Assembly: GCF_004331915.1 (NCBI RefSeq)
Contig: NZ_CP036528.1
Span: forward strand, 944,567-1,008,566
Direction of reading: 5' to 3'
Length of the DNA: 64,000 nt
DNA from: Ureibacillus thermophilus
Lineage (GTDB): Bacteria > Bacillota > Bacilli > Bacillales_A > Planococcaceae
Within the stretch, counting starts at the first letter, position 1. Each line of letters begins with the position of its first letter. The notes below the pieces were generated by a model. The model made no database searches. It saw only the letters and a list, made by a program, of their open reading frames with translations, and was not told the origin of the DNA. The position numbers were made by a program, and so were the translations under genes. This document shows, in pieces, positions 1 to 64,000 of the stretch.

Positions 1-12
1 GTAGGCATATGA

Positions 13-45
13 AAAAGGAGAGCGTTAAAATCGTTCTCTTTTTTT
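13..45 (+). terminator. Rho-independent terminator
   Basis: A 7-bp stem (GAGAGCG at 18-24 with CGTTCTC at 32-38, one G-U pair) is followed by a run of T. It presumably ends a transcript that enters from left of the window. Confidence 0.75.
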
Positions 46-138
46 GGTTTAATTCGAGTATTTTATAGAAAAATGAACATCTTATATAATACAACGTTCC
101 GCCACGTTGCGGACATTTCGCCTTTATAGGCCTAGTAG

Positions 139-178
139 GAAGCCATTCACTTGTGTGGATGGCTTCTTGCTTTTTTTA
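139..178 (+). terminator. Rho-independent terminator
   Basis: A 12-bp stem with one wobble (139-150 with 155-166, loop TTGT) is followed by TTGC and seven T. Bases 46-326 otherwise hold no gene that I can support. Confidence 0.8.
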
Positions 179-326
179 AAATTACCATTCCTAAACATAC
201 GCTCGTCGCTTTGATTTGTCCAAAAGTGAAACATTATTTTTCGTTATATTGCATTGTACAAAATAGATAGAAAGCAGTTTAAAATGAAGATGAAGCCTTG
301 ATATGATTGAATTTTTATTAGTTCTC

Positions 327-356
327 TTGAAATTCTTTGCAAGGCGATAATATAAT
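327..356 (+). promoter_or_regulatory. Sigma-A promoter of ywiB-argS
   Basis: TTGAAA at 327-332 and TATAAT at 351-356 are separated by 18 bp. Transcription would begin near 363, about 30 nt before the ywiB start codon. Confidence 0.7.
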
Positions 357-393
357 AAATAAGTTAAGTATACATAAGGAGTGCCCGCAGGAA

Positions 394-831
394 ATGAGTG
401 TTGAAAAAAACGTAAAAATCAAAGTTATTTCGACTATCCGTCCCATTGAAGGGGAAGAGGAAACCTACGAACTGTGGCTTCAAGGAGTTTGGTTAAAAAA
501 GAACGAGAAAATGTATTTGCGCTATGAAGAATTTTTGGAAGACCAAAGGATTCGGACAACAGTGAAAATGAACAATGACAATGCACTCATTTTGCGCAGT
601 GGAGCTGTCAAAATGCGGCTTCCTTTTAGCTTAGAAAGCAAACAAAATGGCCATTACGACACAATTTATGGAACATTGCCTTTGCAAACGAAAACTCATC
701 GGTTGGGGTTTGAACATACAGAAGAAAATAATATCAGTGGCAGATTTAATGTGCAGTATGATTTAATTGTTAGTGGACAATCAGTCGGACATTATACTTT
801 GGAAATACAATACACGGAGGGACAAGCATGA
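394..831 (+). CDS. ywiB: DUF1934 family protein (YwiB-like)
   Basis: A 145-residue protein of the DUF1934/YwiB family, small beta-barrel-like proteins of unknown function commonly found directly upstream of argS in Bacillales. I chose the ATG at 394 because AAGGAG lies at 376-381; the frame is open from a TTG at 339-side position 337, but that codon lies between the -35 and -10 boxes of the promoter and cannot be in the mRNA. The length is close to that of B. subtilis YwiB. The stop overlaps the argS start (ATGA), so the two are translationally coupled. No catalytic motif is evident. Confidence 0.85.
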
Positions 832-2495
832 ATGCAGTAGAACAATTGCAGGAAAAATTGAGAAACTTGTTAAAAGCGGCTGTTGAGAAAGCTCAAATTT
901 TAGAAGAGGGCGCAGAGTTTCAAGTGCAGATCGAAGTACCAAAAGATCAAACAAAAGGCGACTTTGCAACAAACTTGGCTATGCAGCTGACGAAACTTGC
1001 AAAAAAACCGCCTCGTCAAATTGCAGAAGCGATTGTCGAGAATCTTGAAACAGAAGGCACGGAAATTGAAAAAGTAGAAATTGCAGGACCTGGCTTTATT
1101 AACATCTTTGTGCGCAAAGATTTCCTTGCGGACATCGTAAAAGCAGTATTTGAACAAGGCGAAAATTACGGTCGCTCAAATGCTGGAGGAGGCGAAAAAA
1201 TTCAAGTGGAGTTTGTTTCGGCAAATCCTACTGGTGACCTTCACTTAGGACATGCCCGCGGTGCTGCATTCGGCGACTCCCTGTGCAACATTTTAGATTT
1301 TGCAGGTTACGATGTTACTCGAGAATATTACATTAATGATGCGGGAAATCAAATTAACAACTTGGCATATTCTCTAGAAGCGCGCTACAAACAAGCATTG
1401 GGCCTAGATGCGGAAATGCCAGAAGATGGCTACTATGGCCAAGACATTATTGATATTGCCAAAACACTTGCTGACCAATACGGAGATTCTATTTTGGAAA
1501 AATCGGATGAAGAACGCTTCAACTTCTTCCGTGAAAAAGGACTCGCTTTGGAGCTTGAAAAATTGAAAAAAGACTTGGAAAACTTCCGCGTTCGCTTTGA
1601 TGTATGGTACTCTGAAACGTCCTTATATAAGAGCGGAAAAATCGACAAAGCCTTAGATAAATTAAGAGCGAACGGCCACATCTATGAGAAAGACGGAGCG
1701 ACTTGGTTCCGCTCTACAACATTCGGCGATGACAAAGACCGCGTGTTGATTAAATCAGATGGTTCATATACTTACTTGACACCGGACATTGCTTACCACG
1801 AAGACAAAATTCAGCGAGGCTTCGACAAACTCATCAACGTATGGGGAGCAGACCACCATGGCTACATTCCGCGCATGAAAGCGGCCATCGAAGCTCTTGG
1901 CTATGACCGCGACAAATTGGAAGTGGAAGTCATCCAAATGGTGCAGCTTTATAAAAACGGCGAAAAATACAAAATGAGCAAACGTACAGGAAATGCCGTA
2001 ACGATGCGTGAACTAGTAGAAGAAGTAGGCCTTGATGCTGTGCGCTACTACTTTGTAAAAACAGCTTGCGATTCCCATATGGACTTTGACTTAGACCTTG
2101 CCGTGGCGGAGTCCAATGAAAACCCGGTATATTATGTCCAATATGCCCATGCACGTATTTGCTCCATTTTACGTGCTGCAGAAGAACAAGGTTTCCATCC
2201 ATCTTTAGAAAACTTGCATTTATTAACGGATGAAAAATCTGAAGAAGTGCTGAAAAAAGTTGGCACATTCCCGCAAGTTGTGGCAGAAGCGGCAAAATAT
2301 CGAACGCCTCACCGCATTGCAAATTACATTCAAGAACTGGCGGCATCGTTCCATAGCTTCTACAATGCCGAAAAAGTATTGAATCCGGACAACAAAGAAT
2401 TGACAGAAGCGCGCCTTGCCTTAATTCAAGCCGTTCGAATCACCCTTGCTAATGCTTTAAGATTAATAGGCGTATCTGCACCTGAAAAAATGTAA
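828..2495 (+). CDS. argS: Arginyl-tRNA synthetase
   Basis: Class I aminoacyl-tRNA synthetase that charges tRNA-Arg in the cytoplasm. The 555 residues are the usual bacterial ArgRS length. An N-terminal Arg-tRNA synthetase domain (about residues 1-95) precedes the Rossmann catalytic domain with the HIGH-type motif HLGHARG near residue 140. A KMSKR signature occurs near 385, followed by the all-alpha DALR anticodon-binding domain to the C terminus. It overlaps ywiB by 4 nt and ends just before a terminator, so the transcription unit is ywiB-argS. Confidence 0.97.
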
Positions 2496-2508
2496 AATTT
2501 CAGATCCA

Positions 2509-2537
2509 CCAGCCTCATTAGTTGGGGCTGGTTTTTA
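2509..2537 (+). terminator. Terminator of ywiB-argS
   Basis: CCAGCCTCA (2509-2517) pairs with TTGGGGCTGG (2522-2531), followed by TTTTT. Confidence 0.8.
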
Positions 2538-2568
2538 TATAACTCTTATTGGAATTATAAGAATTTTA

Positions 2569-2597
2569 TTGACAAAGAAATCACGATTCAGTACAAT
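2569..2597 (+). promoter_or_regulatory. Distal sigma-A promoter of the YdbM-like/ABC operon
   Basis: TTGACA at 2569-2574 and TACAAT at 2592-2597 with an ideal 17-bp spacer. The palindrome at 2605-2629 begins right after it, so the start site lies inside a likely operator. Confidence 0.75.
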
Positions 2598-2604
2598 GAT
2601 AGTC

Positions 2605-2629
2605 AATTCCAACCTATTAAGTTGGTATT
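2605..2629. promoter_or_regulatory. 25-bp palindromic operator candidate (CymR-like?)
   Basis: AATTCCAAC (2605-2613), a 7-bp spacer CTATTAA, then GTTGGTATT (2621-2629): 9-bp half-sites with one mismatch, covering about +1 to +25 of the distal promoter. The position fits a repressor. In B. subtilis the YdbM gene and cystine transporters belong to the CymR cysteine regulon, so a CymR-type regulator is my guess; identity with the CymR consensus was not tested. Confidence 0.55.
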
Positions 2630-2654
2630 AGGTTAAAAGAAAAGGCGATTTTCC

Positions 2655-2686
2655 TTGCGAAAGGACAAAAATTCGTTCTTTCGCGA
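2655..2686 (+). promoter_or_regulatory. Leader hairpin
   Basis: GCGAAAGGAC (2657-2666) pairs with GTTCTTTCGC (2675-2684), 10 bp with one wobble and two more outer pairs. No T run follows, so it is not a plain terminator. It lies in the leader of the distal transcript and upstream of the proximal promoter. Its role is unknown. Confidence 0.45.
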
Positions 2687-2716
2687 AAAATAATTCCCAT
2701 AAATAAACTTATGTTA

Positions 2717-2745
2717 TTGACTATTAAAGTCGAAAAATGTAGAAT
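2717..2745 (+). promoter_or_regulatory. Proximal sigma-A promoter of the YdbM-like/ABC operon
   Basis: TTGACT at 2717-2722 and TAGAAT at 2740-2745, 17-bp spacer. It would bypass the operator and hairpin upstream. Confidence 0.6.
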
Positions 2746-2803
2746 CATGTCATATTATAAATAGAAGTATTTTTATAGGATTAATTTTTCTTTTTGAAAG
2801 GTA

Positions 2804-3988
2804 GTGAAAATTTCCGTGAAAGAACTATTTATCAAAACGGAAGAACAACGGAAATGGTTGGAAAAATTGAAAACATTGGAGCTGCCTATTAAAGAACGCG
2901 CCCAAGTAAACGATGAACAATCGCTTTTCCCCCATGACGATATAAACAAATTGCGTGAAATTGGTTATACAAAAGTGACGCTCCCAAAAGAATATGGCGG
3001 TGATGGATTCAACATTTATGATGCCATCTTACTGCAAGAAACCTTGGGCAGTTATGATGGAAGCACAGCCCTTTCCATCGGTTGGACGCTGCTTACGGTT
3101 GGGGATGTTTACGAATCGAAAAGTTGGCCAAAAGAAAAACTGGATGAATTTGCGGAAGCTGTGGCAAAAGGGGCTATCATCAACAAAATTGTCAGTGAAG
3201 TCATTACAGGAAGCCCAATCCGCGGAGGACGTCCAGGAACGAGCGCTGTGAAAAAGGGCAATAAGTGGGTCATCAACGGCCGCAAAGCCTATGCCACATG
3301 TTCGCCCGAATTGGATTATTTTTTGGTCACTGCATGGATTCCTGAGATTGAAAGCACCGGAAATTTCTTAATTCATAAGGATGCGAAAGGATTATCCATC
3401 GAAGAAACATGGGATACCGTTGCCATGAAAGCGACAGGAAGCCATGATTTGGTGTTGAATAATGTGGAAGTGGCTGAATCCGACTTGGTGGAAATCCCTA
3501 ATTACCAAACGGGCTTTAAATTAAACGGCTGGTTGTTGATTATTCCGGCAACCTATCTCGGAATCGCCCAGGCAGCCCGCGACTATGCGGTGGAATTTGC
3601 CAACCAACATTCGCCAAACAGCATTCAAGGAACCATTGCTACATTGCCGAATGTGCAATCACTTATCGGGGAAATTGATTTGCTTCTTGCACAAGCACGC
3701 TTCACTCTTTACGGAGCAGCCCAAAGCTATATCGAATTAATCAACAAAAGAAATCTTGATGCAAAAGAAGCCGACAACATTGTTAATGCGGTGAATGTAG
3801 CAAAATATACCGTGACGAATAACGCCCTATCCATTGTCGATAAAGCGATGAGAGTTGTAGGCGCAAAAAGCTTGCAGCGCAACAATCCGTTGCAACGTTA
3901 TTATCGAGATGTTCGCGCAGGTCTTCATAATCCGCCGATGGATGATTTGACAATAAAAAAATTGGCGGAAGCAGCATTAAAATTATAA
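2804..3988 (+). CDS. Acyl-CoA dehydrogenase-fold flavoprotein (YdbM-like)
   Basis: A 394-residue flavoprotein with the acyl-CoA dehydrogenase fold: N-terminal helical domain, middle beta domain and C-terminal helical domain. The canonical catalytic YEGT-E signature of true dehydrogenases is absent at the C terminus. This resembles the YdbM/SfnB/DszC-type group, whose members include sulfur-compound monooxygenases using reduced flavin. An amino acid ABC importer follows 28 bp downstream, a pairing typical of organosulfur scavenging; the substrate is inferred only from context. The start is uncertain: GTG 2804 lies only 2 nt after the purine-rich AAAGG, while the in-frame GTG 2816 would have a 14-nt gap. 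Confidence 0.75.
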   Translation: MKISVKELFIKTEEQRKWLEKLKTLELPIKERAQVNDEQSLFPHDDINKLREIGYTKVTLPKEYGGDGFNIYDAILLQETLGSYDGSTALSIGWTLLTVGDVYESKSWPKEKLDEFAEAVAKGAIINKIVSEVITGSPIRGGRPGTSAVKKGNKWVINGRKAYATCSPELDYFLVTAWIPEIESTGNFLIHKDAKGLSIEETWDTVAMKATGSHDLVLNNVEVAESDLVEIPNYQTGFKLNGWLLIIPATYLGIAQAARDYAVEFANQHSPNSIQGTIATLPNVQSLIGEIDLLLAQARFTLYGAAQSYIELINKRNLDAKEADNIVNAVNVAKYTVTNNALSIVDKAMRVVGAKSLQRNNPLQRYYRDVRAGLHNPPMDDLTIKKLAEAALKL

Positions 3989-4016
3989 ATTTATTCAAAT
4001 TTAGGAGGCGTCAACA

Positions 4017-4898
4017 ATGAAATTTAAAAAATTATTGAAATTAGGGGCTATCGGTTTACTTGCAGCTTCCCTGGCTGCTTGCGGAGGAGAAGATACTTCT
4101 ACTTCAGAAAATAAAAATGCAGAAGAATCCGGCTCAGATGTAAAAAAAGTAAAAGTAGCCTATGCAATTTCCTGGAAGCCGATTACGTACCAAGATGAAA
4201 AAGGCAATCCGGCAGGTTATGAATTGGATATGTTGAGACTGGTGGATGAAAAATTAGAAGACTATGAATTTGAATATATTGGAACAACAGATGACGATCT
4301 GCTCATCGGGGTGGAACAAGGAAAATATGACTTAGGTGTAAAAAACATTTTCTATACGGATGAAAGAGCCGAAAAATACATTTTCCCTAAAGAATTTACA
4401 GGACTCAGCAGCGTTGGTTTATTGTTGAAAAAAGAAAATGCCCATATTAAAGATTTATCTGATTTTGCGGCTGCCGGGTTAGAGCTTGCGCCAATCGCTG
4501 CTAATAACGCGCAATATACAGTGGTGGCAAAATACAATGAAGAACATCCAGACAACCAAGTGAAATTGGTGGCAGGCGATACGTTTGCAGTAGATATTGT
4601 GCAATGGGTGAACGAAGGCCGTGCGGATGGAGGAATTGCTTTAGAACCAGTGATCGAAAAACAAATTAACGATCCAGAAGGTCCATACCATAATTTGAAA
4701 GATGAATTAGTTTATAACGAATTTACAGTAATTAAAACTTGGACGCTATTTAACAAAAACCAACAAGAATTGGCAGATGCTTTTGATGAGGCGGTAAAAG
4801 AAATTAAACAAACGGATGCACTCAATAAATTGATGGTAAAACATTATGGCCGTGACTTATTTGAAGTGTTGAAAAAAGTGGAAGCTGAGTCTAAATAA
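4017..4898 (+). CDS. Amino acid ABC transporter, substrate-binding lipoprotein
   Basis: A 293-residue periplasmic-binding-protein-like lipoprotein (family 3, SBP_bac_3). The signal peptide ends in a lipobox LAAC with lipidated Cys near residue 22, followed by a Ser/Glu-rich linker. The solute-binding domain contains the family phrase GYELDMLRLV. A strong AGGAGG lies 9 nt before ATG 4017. It should capture a polar amino acid, possibly a cystine-like sulfur compound given the upstream flavoprotein. The hairpin after it probably raises its abundance over the permeases. Confidence 0.9.
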   Translation: MKFKKLLKLGAIGLLAASLAACGGEDTSTSENKNAEESGSDVKKVKVAYAISWKPITYQDEKGNPAGYELDMLRLVDEKLEDYEFEYIGTTDDDLLIGVEQGKYDLGVKNIFYTDERAEKYIFPKEFTGLSSVGLLLKKENAHIKDLSDFAAAGLELAPIAANNAQYTVVAKYNEEHPDNQVKLVAGDTFAVDIVQWVNEGRADGGIALEPVIEKQINDPEGPYHNLKDELVYNEFTVIKTWTLFNKNQQELADAFDEAVKEIKQTDALNKLMVKHYGRDLFEVLKKVEAESK

Positions 4899-4906
4899 CT
4901 CATGAT

Positions 4907-4943
4907 GGGCTGTTGGGTAGATTACCTTACAGCCTTATTTTTT
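4907..4943 (+). terminator. Intra-operon partial terminator
   Basis: GGCTGT (4908-4913) pairs with ACAGCC (4929-4934), with an inner GGT/ACC pairing, followed by TTATTTTTT. It lies between the binding-protein gene and the permease genes. A leaky terminator here would yield more binding protein than membrane components. Confidence 0.65.
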
Positions 4944-4963
4944 AAGTAGATAGGGGTGAAAGG

Positions 4964-5680
4964 ATGTTTTTTGAAAAGTACTTTGATATCGATTATTTAT
5001 GGGGAGCTTTTCCACAACTCTTGCCCTACTTGAAAATTACTTTTGCGGTGGCTGGGCTTGCCGTAGTATTTGGCACATTGCTCGGTTTAGTTCTGGCATT
5101 TATGAAAATGGGGAAAAGCAAAATATTGCAGATTGTTGCCCATAGTTATACAACGGTTATGCGCTGTACTCCCTCCATCGTGCTATTGTTCCTTGTTTAC
5201 TACGGCGTTCCTTTCTTATCGGAAGCATTGTTTCACATTCATTTGCAGGATATCTATACAGGGGTTTTCGTTGTGATTGCGTTTTCCCTTCAATTCGCAG
5301 CAATGATGTCGGAAGTGATTCGTTCAGCCATCCAGTCCATTAATAAAGGACAGTTTGAAGCGGCAGTGAGCGTGGGATTAACGCCTTGGCAAGCGTATAG
5401 ACGCATCATTTTCCCTCAAGCAATTGTTGTAGCCCTTCCAAACTTCGGGAATGGCCTCATTGCCATCTTACAAGAAGGGGCATTGGCGTATACTATCGGG
5501 TTTATCGATATTGTGGGGAAAGCGAATCTCATCATTTCCAGCAATTTCAACTCTCATGCGTTGGAAATTTATATTGCTTTAGCCATCATTTATTGGGTGA
5601 TTTCAATTGTCATTGAAAGAGTGTTTGATCTTTTGGAAAAAGCGTTCAGCAAAGGTTCGCGTTCAATTAAAGCATCGTAG
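4964..5680 (+). CDS. Amino acid ABC transporter permease, first subunit
   Basis: A 238-residue membrane protein of the HisMQ permease family (BPD_transp_1) with about five hydrophobic segments. It carries the EAA-type coupling loop, seen as QFEAAVSVGLTPWQAYRRI near residues 128-146, which docks on the ATPase. It would form a heterodimer with the next gene product. ATG 4964 is preceded by GGGGTGAAAGG. The 14-nt gap to the next gene supports co-translation. Confidence 0.9.
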   Translation: MFFEKYFDIDYLWGAFPQLLPYLKITFAVAGLAVVFGTLLGLVLAFMKMGKSKILQIVAHSYTTVMRCTPSIVLLFLVYYGVPFLSEALFHIHLQDIYTGVFVVIAFSLQFAAMMSEVIRSAIQSINKGQFEAAVSVGLTPWQAYRRIIFPQAIVVALPNFGNGLIAILQEGALAYTIGFIDIVGKANLIISSNFNSHALEIYIALAIIYWVISIVIERVFDLLEKAFSKGSRSIKAS

Positions 5681-5694
5681 GAGGTGGAGAGTAG

Positions 5695-6399
5695 ATGCTG
5701 GATATGGAATTTCTTGTCGATACATTTTTTGTTGCATTATCCGGTGTGCCTGTCGCATTGCTTGTAACCGTGGTTTCCTTATTGATTGCATTGCCGATCG
5801 GTTTCTTATTCGCATTGACAAGAATCAATAAGATTCCCGTGTTGAATCAGCTGGCTAAAATTTATGTTTCGTTCGTTCGAGGCACGCCAGTGATTATACA
5901 AATCTTTGTTTTATACAGCTTTATTCCGATTGTTTTAAATATGACCTTTGAAAAATACGACATCAATTATGAAGTGTATAAAATTCATCCAATCTGGTAT
6001 GCATTTGTGATTTTTGCTTTCAATAAATCAGCGGTATTAATAGAAGTGTTCCGCTCCGCTTTATCGACGGTGGAAAAGGGGCAATTGGAAGCGGCTTATT
6101 CCGTGGGGCTCACAACTGCTCAAGCATATCGGAGAATTATCATTCCTCAGGCTCTTGTCTCTGCATTGCCGAATCTGGCGACAACCACAGTGAACTTGAT
6201 TAAAGCGACATCCTTAGGGTATGCCATTTCCTTGCAAGAGATTACGTTAAAGGCAAAGGTGGCGGCCAACTTTGGCTACAACTATTTGGAAGCCTATATT
6301 GATATTTTCATGGTTTATCTAATTCTTTGTATTGCCGTTGAACAATTATTCAAGTATTTAGAGAAACGATTGAGCCGATATAAAATGGCAAGCGTTTAA
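5695..6399 (+). CDS. Amino acid ABC transporter permease, second subunit
   Basis: A 234-residue HisMQ-family permease paralogous to the preceding gene, with the EAA loop phrase QLEAAYSVGLTTAQAYRRI in its second half. It has about five membrane-spanning segments. AGGAGG lies 12 nt before ATG 5695; an in-frame ATG at 5704 is a possible alternative. Separate permease genes of this type are usual for cystine and glutamine-type importers. Confidence 0.9.
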   Translation: MLDMEFLVDTFFVALSGVPVALLVTVVSLLIALPIGFLFALTRINKIPVLNQLAKIYVSFVRGTPVIIQIFVLYSFIPIVLNMTFEKYDINYEVYKIHPIWYAFVIFAFNKSAVLIEVFRSALSTVEKGQLEAAYSVGLTTAQAYRRIIIPQALVSALPNLATTTVNLIKATSLGYAISLQEITLKAKVAANFGYNYLEAYIDIFMVYLILCIAVEQLFKYLEKRLSRYKMASV

Positions 6400-6411
6400 A
6401 GGAGGCATAAT

Positions 6412-7167
6412 ATGCTGGAAATTAGAGGAATCCATAAATCCTTTGGAAAAAATGAGATTTTAAAAGGTGTTGATTTAACAATAAATAAAGGAGACGTGGT
6501 TGTCATCCTTGGCCCGAGCGGTTCTGGGAAAACGACGCTGCTTAGATGCATCAACTTTTTGGAACGAGCAGACCAAGGTACGGCAAGATATGGGGATTTG
6601 GAAGTGGATTTAAAACATGCGACGAAAAAAGAAGTGCAAGAGGTGCGGAAAAAAACGGCCTTTGTTTTCCAAAACTACAATTTGTTCAATAATAAAACAG
6701 CCATTGAAAATGTCATGGAAGGGTTGGTCGTTGCCCGCAAAGTGCCGAAACAAAAAGCACGGGAAATTGCGAAAAACGCCTTGGATAAAGTGGGCTTATC
6801 CGATAAATACGACTATTATCCAAGCCAGCTTTCAGGAGGGCAGCAGCAGCGGGTCGGAATCGCCCGTGCCGTTGCGTTAAACCCGGACATTATCTTATTT
6901 GACGAGCCCACTTCCGCCCTTGACCCGGAACTTGTTGGAGAGGTATTGAATACAATGAAGGAAATTGCAAAAGAAGGTACGACGATGCTTGTTGTGACTC
7001 ACGAAATGGGCTTTGCCAAAGATGTGGCGAACAAGGTGATTTTCATGGACGGCGGAGTGATTGTGGAAGAAGGGTCGCCTCATGACATCTTTGTTGCGCC
7101 GAAAGAAGCTAGAACAAAACAATTCTTGCGTCGCGTATTGCCAGGTTCCTTCGATTATGAAATCTAA
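6412..7167 (+). CDS. Amino acid ABC transporter, ATP-binding protein
   Basis: A 251-residue ABC ATPase that powers the importer at the inner face of the membrane. Walker A is GPSGSGKTT near residue 34, the Q-loop phrase is FVFQNYNLF, the signature LSGGQQQR lies near 141, and Walker B is [11 protein letters not shown] near 165, followed by the switch His in VTHEMGF. Family level: polar amino acid uptake ATPase (GlnQ/TcyN group). AGGAGG lies ahead of ATG 6412, and a terminator follows, closing the operon. Confidence 0.95.
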
Positions 7168-7174
7168 ATGATTT

Positions 7175-7212
7175 AAACGCTCTCAATACAAAGTTTTGAG
7201 GGCGTTTTTTCT
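7175..7212 (+). terminator. Terminator of the ABC operon
   Basis: AAACGCTCTCAA (7175-7186) pairs with TTGAGGGCGTTT (7196-7207), one wobble, followed by T. Confidence 0.85.
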
Positions 7213-7252
7213 CTTTTTTCGCTTTCGTTCTATGTTTTATTATAGAATTCGT

Positions 7253-7325
7253 TATAATATAAAATATTGAACATTTTGAAACCTTATGCTGCGAGGAGGA
7301 CTTCTCGCTGTCGCAGGATTTTTTA
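7253..7325 (+). promoter_or_regulatory. Promoter -10 and attenuator-like leader of the cobalamin operon
   Basis: TATAAT at 7253-7258 has a weak -35. The short leader then forms CTGCGA (7289-7294) with TCGCAG (7311-7316), followed by GATTTTTTATTT, a terminator shape. An alternative inner pairing GCGAG (7291-7295) with CTCGC (7304-7308) competes with it. No B12-box (GCCACTG-like) was found, and the leader is too short for a complete cobalamin riboswitch, so the signal it senses is unknown. Confidence 0.5.
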
Positions 7326-7352
7326 TTTATTCAAGGGTTCATTGGAGGAATT

Positions 7353-7397
7353 ATGAAAACTTTAAATAGATTGAAGCAGGCAGAGGATGTGGGATGA
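7353..7397 (+). CDS. 14-codon leader ORF overlapping btuC
   Basis: A 14-codon ORF (MKTLNRLKQAEDVG) starts at ATG 7353 four nt after GGAGG (7344-7348). Its stop TGA overlaps the btuC start ATG 7394 (ATGA). btuC has no good SD of its own, so ribosomes finishing this ORF would initiate btuC. It could be a coupling leader or the remnant of a lost upstream gene such as btuF. No similarity is claimed. Confidence 0.5.
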   Translation: MKTLNRLKQAEDVG

Positions 7398-8386
7398 AGA
7401 AAAAGCTATTTCTCGCTTATAGTTCCACTTTTCTTTTCTTATTAATCAGCGTGTGGCTTGGATTATCCATTGGTTCTGTGGATATCCCATTTTCTGCATT
7501 ATGGGACAAAGAAGCAAATCCAAGAGCCTACAGCATTTTATGGAATATCCGTATGCCGCGCGTGGTGCTTGCCGGGCTTGTTGGTGCGTCTCTTGCCATT
7601 GCAGGGGCGGCTTTTCAAGGGTTGTTAAGAAATCCGTTGGCGGACCCATATACGATTGGCGTTTCATCGGGCGCATCTGTCGGGGCCATCTCCACCATTT
7701 TTTTCGGCGTCTCCATTCCGATGCTTGGCTCTTATACACTTGCTATGTTTGGCATTCTCGGCGCTTTTATCACATTGATTTTCGTCCTTTCTTTTGCGCG
7801 GCTGGTGGATAAAACATTAAAAATGGAAACGCTGATTTTAACGGGCGTCATTTTCAGCGCTTTTTTATCCTCTTGCATTTCCTTGTTGACTGCATTGTCC
7901 CATGAAGAGTTAAAGGCGGTTGTCAACTGGCTTCTTGGCAGTGTGGCGATGCGTGGATGGTCCTATGTGTATGTATTGATTCCATTCTTAATCATTGGCT
8001 CATTGATTTTATGGTTTAACCGAAGAGAATTGAACGTGATGATGTATGGGGATGAACGGGCAACTTCATTAGGGGTGAATGTCGTCCGCAGAAAGTATGC
8101 CGTGTTGATTGGAGGCTCTGTGTTGACAGGAGCGGCTGTGAGCGTTTCAGGAACAATTGGGTTTGTCGGTTTAGTGGTGCCGCATATCACTCGGCTAGTT
8201 TGGGGAACGGATCACCGCCACTTGTTACCGCTGTCCTTTTTAAAAGGAGCAACTTTATTAATTATTTGCGATTTAGTATCCCGTACCATTGTGGCGCCCC
8301 AAGAATTGCCGATTGGCGTCATAACAGCGTTTATCGGTGCGCCGGTATTTGCTTATATTTTCTTTAAACAGCGTCGGAAAAAGTAA
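7394..8386 (+). CDS. btuC: Cobalamin ABC transporter permease (FecCD family)
   Basis: A 330-residue FecCD/BtuC-family permease with about ten hydrophobic segments, matching the family length. Recognisable phrases include the GASLAIAGAAFQGLLRNPLADPY-type region near residues 60-80 (LAxPxxLG group) and the C-terminal GLVVPHITR motif near 259. The family imports vitamin B12, haem or siderophores; B12 is assigned because the next two genes act on corrinoids. No binding-protein gene adjoins it, so BtuF must be encoded elsewhere or be missing. Confidence 0.88.
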   Translation: MKKKLFLAYSSTFLFLLISVWLGLSIGSVDIPFSALWDKEANPRAYSILWNIRMPRVVLAGLVGASLAIAGAAFQGLLRNPLADPYTIGVSSGASVGAISTIFFGVSIPMLGSYTLAMFGILGAFITLIFVLSFARLVDKTLKMETLILTGVIFSAFLSSCISLLTALSHEELKAVVNWLLGSVAMRGWSYVYVLIPFLIIGSLILWFNRRELNVMMYGDERATSLGVNVVRRKYAVLIGGSVLTGAAVSVSGTIGFVGLVVPHITRLVWGTDHRHLLPLSFLKGATLLIICDLVSRTIVAPQELPIGVITAFIGAPVFAYIFFKQRRKK

Positions 8387-8392
8387 GGGGGG

Positions 8393-9862
8393 ATGCGGGT
8401 GCTGAAAGTTGAACATATTTTTGGCGGCTATCACCAAACGCCGATTATTCATGATATTTCCTTTCAAGTGGGTAAAGGGGAATTTCTTGGCATTTTAGGT
8501 CCGAATGGGTGCGGGAAGTCCACTTTGCTTAAAATGATTAGCGGCATTTTAAATCCCACTTCAGGAACTGTTTTCATTGATGGTGTGCCGATTGAAAAAC
8601 ATTCGCCCAAGGAGCTGGCCAAAAAAATGACGGTGTTGCCGCAAATTCAAAGCAATGCCTTTTCCACAACCGTCCGGGAAACAGTGGAAATTGGAAGATA
8701 CCCACACCAAACTGGATTTTTTTCCAGCTGGTCGGAAGAAGACGAAAAAGCGGTTGTCAAAGCGATGGAACTGACGGATGTAAGAAAATATCAAAATACC
8801 AATTTGGAGTTTTTATCAGGCGGGGAAAGGCAAAGGGTGTTCATTGCCCAAGCGTTGGCCCAATCTTCAGAGCTTCTTCTATTGGATGAGCCGACAAACC
8901 ATTTAGACATTGCCCATCAAAAGCAAATATTGGATATGCTTCGCCAAGAAGTAACAGAGCATGGGATGACGGTTGTCGCAGTTTTCCATGATATTAATTT
9001 AGCATCCCTCTATTGCGATCGTTTATTGTTGATGGAAGCAGGCAGGGTGAAGGCGTATGGCGAACCCCATGAGGTGATTATTGACCGTCAAATTATGGAA
9101 GTATATGATGCGCGGATTTCCACGCAAGCCCATCCGGAGCAGCCGAAGCCGCAAATGGCCATTTTGCCGGATTTTGAGGTGCCTGAAAAGGAAACAATGG
9201 TTTCTTTATCCAATATAAAAAAAGGCGAAGATTATATCGCCTTTATAGCGGATTTTCCTTTAAAAGTGTTGTCATCTGCTGTGCACAATGCAGGGATGGG
9301 CTGGTATCGAGCATTTATCAATCGGACGGTTCCGCCAGAATATGATATAGAAAACGTTCAAAACGAATTTTTGCAATATCTTGTTCATCAAGGTTTCTCA
9401 CCAACGAATACAGTAGGGATGATGACGGCGGTTGATACCAAAAAAGCAGTTATCAGGGAGTACCAAGCCTCTTTTGGAAGCCTCATTGTGATTGTAACAG
9501 CGGGCGTCGGCAATGCCATTGATGTTTCTCTTGCTTACGAACGGAAGGCTTTTCAACCCATCGGCACGATTAACACATGGGTCATCATCAATGGGAAATT
9601 GTCTGATGAAGCTTTTGTTCAAGGGATGATGACTGCAACAGAAGCTAAATCCAAAGCTCTTCAATCAGAAAATGTGATGGATAAACTAACCAATACGATT
9701 GCCACTGGAACGCCGACGGACAGCCTGCTTGTTGCTGCCACGCAACAGGGGGAATATATGCAATATGCCGGCCCAATTACGGAAGTAGGAAAAATGATTG
9801 CCAAAGGGGTTTATGAAGCAACGGTAGAAGCCATTCAAATATATAAAAGGGAGATGGAATGA
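8393..9862 (+). CDS. btuD: Cobalamin ABC ATPase fused to adenosylcobinamide amidohydrolase (BtuD-CbiZ)
   Basis: A 489-residue two-domain protein. Residues 1-255 are an ABC ATPase: Walker A GPNGCGKST near 34, signature LSGGERQR near 140, Walker B LLLDEPTNHLD near 160. Residues of about 260-489 form a CbiZ domain, an amidohydrolase family that opens adenosylcobinamide so that it can be salvaged; the Bacillus YvrA protein has the same fusion. It would both power corrinoid import and remodel imported corrinoids. AGGGGGG precedes ATG 8393; the C terminus overlaps the next gene by 4 nt. Confidence 0.9.
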   Translation: MRVLKVEHIFGGYHQTPIIHDISFQVGKGEFLGILGPNGCGKSTLLKMISGILNPTSGTVFIDGVPIEKHSPKELAKKMTVLPQIQSNAFSTTVRETVEIGRYPHQTGFFSSWSEEDEKAVVKAMELTDVRKYQNTNLEFLSGGERQRVFIAQALAQSSELLLLDEPTNHLDIAHQKQILDMLRQEVTEHGMTVVAVFHDINLASLYCDRLLLMEAGRVKAYGEPHEVIIDRQIMEVYDARISTQAHPEQPKPQMAILPDFEVPEKETMVSLSNIKKGEDYIAFIADFPLKVLSSAVHNAGMGWYRAFINRTVPPEYDIENVQNEFLQYLVHQGFSPTNTVGMMTAVDTKKAVIREYQASFGSLIVIVTAGVGNAIDVSLAYERKAFQPIGTINTWVIINGKLSDEAFVQGMMTATEAKSKALQSENVMDKLTNTIATGTPTDSLLVAATQQGEYMQYAGPITEVGKMIAKGVYEATVEAIQIYKREME

Positions 9863-10419
9863 TGAAAATTTACACTAAAACAGGAGATCAAGGGAAAACA
9901 AGTTTAATTGGAGGCCGTGTTTCGAAAGATCATCTCCGGGTTGAAGCGTACGGCACCATTGATGAGCTGAATTCCTTTATTGGAAAAGCCGCAACGGAAT
10001 TAGAGCCAAATACTTTTCAAGATATTTTAGCGGACCTTGAAAAGATTCAACATGAACTTTTTGACTGCGGCACGGATTTAGCGAATGTCATGAAAGAAAG
10101 AAAATATAAGCTGCAGGAAGCTTCTGTAGAGGCATTGGAGAAACGCATCGACGCTCTTTCTGAAGAATTGCCGCCTTTAAAGCGTTTTATTTTGCCAGGA
10201 GGATCGCCGGCTGCTGCAACCCTTCATATTGCCCGTACGATTACTAGACGGGCAGAGCGCCAAGTAGTGAAAATGATGAATGAGGAAGAAGTGCCAGGAG
10301 TCATTCAAAAATATTTAAACCGTTTATCGGATTATTTCTTTGTAGCCGCCCGCGCTGTCAACTTCCGGTTAAACGTGAAAGATGTGGAATACATTCGGGG
10401 CGGAGATGTGTTCAGATAA
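9859..10419 (+). CDS. ATP:cob(I)alamin adenosyltransferase (PduO type)
   Basis: A 186-residue PduO-type adenosyltransferase that transfers adenosyl from ATP to cob(I)alamin to make adenosylcobalamin. The N-terminal ATP loop KTGDQGKTSLIGG, the central RFILPGGSPAAATLHIARTI region and RxxERxVV-type helix (RRAERQVV) are present. The protein is of normal family length. Two adjacent start codons (9859 and 9862) are possible; both couple to the upstream stop. The coenzyme it makes is what IcmF, about 8 kb downstream, requires. Confidence 0.93.
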   Translation: MMKIYTKTGDQGKTSLIGGRVSKDHLRVEAYGTIDELNSFIGKAATELEPNTFQDILADLEKIQHELFDCGTDLANVMKERKYKLQEASVEALEKRIDALSEELPPLKRFILPGGSPAAATLHIARTITRRAERQVVKMMNEEEVPGVIQKYLNRLSDYFFVAARAVNFRLNVKDVEYIRGGDVFR

Positions 10420-10433
10420 GTTATCAAAGAGGC

Positions 10434-10661
10434 TGGGACATAAACAAAAAATGATAGGGGTAGCTGAAAGAGTTTTGATAAAAAATTGATTGAAGTGACG
10501 GGGCGACTCCTGCGACGAGCCCTCTCGAGACCACAAGGAGCGAAGGAATGACTCAGAGGAGAGTCTAGCCGGGCCCGCGGAAAGCGTCCCCGGAACGGAA
10601 ATCAATTTTAATAACATCATTTTCTCCTTGGAGAAAATGATGTTTTTTTAGTTTTGTCCCA
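10434..10661. repeat. Structured intergenic repeat element, Bacillaceae type
   Basis: A 228-bp GC-rich island in AT-rich surroundings with nested inverted repeats: outer TGGGACA (10434-10440) with TGTCCCA (10655-10661); AAAATTGATT (10482-10491) with AATCAATTTT (10600-10609); CGGGG (10499-10503) with CCCCG (10588-10592); GACTC (10505-10509) with GAGTC (10561-10565). The core phrases GCGACTCCTGCG and CCGCGGAAAGCGTC are ones I recognise from a dispersed non-coding repeat of Bacillaceae chromosomes. The folding suggests a structured RNA or a transposase-dependent miniature element. Only one copy lies in this window. Confidence 0.65.
10613..10650. terminator. Strong hairpin terminator inside the repeat element
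   Basis: AACATCATTTTCTCC (10613-10627) pairs perfectly with its complement at 10630-10644, followed by T. It probably ends the cobalamin operon transcript. Confidence 0.8.
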
Positions 10662-10742
10662 ATTAATCATATATAAAAAATATAAATTTTATAGTATGAT
10701 AATTTTCAAACAGCAAAAAATTTAGAAATTTTCGAATCGTTG

Positions 10743-10772
10743 TTGACTGAATGCTCATTCATAATTTAAAAT
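10743..10772 (+). promoter_or_regulatory. fadF promoter
   Basis: TTGACT at 10743-10748 and TAAAAT at 10767-10772 with an 18-bp spacer. The FadR-type site at 10744-10761 covers the -35 and spacer. Confidence 0.65.
10744..10761. promoter_or_regulatory. FadR-type operator upstream of fadF
   Basis: TGACTGAATGCTCATTCA fits the symmetric form TGAnTGAnnnnTCAnTCA at every defined position and is close to the B. subtilis FadR consensus as I remember it. Overlap with the promoter implies repression relieved by long-chain acyl-CoA. The likely regulator is the TetR protein at 17831-18469. Confidence 0.65.
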
Positions 10773-10837
10773 GAGCATATAAACGGAGAATGTAAGTTGG
10801 TACGTTCAAGCAAGACTAATTCTTAGGGGGAGTAGAA

Positions 10838-12997
10838 ATGAGTGGTCTATTGCTGGTGAACTTGATACTGTTCATCGCCGTCGTTTTGTATGCTGTTTCT
10901 TTGTTTGCTTATACAGTGATAACGAGATTGGAATATATTAAACTCGGAAAAAAGGAAGACTTGAATTTAAGTTTTAAAGAACGCTTCGAAAATTTCTGGG
11001 TCAATGTGCTTGGACAAAATAAGCTGTTCAAAGATCGTAAAAGCGGTGTGATGCACCTTATTTTGTTTTATGCATTCTTTATTATTCAGTTAGGATTAAT
11101 TGAATTAATTATTAAAGGCTATGTTCCAGGATATACATTTCCTTTAGGCAGTTTTCATGAGTTCTTTACTTTCATGCAAGAGTGGACAATGTTTTTGATG
11201 TTATGCGCTCTGATTTATGCTGCTTACCGCCGCTACGGCGAGAAGCTCGAACGCTTGCAATGGAAGCGGGATAAGAAAGCAGCTTTCGTCTATATTGCAT
11301 TGATTACATTATGCGTTTCCATTTTCCTTGCTTTAGGTTTTGAAACAATCGCTCATGAAAATGAACCGAACTTTGTAATTGCACCGTTTTCCGGTTTTAT
11401 TGCATTGATTTTCGGCGGCTTGAGCCCGGATGTAGCCAATGTGCTCTTTTATGTGTTCTGGTGGGTGCATATGCTTGCTGTATTCACATTCTTGGTATTC
11501 GTGCCGCAATCCAAACAGTTCCATGAAGTGTTCGTTACAATTGGTGCCTTCTTTAAAAGAGCTGGAAAAGCTGGACGCCTTCGCAAAATTGACTTTGATG
11601 CGGAAGAAGAAGCTGAATCTTTCGGGGTTGGAAAAATTCAAGATTTTACCCGCACTCAATTATTAGATTTATATTCTTGCGTTGAATGTGGCCGCTGTAC
11701 AAATATGTGTCCAGCATCTGGTACTGGGAAAATGCTTTCCCCAATGGATTTAATCATTAAATTGCGCGATCATTTAACTTATACAGGGGCGGTAGTGACA
11801 AAGAAAAAGCCATGGGTGCCTACATTTGTTTGGAATCAAACAAAAGGAAATCAATTGGCCATGGCAGCTGGTGCAGAAGGAGCAAATATTGAGGAAATTT
11901 ATTCACCTTCATTAATCGGCGATGTCATTACAGAAGAGGAAATTTGGGCTTGTACAACTTGCCGCAACTGTGAAGATCAATGCCCAGTGATGAACGAGCA
12001 TGTGGATAAAATTATCGATTTGCGCCGTTATTTAACAATGACAGAAGGACGTATCAATCCAGATGCTCAACGCGCTTTAAACAATATCGAACGCCAAGGA
12101 AATCCATGGGGGCTAAACCGCAAAGAAAAAGAAAATTGGCGCGATCTTGACCCAACTGTTCATATTCCGACAGTTAAAGAAGCCACTAAATCTGGCGAAG
12201 GATTTGAATATTTATTCTGGGTTGGTTCCATGGGTTCATTTGATAACCGTTCCCAAAAAATTGCGTTATCTTTTGCTCGTTTATTGAATGCAGCAGGTGT
12301 GAAATTTGCGATTTTAGGAAATAAAGAGAAAAACTCTGGAGACACGCCGCGACGTCTTGGTAACGAGTTTTTATTCCAAGAATTGGCGCAAGAAAACATC
12401 AGTGAATTTGAAAAATATGATGTGAAAAAGATTGTCACAATCGACCCGCACGCATATAACATTTTCAAAAACGAGTACAAAGATTTCGGATGGGAAGGAG
12501 AAGTGTACCACCATACGGAATTATTGTACAAGTTGATACAAGAAGGAAGATTAGTATTGAACCATCGTGTAGATGAAACAATCGTCTTCCATGATTCCTG
12601 CTATTTAGGACGATACAATAACGTATACGATGCTCCTCGGGAAATTTTAAAATCGATTCCTGGAGTTCAGTTAGTTGAAATGGAACGCAATCGCGAAAAT
12701 GCCATGTGCTGCGGTGCCGGTGGTGGACTCATGTGGATGGAAGATCGCGTGGGTACTCGTATCAACGTTGCCCGTACAGAGCAGGCTCTCGCGACAAATG
12801 CATCTATCATTTCAGCAGGTTGTCCTTACTGCTTAACAATGCTTACAGATGGTACAAAAGCAAAAGAAGTAGAAGATCAAATCAAAACATACGATGTGTG
12901 TGAATTGTTAGAACGCTCTGTTTTTGGCGAAAGAGTGAAAGAGGAAGCGGCAGAAGAAGCTGCTACAGTAGAGGAAGAAACAGTGGAATTGCAATAA
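10838..12997 (+). CDS. fadF: FadF-like membrane iron-sulfur oxidoreductase
   Basis: A 719-residue protein. Roughly the first 240 residues hold about six membrane segments (nitrate-reductase-gamma-like cytochrome region). Next come two ferredoxin-type 4Fe-4S motifs (CVECGRCTNMCP near 285; CTTCRNCEDQCP near 370) and a C-terminal CCG domain pair including AMCCGAGGG. B. subtilis FadF (YwjF) lies in the same place and is thought to pass electrons from acyl-CoA dehydrogenase/ETF to quinone. GGGGGAG precedes ATG 10838. The acidic C-terminal tail is probably disordered. A terminator follows, so it is monocistronic here. Confidence 0.92.
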   Translation: MSGLLLVNLILFIAVVLYAVSLFAYTVITRLEYIKLGKKEDLNLSFKERFENFWVNVLGQNKLFKDRKSGVMHLILFYAFFIIQLGLIELIIKGYVPGYTFPLGSFHEFFTFMQEWTMFLMLCALIYAAYRRYGEKLERLQWKRDKKAAFVYIALITLCVSIFLALGFETIAHENEPNFVIAPFSGFIALIFGGLSPDVANVLFYVFWWVHMLAVFTFLVFVPQSKQFHEVFVTIGAFFKRAGKAGRLRKIDFDAEEEAESFGVGKIQDFTRTQLLDLYSCVECGRCTNMCPASGTGKMLSPMDLIIKLRDHLTYTGAVVTKKKPWVPTFVWNQTKGNQLAMAAGAEGANIEEIYSPSLIGDVITEEEIWACTTCRNCEDQCPVMNEHVDKIIDLRRYLTMTEGRINPDAQRALNNIERQGNPWGLNRKEKENWRDLDPTVHIPTVKEATKSGEGFEYLFWVGSMGSFDNRSQKIALSFARLLNAAGVKFAILGNKEKNSGDTPRRLGNEFLFQELAQENISEFEKYDVKKIVTIDPHAYNIFKNEYKDFGWEGEVYHHTELLYKLIQEGRLVLNHRVDETIVFHDSCYLGRYNNVYDAPREILKSIPGVQLVEMERNRENAMCCGAGGGLMWMEDRVGTRINVARTEQALATNASIISAGCPYCLTMLTDGTKAKEVEDQIKTYDVCELLERSVFGERVKEEAAEEAATVEEETVELQ

Positions 12998-13010
12998 ATA
13001 TTATTAGAGT

Positions 13011-13048
13011 GGATGAGGGAAATACTGAATTTTCCCATCCCCTTTTTT
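13011..13048 (+). terminator. fadF terminator
   Basis: GGATGAGGGAAA (13011-13022) pairs with TTTTCCCATCC (13030-13040) with a one-base bulge, followed by CCTTTTTT. Confidence 0.7.
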
Positions 13049-13063
13049 CTTTTGATTGAATTA

Positions 13064-13231
13064 GTACGAAACCTGTTCAATTTAGTTCGTTTTCTTCTTC
13101 CTTTGGTGCGTATATTACCCCAATTAGTGCGTTTGCAACTTTCTTTAGTGCGGATAAGGTACTAATTTGTTCGGATACGGATACCATTAGTGCGAATACC
13201 ATCCCCTTTTGTGCGGATAAAAGGACCATTG
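13064..13231 (-). repeat. 21-bp periodic array, 8 units, inverted copy of the TCCGCAC family
   Basis: The word GTGCG, or its variants GTACG and GTTCG, recurs at 13064, 13085, 13106, 13127, 13148, 13169, 13190 and 13211, exactly 21 bp apart each time. Read on the minus strand the units are ATCCGCAC[T/A]AA followed by variable bases, the same core as the array at 33.03-33.38 kb. It sits between the fadF terminator and the thiolase promoter region. No credible gene is encoded. Confidence 0.8.
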
Positions 13232-13283
13232 CAAGAATATTATTCTACTATATTAAATTGTTTGAAAAATAAGAAAAATAGAA

Positions 13284-13312
13284 TTGCTAATCTTCTATAA
13301 TTTCAGTAAAAT
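13284..13312 (+). promoter_or_regulatory. Candidate promoter upstream of the thiolase operon
   Basis: TTGCTA at 13284-13289 and TAAAAT at 13307-13312, 17-bp spacer. A hairpin with a T run begins only about 20 bp after the expected start site. Confidence 0.45.
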
Positions 13313-13331
13313 AGAATAGGAGGCAACAAAA

Positions 13332-13357
13332 GGAGTTCTAAATGACTCCGTTTTTTC
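13332..13357 (+). terminator. Short terminator or attenuator before the thiolase operon
   Basis: GGAGT (13332-13336) pairs with ACTCC (13345-13349), followed by GTTTTTT. The 5' arm also contains the SD of the 16-codon ORF. Confidence 0.6.
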
Positions 13358-13392
13358 TTATATTTATACCGAGCGAGCGTTCACTCGATTAA
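13342..13392 (+). CDS. 16-codon leader ORF (doubtful)
   Basis: ATG 13342 follows AAAAGGAG by 6 nt and runs 16 codons (MTPFFLIFIPSERSLD) to TAA. It overlaps both the short terminator hairpin and the FadR-type operator. It may be a leader peptide or chance; nothing in its composition points to a sensed amino acid. Confidence 0.25.
   Translation: MTPFFLIFIPSERSLD
13370..13387. promoter_or_regulatory. FadR-type operator upstream of the thiolase gene
   Basis: CGAGCGAGCGTTCACTCG matches 9 of the 12 defined positions of TGAnTGAnnnnTCAnTCA, with the deviations at C for T or G for A. It lies about 70 bp before the thiolase start and suggests joint control with fadF. Confidence 0.5.
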
Positions 13393-13454
13393 TTGCTGAA
13401 TTACCATTTTATCTTAAAGCTGGAGAAATGCACGTTTAACAAAGGGGTGGGAGT

Positions 13455-14642
13455 TTGAAAACAGTCATTTTAGAAGGGGCAAGAACGCCTTTTGGAAAGT
13501 TCGGAGGCGCTCTATCATCGCTTTCTGCTTCAGATCTTGGCGGCATTGCCATTAAAGAAGCGTTAAAAAGGGCAAATGTTCAACCAGATCAAGTAGATGA
13601 AGTCATTATGGGAACGGTTCTTCAAGCGGGGCAAGGGCAAATTCCTTCAAGACAGGCAGCGCATAAAGCAGGAATTCCATGGTCTGTCAAAACTGAAACA
13701 ATTAACAAAGTGTGCGCTTCAGGAATGAGAAGTGTAACACTTGCAGACCAGTTAATCCGCCTTGGAGAAGAAGAAGTGATTGTTGCTGGCGGCATGGAAT
13801 CTATGTCCAATGCGCCATATTACTTAACTAATGCACGATGGGGGCTCAGAATGGGCGATTCAACGGTCATTGATGGCATGATTTATGATGGATTGTCTTG
13901 TTCCTTCCATCCGGAAAAAGTGCATATGGGGACATATGGAAACGGAACAGCGAAGGAATTTAGCATTTCAAGGGAAGAGCAAGATGCTTGGGCGCTCAGA
14001 AGCCACAAGCGGGCTATTCAAGCCATTGATGAAGGTAAACTAGCTGAAGAAATTGTTCCAGTCGAAGTACGTACTCGCAAAGAGATAATCATTGTTAAAG
14101 AAGATGAAGCACCTCGCAGAGATACATCATTGGAATCGCTAGCAAAGTTGAAACCCGCTTTTGACAAGGACGGTACCATTACAGCAGGAAACGCACCTGG
14201 AGTAAATGATGGCGCTTGTGCCCTTGTTTTAATGAGCGAAAAGAGGGCAAAAGAAGAAGGACGCACGCCGCTTGCTTATGTGCTAGCTCATGCGGAAGTG
14301 GCCGTTGAACCAGAAAACTTCCCGCAAACACCGGGGCTTGTCATTCGTGAAATCTTGAACAAAGCGAACAAATCCATTGATGAAATTGACTTAATCGAAA
14401 TCAATGAAGCATTTGCAGCGGTAGCCCTTGTCAGCAACCAAATTGCAGGGCTTGATTCGGAAAAAGTCAATGTCAATGGAGGAGCGGTGGCACTGGGCCA
14501 TCCAATCGGCGCTTCAGGGGCGAGAATTATCTTAACCCTTTGCTATGAATTAAAGCGTCGTGGCGGCGGAATTGGAATCGCTTCCATTTGCTCCGGCGGC
14601 GGTCAAGGGGATGCCATCATGGTAGAAGTGCCAAAACAATAA
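13455..14642 (+). CDS. Acetyl-CoA acetyltransferase (thiolase)
   Basis: A 395-residue thiolase that cleaves 3-ketoacyl-CoA, or condenses two acetyl-CoA. The acyl-accepting Cys lies in NKVCASGM (Cys87), the catalytic His in [10 protein letters not shown] near 349 and the second Cys in CSGGGQG near 380. The start is TTG 13455 with AAGGGG 7 nt upstream. It begins an operon with hbd, two acyl-CoA dehydrogenases and a TetR regulator, so degradation is likelier than synthesis. It is similar to B. subtilis MmgA. Confidence 0.95.
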
Positions 14643-14665
14643 TCACAATAAATGGGGGATTCAAA

Positions 14666-15517
14666 ATGGCTATTCAAAAGGTAATGGTTGTTGGTGCTGG
14701 GCAAATGGGCTCTGGCATTGCACAAGTTTGCGCGACAGCAGGTTTTGAAGTGAAACTGAACGATATTAAAGAAGAATTTTTTGAAAGAGGTCTTTCCACA
14801 GTTACAAAAAACTTGTCCCGCGATGTAGAAAAGGGGCGCAAAACGGAAGAAGAAAAAGAAGCAATTCTTAATCGCATTACAAAGTCCCTTAGTTTAGAAG
14901 ATGCTCATGATGTGGACATTGTCATTGAAGCGGCGATAGAAAACATGGAAATCAAGCAATCGATTTTTAAACAGCTGGATGAAATTGCACCAGAACATGC
15001 CATCCTAGCGACGAATACTTCATCTCTTCCAATTACGGAAATTGCAGCTGTGACAAAACGCCCTGAAAAAGTCATTGGCATGCACTTCATGAACCCGGTT
15101 CCGGTTATGAAACTTGTGGAAGTCATTCGGGGTCTTGCTACAACAGATGAAGTATTTAAAACAGTAGAACAAATGGCGATTGATCTTGGCAAAACCCCAG
15201 TGGAAGTAAACGATTTCCCAGGATTTGTATCAAACCGAGTGCTCCTTCCAATGATTAACGAAGCAATATATGCGTTGTATGAAGGGGTTGCCACAAAAGA
15301 AGCCATTGATACGGTTATGAAACTTGGAATGAACCATCCAATGGGGCCGCTGCAACTTGCAGATTTCATCGGTTTAGATACATGCCTATACATTATGGAA
15401 ATCTTGCATGAAGGATTAGGAGATGACAAATATCGTCCGTGCCCACTGCTTCGAAAATATGTGGCAGCTGGCTGGCTAGGCAAGAAAACAGGACGCGGCT
15501 TCTACACTTATGAATAA
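14666..15517 (+). CDS. 3-hydroxyacyl-CoA (3-hydroxybutyryl-CoA) dehydrogenase
   Basis: A 283-residue NAD-dependent dehydrogenase of the MmgB/Hbd group, interconverting 3-hydroxyacyl-CoA and 3-ketoacyl-CoA. The Rossmann glycine motif [10 protein letters not shown] lies at residues 10-19, with the signature region [15 protein letters not shown] near 138 and the C-terminal domain phrase GFYTYE. ATG 14666 was chosen over an upstream extension because GGGGGA precedes it and the Rossmann strand then begins at residue 3, as in the family. Confidence 0.95.
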
Positions 15518-15530
15518 GGAGTGGAAGCGG

Positions 15531-16661
15531 ATGAACTTACATTTCACCGAAGAACAACTGATGATGCGAGACATGGTGAGGGATTTTGCGCAAAAAGAAA
15601 TTGCACCGTTTATTGAAAGAATGGAAGCCGGCGAGTTTCCAAGGCCTATCTTAAATAAAATGGCAGAGTTAGGACTGATGGGCATTACCGTTCCGGAAGC
15701 GTATGGAGGATCTGGAATGGATTTTACATCCTACATCATTGCCATTAACGAGCTTTCAAAAGTAAGCGCAGTCATCGGCGTCATTTTGTCAGTGCATACA
15801 TCCGTCGGCACAAATCCAATTTTGTACTTTGGAACGGAAGAGCAAAAGAAAAAATACGTTCCAAAGCTGGCGAAGGGTGAATATTTAGGCGCCTTCTGCT
15901 TGACGGAACCATCGGCGGGAAGCGATGCGGCTTCTTTGAAAACAAGGGCTGTGAAAAAAGGAGACCGCTATATCATCAACGGTTCGAAAATCTTCATCAC
16001 AAATGGTGGAGAAGCTGATGTTTATATCGTTTTTGCTAAAACAGACCCATCAAAAGACTCCCATGGAATTACAGCATTTATTGTGGAAAAAAATACGCCG
16101 GGCCTCATCATTGGAAAAGACGAAAAGAAAATGGGGCTGCATGGTTCGAGAACGGTGGAGATTACTTTTGAAAATATGGAAGTGCCGGAAGAAAACCGAC
16201 TTGGTGAAGAGGGAGAAGGTTTTAAAATCGCAATGGCCAACTTGGATGTGGGCCGCATCGGAATTGCTGCTCAAGCCCTTGGAATTGCGGAAGGGGCTTT
16301 AGATGCTGCGGTGAAGTATGCAATTGAGCGTCATCAATTTGGAAAGCCAATTATTGCTAACCAAGGGATAGCTTTCAAACTTGCAGATATGGCGACGTCG
16401 GTGGAAGCAGCAAGACTGCTAGTTTACCGTGCTGCGGATTTGCGTTCAAGAGGGCTTTCTTGCAGCAAAGAAGCATCGATGGCGAAATTGTTCGCATCTC
16501 AAACAGCGAGGGAAGTGGCCATTGAAGCCGTGCAAGTCTTCGGGGGATATGGCTATACAAAAGACTATCCAGTAGAACGCTACTTCCGCGATGCTAAGAT
16601 TACAGAAATCTATGAAGGTACAAGCGAGATCCAAAGATTGGTCATCAGCAAACATTTGTAG
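15531..16661 (+). CDS. Acyl-CoA dehydrogenase (MmgC-like)
   Basis: A 376-residue FAD enzyme that oxidises acyl-CoA to enoyl-CoA and hands electrons to ETF. The FAD/substrate signature [12 protein letters not shown] lies near residue 122, the FITNGGEA-type motif near 155, and the catalytic Glu in IYEGTSEIQ near 363. I chose ATG 15531 because AAGGAG is 9 nt upstream; the longer frame starts inside the hbd stop region. It is paralogous to the next gene. Confidence 0.95.
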
Positions 16662-16687
16662 ACACAATGAAGTAAGGAGGACTTATC

Positions 16688-17827
16688 ATGAATTTCCAAT
16701 TATCTGAAGAACATCAACAACTGCGGGAAATGGTAAGAGATTTTGCGGAAAATGAAGTAGCACCAACAGCAAAAGAACGGGATGAAGAAGCTCGTTTTGA
16801 TAGAGAAATCTGGGATAAAATGGCTGAACTTGGCTTGACAGGGATTCCATGGCCAGAAGAATATGGCGGTGCAGGATTCGACTATTTAGCTTATGTCATC
16901 GCCGTAGAAGAATTATCCCGCGTATGCGCATCCACAGGTGTAACTTTATCTGCTCATACATCTCTTGCAGGCTGGCCTGTTTATAAATTCGGTACGGAAG
17001 AACAAAAACAAAAATATCTTCGCCCAATGGCTGAAGGGAAAAAAATCGGGGCTTACTGCTTAACAGAGCCTGGTTCTGGCAGTGATGCGGGCGCGATGAA
17101 AACGACAGCTGTTTTGGATGGAAATGAATACGTGATCAACGGTTCAAAAATCTTCATTACAAACGGCGGTATTGCAGACATCTATATCGTGTTTGCATTG
17201 ACAAATCCGGAAGAAAAAACAAGAGGGGTTAGCGCCTTCATCGTTGAATCCAGCTTTCCAGGTTTCCAAGTAGGGAAAAAAGAAGATAAAATGGGCATCC
17301 GTTCATCACCTACTGCAGAAATTATTTTTGACAACTGCCGAGTGCCGAAAGAAAACTTGCTTGGCGAAGAAGGGCAAGGCTTTAAAATTGCCATGCAAAC
17401 ATTAGACGGCGGACGCAACGGAATTGCTGCCCAAGCAGTTGGTATTGCCCAAGGAGCCTTAGATGCAGCAGTCGAATACGCGAAAAACCGCGAACAATTT
17501 GGAAAACCAATTGCAGCAAATCAAGGGGTATCCTTCAAACTGGCGGATATGGCTACAGCTGTGGAAGCTTCCAGATTGCTTACTTACCAAGCGGCTTGGC
17601 TGGAATCCAATGGCTTACCTTATGGAAAAGCAAGCGCAATGGCGAAATTGATGGCGGGAGATACAGCCATGAAAGTGACGACAGATGCTGTGCAAATCTT
17701 CGGCGGATACGGCTACACGAAAGAGTATCCTGTAGAACGCTTCATGCGCGATGCTAAAATCACTCAAATCTATGAAGGAACGCAAGAGATTCAAAGAGTT
17801 GTAATCTCTCGCATGTTGTTAAAGTAG
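16688..17827 (+). CDS. acdA: Acyl-CoA dehydrogenase (AcdA-like)
   Basis: A 379-residue short-chain acyl-CoA dehydrogenase with the signature [14 protein letters not shown] near residue 120, FITNGG near 155 and the catalytic Glu in IYEGTQEIQ near 365. In B. subtilis acdA lies between fadF and rpoE, so this copy is the positional match. TAAGGAGG precedes ATG 16688. Having two related dehydrogenases implies different chain lengths or branching, for example butyryl- and isobutyryl-CoA. This is inference from the nearby icmF. Confidence 0.95.
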
Positions 17828-17830
17828 CTT

Positions 17831-18469
17831 ATGAGCAAAAAGGAAAAAATTGTCGTACAAACTTCCGTTAAAGATGAATGCCTTATTGAATTAAGACGCC
17901 AGCAAATTATCGAGGCGAGCGTGAAATTATTAAAAGAAAAAGGCTTTCATCGCGCGACGACAAGGGAAATTGCCAAAGCTGCTGGTTTTAGTATTGGAAC
18001 ATTATATGAATACATTCGGACAAAAGAAGATGTGCTCTATTTAGTTTGCGACCACATATATAATAAAGTCACGGAATGTTTAGAAGAAATTTCCACAAAA
18101 AATGGAACAATTGAAGAGTTGGAAGAAGCCATCCGTCAATATTTCTTGTTGATTGACCGAATGGTGGATGAATTCACCGTCATGTATCAAGAAACGAAAT
18201 CATTCCCGAAAGAAGCAATGCAATATGTTTTAAGAAAAGAGTTAGAGATGGTTTCGCTGTTTGAGGAAATTTTGCGCAATGTTGTAAAATCGGGAGAAAT
18301 TCAACTGACGGATGAAGAAATTTATTTAGCAGCAAACCATCTGGTGATTCAAGGCCAAAGCTGGGCATTCCGAAAATGGGCATACCATAAGAAATATACA
18401 ATTGAAGAATTTATTGCATTGCAGACGAGATTATTCTTAAAAGGCATTCTGCATTTCCGGGAAAAATAG
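17831..18469 (+). CDS. fadR: TetR-family transcriptional regulator (FadR-like)
   Basis: A 212-residue TetR regulator. The N-terminal helix-turn-helix (about residues 25-70) contains GFHRATTREIAKAAGFSIGT and the conserved YEYI after it; the rest is the ligand domain. The start has no clear SD and lies 3 nt after the acdA stop, so it is probably coupled. Its position in a beta-oxidation operon and the FadR-like palindromes before fadF and the thiolase gene make it the likely acyl-CoA-responsive repressor of both units. The fadR symbol is by analogy. Confidence 0.8.
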   Translation: MSKKEKIVVQTSVKDECLIELRRQQIIEASVKLLKEKGFHRATTREIAKAAGFSIGTLYEYIRTKEDVLYLVCDHIYNKVTECLEEISTKNGTIEELEEAIRQYFLLIDRMVDEFTVMYQETKSFPKEAMQYVLRKELEMVSLFEEILRNVVKSGEIQLTDEEIYLAANHLVIQGQSWAFRKWAYHKKYTIEEFIALQTRLFLKGILHFREK

Positions 18470-18473
18470 GAAA

Positions 18474-18521
18474 AAACACCGCTAATTGCATACGACTATT
18501 TCGTTGCATGGCGGTGTTTTT
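18474..18521 (+). terminator. Terminator after the fadR-like gene
   Basis: ACACCGC (18476-18482) pairs with GCGGTGT (18511-18517), with a further ATGCA-type inner pairing, followed by TTTTT. No clear promoter was seen between it and icmF, so icmF may depend on readthrough. Confidence 0.75.
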
Positions 18522-18572
18522 ATCACACATTTAGGGAGATGTTGTTCATTTTTCAACGGAAGGGGTAATCAT

Positions 18573-21500
18573 ATGGTTCAAGTTCGAACAGAGGAAAAAC
18601 GTTCAAAGACGGAAATCAAACGTCAAAAGACAGAGGTGTATCATCCAAAAAATCACGTTCGTTTTGTGACGGCATCAAGCCTTTTTGACGGCCACGATGT
18701 TTCTATCAACATCATCCGTAGACTTCTCCAAGCAAGCGGAGCAGAAGTGATTCATCTAGGGCATAACCGTTCTGTGGAAGAAGTGGTGAATGCGGCGATT
18801 CAGGAAGATGTGCAAGCTGTTGCAGTGTCATCTTATCAAGGTGGACACATGGAATACTTCAAATATATGTATGATTTACTGAAGGAAAAAGGAGCACCCC
18901 ACATTAAAATCTACGGCGGCGGTGGAGGGGTGATTTTGCCGCGGGAAATTAAAGAGCTCCATGAATACGGCATTGCGGGAATTTTCTCCCCTGAAGACGG
19001 CATGCGCCTCGGCTTGCAAGGCATGGTGAATGAAAAACTAAAGGGTGCTGACTTTTCAAGACTGACAGGAAACTATGTAGAAAAGCTGAATCAATTGTCA
19101 ACAGACCGCCCGGAAATTTTAGCAAACTTAATTACGGCGGCTGAAATCGGCGGCGACCCGGAAATTGAAGAGATGTTGAAACTCGCCCGGGAAAGAAGTA
19201 AAGGCACACCGGTTGTCGGCATCACGGGTACAGGGGGAGCCGGAAAATCTTCTTTAACTGATGAATTGGTGCGCAGATTCTTGAGAGAGTTCCCTGATAA
19301 ACGAATTGCTATCATTTCCGTTGACCCGACGAAACAAAAAACGGGCGGGGCGTTGCTTGGCGACCGTATCCGCATGAACGCTATTTTCGATAAAAGGGTG
19401 TACATGAGAAGCTTGGCAACACGAGGATCCCGTTCGGAACTATCTGCTGCCATTGGCGATATTTTAGATGTGGTCAAGGCGGCCGGTTTTGACTTAATCC
19501 TTGTGGAAACAAGCGGAATTGGCCAAGGGGATGCGGAAATTATAAAATATACAGACCTTTCCATGTATGTTATGACGAGCGAATTCGGAGCACCATCCCA
19601 GTTGGAAAAAATTGATATGATTGATTTTGCAGACTTAATTGCCATCAACAAATTTGAGAAAAAAGGTTCTGAAGATGCTCTTCGCCAAGTGCAAAAACAA
19701 TATCAGCGGGCCCATGAATTGTTTGATCAGAAATTAGATGATATGCCTGTTTACGGCACGATTGCCAGCCAATTCAACGACAAAGGTACAAATGCTTTAT
19801 TTGCCGCCCTTATCAATAAAATCAATGAAAAATTCGGCTATAATTGGAAAACTTCTTATGAAATTGTATCAAAAACAGAAAAACAAGACGTCATCATTCC
19901 AAATGACCGTCGTTTCTATCTGAGAGAAATTGTTGAAACGGTCCGCAACTACCATAAAAAAGTGGAACAGCAAGCAAAACTTGCGACAAGACTTTACCAA
20001 ATTGAAGGCACAATCAACGAATTGAAAGAAAAACATCCGGATGAAGCGCTCATCAAGTCTTTGGAGGCGCTAGCTGAAGGCATCAAAAACGAACTGACGC
20101 CGGAATCAAAACGAATCTTAGAAAATTGGGAGAAATTAAAAGAAGCCTACTCTGGGGATGAAATGGTCACAAAAGTGCGGGATAAAGAAATTCGGACTTT
20201 ACTGACAACGACGTCATTATCCGGAACAAAAATTCCGAAAGTGGCATTGCCGAAATTTAAAGACTACGGTGAAATTTTGCGTTGGGTATGTAAAGAAAAC
20301 GTACCTGGTTATTTCCCATATACAGCAGGTGTATTCCCATTCAAACGCCAAGGGGAAGATCCGAAGCGGCAATTTGCGGGAGAAGGAACACCGGAACGCA
20401 CAAACAAACGATTCCACTATTTATCCAAAGATGACCCAGCCAAACGCTTATCAACTGCTTTCGACTCTGTCACATTATACGGTGAAGATCCAAATGAGCG
20501 TCCGGACATCTTCGGGAAAATTGGCGAATCTGGTGTGAGCGTTTGCACATTAGATGATATGAAAAAACTATTTGAAGGTTTTGATTTATGCGACCCATCC
20601 ACTTCCGTATCAATGACTATCAACGGCCCTGCGCCAATTCTTTTGGCGATGTTTATGAACACAGCCATCGACCAGCAAGTGAAGAAAAAAGAAAAAGAAT
20701 TAGGGCGCATTTTGACAGTAGAAGAATTTACGGAAGTGAAGGAAAAAACATTGCAAGTTGTCCGCGGAACAGTGCAAGCGGATATTCTAAAAGAGGACCA
20801 AGGCCAAAACACTTGCATCTTCTCGACGGAATTTGCCCTTCGCATGATGGGAGATATTCAAGAATACTTTATTAAACATAAAGTGCGGAATTACTATTCT
20901 GTATCCATCTCCGGCTATCATATTGCAGAAGCTGGAGCCAACCCGATTACGCAACTGGCCTTTACTCTTGCGAATGGCTTTACGTATGTCGAATATTATT
21001 TAAGCCGCGGCATGCATATTGACGATTTTGCACCTAACTTGTCCTTCTTCTTCTCAAACGGCCTTGACCCTGAATATACGGTAATCGGACGGGTAGCCCG
21101 ACGCATTTGGGCGATTGTGATGCGGGACAAATACGGTGCAAATGAACGCAGCCAGAAGCTTAAATACCATATTCAAACATCCGGCCGCAGCTTGCATGCC
21201 CAAGAAATTGCATTCAATGATATTCGTACAACGCTTCAAGCTTTAATGGCATTGCAAGACAACTGCAACTCGCTTCATACAAACGCTTATGATGAAGCCA
21301 TTACAACGCCGACGGAAGAATCCGTAAGAAGAGCGATGGCCATCCAAATGATTATTACAAAAGAGCTGGGTTTATCGAAAAATGAAAACCCATTGCAAGG
21401 TTCTTTCATCATCGAAGAGTTGACAGATTTAGTGGAACAAAAAGTGCTGGAAGAATTTGAACGGCTCAACGACCGCGGAGGCGTTCTTGGCGCGATGGAA

Positions 21501-21866
21501 ACGCAGTATCAGCGAGGAAAAATTCAAGAAGAATCCATGTACTATGAACAATTGAAACATTCCGGCGAACTGCCAATCATCGGTGTGAATACGTATATTA
21601 ACCCAAATGCTTCCATCGAAGAGATCGATAAATTAGAAGTAGCCAGAGCAACAAATGAAGAAAAAGAGCAGCAAATTCGAAATTTACGAGCTTTCCAAGA
21701 AAAACACAAAGAGGAATGCGAAAAAGCGCTCAAACGTCTTCAAGAAGTGGCACTATCTGGCGGCAATATTTTTGAAGAGTTGATGGAAACTGTCAAAGTG
21801 GCAAGTCTAGGCCAAATTACAAAAGCTTTATATGAAGTGGGCGGCCAATATCGAAGAAATATGTAA
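18573..21866 (+). CDS. icmF: Fused isobutyryl-CoA mutase IcmF
   Basis: A 1097-residue adenosylcobalamin-dependent mutase interconverting isobutyryl-CoA and n-butyryl-CoA. The order is the IcmF hallmark: B12-binding domain (about residues 25-155, with FDGHDVSIN), MeaI-type GTPase chaperone domain (Walker [10 protein letters not shown] near 220, SVDPTK near 248) and the TIM-barrel substrate domain in the C-terminal half. ATG 18573 was preferred over a frame reaching 29 codons upstream because that extension overlaps the terminator hairpin. The coenzyme can come from the PduO-type enzyme and BtuCD-CbiZ genes of this window. The butyryl-CoA product feeds the adjacent dehydrogenases. Confidence 0.95.
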
Positions 21867-21944
21867 AGTGGAAGCAGGAATTTTTTACAAAATCCAAAAG
21901 AACAATTAAAATATAAAAAGTAAAGTTTTTGTCTATAATGAAAA

Positions 21945-21988
21945 GAGGAACGTTCGAAAAGGCTAGGTTTCGAACGCTTCCTCTTCTT
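21945..21988 (+). terminator. icmF terminator (weak T tail)
   Basis: GAGGAACGTTCGAAA (21945-21959) pairs with TTTCGAACGCTTCCTC (21968-21983), 15 bp with a one-base bulge, followed by TTCTTATA. Confidence 0.65.
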
Positions 21989-22107
21989 ATACATATACAG
22001 GTAAAATTTTGATGAATTATCATTTTTATAAAAAAACTTTGCAAAATTCTATCATCCATGGAGGAAAATTAGCTATAATGTTTTTTACAAGAAGTGGAGG
22101 GTTGCAA

Positions 22108-22266
22108 TTGAAACAATACACACATTATTTAGTCATTTTAGCTTGTCTCATTGCAACCTTCTTTTTGTATAATAAACAATTAGGAGCGATTCCGCTGCTA
22201 ATTTTATCAGGATATTTATTTTTTTTGGCATTTAGAGAATTTTATAAAATAAAAAACAACAAATGA
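22108..22266 (+). CDS. Small two-helix membrane protein
   Basis: A 52-residue protein with two hydrophobic helices (about residues 7-22 and 27-45) and a basic C-terminal end; function unknown. I chose TTG 22108, 6 nt after GGAGGG (22096-22101). A TATAAT at 22074-22079 places the start of transcription near 22086, which excludes the longer upstream frame and its ATG at 22078. It stands alone between icmF and rpoE. Confidence 0.6.
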   Translation: MKQYTHYLVILACLIATFFLYNKQLGAIPLLILSGYLFFLAFREFYKIKNNK

Positions 22267-22342
22267 ATCTAGCATAGTATACAATTATATGTATATAATG
22301 GATAGCATGTGTAATGTATGTAAAAGAAAGGGCGTGCACGAG

Positions 22343-22927
22343 TTGAAGATTCGTGAAATGACAAAAGAGCAAATAGCAGAAGAATCGTTAATTGACTTAG
22401 CTTATGCAATTTTGGAAGAGAAAAAAACAGCCGTTCCATTTTTTGATTTGCTTGAAGAAATCAAGCAGTTAAAAGGATTTTCAGAAGAAGAAGTAAAGGA
22501 TGTATTAGTGCAATTCTTTACAGATTTAAATGTGGATGGCCGTTTCTTATTAAATCACGAAAATATGTGGGGGCTTCGTGAATGGTATAAAATCGAAACA
22601 GTTGAGGAAGAAACAGCTCCTACAATTAAAACGCGCAGACGCAGAACGAGACTTGCTTACTTTGATGATGAAGAAGAAATCATCGATGAAGAGGATATTG
22701 TATTTGAAGAAGAACTTGAAGAGTTCTTGGATGAAGATGAAGAAGACCTTGACTTTGATGATGAAATTGTAGATAAATTTGAGGATGATTTAGACGATAT
22801 CGATGTTGACCTTCCTGAAGATATTCCAGATGTAGATGATGATTTGCTAGAAGAAGATGAGGAATTCTTAATGGACGACGATGATGTAATTGAAGTAGAT
22901 GAGGAAAATGAGGAAGAAGAAGAGTAA
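22343..22927 (+). CDS. rpoE: RNA polymerase delta subunit
   Basis: A 194-residue delta factor, which aids RNA polymerase recycling in Gram-positive bacteria. The N-terminal HARE-HTH domain (about residues 5-85, including DLNVDGRF and WGLREW) precedes a long Asp/Glu tail that mimics nucleic acid. I chose TTG 22343, 10 nt after GAAAGGG; the longer frame from ATG 22289 has no SD and lacks family similarity. A TATAAT lies near 22295. Confidence 0.93.
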   Translation: MKIREMTKEQIAEESLIDLAYAILEEKKTAVPFFDLLEEIKQLKGFSEEEVKDVLVQFFTDLNVDGRFLLNHENMWGLREWYKIETVEEETAPTIKTRRRRTRLAYFDDEEEIIDEEDIVFEEELEEFLDEDEEDLDFDDEIVDKFEDDLDDIDVDLPEDIPDVDDDLLEEDEEFLMDDDDVIEVDEENEEEEE

Positions 22928-22963
22928 TAATTTTCTGTAAAAATGTATTTTTGTTTAAATCTC

Positions 22964-22992
22964 TTGACTAATTTTTCGCTTCCGTTTAATCT
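22964..22992 (+). promoter_or_regulatory. pyrG promoter with GGGC start
   Basis: TTGACT at 22964-22969 and TAATCT at 22987-22992, 17-bp spacer, followed at 23000 by the initially transcribed GGGCTCC. The same start sequence in B. subtilis pyrG allows repeated G addition when CTP is low. Confidence 0.8.
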
Positions 22993-23035
22993 TTTATTTG
23001 GGCTCCTTCAAAAGGAGAATGAACGTGATAGATTC

Positions 23036-23073
23036 ACGCTCCCCCTGCGAACGTGCAGGAGGAGCGTTTTTTA
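23036..23073 (+). terminator. pyrG leader attenuator
   Basis: ACGCTCC (23036-23042) pairs with GGAGCGT (23061-23067), with inner TGC/GCA pairing, followed by TTTTTT. Its 5' arm holds the run CTCCCCCT. In the B. subtilis mechanism, extra G residues at the 5' end of the transcript pair with such a pyrimidine run and block the terminator. Bases 23074-23286 show nothing further except the pyrG SD. Confidence 0.85.
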
Positions 23074-23286
23074 TTTTTTAACCCGCAAGGAAGCTTATGT
23101 TCATTGCAACTTGTTTCTAAAATGCCATAAACTTTCTGATTCAATGTTTAGCCTTTTTCCTTTTGGGAATGTTGCTTGTAGGCAAAGATAATATAGAAAA
23201 GGATTTTGAACGAACATGCAGCAATGATTACAATGAGCTTCTTCATTTGATAAAATGTGGAAATATTTTGAGGAGGAATCTTACAA

Positions 23287-24894
23287 ATGACAAAGTATAT
23301 TTTTGTAACGGGTGGAGTAGTGTCTTCCTTGGGAAAAGGGATTGTAGCAGCATCTCTTGGACGGTTGTTAAAAAATCGCGGTTTGCAAGTAACGATTCAA
23401 AAATTTGATCCATATTTGAATATAGATCCCGGTACAATGAGCCCTTACCAGCATGGGGAAGTATTCGTAACAGATGATGGTGCTGAAGCAGACTTGGACT
23501 TAGGCCACTATGAACGATTCATCGATATTAATTTAGGAAAACATTCAACTGTAACGTCCGGAAAAATTTATCAAACAGTTCTTGCGAAAGAACGCCGCGG
23601 CGACTACAACGGAAAAACGGTGCAAGTTATTCCGCATGTGACAAATGAAATTAAAGAACGCATTCAGCGTGCTGGAAGAGAAACAAATGCCGACATCGTC
23701 ATTACAGAAGTGGGCGGAACTGTAGGGGATATTGAAGGTCTTCCATTTTTAGAAGCAATTCGCCAAATGAAATCCGATTTAGGTCCAAATAATGTGATGT
23801 ATATCCATTGTACGTTGATCCCTTATATCCGAGCATCAGGCGAATTAAAAACGAAGCCAACGCAACATTCTGTTAAAGAATTGCGTTCATTAGGCATTCA
23901 GCCAAATATTATCGTGGTGCGTACAGAATTGCCTGTTTTCGATGACATGAAAGAAAAATTAGCGTTGTTCTGCGATGTTTCTCCTCGCAACATCATTGAA
24001 TCCCGTGATGTAGAACACTTATATGAAGTGCCATTAAATCTGCATGCACAAGATTTTGATGATATCGTACTTGAACATTTCGGCATTGAAGCTCCTGAAG
24101 CGGATATGTCTGATTGGCAAGAGCTTGTGCATAAAGTGAAAAGCTTGAAATACAAAACACGTATTGCCCTTGTTGGTAAATATGTGGAATTGCAAGATGC
24201 CTATATTTCAGTCGTTGAAGCGATGAAACATGCGGGATACGTGTATGATTCCGATATTTGCATTGATTGGATTAACGCAGAAGAAATTACAGAAGAAAAT
24301 GTCCATGAAAAATTGAAAGACGCCGACGGAATTTTGGTGCCTGGCGGATTTGGAAACCGCGGTACGGAAGGAAAAATTACAGCCATTAAATATGCCCGTG
24401 AAAACGACATTCCATTCCTTGGCATTTGCTTAGGTATGCAATTGATGGCAATCGAATTTGCCCGCAATGTTCTTGGCTTAAAAGGCGCCCACACAACAGA
24501 AATTGATAAAGACACATCATATCCAATTATTGATTTACTGCCAGACCAAAAAGAAAACATGGATTTAGGCGGCACATTGCGCTTAGGATTATATCCATGC
24601 AAACTATTGGAAGGTTCTCGAGCTGAGCAAGCTTATCAAGATGAATTAATTTATGAACGCCATCGCCACCGCTATGAATTCAACAACGAATTCCGTGAAG
24701 CGATGGAAGCGGAAGGCCTTGTGTTCTCAGGGACAAGCCCTGATAACCGCTTAGTGGAAATCATCGAATTGCCGGAGAAAAAATTCTTCATCGGATGCCA
24801 ATTCCATCCAGAATTTGTTTCTCGTCCGCAACGTCCACAACCGCTATTCCGAGAATTTATTGGAACAGCATTTAAATATCGTAAAAATCAATAA
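23287..24894 (+). CDS. pyrG: CTP synthase
   Basis: A 535-residue enzyme making CTP from UTP, ATP and glutamine. The N-terminal amidoligase domain opens with the P-loop [11 protein letters not shown] (residues 7-17). The C-terminal class I glutamine amidotransferase has the nucleophile Cys in GICLGMQ near 380 and the His/Glu pair in FHPEF near 513. GAGGAGG precedes ATG 23287. It is controlled by the leader attenuator described above. Confidence 0.98.
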
Positions 24895-24906
24895 TGTCCT
24901 AACATA

Positions 24907-24946
24907 AAAAAGTCCGGGCTGTCAGGAAAGGAAGCCCGGACTTTTT
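24907..24946. terminator. Bidirectional terminator between pyrG and ywjG
   Basis: AAAAAGTCCGGGCT (24907-24920) pairs with AGCCCGGACTTTTT (24933-24946). A and T runs on the two sides serve both converging genes. Confidence 0.9.
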
Positions 24947-25009
24947 GTGTGCAGATGAGATAAAAAAAGAGCGAAGTTTAAACTGTTTACTCTAGGTTTG
25001 TCATAAAAA

Positions 25010-25537
25010 TTATAATTCATCTTCCAACATTTCATCATAAACAATTTTAATGGCTTCATAAATAAATAGTGCGGCGTGGAGATGAGGCACCACAATCCGT
25101 TCACCTAATTTCGTCGGATGGGGAATCAATCCACCTCGTATTTGCATGGAAATATAAGTATAAGCCAAATTGCTCAACTCATTTTCGTCACTGGCAGCAT
25201 CACTGGCCACAACAGCAAAAGGGATAAACTCATCATATAATTTTTTCGCCAGTTGAAGGGCTTCTGGATTTTGGGCGCTTTTTGTGAAGATTAAAACCCG
25301 ATCGGCTTCATGAATGTCCACATCCGGCGACCATTTGGAAAGTTTCGCAAATGGCTCTTCGCTATATAAAGCATAAAATTCAACTGCCTGGAGTTCATCA
25401 AAGCATGCAAAAAAAACATTCCCTTCTCCAATACCGGCTTGTGCCAGAAGCCTTGCTGTTTGTTCAATGGAATCTTCTTCATTTTGGATAATTTTTTGAT
25501 ATAACCCATTTAATTGGGTTGCAAGGATTTTTGACAT
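25010..25537 (-). CDS. ywjG: DUF2529 family protein (YwjG)
   Basis: A 175-residue protein of the DUF2529/YwjG family, in its conserved place between pyrG and spo0F and on the opposite strand. The sequence looks like a SIS-type sugar-phosphate-binding fold (alternating strands and helices with IFTKSAQNPEAL near 83), but the function is unknown. The start Met is preceded on the minus strand by GGTGGAAA. It is divergent from spo0F. Confidence 0.85.
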   Translation of the reverse strand: MSKILATQLNGLYQKIIQNEEDSIEQTARLLAQAGIGEGNVFFACFDELQAVEFYALYSEEPFAKLSKWSPDVDIHEADRVLIFTKSAQNPEALQLAKKLYDEFIPFAVVASDAASDENELSNLAYTYISMQIRGGLIPHPTKLGERIVVPHLHAALFIYEAIKIVYDEMLEDEL

Positions 25538-25632
25538 ATTTCCACCTCAAACCAATTATAAATGGCAGCCCTTTGAAATGCAAAAATAGAGGAAAACATA
25601 AAAACTGCTTGATGGCATGATTTTTCTGCATC

Positions 25633-25656
25633 AGGATGTGAAATACAAAATAGAAT
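25633..25656 (+). promoter_or_regulatory. Candidate sigma-H promoter of spo0F
   Basis: AGGATGT at 25633-25639 and GAAT at 25653-25656 resemble RnAGGAwww and RnnGAATww, but the spacer is about 1 bp short. B. subtilis spo0F has a sigma-H promoter, hence the call. A sigma-A-like TATAAT lies further down near 25700. Confidence 0.35.
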
Positions 25657-25768
25657 AACGATTGCCCATATTTTACATAGAATGTAAAAAATATGTTTAT
25701 TATAATGAAAATAAGGGAATTAAAATGGGGGATTGGAAAAAAGCATATTGAATTTGAGGAGAAAAATT

Positions 25769-26134
25769 GTGAAGAAAATACTGATTGTGGATGATCAAAA
25801 AGGAATCCGTATACTGCTCGATGAAATTTTTACATCGGAAGGAGTGAAAACGTATTTAGCATCCAATGGAAAAGAGGCGCTGAAAATTTTAGAAGAGACG
25901 AAAATGGATGGCGTGCTTCTGGACATGAAACTGCCAGGAATGGATGGAAAAGAAGTGTTAAAAAAGATGAAAGCTCTATATTCTGATATGCCGGTATTTA
26001 TGATGACGGCATATGATGAAGGAGAAATGCGCGTACAAGAAAATAGCTGCCATGCAGATTATTATTTTCCAAAACCTTTTAATGTGCATGAATTAAAAAA
26101 TACGGTTCTCGAATTATTAGAAAAACGACTCTGA
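25769..26134 (+). CDS. spo0F: Sporulation phosphorelay response regulator Spo0F
   Basis: A 121-residue single-domain receiver that takes phosphate from sporulation kinases and passes it to Spo0B. The acidic pair is Asp8-Asp9, the phospho-acceptor Asp52 (LLDMKLPGMDG), the switch Thr80 (MMTAYDE) and Lys102 (FPKPF). I chose GTG 25769 because TGAGGAG is 7 nt upstream and the protein then begins MKKILIVDDQ, as in B. subtilis. No output domain follows, as expected for Spo0F. Confidence 0.92.
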   Translation: MKKILIVDDQKGIRILLDEIFTSEGVKTYLASNGKEALKILEETKMDGVLLDMKLPGMDGKEVLKKMKALYSDMPVFMMTAYDEGEMRVQENSCHADYYFPKPFNVHELKNTVLELLEKRL

Positions 26135-26140
26135 TTAATA

Positions 26141-26178
26141 TACCGTTCCGTACTATTTGGAACGGTAATTTTATTGTT
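26141..26178 (+). terminator. spo0F terminator
   Basis: TACCGTTCC (26141-26149) pairs perfectly with GGAACGGTA (26159-26167), followed by ATTTTATT. Confidence 0.8.
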
Positions 26179-26299
26179 CTTATATTTTTCATAATGGAGT
26201 ACAGAGAAGGAGATTCCCATTCCGCAAGTTGCATCCTTCACGAAACCAGAGTTCAAAAAAGGCCTGCCATCCGCAACTTCTTAACATTTCCCTCTATAC

Positions 26300-26328
26300 T
26301 TGTGAGTAATTCTTGAATTTGGTACTAT
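26300..26328 (+). promoter_or_regulatory. fba promoter
   Basis: TTGTGA at 26300-26305 and TACTAT at 26323-26328, 17-bp spacer, about 45 bp before the fba start. Confidence 0.5.
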
Positions 26329-26377
26329 TATTACGGAAAAAGTTATTAAATTAACCATCCTGAGGAGGATTTGAATA

Positions 26378-27241
26378 ATGCCATTAGTATCGATGAAAGA
26401 AATGCTGATTAAAGCGAAAGAAGGAAAATATGCGGTTGGTCAATTTAATATTAACAATTTAGAATTCACACAAGCCATTTTGCAAGCGGCTGAAGAAGAA
26501 AAATCCCCTGTCATCCTTGGTGTTTCTGAAGGCGCTGGTAAATATATGGGCGGTTTTATTGCTGTTTACCACATGGTAAAAGGTTTAATGGAAAGCTACA
26601 ACATTACCGTTCCTGTTGCCATCCACTTAGACCACGGTTCCAGCTTCGAAAAATGTAAAGAAGCCGTTGACGCCGGTTTCACTTCTGTCATGATCGATGC
26701 ATCCCACAAACCATTTGAAGAAAACGTAGAAATAACAAAAAAAGTAGTTGAATATGCACATGCCAAAGGGGTATCTGTTGAAGCAGAACTTGGTATTGTA
26801 GGCGGACAAGAAGACGATGTAGTAGGCCACGGCATCATTTATGCGGATCCGCAAGAATGTAAACAACTAGCTGAACTCACTGGCATTGACTGCTTAGCTC
26901 CAGCATTAGGTTCTGTTCACGGTCCTTACAAAGGTGAACCAAAACTAGGTTTTAAAGAAATGGAAGAAATCTCGAATTTAACAAACCTTCCACTTGTTCT
27001 TCACGGCGGAACAGGAATCCCAACAAAAGACATTCAACGTGCCATTTCATTAGGAACAGCAAAAATCAATGTAAACACAGAAAACCAAATTGCTGCAACA
27101 AAAGTGGTTCGTGAAATTCTTGAAAAAGATCCAACACTTTATGACCCACGTAAATATCTAGGACCTGCTCGCGAAGCAATCAAAGAAACAGTTATTGGAA
27201 AAATCCGCGAATTCGGAAGCTCCAACAAAGCCTTCGAATAA
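26378..27241 (+). CDS. fba: Fructose-bisphosphate aldolase, class II
   Basis: A 287-residue zinc-dependent aldolase that splits fructose 1,6-bisphosphate in glycolysis and forms it in gluconeogenesis. Zn/catalytic residues sit in HLDHGSS near residue 81, [13 protein letters not shown] near 133, GSVHGPYKG near 177 and LHGGTGIP near 206. GAGGAGG precedes ATG 26378. The following neighbours tal and glpX make a carbon-flow cluster, although terminators separate the units. Confidence 0.97.
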
Positions 27242-27255
27242 TGGTTGAAATGCGC

Positions 27256-27300
27256 AAACCATAGCGGAAAAATAGTCCGAAATAATGGTTTATTTTTTAT
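27256..27300 (+). terminator. fba terminator
   Basis: AAACCAT (27256-27262) pairs with ATGGTTT (27285-27291) with an inner CGGA/TCCG pairing, followed by ATTTTTTAT. Confidence 0.75.
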
Positions 27301-27358
27301 CTATAAATGTCTAGTATAGACTTTAAACAAACGAAAAGTTCACTTCGAAATAGTAACA

Positions 27359-27397
27359 AAGAGAAGTGTCGAATGTGCGACCTTCTCTTCATTTTTC
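27359..27397 (+). terminator. Terminator-like hairpin just before tal
   Basis: AAGAGAAG (27359-27366) pairs with CTTCTCTT (27382-27389), with inner TCG/CGA, then CATTTTTC. It lies only 23 bp before the tal start, so it would act as an attenuator if the tal promoter is upstream of it. Confidence 0.55.
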
Positions 27398-27419
27398 ATA
27401 ACAATAGGGGAGGGCTATT

Positions 27420-28070
27420 ATGAAATTTTTTATTGATACAGCAAACTTCGATGAAATTAAAGAAGCGTATTCATGGGGGATTCTTTCAGGCGTAACCACG
27501 AATCCTTCATTAGTGGCAAAAGAGGAAGGAATCTCTTTCCATGACCGTCTTCGCGAAATAGCAGAACTAGTTGACGGCTCTGTCAGCGGAGAAGTAATTT
27601 CCCTTGATGCAGAAGGAATGATTCGCGAAGGTCTTGAACTCGCACAAATTGCACCAAACATTACAATCAAATTGCCAATGACGCCAGAAGGATTAAAAGC
27701 ATGCAAATATTTCTCTGAAAAAGGTATTCAAACAAACGTCACGTTAATTTTCAGCGCTAACCAAGCCCTTCTAGCAGCTCGTGCCGGCGCAACGTACGTT
27801 TCTCCCTTCGTTGGTCGATTAGATGATATCGGACAAAACGGCGTTGAATTAATTGCCCAAATTGCAGAAATCTTTGATATTCATCAAATTGAAACAGAAA
27901 TTATTGCGGCATCCATTCGCCATCCGCAGCACGTGGTTGACGTTGCTTTAGCTGGTGCAGATATTGCCACAGTGCCATTTAAAGTGCTTAAACAAATGTT
28001 CCATCATCCATTAACGGATAAAGGAATCGAAACATTTTTAGCCGATTGGGAAAAACGCAAAAACCAATAA
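27420..28070 (+). CDS. tal: Transaldolase / fructose-6-phosphate aldolase family protein
   Basis: A 216-residue small-type transaldolase (TalC/MipB group), the length seen for B. subtilis Tal. The N-terminal [10 protein letters not shown], the [12 protein letters not shown] motif near 26 and the Schiff-base Lys in TIKLPMT near residue 85 are present. It transfers dihydroxyacetone units in the pentose phosphate pathway; the close fructose-6-phosphate aldolase activity cannot be excluded from sequence. GGGGAGGG precedes ATG 27420. Confidence 0.93.
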
Positions 28071-28255
28071 AAATAGCCAAACATGGTTTAGTTTCTTAAA
28101 AGAACTGAAAAGAATAAAGATAAGATAAGATAAATTGCTAGCAAATTTGCCGGGCAAAAATAAACTATTGTTAATGAATGTGTTTTTTGAATGCGTATTG
28201 CAGTGGAAAAATGACCATAATAAAGGAAACTTTCCAATCATGAGGGAGAACGCGT

Positions 28256-29536
28256 ATGGATGTATATAAAATTATTGGCGGAAATCGTCTAAAAGGAACA
28301 GTCAAAGTCAGTGGAGCAAAAAATAGTGCCGTTGCGTTAATACCCGCATCCATCCTAGCAAACTCTCCAGTGACCATCGGCGGCATTCCCGAAATTTCAG
28401 ACGCTTTTACGTTAAAAATATTACTTGAGGAAATCGGTGGAGAAGTCGTTTTCGAAGATGGAAAAATGACGATAGATCCAAGAAATATGACGCCGATTCC
28501 GTTGCCAAATGGCAATGTAAAAAAACTTCGTGCCTCTTATTACCTCATGGGTGCAATGCTTGGCCGATTTAAAAAGGCGGTCATTGGGCTTCCAGGGGGA
28601 TGCTTTTTAGGTCCGCGCCCAATTGATCAACATATTAAAGGATTCGAAGCTTTAGGGGCAAAAGTAACAAATGAACACGGTGCTATTTATTTAAGAGCGG
28701 AAGAGTTGACCGGCGCAAAAATTTACTTGGACGTTGCGAGTGTAGGTGCAACCATCAACATCATGCTTGCGGCTGTCCGTGCAAAAGGGAAAACAATCAT
28801 CGAGAATGCGGCGAAAGAACCGGAAATTATTGACGTGGCTACACTTCTCACAAATATGGGGGCGAACATTAAAGGGGCTGGAACAAGCGTTATTCGGATA
28901 GAAGGTGTTGAAGAACTTCACGGTACAAAGCATGTCATTATTCCTGATCGCATTGAAGCAGCAACGTTTATGATTTATGCAGCTGCATTAGGAGATGGCG
29001 TTACCGTAGACAACATTATTCCGCTCCATTTAGAAGCAGTAACTGCAAAATTGCGTGAAATGGGCGTTAAAGTGGAAGAAGGGGAAGAAAGTATCTTCAT
29101 CCCAAAAACGGATATTTTGCAAGCGGTTGACGTGAAAACTCTGGTCTATCCAGGATTCCCCACAGATGTTCAACAACCCCTCTCCGTATTGATGACACAA
29201 GCTATTGGTGCCTCAAAAATTACGGAAACCATCTACACATCTCGCTTTAAGCATATTGACGAATTAAGGCGCATGAATGCGAATGCAAGAGTGGAAGGAA
29301 ATACCGCCATCATTCAAGGTCCAACCAAGTTGCATGGCTCCAAGGTGACAGCAACCGATCTTCGGGCAGGTGCTGCGTTGGTGCTTGCTGGTCTCTTAGC
29401 TGAAGGGGAAACGGAAATTCATGATATCTATCATATTGAAAGAGGCTACAGCCACTTTGTAGAAAAATTGCAAAGTCTCGGAGCCAATATTCGAAAAGAA
29501 TCGATTACAGTCAGCACGGTGGAAAGGGCTGAGTAA
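28256..29536 (+). CDS. murZ: UDP-N-acetylglucosamine 1-carboxyvinyltransferase 2
   Basis: A 426-residue MurA paralogue, catalysing the first committed step of peptidoglycan synthesis (enolpyruvyl transfer to UDP-GlcNAc). The catalytic, fosfomycin-reactive Cys is Cys116 in GGCFLGPRP, and the N-terminal GAKNSA motif carries the conserved Lys22-Asn23. It lies in the position of B. subtilis murAB (murZ). A second paralogue with its own Cys is at 55459-56781, as is usual in low-GC Gram-positives. GAGGGAG precedes ATG 28256. Confidence 0.95.
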
Positions 29537-29607
29537 TAGCTCATTATATGATAAAATGACATTTGGAAATTGAAGTCTCGGTAATTGTAGTAGGAGGACT
29601 AAATAAA

Positions 29608-30570
29608 ATGGAACGTAGTTTAACGATGGAAATAGTGCGTGTAACGGAAGCAGCAGCAATCGCATCTGCCAAATGGATGGGCCGCGGTTTAAAAAATGAA
29701 GCAGACGAAGCGGCAACTTCAGCAATGAGAGCTTTATTTGATACAATCCCAATGCACGGAAGAGTGGTTATTGGCGAAGGGGAAATGGATGAGGCGCCAA
29801 TGTTATATATTGGCGAAGAACTTGGCCTTCGCAATGGAGGTCCTGAAGTGGATATCGCTGTAGATCCGCTGGAAGGTACAAATATTGTGGCAAAAGGCGG
29901 CAATGGAGCCATCACTGTTGTGGCCATTGCAGACCGAGGCAATTTATTGCATGCGCCGGATATGTATATGGAAAAAATTGCAGTGGGTCCTGAAAGCAAA
30001 GGAAAAGTTGACATCAATGCATCCGTTACGGAAAATTTAAAAGCAGTAGCAAAAGCTAAAAATAAATCTGTTTCTGATGTCGTGGCAATCATTCTTGACA
30101 GACCGCGCCATCAACATATCGTGGATGAAATTCGTGCGGCAGGAGCGCGCATCAAATTCATTCAAGATGGGGACGTTAGTGCAGCAATCAGCACAGCATT
30201 TGATGAAACAGGCATCGATATCATGTTTGGTACAGGAGGCGCTCCAGAAGGGGTCATTGCCGCAGCAGCATTGAAATGTTTAGGTGGAGATTTCCAAGGA
30301 AGACTTGTTCCGCAAAACGACGAGGAATTACAACGCTGCATCAGCATGGGTCTCGATGTTTCAAAAGTATTATATTTAGATGACCTCGTCAAAGGGGACG
30401 ATGCGATTTTTGCTGCAACAGCCGTAACGGATACTGAATTATTAAAAGGCGTTCAATATAAAGGAGAATACTGCTTAACCAACTCGCTTGTCATGCGTGC
30501 CAAAACAGGCACAGTCCGCTTTATCGAAGGCCGCCACAACATGGTGAAAAAACCAAATTACGTAAAATAA
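29608..30570 (+). CDS. glpX: Fructose-1,6-bisphosphatase, class II (GlpX)
   Basis: A 320-residue GlpX phosphatase for gluconeogenesis. Metal/substrate motifs are GEGEMDEAP near residue 55 and DPLEGTN near 84. I chose ATG 29608 because AGGAGG lies about 10 nt upstream; the open frame starts 15 codons earlier without an SD. It lies 71 bp after murZ, in the same order as B. subtilis (murAB-glpX-rho), with its own terminator after it. Confidence 0.95.
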
Positions 30571-30587
30571 TAAATGCTACTCATTTG

Positions 30588-30635
30588 AGATGTCTGATAG
30601 TATATTAAATATATATCAGGCATCTTCTTCATCCT
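30588..30635 (+). terminator. glpX terminator (imperfect tail)
   Basis: AGATGTCTGATA (30588-30599) pairs with TATCAGGCATCT (30614-30625), one wobble, followed by a pyrimidine-rich but not pure T tail. Confidence 0.6.
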
Positions 30636-30698
30636 TCTTCATTCCACCAATGACTTTCCAACAACTCGATAAAAAAATAAAAAGACTGGAGTAATGCT

Positions 30699-31976
30699 AT
30701 GTCTCTCACGATTGCTCAATTAGAAAACATGACGTTGAAGGAATTATATAATCTTGCAAGAGAATACAAAATTTCCTACTATAGCAAATTAACAAAAAAA
30801 GAATTAATCTTTGCAATATTGAAATCACGTTCAGAATTAGAAGGCTATTTCTTTATGGAAGGGATTCTCGAAATCGTCAATTCAGAAGGTTTTGGCTTCC
30901 TTCGACCTATCAACTATTCGCCTTCCAAAGAAGACATTTATATTTCAGCTTCGCAAATTCGACGTTTTGACCTTCGAAATGGCGATAAAGTTTCTGGTAA
31001 AGTACGCCCACCAAAAGAAAATGAAAGGTATTATGGATTGCTTCAAGTAGACGCAGTAAACGGAGAAGATCCGGAAATTGCGAAAGAACGCGTTCACTTC
31101 CCAGCTTTAACTCCAATCTATCCTAATCGACAAATCAAACTTGAAACAACACCTGATAAATTATCCACAAGAATTATAGACTTAGTGGCGCCGATTGGGT
31201 TTGGACAACGTGGGTTAATTGTAGCACCGCCTAAAGCAGGTAAAACAACGTTATTAAAAGAAATTGCCAATGCTATCACAACAAATTATCCTCAAGCAGA
31301 ACTCATCGTGTTATTAATTGATGAACGTCCAGAAGAAGTAACGGATATTGAACGTTCCGTGAAAGCCGATGTGGTAAGTTCTACCTTTGATGAAGTGCCT
31401 GAAAATCACGTAAAAGTGGCGGAGTTGGTATTGGAACGCGCCCGACGTCTAGTGGAACATAAACGCGATGTCATTATCTTAATGGATTCCATTACGAGAC
31501 TGGCAAGGGCTTATAACTTAGTCATTCCACCAAGCGGAAGAACTCTATCCGGTGGAATTGACCCAGCGGCATTTCATCGTCCTAAACGATTCTTTGGTTC
31601 GGCTCGAAACATTGAAGAAGGCGGCAGCTTGACGATTTTAGCGACAGCGCTGATCGATACAGGTTCCCGCATGGATGAGGTTATTTATGAAGAATTTAAA
31701 GGAACGGGAAACATGGAGTTACATTTAGACCGCAACTTGGCAGAACGCCGGATTTTCCCAGCATTGGATATTCGCCGTTCTGGTACACGAAAAGAAGAAT
31801 TATTAATTCCGCAAGATCAATTAGAAAAACTTTGGGCAATTCGAAAAACCTTCACTGACGCTCCTGATTTTACAGAACGTTTCTTGAAAAAACTTCGCTC
31901 AACAGAATCCAACGAAGAATTTTTTGAAATCTTAAATGAAGAAATGAAAAAAGTAAAAGGCAAAGGATTGCTTTAA
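30699..31976 (+). CDS. rho: Transcription termination factor Rho
   Basis: A 425-residue hexameric RNA helicase ending untranslated transcripts. It contains the N-terminal helical and cold-shock-like RNA-binding domain (GFGFLRP near residue 66), Walker A PPKAGKTT near 176, Walker [14 protein letters not shown] near 260 and the Q-/R-loop [23 protein letters not shown] precedes ATG 30699. The gene probably has its own promoter in the 63 bp after the glpX terminator, though I see no strong match. Confidence 0.97.
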
Positions 31977-32005
31977 CGCTTCAATGATTTGCTTTATACT
32001 TTAAC

Positions 32006-32034
32006 TTGAATGTTTAAAAATTGTATGTTATTAT
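32006..32034 (+). promoter_or_regulatory. rpmE promoter
   Basis: TTGAAT at 32006-32011 and TATTAT at 32029-32034, 17-bp spacer. Confidence 0.65.
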
Positions 32035-32040
32035 GATTCA

Positions 32041-32147
32041 GTATGTTACGTGTGCATATGTAACTGGCATATTCGGGTTATGTAAGGCACAGTACGAATA
32101 AATAACTCTGTTCCAGAAAAATGGTTCAGGGCGGGAGGTAAACGAAT
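32041..32147 (+). promoter_or_regulatory. rpmE leader, possible L31 autoregulatory RNA
   Basis: About 107 nt of leader with short hairpins: GTTAC (near 32045) with GTAAC (near 32061), and CTGTTCC with GGTTCAG just before the SD. L31 leader motifs have been proposed for Firmicutes, so this may be such an element; I could not align it to a model. Confidence 0.35.
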
Positions 32148-32348
32148 ATGAAACAAGGAATTCATCCAGAATATCATACTGCAACAGTAACATGCTCTTG
32201 CGGTAACACATTCCAAACTGGTTCAGTGAAAAAAGACATTCGCGTTGAGGTTTGCAACGAATGTCATCCATTCTACACTGGCCGTCAAAAATTCGCGACT
32301 GCAGCTGGTCGTGTGGATCGTTTCAACAAAAAATACGGTCTCAAATAA
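32148..32348 (+). CDS. rpmE: Ribosomal protein bL31, zinc-binding type
   Basis: A 66-residue bL31 of the 50S subunit. Four Cys (C16 and C18 in TCSCGN, C37 and C40 in CNECHPF) form a zinc ribbon, so this is the Zn-containing C+ paralogue replaced by YtiA under zinc starvation in B. subtilis. CGGGAGG lies before ATG 32148. It is single-gene, bounded by its own promoter and terminator. Confidence 0.97.
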
Positions 32349-32356
32349 GAAGTATG

Positions 32357-32391
32357 AAATGCCTGCCAACAATCTGGCAGGCATTTTTTTA
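32357..32391 (+). terminator. rpmE terminator
   Basis: AATGCCTGCC (32358-32367) pairs perfectly with GGCAGGCATT (32376-32385), followed by TTTTT. Confidence 0.9.
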
Positions 32392-32433
32392 AGGAAAAGA
32401 ACCAATAATTAATGGCAAAAATGAGGGAGAACA

Positions 32434-33006
32434 ATGGCTCAATTATTTTTTAAATATGGAGCAATGAACAGCGGAAAATCCTTTGAAATTTTGAAAGTTG
32501 CACATAATTATGAAGAGCAAAATAAACCAGTTTTAATGTTTACTTCCGGCATTGATGATCGAGATGAGGTCGGATATGTTTCAAGCCGCATCGGCATGCG
32601 CCGCAAAGCCATTCCTGTTTATGAGGATACGAACATTTTTGAGATCGTGAAAAATTATCCTGAACAATTGTATTGTGTACTAGTGGATGAAGTGCAATTT
32701 TTAAAAAAACATCATGTGCTGCAATTAACGCAAATTGTGGATGCATTGGACATCCCGGTAATGGGGTTTGGATTAAAAAATGATTTTCGAAACGAGCTGT
32801 TTGAAGGAAGCAAATATATGCTTCTCTATTCGGATAAAATTGAAGAAATGAAAACGATTTGCTGGTTCTGCCATAAAAAAGCAACAATGAATTTACGGAT
32901 TGATGAAAACGGAAAACCAGTTTACACCGGAGAACAAATTCAAATCGGCGGAAACGATACATATTATCCCGTTTGCCGAAAATGCCACGCCAATCCTCCT
33001 TTGTGA
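32434..33006 (+). CDS. tdk: Thymidine kinase
   Basis: A 190-residue type II thymidine kinase, phosphorylating thymidine with ATP for nucleotide salvage. P-loop GAMNSGKS lies at residues 9-16, the catalytic Glu in VDEVQFL near 90, and the zinc lasso Cys pairs in CWFCHK near 148 and CRKCHA near 183. The P-loop and N terminus (MAQLFFKYG) resemble the Staphylococcus/Lactobacillus variant more than B. subtilis Tdk. GAGGGAG precedes ATG 32434. The 21-bp repeat array starts 20 bp after the stop. Confidence 0.93.
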
Positions 33007-33026
33007 GAGTATTAGATAGGGGAGAA

Positions 33027-33382
33027 TCTGCACCAATGGGGAAAGCAAAAGCGAGAAATGAAGAAGTATCCGCACTAATTGGATTTGTATCCGCCCGAAA
33101 TGAGGAGGCAACCGCACGAAACGTGGCAGTATCCGCACGAAATGAGGAGACAAACGCCCGAATTGGAGTGGTATCCGCACCAAATGGAGTAGTAAACGCA
33201 CGAAATAGAGCAGTATCCGCCCGAAATGAGGAGGCAACCGCACGAAATAGAGCAGTATCCGCACAAAATGAGGAAGCAAACGCACAAAATGAGGAGGCAA
33301 CCGCACGAAACAATGCAGTATCCGCACTAAATAAGGGAGCAAACGCACAAATGAGGTAGCATCCGCACAAAATAAATTACCA
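33027..33382 (+). repeat. 21-bp tandem array, about 17 units, TCCGCAC core
   Basis: Units start at 33027, 33048, 33069 and then every 21 bp to 33342; the last full unit at 33362 is 1 bp early. The consensus begins [T/A][C/A]CGCAC then GAAATGAGGAGGCA, with frequent one- or two-base changes. As 21 is a multiple of 3, the array is open in several frames; one frame (ATG 33036 to 33359, after AGGGGAG) reads as a 107-residue heptad repeat of the SARNEEA/TARNRAV kind. I treat the array as DNA repeat first because its core recurs inverted at 13.06-13.23 kb. The remainder, 33383-33531, is plain AT-rich spacer with no assignable promoter. Confidence 0.85.
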
Positions 33383-33531
33383 TCCAGACAATTCGAGGGA
33401 AATTTTAGCCCAAGCCCAAACTAAATCAACCAGTAGCACAACCTTTTCATTTTCTTTATACTAATAAAGTCAATGAATTTACGAAACATTAAACCTTTTA
33501 TATAAATCGAACTACAAACGAGGTGAACGTC

Positions 33532-34608
33532 ATGTTTGATAAACTCCAAGCTGTAGAAGAACGCTATGAACGATTAAACGAATTGCTGAGCGATCCTGAA
33601 ATCGTCAACGATGCGAAGAAACTCCGCCAATATTCAAAAGAACAGGCAGATATTCAAGAAACGGTAGAAGTATATCGGGAATACAAAAAAACAAAAGAAG
33701 AATTTGAAGATGCCAAACAAATGCTGGAGGAAAAACTGGATCCAGAAATGCATGAACTCGTAAAAGAAGAGTTCAACACATTAAAAAATAAAATTCAAGA
33801 ACTGGAACAAAAACTAAAAATTCTTCTTCTTCCGAAAGATCCTAACGACGACAAAAACGTAATCATGGAAATTCGCGGTGCAGCAGGTGGGGATGAAGCC
33901 AATATTTTCGCAGGTGACCTATTCCGCATGTATACGCGCTATGCAGAATCGCAAGGATGGAAAGTGGAAGTATTGGAAGCTTCTCCAAGCTCCAGCGGCG
34001 GATACAAAGAAATTATTTTCATGATCAACGGCAATGGCGCTTATTCTAAATTCAAATTCGAAAACGGAGCTCACCGCGTACAACGGGTGCCGCAAACTGA
34101 ATCCCAAGGGCGCATCCACACATCCACAGCGACAGTGGCTGTTCTTCCAGAAGTGGAAGAAGTAGAAATCGAAATTAATGAAAAAGATATCCGCGTTGAT
34201 ACTTTCGCTGCATCCGGAGCCGGTGGACAACACGTTAATACGACCATGTCTGCTGTCCGCATGACCCATATTCCAACGGGGATTGTCGTGTCCATGCAAG
34301 ATGAACGTTCCCAAATTAAAAACCGCGAAAAAGCATTAAGAGTCCTTCGTGCGCGTGTGGCGGACCACTACAACCGCGAAAAGCAAAAAGAATTGGATGC
34401 TGCAAGAAAATCTGCTGTTGGTACAGGAGACCGTTCAGAGCGCATCCGCACCTACAACTATCCGCAAAACCGCGTCACTGACCATCGAATCGGCTTAACG
34501 ATTCAAAAACTGGACCAAGTCATGGAAGGGAAGCTTGATGAAATCATCGACGCACTTATCATGGAAGATCAAGCTTCCAAATTGGCGAGATTAAATGAAG
34601 AAGCATAA
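33532..34608 (+). CDS. prfA: Peptide chain release factor 1
   Basis: A 358-residue RF1, reading UAA and UAG. The codon-recognition tripeptide region is [14 protein letters not shown] near 185, and the catalytic GGQ lies in [11 protein letters not shown] near 233. I chose ATG 33532 because AGGTG is 7 nt upstream and B. subtilis PrfA begins at the matching residue; a GTG three codons earlier is possible. The last 14 nt overlap prmC, whose product methylates the GGQ glutamine, so the enzyme and its substrate are co-translated. Confidence 0.96.
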
Positions 34609-35458
34609 TACAGTGGTGGAGGCCCTCAATTGGGCTTCTTCTTTTTTAACGGAACATGGTCGTGACGCCAATGCAGCAAGAATTTTAATGCAGCATCTTT
34701 ACAAAACAAACTATACAGGGTTGATGATGCACATTCATGAAGAAATGCCGGAAGAGAAGCGACTCACCTTTCAACAAATGGTAGAGGAACATGCAAAAGG
34801 CAGGCCAGTCCAGTACATTACAGGGACTGAAGAATTTTATGGAAGAACCTTTATGGTGGATGAATCCGTCCTCATTCCTCGCCCGGAAACAGAAGAATTA
34901 ATTCTTGGCGCAATGACAAGAATGAAGAAATGGTTTGGTGAAAAGAAAGAGTTAAAACTCGCCGATATCGGTACAGGAAGTGGCATTATTGGGATTACGA
35001 TGAAGCTGGAATGGCCAAATGCAAAAGTGGTGGCAACGGATATTTCGGAAGCGGCACTCAACATGGCAAAACGAAATGCAGAACATTTGCATGCAGACAT
35101 CGATTTTCGATTAGGGGATTTAACAGATCCGATTGCAAATGAAAAATGGGATGTCATTTTATCCAATCCTCCCTATATCGCCCATCATGAGGCAAAAGAA
35201 ATGTCTGATGTCGTGTTGGAACATGAACCCCATCTTGCCCTATTTGCAGAAGATGACGGATTGCAATGTTATAAACGATTGGCTCAAACTTTGCCTAACC
35301 TATTAAATCAGCCTGCGCTGATTGGCGTAGAAATCGGCTACAATCAAGGGGAAGCAGTGGCAGAACTGTTCAAATCAAGCTTTCCACAAGCGCAAATTGA
35401 AATAGTGAAAGATATAAATCAAAAAAATAGATTTGTTTTTTGTATAATCGATGTATAA
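34595..35458 (+). CDS. prmC: Release factor glutamine methyltransferase
   Basis: A 287-residue SAM-dependent methyltransferase that N5-methylates the glutamine of the GGQ motif in release factors. It has an N-terminal helical domain, then the SAM motif [10 protein letters not shown] near 126 and the substrate motif NPPYI near 191. The RPETEEL motif lies near 94. It overlaps prfA by 14 nt. Length and layout match the HemK/PrmC family. Confidence 0.95.
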
Positions 35459-35463
35459 AAATT

Positions 35464-35496
35464 TCCCTGCCTGTCCATGATGATGACAGGGAGGGA
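35464..35496 (+). promoter_or_regulatory. Hairpin sequestering the spoIIR ribosome-binding site
   Basis: TCCCTGCCTGTC (35464-35475) pairs with GACAGGGAGGGA (35485-35496) with a single C-C-type mismatch and a 9-nt loop. The 3' arm contains the spoIIR SD GGGAGGG (35489-35495). There is no T run, so translation rather than transcription is the likely target. Confidence 0.65.
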
Positions 35497-35502
35497 AATA
35501 CA

Positions 35503-36099
35503 ATGTTAAATGATTACGAGATTATGAGAAACGAAAAAGACCGAATTCATCCAATCATCAGCATTCTTAAATTGATTGCATCCGCTCTTGCAGTATATTG
35601 TTTTCTACTAATGGTTCCAGATTTAGTTGATCAAATCTATGAAGCTCGGGAAAAGATGGTAGATGATTCTTTAAAAATCCGTGTCATTGCAAACAGCAAC
35701 ACAAAAGCCGATCAAGCGTTCAAAAATGAAATGGTGGCTAGCCTTGAACCGATTTTCTCAGAAATTCAGTACAATGAAATCCATCAAGAAGAAAATGATG
35801 AAGCCTTTGCCAAATTGGCCACTTATATTGGGCAGCACTATTCTGATCGTGATGTGAAAATCAATATCGGCGAACATTTAATGCCGCCAAAATGGGATGG
35901 ACACACTTTCTATCCACAAGCTTATTACCATTCGTTAGTGTTGACAATTGGCGCAGGGCGTGGGGATAACTTCTGGTGCAGCATTTTTTCCAATTTATGT
36001 GAACGTCCGAGCGACAAAAACAAAGAGAAAACGGAAAAAGAAGAGAAAGAAGAAGTGCGGTTTATCGTGTGGGAATGGTTGAAAAAATGGTTTAGTTAA
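35503..36099 (+). CDS. spoIIR: Stage II sporulation protein R
   Basis: A 198-residue forespore signalling protein which, in B. subtilis, crosses to the intermembrane space and triggers SpoIIGA processing of pro-sigma-E. One N-terminal membrane segment (about residues 20-41) precedes the conserved domain with LKIRVIANSN and the aromatic C-terminal tail WEWLKKWF. I chose ATG 35503, 7 nt after GGGAGGG; the open frame extends 21 codons upstream into prmC without an SD. The SD is buried in a hairpin. Confidence 0.92.
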   Translation: MLNDYEIMRNEKDRIHPIISILKLIASALAVYCFLLMVPDLVDQIYEAREKMVDDSLKIRVIANSNTKADQAFKNEMVASLEPIFSEIQYNEIHQEENDEAFAKLATYIGQHYSDRDVKINIGEHLMPPKWDGHTFYPQAYYHSLVLTIGAGRGDNFWCSIFSNLCERPSDKNKEKTEKEEKEEVRFIVWEWLKKWFS

Positions 36100-36101
36100 A
36101 G

Positions 36102-36315
36102 TTATCCACTGAAATGGGTACCCATTCGAGTAAATTCTACAAATTTTCCACTATATTCAGAAAAGTTATACACATTTTGCACAAAATTATCCACAAAATG
36201 TGGATAATATTTCAGAAATTCAGTTTTATCAGGAGATGACATACATGAAAACAGTCCTACTTACTGTGGATAAAAAAGTGGATAAAGAAAAAATTTATGC
36301 ACAAGCTGTGGATAT
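36102..36315. promoter_or_regulatory. DnaA-box cluster at ywlC
   Basis: Exact 9-mers TTATCCACA (36187-36195) and, inverted, TGTGGATAA at 36199-36207 and 36265-36273. One-mismatch or consensus forms are TTATCCACT (36102-36110), TTATACACA (36166-36174), AGTGGATAA (36277-36285) and TGTGGATAT (36307-36315). That is seven boxes in 214 bp, spanning the promoter region and first codons of ywlC. B. subtilis has a DnaA-box cluster at the same gene. Confidence 0.85.
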
Positions 36316-37291
36316 TTTAAATCAAGGGGAAGTTGTTGCTTTTCCAACTGAAACGGTGTACGGATTAGGAGCAGTAGCAACAAACGAAGAAGCGGTAAAG
36401 AAAATATATAAAGCAAAGGGACGTCCTTCTGATAATCCTCTCATTGTACATATTGGAACGATGGAAGAAGTTCCGAATTATGTGGAAGAAATTCCAGAAA
36501 ATGCGAAAAAATTAATGGAACGCTTTTGGCCAGGTCCCTTGACGCTCATTATGAAAGCCAAAAGGGGAGTGCTTGCAACAAGCGTCACAGCAGGTTTATC
36601 AACAGTAGGGATTCGCATGCCGGACCATGAAGTGGCGCTTGAGCTTTTAAGGGCATTGAAAAAACCGCTTGCAGCTCCCAGCGCCAATCGAAGCGGGAAG
36701 CCAAGCCCCACAAAAGCAGCCCACGTATATGAAGATTTAAAAGGACGCATTCCTTTAATATTGGATGGCGGAACAACTGGGATTGGCATCGAATCGACGG
36801 TTTTGGATGTGACGGTAAATCCCCCGGTGATTTTGCGTCCGGGCGGCATTACTAAAGAAATGTTGGAAGACGAAATCGGCGAAGTGTTGGAACCGACGCC
36901 GAAAGAACAAGAGCTGGAATCCACTCCGAAAGCCCCGGGCATGAAATACACCCATTATGCTCCAGAAGCGCCGGTGTATTTAATTGAAAAAAATCATGAG
37001 AAAATCAAACAGACAATCGCCAAGTTGAAAAAGGAAGGCCATCGGGTTGCGCTGCTTGCCCCGTCCAATTATTCTGCAACATCCGCAGATTACTTTTTCC
37101 CCTTTGGCGATGAAGAAGATCAAAAGCAAATGGCTGCCAAACTATATGATTCACTCCGCGCATGCGACAAAACCGATGCTACCATTATTTTAGCTACAAC
37201 CACTTCTTCAGAAGGCGTCGGCGCAGCAATAATGAATCGTCTTTTTAAAGCGGCAGGAGGGAAATTTATAGAAGTGCCAGGTACTGAATAG
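36245..37291 (+). CDS. ywlC: Threonylcarbamoyl-AMP synthase (Sua5/YwlC)
   Basis: A 348-residue two-domain enzyme. It forms threonylcarbamoyl-AMP from threonine, bicarbonate and ATP, the first step of the t6A37 tRNA modification. The YrdC domain (residues about 15-205) contains FPTETVYGLGA near 31 and KGRPSDNPL near 56; the C-terminal Sua5 domain follows PGMKYTHYAP near 235. I chose ATG 36245 with AGGAG 9 nt upstream. Several DnaA boxes fall inside its first codons. Confidence 0.94.
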   Translation: MKTVLLTVDKKVDKEKIYAQAVDILNQGEVVAFPTETVYGLGAVATNEEAVKKIYKAKGRPSDNPLIVHIGTMEEVPNYVEEIPENAKKLMERFWPGPLTLIMKAKRGVLATSVTAGLSTVGIRMPDHEVALELLRALKKPLAAPSANRSGKPSPTKAAHVYEDLKGRIPLILDGGTTGIGIESTVLDVTVNPPVILRPGGITKEMLEDEIGEVLEPTPKEQELESTPKAPGMKYTHYAPEAPVYLIEKNHEKIKQTIAKLKKEGHRVALLAPSNYSATSADYFFPFGDEEDQKQMAAKLYDSLRACDKTDATIILATTTSSEGVGAAIMNRLFKAAGGKFIEVPGTE

Positions 37292-37373
37292 TGCTGGCGC
37301 TTTCCCTCATAATATTCCGTTCTTCAAAATCATAAAATAAAGTGCCTACCTTAAAATGAAAAGAGGACGATAA

Positions 37374-37871
37374 TTGCAAGAAATCATTTCTGGACTCATC
37401 GTGTCATTGGATGTGGCAGCACTTTATTTGTTGATTCCGAATGTAACAAGCCGCTTTTTTCTTTCCATGTGGACAGCCATTCTCCATATGATTTTTCCCA
37501 TTATCGGATTTACAGTAGGCAATTGGATGCTGCATCTTTTAGCGCAATGGTCGAATATTGTATCCAGCTGCCTTTTATTTTTTATTGGATTGCAATTTAT
37601 TGTATCTTCAAAAAATCCCTATTTTTCAATTCCGATTGGATTATTAGCCATTACTTCGAGTTTAGACACCTTTTCAGTAAGTATTTCTTTTGGTATGCTT
37701 AATTTACAAAAATATTATTTTATTGCAAGTGCAGGAATATGGGCTTTTATCCTATCATATACAGCATTATATTTGGCGAAATCGGGCATTTCGATAAAAA
37801 GCACGCCATTAAAATGGATTGCGGGCATATCTTTAATTACAATAAGTGTATATACTTTATGGGAACAGTAA
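37374..37871 (+). CDS. MntP/YtaF-like membrane protein (YwlD position)
   Basis: A 165-residue membrane protein with about six hydrophobic segments. It has the MntP-type acidic motifs SLDVAALYL near residue 11 and SSLDTFSVSISFG near 95. Family knowledge: putative manganese efflux pumps. The protein occupies the ywlD position of B. subtilis. The start is TTG 37374 following AGAGGA. It is a little shorter than classical MntP, so the transport role is inferred. Confidence 0.75.
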   Translation: MQEIISGLIVSLDVAALYLLIPNVTSRFFLSMWTAILHMIFPIIGFTVGNWMLHLLAQWSNIVSSCLLFFIGLQFIVSSKNPYFSIPIGLLAITSSLDTFSVSISFGMLNLQKYYFIASAGIWAFILSYTALYLAKSGISIKSTPLKWIAGISLITISVYTLWEQ

Positions 37872-37893
37872 TAAGAAAGAGTGAGAGGGTATC

Positions 37894-38358
37894 ATGAATA
37901 TTTATTTTGTTTGTACTGGAAACACATGCAGAAGTCCAATGGCAGAAGCAATTTTGAAACACAAGAATATAAAAGGCATCGAAGTAAAATCAGCGGGCAT
38001 TTTCGCATTAGAGGGAGGGAAAATGTCGGAACATTCAAAAACTGTCTTGGAGCAAGAAAATATTGATTTTCAACATACCACAAGACAAGTGAATGAATCG
38101 GATATTGAATGGGCGGACTTAATTTTAACTATGACAAGCGCCCATCGAGATATGATTTTACAATTATACGAAAAAGCGAAAGGAAAAACATATACGCTTA
38201 AAGAATATGTTACACCATATAGTTCATTAGACGTTTCTGACCCATATGGAGGCGATTTGAACACATATAAAAATACCTATGAAGAATTAAATAGATTAAT
38301 CGATGAATTAGTTAAGAAAATCACTGGAGGTGATCCAATTAATGAAGAAAACATTTAG
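37894..38358 (+). CDS. ywlE: Low-molecular-weight protein arginine phosphatase YwlE
   Basis: A 154-residue LMW-PTP-fold phosphatase. The P-loop CTGNTCRS begins at Cys7, and the acid/base Asp lies in DPYGG near 117. A Thr in the fifth loop position (Thr11) is the residue that selects phospho-arginine over phospho-tyrosine in B. subtilis YwlE, so it should counteract McsB-type arginine kinase. GAGAGGG precedes ATG 37894. The last 17 nt overlap the chemoreceptor gene. Confidence 0.93.
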
Positions 38359-39631
38359 CATCCGAAAGAAACTTGTACTATTCGTCAGCATATTGGCAGT
38401 AATTACCTACTCTACAAGTTTCGTTTTCATTCGATTTTTGCACCCATACTTTTTCTCTAAATTTTTCCCGAATGAACTGCTCTTTGAAATTATTACATAC
38501 TTGTTAGGCATTACATGGTCCGGCATTTTGGCTGCCATTTTCAGCGTTGTGCTTACAAAACCGCTTGAAAAGTTGGAAAGAACAGCAACAAGGGTGGCAG
38601 AAGGAAAGATTGGAAAAGATGTGGAAATGCCCAAAACCCATGATGAAATCCGTTCAGTGGCAGAAGCGTTTCAACTGATGCTCCAAAACTTGCGTCAAAT
38701 GGTTGAGCGCATCGATGTTAACTTCCAAAAAACAAATCAAACGATTATTGAATTATCGGAGCAAACATCCAGAGCAACGAGAAAAGCAGAGGCAATTGCC
38801 CAAACCGTGGGTCAAATTTCAACGGGGGCGGAAGCATCTGCTATTGCGGTGCAAGAAACAGTGGAAGCAATTGAAGATGTGCGTCAACTAGCAGCAGAGG
38901 TAAATGAAAAAGCATTGAATTCAAGAGAAGAATCCTTGCAAATGCTTGAAAACTTAAAAGTAACCTCCAGTGCTTTTAATAACTTGATTAATAGTATTCA
39001 ACAAATTACGTATGGGAATGAAAGAGCGCTGGACAGCATTCATCAATTAGAAAAAAATGCTGAGCAAATCGGAAATATTATCAGCCTTGTTGGTGACATT
39101 GCCGCCCAAACAAATTTGCTTGCATTAAACGCCTCCATCGAAGCTGCTAGAGCAGGAGAACATGGAAAAGGATTTGCAGTAGTTGCAGAAGAAGTACGCA
39201 ATCTTGCCGATGAAAGTGCAAGGGCTGTACAAGGCATTACAGAATTAATCAAAACGATGCAGGAAAACGTGAATGTCGTTGTGAACCAAATGAAAGAACA
39301 AGTAGCCTTTGCGAAAAATGAATCGACGAAAATTACAGAAGCTACTGCCATTGTGGAAGAAATGGCAAGCAAAGTCCGCGGCATGGCAGATACAGTCATT
39401 CAAATTTCTCAATTGATTGAAAAGCAAATGGTCAATATTGAAACTACTGCTCATCAATCCCAAGAAGTAGCAGCGATTGCGGAAGAAACATCTGCTGGTG
39501 CAACGGAAGTAAAAGGTTCTACAGATGAACAAGCGGCAAGCTTAGAGGAAATTGAAAGACTATCAGAAGAATTAAAACATCAATCCGAGCAGCTATATAA
39601 ATTCATTCAACAGTTTGATCGTTCCAACTAG
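38342..39631 (+). CDS. Methyl-accepting chemotaxis protein with minimal sensor
   Basis: A 429-residue chemoreceptor. Two hydrophobic helices (about residues 9-30 and 44-68) are joined by only a short outer loop, so there is no classic extracellular sensor. A HAMP domain (near 70-120) and the MCP signalling domain follow, whose hairpin tip reads [20 protein letters not shown] near 260. I chose ATG 38342; GGAGGTGATCC (38326-38336) upstream matches the 16S rRNA 3' end over 11 bases. It overlaps ywlE and is absent from this place in B. subtilis. Confidence 0.9.
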
Positions 39632-39667
39632 TGATTTTCATTTGTCATTTCTAAAGGGGATGGAGAA

Positions 39668-40012
39668 ATGAGAAAATACAAAGGGGTTATGGCATCCGTT
39701 TTAACTGTCGGGCTCGTGATGGGGCTCAGTGCATGCAGTGGGGATGCCGATAAAGCTGCTGATAAGAAAGAAACCCAGGAAGACACAATCAATAAAGCTT
39801 TAGCAGCAGAAGGAGAAAAAATAGCAAAATCGAGTTGCGCCGGTTGCCATGGAGTAGATTTGAAAGGAGATCTCGGACCAAATTTACATAATCTCTCCTT
39901 GTCAAGAGAAGAGATTATAGAGATTTTGATAAAAGGACGAAAAACAATGCCGCCAGGAAGTGCAAATGGCAAGGAAGAAGAAGTGGCCGAGTATTTAATG
40001 ACGCTAAAGTAA
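39668..40012 (+). CDS. Lipoprotein cytochrome c (c551-like)
   Basis: A 114-residue mono-haem cytochrome c anchored by lipid. The signal peptide ends at LSAC (Cys23), then comes an acidic linker, haem motif CAGCH near residue 57 and axial Met in KTMPPG near 98. It resembles B. subtilis CccB, an electron carrier on the outer face of the membrane. GGGGATGGAG precedes ATG 39668. The converging neighbours are two extracytoplasmic lipoproteins; whether they interact is unknown. Confidence 0.9.
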   Translation: MRKYKGVMASVLTVGLVMGLSACSGDADKAADKKETQEDTINKALAAEGEKIAKSSCAGCHGVDLKGDLGPNLHNLSLSREEIIEILIKGRKTMPPGSANGKEEEVAEYLMTLK

Positions 40013-40024
40013 AATACATAATAA

Positions 40025-40060
40025 ACTCGAACGGAACAATGCCTCGTTCGGGTTTTTTAT
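40025..40060 (+). terminator. Cytochrome c gene terminator
   Basis: ACTCGAACG (40025-40033) pairs with CGTTCGGGT (40045-40053), one wobble, followed by TTTTT. Confidence 0.8.
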
Positions 40061-40084
40061 TTTGAAGAGAAATGGGGATTTGAC

Positions 40085-40123
40085 AAAAAAAGTAGTACAA
40101 ACCAATGACTGGTCTGTACTACT
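40085..40123 (-). terminator. Terminator of the lipoprotein operon
   Basis: AGTAGTACAAACCA (40091-40104) pairs with TGGTCTGTACTACT (40110-40123), one wobble. The A run at 40085-40091 is a T run on the minus strand. Confidence 0.85.
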
Positions 40124-40173
40124 AGAGGTGGTTAGTGGGTTGGACTGGGATTATTAATTCCAATCAAAGCTTA

Positions 40174-41679
40174 TTATTCGGTAATTTTAAACATTGCACG
40201 GATGGCAGGAATGCCTGTGCCCGGGTGATCATCTCGATACGTTAACATGGGTCTTAAATAATAAGTCGGTTGGATTTGTTGACCTTTATAAATGGAAGGA
40301 TATATATCAATGAATTGGTAACCCGGTTCGCCTGTTGCTTTTAATTTTAGATGGATCATTCCTTGGCTGTTGAAACCGCAAATGTATCCGATATAGCTGT
40401 TATTGTATAAAACAGCCAATGCGTTATCGAATTCTGTCCATCCCGAACCTTTAATAGTAATGACAAATTCTGTGCCCACTGGTCCGGATGAAGGCGAAAT
40501 AGATACAATCGAAGGCAAAATTCTTAAATACGTTTGCCCATAAACTTCATCTCCCACTTTTACATCGATTAAGTGAGGAAGCCCGCCTAAATCATCTGGA
40601 ATAGCAAACTCATAAACTAAGTTTCCATTGTCATCTGTTGTTGCTTCACCCAAATCGAAAACCTCTGGCCCATATCCTTCCGCAGTGACGCGTGTGCCGA
40701 CCATTGTATGCCAATCGAAAGTTACTTTTTCGTTTTTCGGTAAACCGGAAGCTGTTAATACAACTTTTTCGCCGACAGTGCCTTCTGAACGGTCAAGAGT
40801 TACGGTTACGCCATCTTTATTTTGCGGTTCTGGCATCTTAATTCCGCCGCCTGCTGGTTCAGGAGCTTCTTCCACATAAGACGCCGTTGTGACAGGCTCA
40901 TCGGAAGTGATTTCGAATGTAAAATAATGGGTATCGATGTAGTTAATTGCGGAGCTGCTTCGGCTTAAGTATGGGAATCCCATAGCACCACTTTCAACAG
41001 TAATGCTGTGAAGTCCTTTTTTTCCTACTGCACGGAATACGGCTTCTGCTTTACCGTTTGTTGTAATCGCTGTAATCATACCTGTGTATTTATTATCCCA
41101 GTTGACATGCCATAAACTACCAAACATTTTCCAGCTTAACCCTTCACCCTTGACAGTGACTTCTGTTCCAGGAGGGCCGGATGTTGGACTCATCGTAAAC
41201 ACGGTTTCTACAAAGAAGTTGGCTTTTGCGACCACTTCATCTTCCTGATAAATCAGAATATCGTGGTCATCCCCAAAGCCATCTGGAATGGAAAAGGTTC
41301 CTTCCCATTTTCCGTCTCCGTCAGCTGTGCCTTCAGCAACCACTTTTTCCACTGGTTTAAAAGCTGTACCGATGAAAGAATAATTATCTTCTATTTGGTA
41401 AGAACCGATCATGTCGACCCAAACAACTTTTAATGGTTGATTCGGCTTTAAAGAATCTAAAGTTATAGTCACTTCATCGCCAATCCGTCCGCTGCTTTTA
41501 CTTAGCGAAACATTGCCGATTAAATTCATTTGTTTTTCTTCTGAATTTTTTTCAGTAGTGTCTTCTGTATTTTTAGTATTTTCTTCAGTCTTTTCAGATT
41601 CTTGGCTAGAATCCGTACATCCTGCTATGAAGATTGCGGCAAAAAGTAGGAAGGTCATGAGGCGTAGGCGATGGATCAT
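40174..41679 (-). CDS. Lipoprotein with two duplicated Ig/TIG-like modules
   Basis: A 501-residue lipoprotein (lipobox IAGC, Cys21) with an acidic linker to about residue 50. The rest is an internal duplication: residues about 57-232 and 291-463 repeat the order VG[D/E]xV...W..M[I/V]G...IPD..G..H...SP[T/S]SGPxGTE...KGxG (SP at 164 and 395). The modules look like immunoglobulin/IPT-TIG beta sandwiches, joined by a Pro/Glu-rich linker (262-288). No catalytic motif is seen. It starts inside the stop of the upstream lipoprotein gene (4-nt overlap). A cell-surface binding or scaffold role is a guess. Confidence 0.8.
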   Translation of the reverse strand: MIHRLRLMTFLLFAAIFIAGCTDSSQESEKTEENTKNTEDTTEKNSEEKQMNLIGNVSLSKSSGRIGDEVTITLDSLKPNQPLKVVWVDMIGSYQIEDNYSFIGTAFKPVEKVVAEGTADGDGKWEGTFSIPDGFGDDHDILIYQEDEVVAKANFFVETVFTMSPTSGPPGTEVTVKGEGLSWKMFGSLWHVNWDNKYTGMITAITTNGKAEAVFRAVGKKGLHSITVESGAMGFPYLSRSSSAINYIDTHYFTFEITSDEPVTTASYVEEAPEPAGGGIKMPEPQNKDGVTVTLDRSEGTVGEKVVLTASGLPKNEKVTFDWHTMVGTRVTAEGYGPEVFDLGEATTDDNGNLVYEFAIPDDLGGLPHLIDVKVGDEVYGQTYLRILPSIVSISPSSGPVGTEFVITIKGSGWTEFDNALAVLYNNSYIGYICGFNSQGMIHLKLKATGEPGYQFIDIYPSIYKGQQIQPTYYLRPMLTYRDDHPGTGIPAIRAMFKITE

Positions 41680-42254
41680 GAAGTTGTTTCCTCACCTTCG
41701 CTAGATGCGGATTCTTTGGATGCTTGTTCTTGAGCAGCTTGAGATAATCTTGCTTCTTCGCCTTTTTCAAGAATTGTCAACTTCGATAAAGAAACGTCAA
41801 ATGGTTGATACGTAAATTCTTTGCCATCTACTTCTGCCACAATCTTATAATCTAATGTACCAGTAGGGAAGTCATCTGGAATTGTCCAGCTCACTGTGTA
41901 AAGCAATGTACCTTCTTCTCCGTGTGGTCCAATCTTCATTTCATATTCATCTCCAGTGGCTAAAACCACTTTCACTTTTGCATCTTCTACTGTTTGGTTC
42001 GTCTCTTGATCCACTACATTTGCTCGGAACACGATTGTATGACCCCGTTCGAAGCGACTATCTACTACGCATACAGCATCCGCTTGAAGATGGGAATTAA
42101 TTGTGTCGCCCAATACAACGATAGATGCTTCTTCAGTTGCAGTTGTTGTTTCTGTGTCATCTTCCTTTGTGGAATCGTTTCCATTACAGCCCGCAACAAG
42201 CAATCCTGCAAACAACAACCCTGCCAACAAATGCCTTTTTCTTTTTTTCACCAC
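41676..42254 (-). CDS. Lipoprotein of unknown function, Ig-like domain
   Basis: A 192-residue lipoprotein (basic N terminus, lipobox VAGC, Cys23) with a Thr/Glu/Asp-rich linker and one beta-rich domain (about residues 45-165). Its phrase WTIPDDFPTGTLDYKI resembles the IPDDLGG region of the next protein, so the two may share a fold. The C-terminal tail is Ser/Glu-rich. AAAGGAGG lies upstream on the minus strand. It is the first gene of a two-gene operon; no function can be named. Confidence 0.78.
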   Translation of the reverse strand: MVKKRKRHLLAGLLFAGLLVAGCNGNDSTKEDDTETTTATEEASIVVLGDTINSHLQADAVCVVDSRFERGHTIVFRANVVDQETNQTVEDAKVKVVLATGDEYEMKIGPHGEEGTLLYTVSWTIPDDFPTGTLDYKIVAEVDGKEFTYQPFDVSLSKLTILEKGEEARLSQAAQEQASKESASSEGEETTS

Positions 42255-42620
42255 TTATAATCCTCCTTTGTTCCTTTTACTTTCTTCCTATTAAATTTTT
42301 AAAATTTCTGAATTTACTTAATATTATAACTTTCACCAATTCAGAAAAAAAGAGTGTTTTAGAAAAAATACCTAAAACAAAAATGTTGCCGAAGTTGTGT
42401 TTTAAAGAAAATGAAAAGGAATGAAAAAATTCCGAATAATGATGCTAGAAAACGAAAAAAATATTTATCCTTCTCTCAAAATATGAACATTTTTATTAAA
42501 TCCAGAAAAAATATTCGTATTTTGATAAAAAGCCGGTTTAAAAATATAGGAAAATCCGTGTTCATCTTTTATAATTAGTGGTACACTGTTGTTATCAAAA
42601 TGCTTTGAGGAGGTAAACAA
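42255..42620. other. 366-bp divergent intergenic region
   Basis: Very AT-rich. A minus-strand TATAAT near 42320-42330 could serve the lipoprotein operon, and a plus-strand TATAAT at 42570-42575 with a poor -35 could serve rpiB. No hairpin terminator, repeat or ORF of note was seen. Confidence 0.5.
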
Positions 42621-43058
42621 GTGAAAGTAGCCATTTCATCAGACCATGGCGGCAATAATTTACGTAAAGAAATCATGGCTTTGTTGGATGAATTGAATAT
42701 TGAATATGAAGATTTTGGTCCGAAAACAGACGATTCCGTCGACTATCCGGACTATGCGCTTCCGGTGGCGGAAGGGGTAGCAAACGGAAAATTTGACCGC
42801 GGCATTTTAATTTGCGGAACTGGCATCGGGATGTCCATTGCAGCGAATAAAGTAAAAGGTGTTCGCTGTGCGTTGGTTCACGATGTTTTTAGTGCAAAAG
42901 CTACGAGATGTCATAACGATTCCAATGTTTTGGCAATGGGAGAGAGAGTCATTGGTCCGGGTTTAGCACGGGAAATCGTGAAAACATGGTTGAATACAGA
43001 TTTTGAAGGCGGCCGCCACGAACGCCGCGTGAAAAAAATTGCGGAACTTGAAGGGTGA
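42621..43058 (+). CDS. rpiB: Ribose-5-phosphate isomerase B
   Basis: A 145-residue RpiB interconverting ribose 5-phosphate and ribulose 5-phosphate. The N-terminal SDHGG motif (residues 6-10) and the active-site Cys in CGTGIGMSI near 67 are present. The start is GTG 42621 after GAGGAGG. It occupies the ywlF position. The next gene starts 7 nt after its stop, with overlapping translation signals. Confidence 0.94.
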   Translation: MKVAISSDHGGNNLRKEIMALLDELNIEYEDFGPKTDDSVDYPDYALPVAEGVANGKFDRGILICGTGIGMSIAANKVKGVRCALVHDVFSAKATRCHNDSNVLAMGERVIGPGLAREIVKTWLNTDFEGGRHERRVKKIAELEG

Positions 43059-43065
43059 GTTTCTT

Positions 43066-43632
43066 ATGGTTCTTGAAACCATTCAAAATCAATTGTCGCA
43101 GTTGCTTTCGGAATTTGAAGAACAAGTGGAGCTATTGCCGGGGCAACTTTTTGTGGTCGGCTGTTCGACATCGGAAATCAAAGGTTCAAAAATTGGAACA
43201 GCTGGTTCAATGGAGATTGCGAAAGTGTTATACGAAGAATTGAACGCCTTCGCAAAAAGGCATGGAGTGTATCTTGTTTTCCAAGGATGCGAGCATATCA
43301 ACCGCGCATTGACTTTGGAACAGGAAGCAGCCGAGAAATATGGTCTTGAGCCGGTATCGGTGATTCCTGTTCAAAATGCAGGCGGTTCTATGTCTGCATA
43401 TGCCTATCGAAAATTGAAAAAACCTGTGGTGGTTGAAAATATTCGGGCTCATGCGGGAATTGATATTGGACAAACGTTGATTGGCATGCATTTAAAAGAG
43501 GTGGCTGTTCCTGTCCGCACATCTGTCCGTCAAATTGGCGAAGCAATTGTATCTGCGGCAAAAACCCGACCAAAACTTATTGGAGGCAGCCGCGCAGTTT
43601 ATGAACTCGAAAAAGGAACATCCTGCCAGTAA
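43066..43632 (+). CDS. ywlG: UPF0340/TIGR01440 family protein YwlG
   Basis: A 188-residue protein of the YwlG family, conserved between rpiB and glyA in Bacillales; function unknown. It contains [11 protein letters not shown] near residue 28, [11 protein letters not shown] near 76 and [10 protein letters not shown] near 131, which may form a ligand site. I chose ATG 43066 with GAAGGGTGAG upstream; the longer frame overlaps rpiB by 20 nt. Confidence 0.88.
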
Positions 43633-43718
43633 TTATATACGTTAACCAGCAGAAGTTTATGCAAATTATAAGGGAATCTTTCTTACTTGAAAATATAAAA
43701 ATAGTAGGAGGAACTTTG

Positions 43719-44981
43719 ATGGCTTACGAAAAACTTGCAGCCCAAGACAAGGCTGTACTTGAAGCAATTTTAAATGAAAAGAAACGTCAACAAGAAAACA
43801 TTGAATTAATTGCATCCGAAAATATCGTTTCAGAAGCGGTAATGGAAGCGCAAGGATCTGTGTTAACAAATAAATATGCAGAAGGTTACCCAGGAAAACG
43901 TTACTATGGCGGCTGTGAACACGTCGACGTAGTAGAAGAGATCGCTCGTGAACGGGCAAAAGAACTCTTTGGTGCAAAATTTGCAAATGTTCAACCGCAT
44001 TCCGGCGCTCAAGCAAACATGGCGGTTTATTTCTCTGTATTGCAACCAGGAGACACAGTATTGGGAATGAATTTATCCCATGGCGGTCACTTAACCCATG
44101 GTTCGCCAGTCAACTTCTCCGGGATTCAATACAATTTCGTTGAATATGGCGTAACAAAAGATACGAATGTGATTGACTATGATGATGTTCGTGCGAAAGC
44201 ATTGGAACATAAACCAAAACTAATCGTGGCAGGCGCTTCTAGTTATCCTAGAGAGATTGATTTCAAAAAATTCCGCGAAATCGCTGATGAAGTGGGCGCT
44301 TACTTCATGGTGGATATGGCGCATATCGCAGGTCTTGTGGCTGCTGGCGAACATCCATCTCCAGTTCCATATGCGCATTTCACAACAACAACGACGCACA
44401 AAACATTGCGCGGCCCTCGCGGCGGTTTAGTGCTCACTAACGACGAAGAATTGGCGAAAAAAATTGACAAATCCGTGTTCCCTGGCATTCAAGGCGGTCC
44501 ATTAATGCACGTGATTGCCGCAAAAGCAGTGGCATTTGGCGAAGCATTGAAACCGGAATTCAAAGAATACGCAAAGCAAATTAAGAAAAATGCTCAAGTA
44601 CTTGCGGAAACATTGATTTCTGAAGGTCTGCAAATCGTATCCGGCGGAACAGACAACCACTTATTGCTTGTAAATGTAAAATCTGTCGGCCTTACTGGAA
44701 AAGCAGCAGAAAAATTATTGGATGAAGTAAAAATCACTGTAAACAAAAACTCCATCCCATTTGATGAAGAAAAACCATTTGTGACATCCGGCATCCGCAT
44801 TGGTACACCAGCCATTACAACTCGCGGCTTTAAAGAAGAAGATGCGAAAGAAGTCGGCTTAATCATTGCAAAAGTATTGAAAAATCCAGAAGATCAAGCA
44901 GTTAAAGAAGAAGCTCTTGCCCGCGTTAAAGTATTGACTGACAAATATCCGATTTATGAAGATTTAGTGGTAGGAAAATAA
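43719..44981 (+). CDS. glyA: Serine hydroxymethyltransferase
   Basis: A 420-residue PLP enzyme converting serine and tetrahydrofolate to glycine and methylene-THF. The PLP Lys lies in [14 protein letters not shown] near residue 226; the N-terminal ELIASEN and [13 protein letters not shown] motifs are present. AGGAGG lies before ATG 43719; the open frame runs 20 codons further up without an SD. Confidence 0.98.
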
Positions 44982-44989
44982 TCGATTTG

Positions 44990-45021
44990 CCTCGCTCAAG
45001 TGGATTGAGCGGGGTTTTTTT
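44990..45021 (+). terminator. glyA terminator
   Basis: CCTCGCTCAA (44990-44999) pairs with TTGAGCGGGG (45005-45014), one wobble, followed by TTTTTTT. Confidence 0.85.
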
Positions 45022-45948
<927 letters not shown>

Positions 45949-45956
45949 TATTTAGA

Positions 45957-45990
45957 GAAAAAGCGTCCTTCATTTTGAAGGGCGTTTTCC
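45957..45990 (+). terminator. upp terminator
   Basis: AAGCGTCCTTC (45961-45971) pairs with GAAGGGCGTTT (45977-45987), short T tail. Confidence 0.7.
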
Positions 45991-46052
45991 ACTATTCAAA
46001 CGTCTTATAAACTACAGCACTCATTGCCCATACAGGAAGGGAGAATCATTCA

Positions 46053-47174
46053 TTGCAAAAAATTAAAGTGATGACTATATTTGGTACAAGACCTGAAGCG
46101 ATTAAAATGGCGCCAGTTGTGTTGGAACTCCAAAAGCATCCAGACGAAATCGAATCGATTGTCACAGTCACAGCACAGCATCGCCAAATGCTTGACCAAG
46201 TTCTCGAAACATTCAATATTACGCCTGATTACGACTTAAATATTATGAAAGACCGGCAAACATTAATCGATGTAACGGTCAACGCCCTTCAAGGTTTGGA
46301 CAAAGTCATGAAGGAAGCAAAGCCAGACATCGTATTGGTGCATGGCGATACAACAACGACATTTGTAGGAAGCCTTGCCGCGTTCTACAATCAAATTGCC
46401 ATTGGACACGTCGAAGCGGGCTTGAGAACGCACAACAAATACTCACCTTATCCGGAAGAAATGAATCGCCAGTTGACAGGGGTTATGGCAGACCTTCACT
46501 TTGCGCCGACTGAACAATCGCGCCAAAACTTACTGAAAGAAAATAAAAATCCAGATACGATTTTTGTGACAGGCAATACAGCCATTGATGCACTAAAAAC
46601 AACGGTGAAAGAACAGTATTCACACCCGATTCTAGAGAAAATCGGAAGCGACCGCATGATTCTTTTAACAGCCCATCGCCGTGAAAACTTGGGCGAACCG
46701 ATGCGCCATATGTTCCGTGCCATCAAGCGTCTTTTGCAAGAACACGATGATGTACAAGTAATTTATCCAGTGCATTTAAATCCAGCAGTAAGAGAAGTAG
46801 CTAATGAAATTTTAGGAAATGATCCGAGAATTCATTTGATTGAACCGCTTGAAGTATTTGATTTCCATAATTTCGCTGCCCGATCATATATGATTTTGAC
46901 AGATTCGGGAGGCGTACAGGAAGAAGCGCCGTCTTTAGGAAAACCAGTGCTTGTACTAAGGGATACAACAGAGCGGCCTGAAGGGATTGCTGCAGGTACC
47001 TTGAAACTTGCGGGAACAAACGAAGAAAACATTTATCGTTTGGCGAAGGAATTATTGGAGGACGAAGAAGCTTACAATCAAATGGCAAAAGCGTCCAATC
47101 CATATGGAGATGGTTTTGCATCAAGACGGATAGTAGATGCACTTCTTACGTATTTCTACGAAAAGAAACGTTAA
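46053..47174 (+). CDS. mnaA: UDP-N-acetylglucosamine 2-epimerase (non-hydrolysing)
   Basis: A 373-residue epimerase making UDP-ManNAc from UDP-GlcNAc for teichoic-acid linkage units or other wall glycans. Conserved sites: GTRPEAIKMAP near residue 11, HGDTTTT near 96, HVEAGLRT near 118, TAHRREN near 209 and DSGGVQEEAP near 289. The start is TTG 46053 after GAAGGGAG; an in-frame ATG at 46071 is possible but would cut the first beta strand. It lies directly before the ATP synthase operon, as in B. subtilis. Confidence 0.95.
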   Translation: MQKIKVMTIFGTRPEAIKMAPVVLELQKHPDEIESIVTVTAQHRQMLDQVLETFNITPDYDLNIMKDRQTLIDVTVNALQGLDKVMKEAKPDIVLVHGDTTTTFVGSLAAFYNQIAIGHVEAGLRTHNKYSPYPEEMNRQLTGVMADLHFAPTEQSRQNLLKENKNPDTIFVTGNTAIDALKTTVKEQYSHPILEKIGSDRMILLTAHRRENLGEPMRHMFRAIKRLLQEHDDVQVIYPVHLNPAVREVANEILGNDPRIHLIEPLEVFDFHNFAARSYMILTDSGGVQEEAPSLGKPVLVLRDTTERPEGIAAGTLKLAGTNEENIYRLAKELLEDEEAYNQMAKASNPYGDGFASRRIVDALLTYFYEKKR

Positions 47175-47320
47175 TCAAAATCTATTCATAATTATAGGGA
47201 TATAAAAATGCAAAAAATCATTGTAACAAATATCACTGCCTGCTAAAACCAATTTTCTGTAGTAAATTTGTCGATATTTTGACAAGATAATTTCGGTGTG
47301 AAGTTTTTCACTAAAACGCA

Positions 47321-47349
47321 TTGACATCAAAATTTCCCTATTGTATGCT
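47321..47349 (+). promoter_or_regulatory. Promoter of the atp operon
   Basis: TTGACA at 47321-47326 and TATGCT at 47344-47349, 17-bp spacer. The leader to atpI is about 255 nt and begins with a hairpin, AAGGGTTT (47370-47377) with AAACCCTT (47397-47404), not followed by T. Bases 47405-47595 hold no other assignable element. Confidence 0.7.
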
Positions 47350-47610
47350 TACAAAGTGTATGAATATTAAAGGGTTTCGTTCAGAAAATGATACTCAAAC
47401 CCTTGTAATATCAAGTTTCTACTACCAATACGGTGGGAACGTAGAATGCAATTTTGGGAACGTGGAAGAGTCTGAATACAAGAGCTGAATTAGGGGAAAA
47501 ATATATCACCGTAAAAAATTTTTGCCCTCATGTGAAAACTAAAAGTAATAACCCCATTCTACACCATGTTTCCATGGTACGGCAAATAATGGATTCAGGA
47601 GATTATACCA

Positions 47611-47985
47611 ATGTTGGATTTGCACCGAACTTTTGATAAGCAGAAAAAAGCTTTATTTTTTTTGCTTGCCCTATGTGTATTGGGATGGTTCTTTACACCA
47701 TATCCAACGATTTTTTCCGGGATAGGGATCGGTGCGATTTTTGGTACTTACAACTTTTGGATTCTTGTTCGACGAATGGACAAGTTTGACCGTTCCTATC
47801 GTGATGGAAAACGTTCAGTTTCACTTGGTTCGGGTTTGCGCTTTGCATCTGCAGTCGCTGCAGTCGCAATACCTATCTCGTTGCCCAACTACTTCAATGT
47901 TGTTAGCTCAGTTATTGGGTTAATGATACCTTATATCTTCCTCTTTATTGAGGCCTTATATAGTTTAATGAAAACTAGAAAATAG
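47611..47985 (+). CDS. atpI: ATP synthase subunit I
   Basis: A 124-residue membrane protein with four hydrophobic segments, the AtpI accessory factor (proposed to help c-ring assembly or magnesium supply). It is first in the atp operon. ATG 47611 has CAGGAGA upstream. The basic loop RRMDKFDRSYRDGKRS divides the two pairs of helices. Confidence 0.88.
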   Translation: MLDLHRTFDKQKKALFFLLALCVLGWFFTPYPTIFSGIGIGAIFGTYNFWILVRRMDKFDRSYRDGKRSVSLGSGLRFASAVAAVAIPISLPNYFNVVSSVIGLMIPYIFLFIEALYSLMKTRK

Positions 47986-48006
47986 GTCCATTTGAAAGTG
48001 AGGTGA

Positions 48007-48741
<735 letters not shown>

Positions 48742-48794
48742 TTTATAAATTCATAGTGTTATACACATTATGAGTATTTTTATGAAAAAAATAA

Positions 48795-49034
<240 letters not shown>

Positions 49035-49045
49035 TTGGTTCCATG

Positions 49046-49092
49046 TGGCGAAGGATGATTTACATAAAAAAACTTCGCCATTCCTTTTATTT
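49046..49092 (+). terminator. Hairpin between atpE and atpF
   Basis: TGGCGAAG (49046-49053) pairs perfectly with CTTCGCCA (49073-49080), followed by TTCCTTTTATTTT. A partial terminator or RNA-end stabiliser here would raise atpE mRNA over downstream genes, matching the many c copies per enzyme. Confidence 0.55.
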
Positions 49093-49246
49093 TCAATGTT
49101 TAAGGAAGACATTTTTTTAGAAGAATGACTGGTAGAAAATGAAAAGGTTTTAAATATAAATGGCTCTCTTCAAATTTCAATTAGAAATGGACTGAAGAAG
49201 GGCAAGTAAAATGGAATTTGAAGCTCTTGAAGGGAGTGAAACAATC

Positions 49247-49768
49247 GTGAATTTAGAATATTTAGTATTAGGTTCTACAGCAGAAGCAGTTAACCTTGGA
49301 GATATTCTTGCGACACTGGTAATCTTCCTCGTTTTAATGGCATTGTTAAAGAAATTTGCTTGGGGTCCATTAATGGGCATCATGCAACAACGCGAGGAAT
49401 TAGTTGCAAGTGAAATTGAAGCGGCTGAAACTGCTCGCAAAGAAGCAGCAAAAACTTTAGAAGAGCAAAAAGCCCTTTTAAAAGAAGCTCGTACAGAAGC
49501 GCAAAAAATTATTGAAAGCGCTAAAAAACAAGCAGAAGCACAACGCGACGAAATCGTGGAAGCAGCTCGCCAAGAAGCAAATCGCTTGAAAGAATCTGCT
49601 GTTCGTGAAATCGAAACAGAAAAAGAAAAAGCGATCGCTTCATTGCGTGAAGAAGTGGTTTCCCTTTCTGTTCTTGCGGCATCCAAAGTGCTTGAAAAAG
49701 AAATTTCTGAAGAAGCTAACAGCGCATTAATTAAAGAAACGATTGCTAAGGCAGGCGAAGCGAAATGA
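49247..49768 (+). CDS. atpF: ATP synthase Fo subunit b
   Basis: A 173-residue stator subunit: one N-terminal membrane helix (about residues 14-33, [20 protein letters not shown]), then a long charged coiled coil rich in Ala, Glu and Lys. I prefer GTG 49247 because AAGGGAGTG lies upstream and the length then matches B. subtilis AtpF; ATG 49211, with its own weaker AAGGGC, would add 12 residues. The stop overlaps atpH by 4 nt. Confidence 0.92.
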
Positions 49769-50307
49769 GTAACTATTCTGTAGCGAAACGCTATGCCGAG
49801 GCATTGTTTGCTGTGGCACAAGAGCAAAATATTGTAAATCAAGTGAATCAAGAACTTCAAGAAATCGCCCAAGTGATCAAAGAAAATCGCGATTTCCTTG
49901 CATTGCTTACAAATCCGAAGTTTTCTTCAGAAAAGAAAAAAGAAATGGTTTCGGAGCTATTTAAAGAAGCCAATCCGATTTTATTAAACACACTAAAACT
50001 TTTAGTGGATAAAAAACGAATGAATGAATTAAAACATATTGCAGAAGCATTTAAAGCGTTGGCAGCAGACGCTCAAGGCACTGCGGAAGCTACAGTTTAT
50101 TCAACTCGCGAATTAACGGAAGAAGAGAAAAAAGACATCTCAACTTCTTTTGCGAAACTTGTTGACAAAGAGACTCTGAACATTACAAATGTAATTGAAC
50201 CATCCGTGATTGGTGGCGTTCGTGTTCAAATTGGCAACATCATTTTCGATAACACTGTAGCAAGCAAATTAGAAAGTCTCAGACGCACGTTAGTCGTTAA
50301 TAATTAG
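49765..50307 (+). CDS. atpH: ATP synthase F1 subunit delta
   Basis: A 180-residue stator subunit linking F1 alpha to b. An N-terminal six-helix domain ([14 protein letters not shown]) is followed by the C-terminal domain with [11 protein letters not shown] near 154. It overlaps atpF by 4 nt and is 20 nt from atpA. Confidence 0.96.
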
Positions 50308-50315
50308 AAAAGTGA

Positions 50316-51839
<1,524 letters not shown>

Positions 51840-51903
51840 TTCTTTCAGCTTTGCTGCTGAAAGATCTTCTGATGATGAGTAGCACGAATGATGACTAAAA
51901 TGA

Positions 51904-52788
<885 letters not shown>

Positions 52789-52793
52789 GCTAG

Positions 52794-54684
<1,891 letters not shown>

Positions 54685-54690
54685 GAAATT

Positions 54691-54718
54691 AGCGGGCAGT
54701 ACAACTGTCCGCTTTTTC
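54691..54718 (+). terminator. atp operon terminator
   Basis: AGCGGGCAG (54691-54699) pairs with CTGTCCGCT (54705-54713), one wobble, followed by TTTTCT. Confidence 0.85.
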
Positions 54719-54818
54719 TATCATTTATAGTGGAAGGATTTTACTAGAAATGTTTTCGAAATATTTCACATAATGGAAAGTTTGTATATTTTTTATTAAA
54801 ATAAAGGAGGCGCGCATT

Positions 54819-55064
54819 ATGGATGTTTATCAAACTATGGGTGTACAAGCTGCGATCGGGATTTTTTCACATATTCTTTTTATAGTCATTGCTTTTTATG
54901 CGCTGCAGGCTGTTCGAATAGAAGTAGTTTTTAAAAAAGGGAAAACTTTTCAAATCCAGCTCATGTATATCTTGCTAAGCATTGTTTTGGGATACACAGT
55001 ATCAAATTTCTTTCTAGATTTTACAGGTTTATCTCAACGATTGCCGTATATCTTTTCAAAGTAG
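54819..55064 (+). CDS. ywzB: DUF1146 membrane protein (YwzB)
   Basis: An 81-residue protein of the DUF1146/YwzB family with two hydrophobic helices (about residues 9-30 and 46-66); function unknown. It lies between the atp operon and murA in many Bacillales. AAGGAGG precedes ATG 54819. Confidence 0.85.
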   Translation: MDVYQTMGVQAAIGIFSHILFIVIAFYALQAVRIEVVFKKGKTFQIQLMYILLSIVLGYTVSNFFLDFTGLSQRLPYIFSK

Positions 55065-55458
55065 TTCATCGTTCTTAGGTTATGTCCATTAGCAGCAAAG
55101 AAGAATTTGTACATCACCTCAATAGTTATATGGTTTGTAAGGGCAAATGACAAATTTAGTTTCTTTTGTCGTTACAACACATATATCTTGTTATTTCCTG
55201 GGCAATCCTGTAGATATTTGCAACAATAAAGACATTGAAATATGAAAAAGTTAGTAATTTTAGACGTTTCTTTACAATTCACCATAATTCCCCATTCTGC
55301 GTAATATATAATTGTAGATGAATGTTGAAAAATATTTGAAATTAGTATTTTTAGTCACTTGTAAATTTGAGGTTAAAGCATTACTATTGATATGGTTTGC
55401 TTTTTTAGTGGCTAATTGCTGAAGACATCTTTGGATAATGGATTCGGAGGGACGATTT
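55065..55458 (+). other. 394-bp AT-rich spacer before murA1
   Basis: No terminator after ywzB, no repeat and no ORF were recognised. A TATAAT lies at 55307-55312, but no -35 box stands at a proper distance. The promoter of murA1 is therefore not assigned. Confidence 0.4.
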
Positions 55459-56781
55459 GTGGAGAAGATGATTGTTACAGGAGGCCGAAGATTACAAGGA
55501 AAAGTTAAAATAGAAGGGGCTAAAAATGCTGTATTACCTATTTTAACTGCTTCTTTGTTAGCTTCTAAGAATGCCAGTATAATAAAAGACGTCCCAAATT
55601 TAGCGGATGTTCATACAATAAATGCAGTATTAAAAAGTTTAAATACGGAAGTACAATATGACGTTGAAAATAAGGAAATTCGTATAAATGCGGAAAAACC
55701 TTTATTGAGTGAAGCACCCTTTGATTATGTCAGTAAAATGCGCGCCTCCATTTTAGTAATGGGATCGCTGCTGGCACGCAATGGTTATGCACGTGTTGCA
55801 ATGCCGGGTGGTTGTGCAATTGGTTCTCGGCCAATTGAGCTGCATTTAAAAGGTTTTGAAGCAATGGGCGCAAAAATTTCCACTGGCCATGGATATGTGG
55901 AAGCAAAAGTCCAAGACCGTTTAAAGGGAGCAAACATCTATTTAGATTTTCCAAGCGTTGGCGCAACAGAAAATATTATGACAGCTGCAGCGCTTGCAGA
56001 AGGAACGACAGTCATTGAAAATGCAGCAAAAGAGCCGGAAATTGTAGATTTGGCGAATTTCATTAATAAAATGGGCGGTCGTGTCACGGGGGCAGGAACG
56101 GACACAATCCGCATTGATGGTGTAAAAGAATTGCATGGTGCCACACATCATGTCATACCCGACCGGATTGAAGCAGGGACATTTATGGTCGCAGCAGCAA
56201 TTACACGCGGAGATGTTTTAATCGAAAATGTGATTCCGGAACATTTGACGGCATTAATGGCAAAAATGCGTGAAATGGGCGTGGAAATTACGGAAGAAGG
56301 AAATGGAATTCGAGTTCGTGCAAACGATCCATTGAAAGCTGTTGATGTGAAAACGATGCCATATCCAGGTTTCCCTACAGATATGCAGGCGCAAATGATG
56401 GCATTGATGTTGACGGCACAAGGAACGAGTATTATTACAGAAACGGTATTTGAAAATCGGTTTATGCATGCGGAAGAGTTCCGCCGCATGAATGCAGCAT
56501 TGAAAATTGAAGGCCGTTCAGCGTTTGTGGAAGGACCTGTGAAATTGCAAGGTGCAGAAGTGGCAGCAACCGATTTGCGAGCAGCAGCAGCGTTAATTTT
56601 GGCTGGCTTAGCAACTGAAGGGGTCACTCGTGTAACGAAATTGCATCATCTAGATCGGGGATACGTAGACTTTGAGAAGAAATTGCGTGCACTTGGGGCG
56701 AATATTGAACGTGTTTCTAGCGATGAGGAAGTAGTTTCAGAGAAATTGAATGTTGCTAAAGAAACTACATTGAACGTGTAA
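55459..56781 (+). CDS. murA: UDP-N-acetylglucosamine 1-carboxyvinyltransferase 1
   Basis: A 440-residue MurA, the positional match of the essential B. subtilis murAA. Catalytic Cys119 lies in GGCAIGSRP and GAKNAVLP is at residues 20-27. I chose GTG 55459, 7 nt after GGAGGG, because the protein then begins MEKMIV like B. subtilis MurAA (MEKIIV). The acidic, variable C-terminal tail is longer than in the second paralogue at 28256. Confidence 0.96.
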
Positions 56782-56877
56782 TAAGAGGAAATCTTGGCAA
56801 CTTGATTTTTCATCAAAGTGGAATTGCTCTATTTTCTACTGTACCATATGATAGGTGCGTTTGAATTATTCATTCAC

Positions 56878-56918
56878 AAAACGACAAAATCTTGCTTTCA
56901 GGGTTTTGTCGTTTTTTT
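56878..56918 (+). terminator. murA1 terminator
   Basis: AAACGACAAAA (56879-56889) pairs perfectly with TTTTGTCGTTT (56904-56914), followed by TTTT. Confidence 0.9.
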
Positions 56919-56958
56919 GTGTAAGAAGAGATGGATTTAGGATCGGATGAAGGGGAAA

Positions 56959-57127
56959 ATCGCCAACTTCGAGGATCTAATCACCAAGGCGAAAAAATTG
57001 AGATCCTCAAGCATCGATAATCGCCAGAGAGAAAGAAATAATCGCCAAAACTAGAAACATTATCGCCAGAGCCAAAAAACGCCTTCCAAGAGCATCGATA
57101 ATCGCAAAGAAGCAATCATATGTGCCA
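56959..57127 (+). repeat. 21-bp periodic array with ATCGCCA core
   Basis: ATCGCC or one-base variants occur at 56959, 56980, 57020, 57041, 57062, 57101 and about 57121. The gaps are 21, 40, 21, 21, 39 and 20, i.e. one or two 21-bp steps with small slips. AGCATCGATAATCGC occurs twice (57010-57024 and 57091-57105). No frame stays open. It shares the period of the other arrays but not their core. Confidence 0.65.
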
Positions 57128-57173
57128 ATCTGAAACCTCAAAACCTCAAACTAAAAAAACGGCTCAAAAAAAG

Positions 57174-57202
57174 ATATATTTCCCCGGTTCCAATCATAAG
57201 TA
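57174..57202 (+). promoter_or_regulatory. Candidate sigma-E promoter of spoIID
   Basis: ATATATT (57174-57180), a 14-bp spacer, then CATAAGTA (57195-57202), against the sigma-E forms kmATATT and CATACAmT. The -10 match is partial. Transcription would start at or within a base or two of the spoIID ATG. Confidence 0.4.
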
Positions 57203-57208
57203 ATATGT

Positions 57209-58159
57209 ATGAAACAAATAAAAAATCACAAAAACATAGCAGCCATTTTTTCAATTACATTATTTATCTCGATTCTATTTTTCTTCCCGTTTTTCTTCAA
57301 AAATTCCGAGAAAACTTTGAAGGAAGTTTCGGGGCCATTAGTGACTATGGAAGATTGCAATATTTTCATCCGCATTACCGGCCAAGAAGATTCTATTCCT
57401 CTTGAAGAATACGTCGTTGGAGTAGTTGCCGCTGAAATGCCGGCAAGCTTTCATTTAGAAGCCTTGAAAGCTCAAGCCATTGCCGCAAGAACATACGTAT
57501 TAAAATCCACCAATTATGGCCAAACGCCAATTGAACCAACTGTGTTAAGACAAGTATTTTATGATGAGGATACGCGAAAATCCAATTGGCAAGCCACCTT
57601 TGAAGAAAATGAGGGAAAAATCAGGGAAGCCGTAGAAAGTACGAAAGGAGAAGTGCTGAAATATAACGGAGAACTGATTACTGCCATGTTTCATTCCATG
57701 AGCAACGGCCGGACGGAAAGCTCCAAAAATTATAGCGGCGTCGATTTACCTTATCTCCAATCTGTTGTCAGTGCGGATTTTCAAACAGAAAATTACGTTG
57801 TGAAAAAAAAATGGACATTGGATGAATGGAACCGCCTACTCAAAGTTAATATGACGCTTGATGATATCAAAAAAATCCGTACAAAACTTAATAACACTGG
57901 GAGGGTAGAAAAAGTTAATTTTGGCACGAAAGAGTGGACAGGGCGTGAATTTCGAGATTTGCTTGATTTGCGTTCAACGGATTTTACGATTGCAGTCGTC
58001 AATAACAAAATTGAAATTACGACAGAAGGCTACGGACACGGTGTCGGGATGAGCCAATATGGAGCGGATGCAATGGCAAAGCAAGGAAGAACCGCCCATC
58101 AAATCCTTGCCCATTATTACAAAGACACAACGATTGAAAAAATGATGTGCACAAAATAA
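57209..58159 (+). CDS. spoIID: Stage II sporulation protein D
   Basis: A 316-residue SpoIID/LytB lytic transglycosylase that degrades septal peptidoglycan during engulfment. An N-terminal membrane anchor (about residues 10-31) is followed by the SpoIID domain, with the catalytic Glu in AAEMPASFHLEALKAQAIAARTY-type sequence near 77 (shown here by AAEMPASFHLEAL) and the C-terminal GYGHGVGMSQYGA near 277. No SD precedes ATG 57209 and no other start fits; see the leaderless-mRNA finding. Confidence 0.93.
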   Translation: MKQIKNHKNIAAIFSITLFISILFFFPFFFKNSEKTLKEVSGPLVTMEDCNIFIRITGQEDSIPLEEYVVGVVAAEMPASFHLEALKAQAIAARTYVLKSTNYGQTPIEPTVLRQVFYDEDTRKSNWQATFEENEGKIREAVESTKGEVLKYNGELITAMFHSMSNGRTESSKNYSGVDLPYLQSVVSADFQTENYVVKKKWTLDEWNRLLKVNMTLDDIKKIRTKLNNTGRVEKVNFGTKEWTGREFRDLLDLRSTDFTIAVVNNKIEITTEGYGHGVGMSQYGADAMAKQGRTAHQILAHYYKDTTIEKMMCTK

Positions 58160-58280
58160 TTCTTACACCACACAAATCGTACGTTTGAAAAAATATGATG
58201 CAAAAAATAGTGAAAATTTCCAAAAAAGTTGTTTAGAAATTCCAAAACTTGTTCATCCTTCATATTGAGGTGATGAACAA

Positions 58281-58946
58281 ATGAGAGAAGACCAAAACAA
58301 ACAAAATAACACTTCTCAAAAACTAAAAAAATGGCAACAACAACCTTGGTTTTGGCCGGCAATATATGGGGGCATGGCAGCAGTACTCATTGGGTTAATT
58401 GTTACTTATTCTGTAATCACAAGCGAAGATAAGAGCGAAACGGTGAATGAACCAGTAGTACAGGAAGAAGAATCTCCAATCATTGAAACCAATGCGCAAA
58501 CGGAAACACTCAAATATCCATTCGCCGAAAATCAACTTGAAAATGCAAAAGTATTACAAGATTTCTATGACATCAACGCAGATGCTGAAACTCGTGAAAA
58601 TGCACTTCTTGTATTCGATCAAACATTCACAACATCATCCGGAATTTCAATTTCCATCAACAACGAACCGTTTGAAGTACTCGCTGCAATGAGCGGTGAA
58701 GTAAAAGAAGTGAAACTAGATGCGTTCACTGGCAACAAGATTGTCATCGCCCACCCGAACGGAATGGAAACACACTATAGCTCCGTGGCGGACATCCTTG
58801 TCAAAGAAGGCGATAAAGTAGAACAAGGACAACCGATTGCAACATCTACAGAAAATGATTGGAATCCAACTGCCGGCATCCATCTTCACTTTGAAGTATT
58901 AGAAGACGGTAAAAACGTCAACCCAAGAAATTATTTAAGCTTCTAA
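58281..58946 (+). CDS. spoIIQ: Stage II sporulation protein Q (LytM-like)
   Basis: A 221-residue forespore membrane protein with one N-terminal helix (about residues 27-46) and an M23/LytM domain, which pairs with SpoIIIAH to form the intercellular channel. The distal HLHFEV motif is kept (near 202), but the proximal zinc His expected near residues 118-125 is replaced (FTTSSGISIS), so it should lack peptidase activity, as in B. subtilis SpoIIQ. The protein is shorter than the B. subtilis one. GAGGTGA precedes ATG 58281. Confidence 0.92.
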   Translation: MREDQNKQNNTSQKLKKWQQQPWFWPAIYGGMAAVLIGLIVTYSVITSEDKSETVNEPVVQEEESPIIETNAQTETLKYPFAENQLENAKVLQDFYDINADAETRENALLVFDQTFTTSSGISISINNEPFEVLAAMSGEVKEVKLDAFTGNKIVIAHPNGMETHYSSVADILVKEGDKVEQGQPIATSTENDWNPTAGIHLHFEVLEDGKNVNPRNYLSF

Positions 58947-58952
58947 CAAATG

Positions 58953-59001
58953 AAAGCGCAGCCTGAATGGAAAAATCCCGACTTTTCAGGCTGCGCTTTT
59001 G
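58953..59001 (+). terminator. spoIIQ terminator
   Basis: AAAGCGCAGCCTGAA (58953-58967) pairs with TTCAGGCTGCGCTTT (58985-58999), followed by T. Confidence 0.9.
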
Positions 59002-59171
59002 ACTTTCCTAGGAAAAAAAGTTCTGAAAATGTTGGAAGATACATATGGTGAATAAACGTTAAATCGCTGATTGCAAACGTCAATGAAATAAATGTATCAG
59101 AAAAACATCGAAATAGATTGTTTATTGTAGGCAAAACTGCACTTCTTAGATCCGAGAGAAAGGAAGAGAAC

Positions 59172-59429
59172 GTGCACGAGCACATTAGGCACCGTTGTGT
59201 ACAACTGGGAAAGCTGCTTGTGGAGACGGGCGAGACGGTTAGAGTCCTTGCGAAGATGACAGGATATTCCAAGAGTACGGTGCACAAAGACTTAACAGAG
59301 CGCTTACAATTAGTGAATGAAGAATTAGCGAAAGAAGTGAGAGAAATATTAGCCTACCACAAATCCGTTCGTCATTTGCGAGGGGGAGAGGCGACACGTA
59401 GAAAGTGGCAGTCCCAAAAAAAACAGTGA
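59172..59429 (+). CDS. spoIIID: Sporulation transcription factor SpoIIID
   Basis: An 85-residue mother-cell regulator. The helix-turn-helix contains VRVLAKMTGYSKSTVHKDLTERL (split here: VRVLAKMTGYSKS then TVHKDLTERL) near residues 22-44, and the basic C-terminal region has HLRGGEATRRKW. I chose GTG 59172 with AAAGGAAGAG upstream; the start then aligns with B. subtilis SpoIIID. It ends about 8 residues earlier than that protein. Confidence 0.95.
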   Translation: MHEHIRHRCVQLGKLLVETGETVRVLAKMTGYSKSTVHKDLTERLQLVNEELAKEVREILAYHKSVRHLRGGEATRRKWQSQKKQ

Positions 59430-59478
59430 AAAGGCATTTGGTTTGGCTTTGTCCCAAAGTCAGGCTGAATGCTTTTTC
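59429..59478 (+). terminator. spoIIID terminator
   Basis: AAAAGGCATT (59429-59438) pairs with AATGCTTTTT (59468-59477), one wobble. It begins at the last base of the stop codon. Confidence 0.7.
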
Positions 59479-59667
59479 ATTTCCTTCCTGTGAAAAAGTT
59501 TGTGAAGCTGCCTAGAAAGTAGCAAAATCATCGATTCGTTACATTGATAGAAAGAATGTTTGAAAAATTGTCAAAGGAACATAGAAGAGGGATTTTGAAT
59601 GAGTTGTAGAATAATGTTGAAAGACGCTAAAAACTCCGATAATTAAGATGTAAATAAAACTTTATTA

Positions 59668-59676
59668 TGATAAAAT
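59668..59676 (+). promoter_or_regulatory. Candidate extended -10 promoter of mbl
   Basis: TGATAAAAT (TGn plus TAAAAT) without a clear -35. An alternative, TTGAAA at 59617-59622 with TAATTA at 59640-59645 (17-bp spacer), lies upstream. The rest of 59479-59753 shows nothing else. Confidence 0.4.
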
Positions 59677-59753
59677 ATTCTAGATAAAATGTATAAATTA
59701 TGAACGTAGTAGTAATGGAGTCGCAACATTTCGGAAGGAGAAATTAGATTATT

Positions 59754-60752
59754 ATGTTTTCAAAGGATATAGGGATCGACTTAGGAACAGCTAATGTACT
59801 GATTTATGTGAAGGGAAAGGGCATTGTACTGAACGAACCTTCTGTGGTGGCAATCGACAAGAAAACGAATAAAGTGCTTGCTGTTGGCGAGGAAGCAAGA
59901 CAAATGGTAGGGCGTACACCGGGAAACATTGTCGCCATTCGTCCTTTGAAGGATGGAGTCATTGCAGATTTTGATTTAACAGAAGCCATGTTAAGACACT
60001 TCCTTAACAAACTTGATGTGAAAGGGTTTTTCTCTAAACCTCGCATCTTAATTTGCTGTCCGACAAACATTACAAGCGTTGAAAAGAAAGCGATTCGCGA
60101 AGCAGCTGAAAAATCAGGAGGCAAAAAAGTCTATATTGAAGAAGAACCAAAAGTGGCTGCCATCGGTGCAGGCATGGACATTTTCCAACCAAGCGGCAAC
60201 ATGGTTGTCGATATCGGCGGCGGTACGACAGATATTGCAGTGCTTTCCATGGGGGATATTGTAACAAGTGAATCAATTAAAGTTGCAGGAGATACATTCG
60301 ACAATGATATTCTTCAATACATTAAGAAGGAATATAAACTGCTTATTGGTGAACGTACAGCCGAAGCGATCAAAATCAATATCGGAACGGTATTCCCTGG
60401 CAGCCGGAATGAAGAAATGGAAATCCGCGGCCGCGACATGGTCACAGGGCTCCCTCGCACGATTACAATTCATTCATCCGAAATTGAAAAAGCATTGCAT
60501 GAATCTGTCCATCTCATCGTTCAATCTGCGAAAAACGTATTAGAAAAAACGCCGCCAGAACTTTCTGCAGACATTATTGACCGAGGCGTCATCTTAACAG
60601 GCGGTGGCGCATTGCTTCACGGCATTGATCAGCTGCTCATGCAAGAATTAAAAGTGCCAGTCTTTATAGCTGAAAATCCAATGGACTGCGTAGCGCTTGG
60701 TACAGGCATCATGCTAGACAACATTGACCGTTCACCTGGCTCAAAATTCTAA
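59754..60752 (+). CDS. mbl: Rod-shape actin-like protein Mbl
   Basis: A 332-residue MreB-family cytoskeletal ATPase that guides sidewall synthesis. The phosphate-1 motif DIGIDLGTANVLIY is at residues 5-18, phosphate-2 is VDIGGGTTDIAVLS near 157, and the adenosine motif LTGGGALLHGID lies near 283. Position after spoIIID and before flhOP identifies Mbl rather than MreB or MreBH. GGAAGGAG precedes ATG 59754. Confidence 0.95.
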   Translation: MFSKDIGIDLGTANVLIYVKGKGIVLNEPSVVAIDKKTNKVLAVGEEARQMVGRTPGNIVAIRPLKDGVIADFDLTEAMLRHFLNKLDVKGFFSKPRILICCPTNITSVEKKAIREAAEKSGGKKVYIEEEPKVAAIGAGMDIFQPSGNMVVDIGGGTTDIAVLSMGDIVTSESIKVAGDTFDNDILQYIKKEYKLLIGERTAEAIKINIGTVFPGSRNEEMEIRGRDMVTGLPRTITIHSSEIEKALHESVHLIVQSAKNVLEKTPPELSADIIDRGVILTGGGALLHGIDQLLMQELKVPVFIAENPMDCVALGTGIMLDNIDRSPGSKF

Positions 60753-60798
60753 AATGCCTTAAGTCGCCTCTAACATCATAAGAAAATTAAAAAAACGA

Positions 60799-60826
60799 TA
60801 ATCGAATTGCGACAATTTGCCGATAT
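60799..60826 (+). promoter_or_regulatory. Sigma-D promoter of flhO-flhP
   Basis: TAAT at 60799-60802, a 16-bp spacer and GCCGATAT at 60819-60826. The -10 is a perfect match to the sigma-D consensus (TAAA-N15-GCCGATAT), which fits flagellar genes. Confidence 0.75.
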
Positions 60827-60866
60827 CAATGGAAGAGGTATTTTCCAAATTGGAGGGGGAAACGGC

Positions 60867-61685
60867 GTGTTTAAAGGAATTTATACAGCAGCGTCCGGCA
60901 TGCTAGCTCAACAAAGAAAAACAGAAATATTGACAAACAATATGGCAAACGCCAATACACCAGGATATAAAGCAGAACAGACAACGATTCGTTCATTCCC
61001 GGAAATGCTTTTGTCTGCAATTGATGATACAAATGTTCCGACTAAAAAAGGATTAAACTTAAATCTCATTCAACCCATCGGAAATCTTTCTACAGGCATC
61101 TATTTGCAAGAAACAATGCCGAACTTCGCTCAAGGGGATATATACGAAACGGAATATACTACCAATCTTGCTTTAGTGAACGGCAATCTTCCAGCAGGCA
61201 GCAGCATCTTCTTCCGCTTGGCTCATCCGGATGGCGGTGAAGCCTATACTCGAAACGGGAATTTCACTTTAGATGGACAAGGCTATTTAGTCAATGCAGA
61301 CGGTTACTATGTTTTATCTGAAACAGGCAATCGCATCCAGCTTCCAAATGAAGATTTCCAAGTTGCAGACAACGGTGCCGTATATGTCAACAATCAACAA
61401 GTGGCGACAATTGGTGTAGCTTATGCCCAAAACGCCTATCAATTAATTAAACAAGATAACGGACTGTTCCGCACGCAAGACGGTGGGGCTCTGCCATCTG
61501 CCTATGCTCAAAACGGAATCACTTTTGCAATGAAACAAAAATATTTAGAAGGCTCTAACGTGGATGCTGCCCAATCGATGACGCAATTGCTAACGGCATA
61601 TCGTGCATTCGAAGCGAACCAAAAAGTGATCCAAGCCTATGATAAGAGCATGGAAAAAGCAGTAAATGAAATTGGAAAAGTATAA
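60867..61685 (+). CDS. flhO: Flagellar hook-basal body protein FlhO
   Basis: A 272-residue rod/hook-family protein exported through the flagellar secretion system to the distal rod. The N-terminal SGMLAQQRKTEILTNNMANANTPGYK-type motif (here NNMANANTPGYK near residue 28) and the C-terminal FlgG-like helix (MTQLLTAYRAFEANQKVIQ near 240) are present. I chose GTG 60867 with GGAGGGGG upstream. The open frame starts further up, overlapping the sigma-D -10 element. Confidence 0.93.
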   Translation: MFKGIYTAASGMLAQQRKTEILTNNMANANTPGYKAEQTTIRSFPEMLLSAIDDTNVPTKKGLNLNLIQPIGNLSTGIYLQETMPNFAQGDIYETEYTTNLALVNGNLPAGSSIFFRLAHPDGGEAYTRNGNFTLDGQGYLVNADGYYVLSETGNRIQLPNEDFQVADNGAVYVNNQQVATIGVAYAQNAYQLIKQDNGLFRTQDGGALPSAYAQNGITFAMKQKYLEGSNVDAAQSMTQLLTAYRAFEANQKVIQAYDKSMEKAVNEIGKV

Positions 61686-61702
61686 GAAAGGAGGGCTAAT
61701 GA

Positions 61703-62542
61703 ATGCTACGAACGATGCTCACAGCAACAAACTCATTAAACCAAATACAAAAGCAAATTGACACAATAAGCAATAACATTGCCAATGTCGATACAATCGG
61801 TTATAAAGCAAAAGAAGCCCGTTTTTCGGAAATGCTTTACCAAGAATATGTCAACACTCGAAAAGATACTGCAGCGAGGCTCACCCCTGAAGGCATCCGC
61901 TATGGCGTTGGCGCGAGAGTTTCGCAAATCCAAACAAACAATGCCCAAGGATCTTTGAAAACGACGGATCGGGATTTAGACTTTGCATTCACAAAAGAAC
62001 GCCAATATTTCAATATTCTCATGCCGAATGAAAACGGCGAAATCAATATGGTCTACTCCCGCCAAGGCAACTTCTATGTATCGCCAATTAACGATGAACA
62101 AGTGATGCTTGTCACAGCGGAAGGCTATGCAGTAGCTGATAGCAACGGCAACCCAATTGTATTGAACGACAACGTAAAAAGTTTTACATTAAGAGAAAAC
62201 GGCTCATTGGTTGTTAATTATAATGACGACACAGAAGAAACTTTCCAATTGGGAGTAACAGAAATCCAATTGCCGCAAGTAATGGAGGCAGTTTCTGGCC
62301 CTTATCTTGCATTACCTGCAAATTTTGATGAATTAGGTTATGATGAAAATGATATTCTAACAAACTTAGTGGGAATTGTCCGGGAAAACATTGGCCTTGA
62401 AAATCAAAAATTAGAAATGTCGAACGTGAATCTTTCTAAAGAAATGACAAACTTAATTCAAGCCCAGCGTACTTATCAATTTAATGCCCGTGCCATTACA
62501 ATTGCCGATCAAATGATGGGGCTCATTAACGGAATTCGCTAA
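61703..62542 (+). CDS. flhP: Flagellar hook-basal body protein FlhP
   Basis: A 279-residue paralogue of FlhO with NNIANVDTIGYKAKEARF near residue 22 and a C-terminal LIQAQRTYQFNARAI helix near 248. It forms, with FlhO, the distal rod of the Gram-positive flagellum. GAAAGGAGGG precedes ATG 61703, 17 nt after flhO, so the two are one operon. Confidence 0.93.
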   Translation: MLRTMLTATNSLNQIQKQIDTISNNIANVDTIGYKAKEARFSEMLYQEYVNTRKDTAARLTPEGIRYGVGARVSQIQTNNAQGSLKTTDRDLDFAFTKERQYFNILMPNENGEINMVYSRQGNFYVSPINDEQVMLVTAEGYAVADSNGNPIVLNDNVKSFTLRENGSLVVNYNDDTEETFQLGVTEIQLPQVMEAVSGPYLALPANFDELGYDENDILTNLVGIVRENIGLENQKLEMSNVNLSKEMTNLIQAQRTYQFNARAITIADQMMGLINGIR

Positions 62543-62660
62543 TAATTGACCAAAAACTTTGGCTAACTAATGTTTTGACGTATCGACAACATTCATTCAT
62601 GGCAAACAGAACAGGACCATTCGTTTACTAAAAAATCTTTGCAAACAAGGAGAACAGAAA

Positions 62661-62993
62661 ATGGCAAACGAACTAAAAAGCGGCTCCACTCTGCCTCAAA
62701 AAAGATCAAGACGCCGAGAAAATGAGAAACAGAAGCGGTTCAAGTGGATGAATGACATACATAAAAAAGAGAGCCCACAAAATAACGACAAAGAAAGTAG
62801 AAATTTCAAAATATATCGCACCCGCAAGATTCCCATTTGGCTAAGAATCGTGATTGTGCTGATTCTAATGTTTTTTGCGTCCATATGTGGACTGATGATC
62901 GGATATGGTGTAATTGGCGAAGGCGCCCCAATGGATGCATTGAAATGGGAAACATACCAACATATTCTCGATCTCATTAACGGAAAAGAATAG
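62661..62993 (+). CDS. EpuA-like membrane protein (annotated RNA polymerase beta family)
   Basis: A 110-residue protein: a strongly basic, disordered N-terminal half (to about residue 52), then one membrane helix and a conserved tail with IPIWLRIVIVLILM and IGYGVIGEG near 80. This matches the EpuA family (PF11772), often mislabelled as RNA polymerase subunit beta. Function unknown. AAGGAG lies 12 nt before ATG 62661. It is a common small gene before fabZ in Bacilli. Confidence 0.8.
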   Translation: MANELKSGSTLPQKRSRRRENEKQKRFKWMNDIHKKESPQNNDKESRNFKIYRTRKIPIWLRIVIVLILMFFASICGLMIGYGVIGEGAPMDALKWETYQHILDLINGKE

Positions 62994-63114
62994 CGTATGC
63001 ACCACAAATTTTCGTGGAAAGATGAAAGTAATGGATTCACTCCTTCCTAAGGATGTCATATCCAAGGCTGCCGCTTTTTTCGTTTGCTTTATTTTGAAAT
63101 GAGGGGGAAATATC

Positions 63115-63558
63115 ATGTTAAATGCTGAACAAATTCAAGCCATTTTGCCGCATCGTTATCCTTTTTTGCTAGTTGACCGCATCATCGAAATCGAAGAAGG
63201 GAAAAAAGCAGTAGGCATCAAAAATGTGTCTATTAACGAACCATTCTTCAACGGCCATTTCCCAGGCTATCCAGTGATGCCGGGGGTATTAATTGTGGAA
63301 GCATTGGCGCAAGTTGGCGGAGTGGCATTATTGAATTCTGAGGAATTTAAGGGAAGATTAGCCTTTTTAACAGGAATTGACAACGCCCGCTTTAAACGTC
63401 AAGTCGTTCCAGGTGATCAGTTGAAATTGGAAGTGGAGTTTGTGAAATTGCGCGGCACGATGGGGAAAGGCCACGGCGTTGCGACAGTGAACGGCGAACT
63501 TGTCGCAGAAGCAGACATTTTATTTGCAATCGGCCCGGAAGCTCCAAAAACAAAATAG
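63115..63558 (+). CDS. fabZ: 3-hydroxyacyl-ACP dehydratase
   Basis: A 147-residue hot-dog-fold enzyme dehydrating 3-hydroxyacyl-ACP in fatty acid synthesis. The catalytic His lies in [12 protein letters not shown] near residue 49 and the Glu in EALAQVGG near 64. GAGGGGG precedes ATG 63115. I saw no FapR-type operator upstream. Confidence 0.96.
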
Positions 63559-63688
63559 GTTTCGTTCCGTTTATGCACCTCCTTCTTCCTAGAGACGAAG
63601 CCGAAAATGAATAATTCGAACAGAACTGTATACCCTTAAATGGTAAATAGGTTTGAAAAAAGATAGTAAAAGAGATAAAATGTAACAG

Positions 63689-63717
63689 TTGACTTTATTA
63701 TTTTTCATAGATAGAGT
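63689..63717 (+). promoter_or_regulatory. Promoter of the gene at the window end
   Basis: TTGACT at 63689-63694 and TAGAGT at 63712-63717, 17-bp spacer. Confidence 0.5.
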
Positions 63718-63761
63718 ATAAGCACCCTTGGCTTTTTTATTATAGGAGGTTTAATAATAAA

Positions 63762-64000
63762 ATGTATAAACAGCTATCTTCGGGCGTAAAAATCAGCATT
63801 ACACGTTCCATTTCAACCGCTTTTGAAAATTATTTGGCGAGCATTGGCTGGGATGAAGATCGCTTCTCGATGGAAGAGTTTATGAAAAGATGGCAAGAAT
63901 ATTTCTTAGAAAATGCAGCATGGTTTGAAAAAGTGCCGCAAGAAGTGTTATTGAGCCCTGAATTCCACGAAGAAATCGCTCAAAAAATCGATGAAGTCAT
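63762..64000 (+). CDS. Unknown protein, partial (cut by window end)
   Basis: ATG 63762 follows TAGGAGG by about 11 nt, and the frame is open to the end of the window (79 codons, starting MYKQLSSGVKISITRS). The visible part is charged and helical with several Trp and Phe; I recognise no family. The stop lies outside the window. Confidence 0.65.
   Translation, partial: MYKQLSSGVKISITRSISTAFENYLASIGWDEDRFSMEEFMKRWQEYFLENAAWFEKVPQEVLLSPEFHEEIAQKIDEV

Follow-up and report, generated by a model that had tools for sequence, protein, structure and literature searches.

Intergenic 21-bp repeat arrays of Ureibacillus thermophilus and its relatives keep a two-turn spacing that suggests phased protein sites

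The 17-unit array located between tdk and prfA in Ureibacillus thermophilus belongs to a family of intergenic arrays in which the spacing, the core within a lineage and the orthologous positions are conserved. These arrays are best explained as phased protein sites, one per two helical turns and all facing one side of the DNA, a reading to which we give a probability of about 0.53. The spacing kept despite sequence drift hints that something grips one DNA face, and we infer a protein, its binding to that face and a contribution to the architecture of the nucleoid or of gene boundaries. The array is a member of a published class of constant-length 20-21 nt repeats (PMC8161180). All positions refer to the window, the whole stretch of 64,000 nucleotides that was analyzed; G and L numbers denote genomes and fetched sequence stretches, G000 being the genome of the window.

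Direct reading of the sequence placed the unit starts at 33027, 33048, 33069 and onward to 33342, with 15 consecutive steps of exactly 21 bp followed by one 20-bp unit, and the last unit at 33362-33382. The 17-unit array between tdk and prfA described in the first-pass annotation was thereby borne out (units 33027-33382, flanking domains matched). Its exact 21-bp spacing from 33027 to 33342 holds for the 15 steps and is departed from in the final one, and its statement that every CCGCAC core faces one side is too strong in the word "every": the exact core occurs nine times and CGC[AC]C 15 times, units 1 and 2 being degenerate. TCC-starting units often alternate with AAC- or ACC-starting units, which produces a 42-bp higher order. 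Self-identity of the array was 0.612 at lag 21, 0.662 at lag 42 and 0.666 at lag 63, while in 1000 dinucleotide-preserving shuffles it stayed at or below 0.395 at every lag from 5 to 89. Tandem Repeats Finder reported periods of 21, 42, 63 and 41.

Table 1. Features of the window and of core-blind loci in related genomes
Feature	Position	Strand	Description or basis
Array, 17 units of about 21 bp	33027..33382	+	consensus (T/A)(C/A)CGCACNAA(A/T)...
Lone 20-bp unit, sole exception to the 21-bp step	33342..33361	+	sequence reading
Degenerate half unit TCCAGACAATTCGAGGG at 3' edge of array	33383..33399	+	sequence reading
Thymidine kinase gene, 5' of array	32434..33006 (stop at 33006)	+	Pfam TK, 1e-46
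prfA, peptide chain release factor 1	33532..34608	+	PCRF and RF-1 domains
Promoter-like block CATTTTCTTTATACTAATAAAGTC with TATACT, before prfA	33448..33471	+	cross-genome comparison
Second array, same family	13092..13217	-	five core words, separated three times by 21 and once by 42
Core-blind array 3' of DUF3426-like gene, G007	L286		TTGGCTAATA
Core-blind array 3' of DUF3426-like gene, G006	L293		TTGCGA
Core-blind array 3' of DUF3426-like gene, G017	L288		TAATAGAA

The tabulated prfA start is an ATG; the ORF listing gives GTG at 33523. The block preceding prfA is identical in G021, G015, G022 and G009, with the array upstream of it in each (a short remnant in G009). It may be the prfA promoter and is not one of the two promoter-like sites otherwise called. 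The second window array is more degenerate than the first, has the opposite orientation, and is followed by an ORF that we take to be thiolase-like. A short 21-bp tandem repeat without the CGCAC core (TTTTCAGTAGTGTCTTCAGTA), possibly coding, was seen at 41549-41597.

The first-pass annotation had proposed searching the whole genome and related Planococcaceae for core words at 21-bp spacing, and recurrent arrays were found in both. In G000, TCCGCACNAA occurs 349 times (150 forward, 199 reverse) against 18 for the backward control (12 and 6). A pattern of two cores within the allowed gap matched 82 times, 81 of them with a 21-bp spacing and one with 20 bp, with none for the control; a two-core pattern matched once in G017. 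Among 398 sampled genomes of the class, a three-core pattern matched in G000 (406 times) and G021 (144 times) but in none of the other 396. At least 29 arrays with at least three core words each are present in the fetched stretches of G000, and arrays reach 63 core words. Sixteen of the 29 lie on the plus strand and 13 on the minus strand, interleaved, which led us to reject a polar segregation motif and makes a polar role for the segregation protein offered in the first-pass annotation unlikely. Taking G000, G021 and stretch L044 together, 578 of 697 core spacings were 21 bp and 683 were multiples of 21.

The bases of the unit are not conserved alike. Core identity in G021 was 0.95 within and 0.94 between arrays, and in G000 0.98 and 0.97, values that are inflated because the units were located via the core, as they also were in the TATCCGCCA and orthologue comparisons below. 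Spacer identity in G021 was 0.57 within and 0.38 between arrays (0.28 from composition), and in G000 0.61 and 0.55 (0.34 from composition); that the between-array value of G021 exceeds composition is counted against the phased-site reading. At position 8 of the G021 unit, a free base, identity dropped from 0.69 within to 0.26 between arrays. Positions 11, 20 and 21, which lie outside the search pattern, carry 1.08 to 1.96 bits. Among 117 in-register units not detected via the core, C7 was present in 116, A9 in 115 and A10 in 116, and position 8 was spread over four bases. A core held throughout a lineage with filler specific to each locus points to recognition in trans.

Relatives carry arrays as well. 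Pairs of TATCCGC 12-42 bp apart numbered 212 in 23 genomes of the genus against 7 for the backward control, with at least one pair in 20 of the 23. Among the 150 listed of these 212 pairs, 54 of the 85 in the 12-31 bp range were at 21, 16 at 20 and six at 19, and 58 of the 65 in the 32-42 bp range were at 40-42. In our reading of the match listing, other array cores of the relatives are TATCCGCAC, TATCCGCTC, TATCCGCCC and TATCCGCCA. GCGG is common to many array cores; Chi in B. subtilis is AGCGG.

The 37 arrays of TATCCGCCA type, from nine genomes, contain two to six units each (five units in 15 of them). Of their 110 spacings, 98 were 21 bp and nine 20 bp, with one each of 22, 19 and 13, so that unit length does not vary freely. 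Spacer identity was 0.376 within arrays, 0.379 between arrays and 0.386 from composition, and 286 of 500 permutations reached the within-array value. A 21-bp spacing with such chance-like spacers is therefore not a by-product of recent duplication, and the arrays are not solely recent perfect duplications. Stretches L207 and L209 entered only this spacing and spacer comparison; other core types (L259, L262, L273, L277-L279) were excluded from the counts of spacing, context, 10.5-bp signal and terminators. For the spacing, context and terminator counts, a gap of more than 30 bp ended a chain, and the 10.5-bp profile used exact-21 runs only. Long homogenized arrays also exist in relatives (eight 42-bp repeats in G020 and one near-identical 20-bp array in G007), and they are counted against the phased-site reading.

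Across 121 genomes of the family, 82 had at least one TATCCGC pair, many with one or two, near control level, and the pairs were clearly enriched in several other genera. In G423, from a second genus, arrays of 4-5 units were present in six of seven stretches (L357 has no chain of three); all 21 spacings were 21 bp and the spacers were unrelated (0.411 within, 0.388 between; 115 of 500 permutations). In G352, from a third genus (g27), 33 of 35 spacings in six stretches were 20 bp, and spacers were 0.804 alike within and 0.740 between arrays, an excess that is expected from duplication and was reached by 0 of 500 permutations. The G352 arrays (L348-L353) have mostly TATCCGCG and TATCCGCT cores. 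The matches listed in a wider contig scan were mostly chance-like; the two inspected, arrays of CGCACCAA words in Oceanobacillus halophilus (L044, 1-260) and Ornithinibacillus caprae (L060, 4780-5070), both look real, with steps of both 20 and 21 bp in L060. Departures from 21 bp are thus mostly to 20, with one genus at 20 and 18-bp steps in G006 and G017.

Arrays recur at orthologous sites, and orthologous arrays are not independent of one another. At the prfA site, compared in 25 genomes, arrays were found in G000, G021, G015 and G022, on the opposite strand in G011 and G013, and as a remnant in G009. Between the promoter-like block and prfA, TATCCGCC words occur in four genomes, as arrays in G003 and G023 and as two words in G007 and G017. 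No array was detected at this site in 14 of the 25 genomes, and arrays are therefore dispensable there. Downstream (3') of a glycosyl-transferase-4 gene, arrays are present in G000, G021, G015, G003, G020, G002, G011 and G013, and none was seen in 16 genomes, for most of which 420-520 bases were viewed (G009 not counted). At a NERD-domain gene, five units each occur in G003, G014 and G423, the last from another genus, with pairwise identities of 0.91-0.96 in the core and 0.42-0.55 in the spacer. Over all ten pairs of five genomes, which add G023 (three units) and G010 (four units, register less sure), the ranges were 0.86-1.00 and 0.30-0.67. The last array unit can overlap the end of the NERD-domain gene, which is counted against the phased-site reading.

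A further site lies 3' of a DUF3426-like gene, whose domain match is below the Pfam cut-off. Arrays were found there in G005, G014 and G004 (core 0.89-0.93, spacer 0.49-0.79) and in G021 (part of 22 loci tallied); none was seen in the bases viewed for G000, G008 and G019. In three stretches picked by the neighboring gene, blind to any core, the best lag was 21 in each (G006, G007 and G017; Table 1). The G007 array has four steps of 21, and those of G006 and G017 are mostly 21 with some of 18. These arrays share the lag with different cores, and the period is therefore more constant than the core. The G006 array also indicates that genomes free of TATCCGC need not be free of arrays. Two unlike cores can occur in one genome, as in G007 with TATCCGCCA and, at another site, TTGGCTAATA, and this weighs against a single sequence-specific reader. 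In G006 and G019 (L330 after 2550; L320 after 2568), a GGTGCCAGG-type repeat with AATTC words occupies the place where others have arrays. The selection on two-turn spacing proposed in the first-pass annotation is thus supported: spacing is kept where spacers have lost resemblance, at orthologous sites, and where no core guided the search.

The AT/GC profile of the units agrees with the helical geometry. The 10.5-bp power share was 0.494 in 28 TATCCGCCA arrays (maximum 0.143 after permuting positions) and 0.278 in 37 CGCACNAA arrays (maximum 0.139), signals to which the fixed core contributes; the block test used blocks picked after the profile was seen. This alternation fits DNA bent or wrapped towards the inferred protein. 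The arrays would then form a row of sites, one per two turns on the same face of the double helix, successively occupied by a candidate trans-acting protein, or by a few such proteins as the cores differ, which might bend, wrap or coat the intergenic DNA. Selection would maintain the phase of two turns, and also the core inside each lineage, and leave the spacers freer except for the AT/GC alternation. In U. thermophilus and some relatives, unequal exchange or slippage may also multiply and homogenize the units locally. We consider doubtful a wider version, a family-wide chromatin-like system in which fast-evolving, sequence-specific proteins would recognize a core every two turns on a single DNA face, and small groups of sites, or in some species dozens, would serve as inherited boundary or nucleation points at gene ends, the same sites persisting across genera as their cores turn over.

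DNA gyrase or another wrapping protein might use the 10.5-bp alternation with no dedicated reader and make the arrays supercoil sinks at gene ends. E. coli BIME elements may likewise serve as supercoil sinks. This explanation, which partly overlaps the phased-site reading, appears unlikely. It would accommodate the alternation itself and unrelated cores at the same period, and the gene context agrees with it: among classified arrays, tandem genes flank 15 of 25 TATCCGCCA and 15 of 22 CGCACNAA arrays, convergent genes seven and five, and divergent genes only three and two (genes being our ORF picks, with 7 TATCCGCCA and 19 CGCACNAA rows unclassifiable). Terminators facing the array within 90 bp were found on the core-3' side of 8/38 and 12/41 arrays of the two types and on the core-5' side of five and four. 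The resulting 20 versus 9 is a modest polarity, and three arrays of a single stretch, counted in pieces, account for eight of the 41 rows. Such terminators are commoner than at random positions (1-3 percent), but that contrast is inflated because random positions are mostly coding. The core, moreover, is nearly invariant within a lineage, beyond what a bending signal needs, and CGCACNAA arrays have the lower 10.5-bp share. Between tandem genes, 13 of 15 TATCCGCCA arrays have the core antisense and 11 of 15 CGCACNAA arrays have it sense; that the two types are oriented oppositely is counted against the phased-site reading.

A neutral minisatellite, in which slippage and gene conversion create, spread and homogenize 21-bp units and the period and core are merely inherited, seems quite unlikely as a full account. 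The long G000 arrays with their similar spacers, the 42- and 63-bp higher order of the window array, the variation of copy number at prfA between species and the duplicated spacers of G352 are all as it predicts. Arrays of six units or fewer with chance-level spacer identity nevertheless hold 21 bp, and nearly all core spacings in G000, G021 and the Oceanobacillus stretch are multiples of 21.

Subirana and Messeguer offered the alternative that such repeats are transcribed and that the RNA, a sponge or small RNA, is the active form. For B. coagulans, transcription of 52-nt repeats has been reported (PMC8161180, PMC8625621), and the TATCCGCC words between the promoter-like block and prfA are in a suitable place. 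Against shuffles, however, the window array showed no stable fold (z +1.76 and +1.04), which leaves the phased RNA structure suggested in the first-pass annotation unsupported, and no Rfam covariance model matched window positions 31500-36500. The core strand also flips relative to prfA between G000 and both G011 and G013, and a single-stranded RNA would presumably need no exact two-turn step. We therefore regard this explanation as improbable.

Titration of DnaA by clustered DnaA boxes is very improbable. TATCCGC is one base off TATCCAC, four exact TTATNCACA words overlap array units at the prfA site of G022 (L193, 1113-1266), and the differing base is A in 19 of the 284 in-register units of G021 and three of the 507 of G000. 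That base is nevertheless G in 264 of the G021 and 502 of the G000 units; among the 117 units not detected via the core, it is G in 92. No TTATNCACA was found inside G000 or G021 arrays in the 25 sources scanned (window, L193, 19 G000 stretches and four of five G021 stretches), and G000 retains TTATNCACA words of the ordinary kind elsewhere in the window, near 36.2 kb. There, TTATNCACA and related words, two of them likewise 21 bp apart, are grouped on both strands (36166-36303) at the start of ORF 36200-37291, presumably ywlC-like, and the group resembles a DnaA-box cluster as in B. subtilis.

A coding heptapeptide repeat is hardly credible: 21 is divisible by three (seven codons) and a plus-strand frame is open over 128 codons, but in the core it is the second base of a codon (CNA) that varies most, third positions are no less conserved (about 1.33 versus 1.27 bits, from G000 values), the 20-bp unit disrupts the frame and the spacers of other arrays are unrelated. 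ORFs across arrays (13 of 41 CGCACNAA rows and two of 32 TATCCGCCA rows) were taken as mechanical. A plasmid or phage origin was rejected, the window array matching nothing in plasmid and phage collections.

Bacterial repeats of the constant-length class pose a puzzle, the length being kept and the sequence not. Short arrays with unrelated spacers and exact two-turn spacing, some of them orthologous, allow selection to be separated from slippage. They also offer a compact bait (five sites in 105 bp) and a clean control, a half-turn-shifted spacing, with which the question whether a protein binds can be put to a direct test.

Several known systems resemble the arrays in part. The iterons of plasmid origins, like the array units, repeat directly with a unit length near two helical turns, but the arrays are chromosomal and occupy tens of loci, and the window array has no plasmid match. 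REP and BIME elements are dispersed, intergenic and often at gene ends, as the arrays are, but they are palindromic, whereas the window array forms no stable fold or hairpin. DnaA-box clusters share short asymmetric words in intergenic clusters, the letters TATCC and the overlap in the G022 array; they differ in having TCCAC where the array core has TCCGC, and scanned G000 and G021 arrays lack TTATNCACA. In the open-access literature, no paper on the window array or its motif was found apart from PMC8161180 and, by the same authors, PMC6749651 and PMC8625621. The statement of the first-pass annotation that no function is described still holds, but the repeat class is already in print. Non-coding tandem repeats of constant length (20-21 nt) and variable sequence, with at least four repeats per array, were reported from 176 Bacillus genomes, with many families per genome and species-specific sequences that include a short conserved word such as TCGCGG in B. 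weihaiensis; the two-turn unit length was noted, and a nucleoid protein or small RNA was proposed, no function being known (Subirana and Messeguer, 2021; PMC8161180). The window family agrees in its unit length, which stays at 20-21 nt from locus to locus and from species to species (with some 18- and 19-bp steps), in being intergenic and non-coding without a third-position excess of variation, and in its species-specific sequence, several families per genome and shared short word. The main text of PMC8161180 has no mention of "orthologous", "spacer" or "Planococcaceae", and the evidence for phase selection was not found in the text consulted from the three papers. Unlike the repeats as that source describes them, the present arrays have spacers that show no sign of duplication, orthologous positions across species and two genera, a TATCCGC word shared by several genera of the family, and a 10.5-bp AT/GC alternation.
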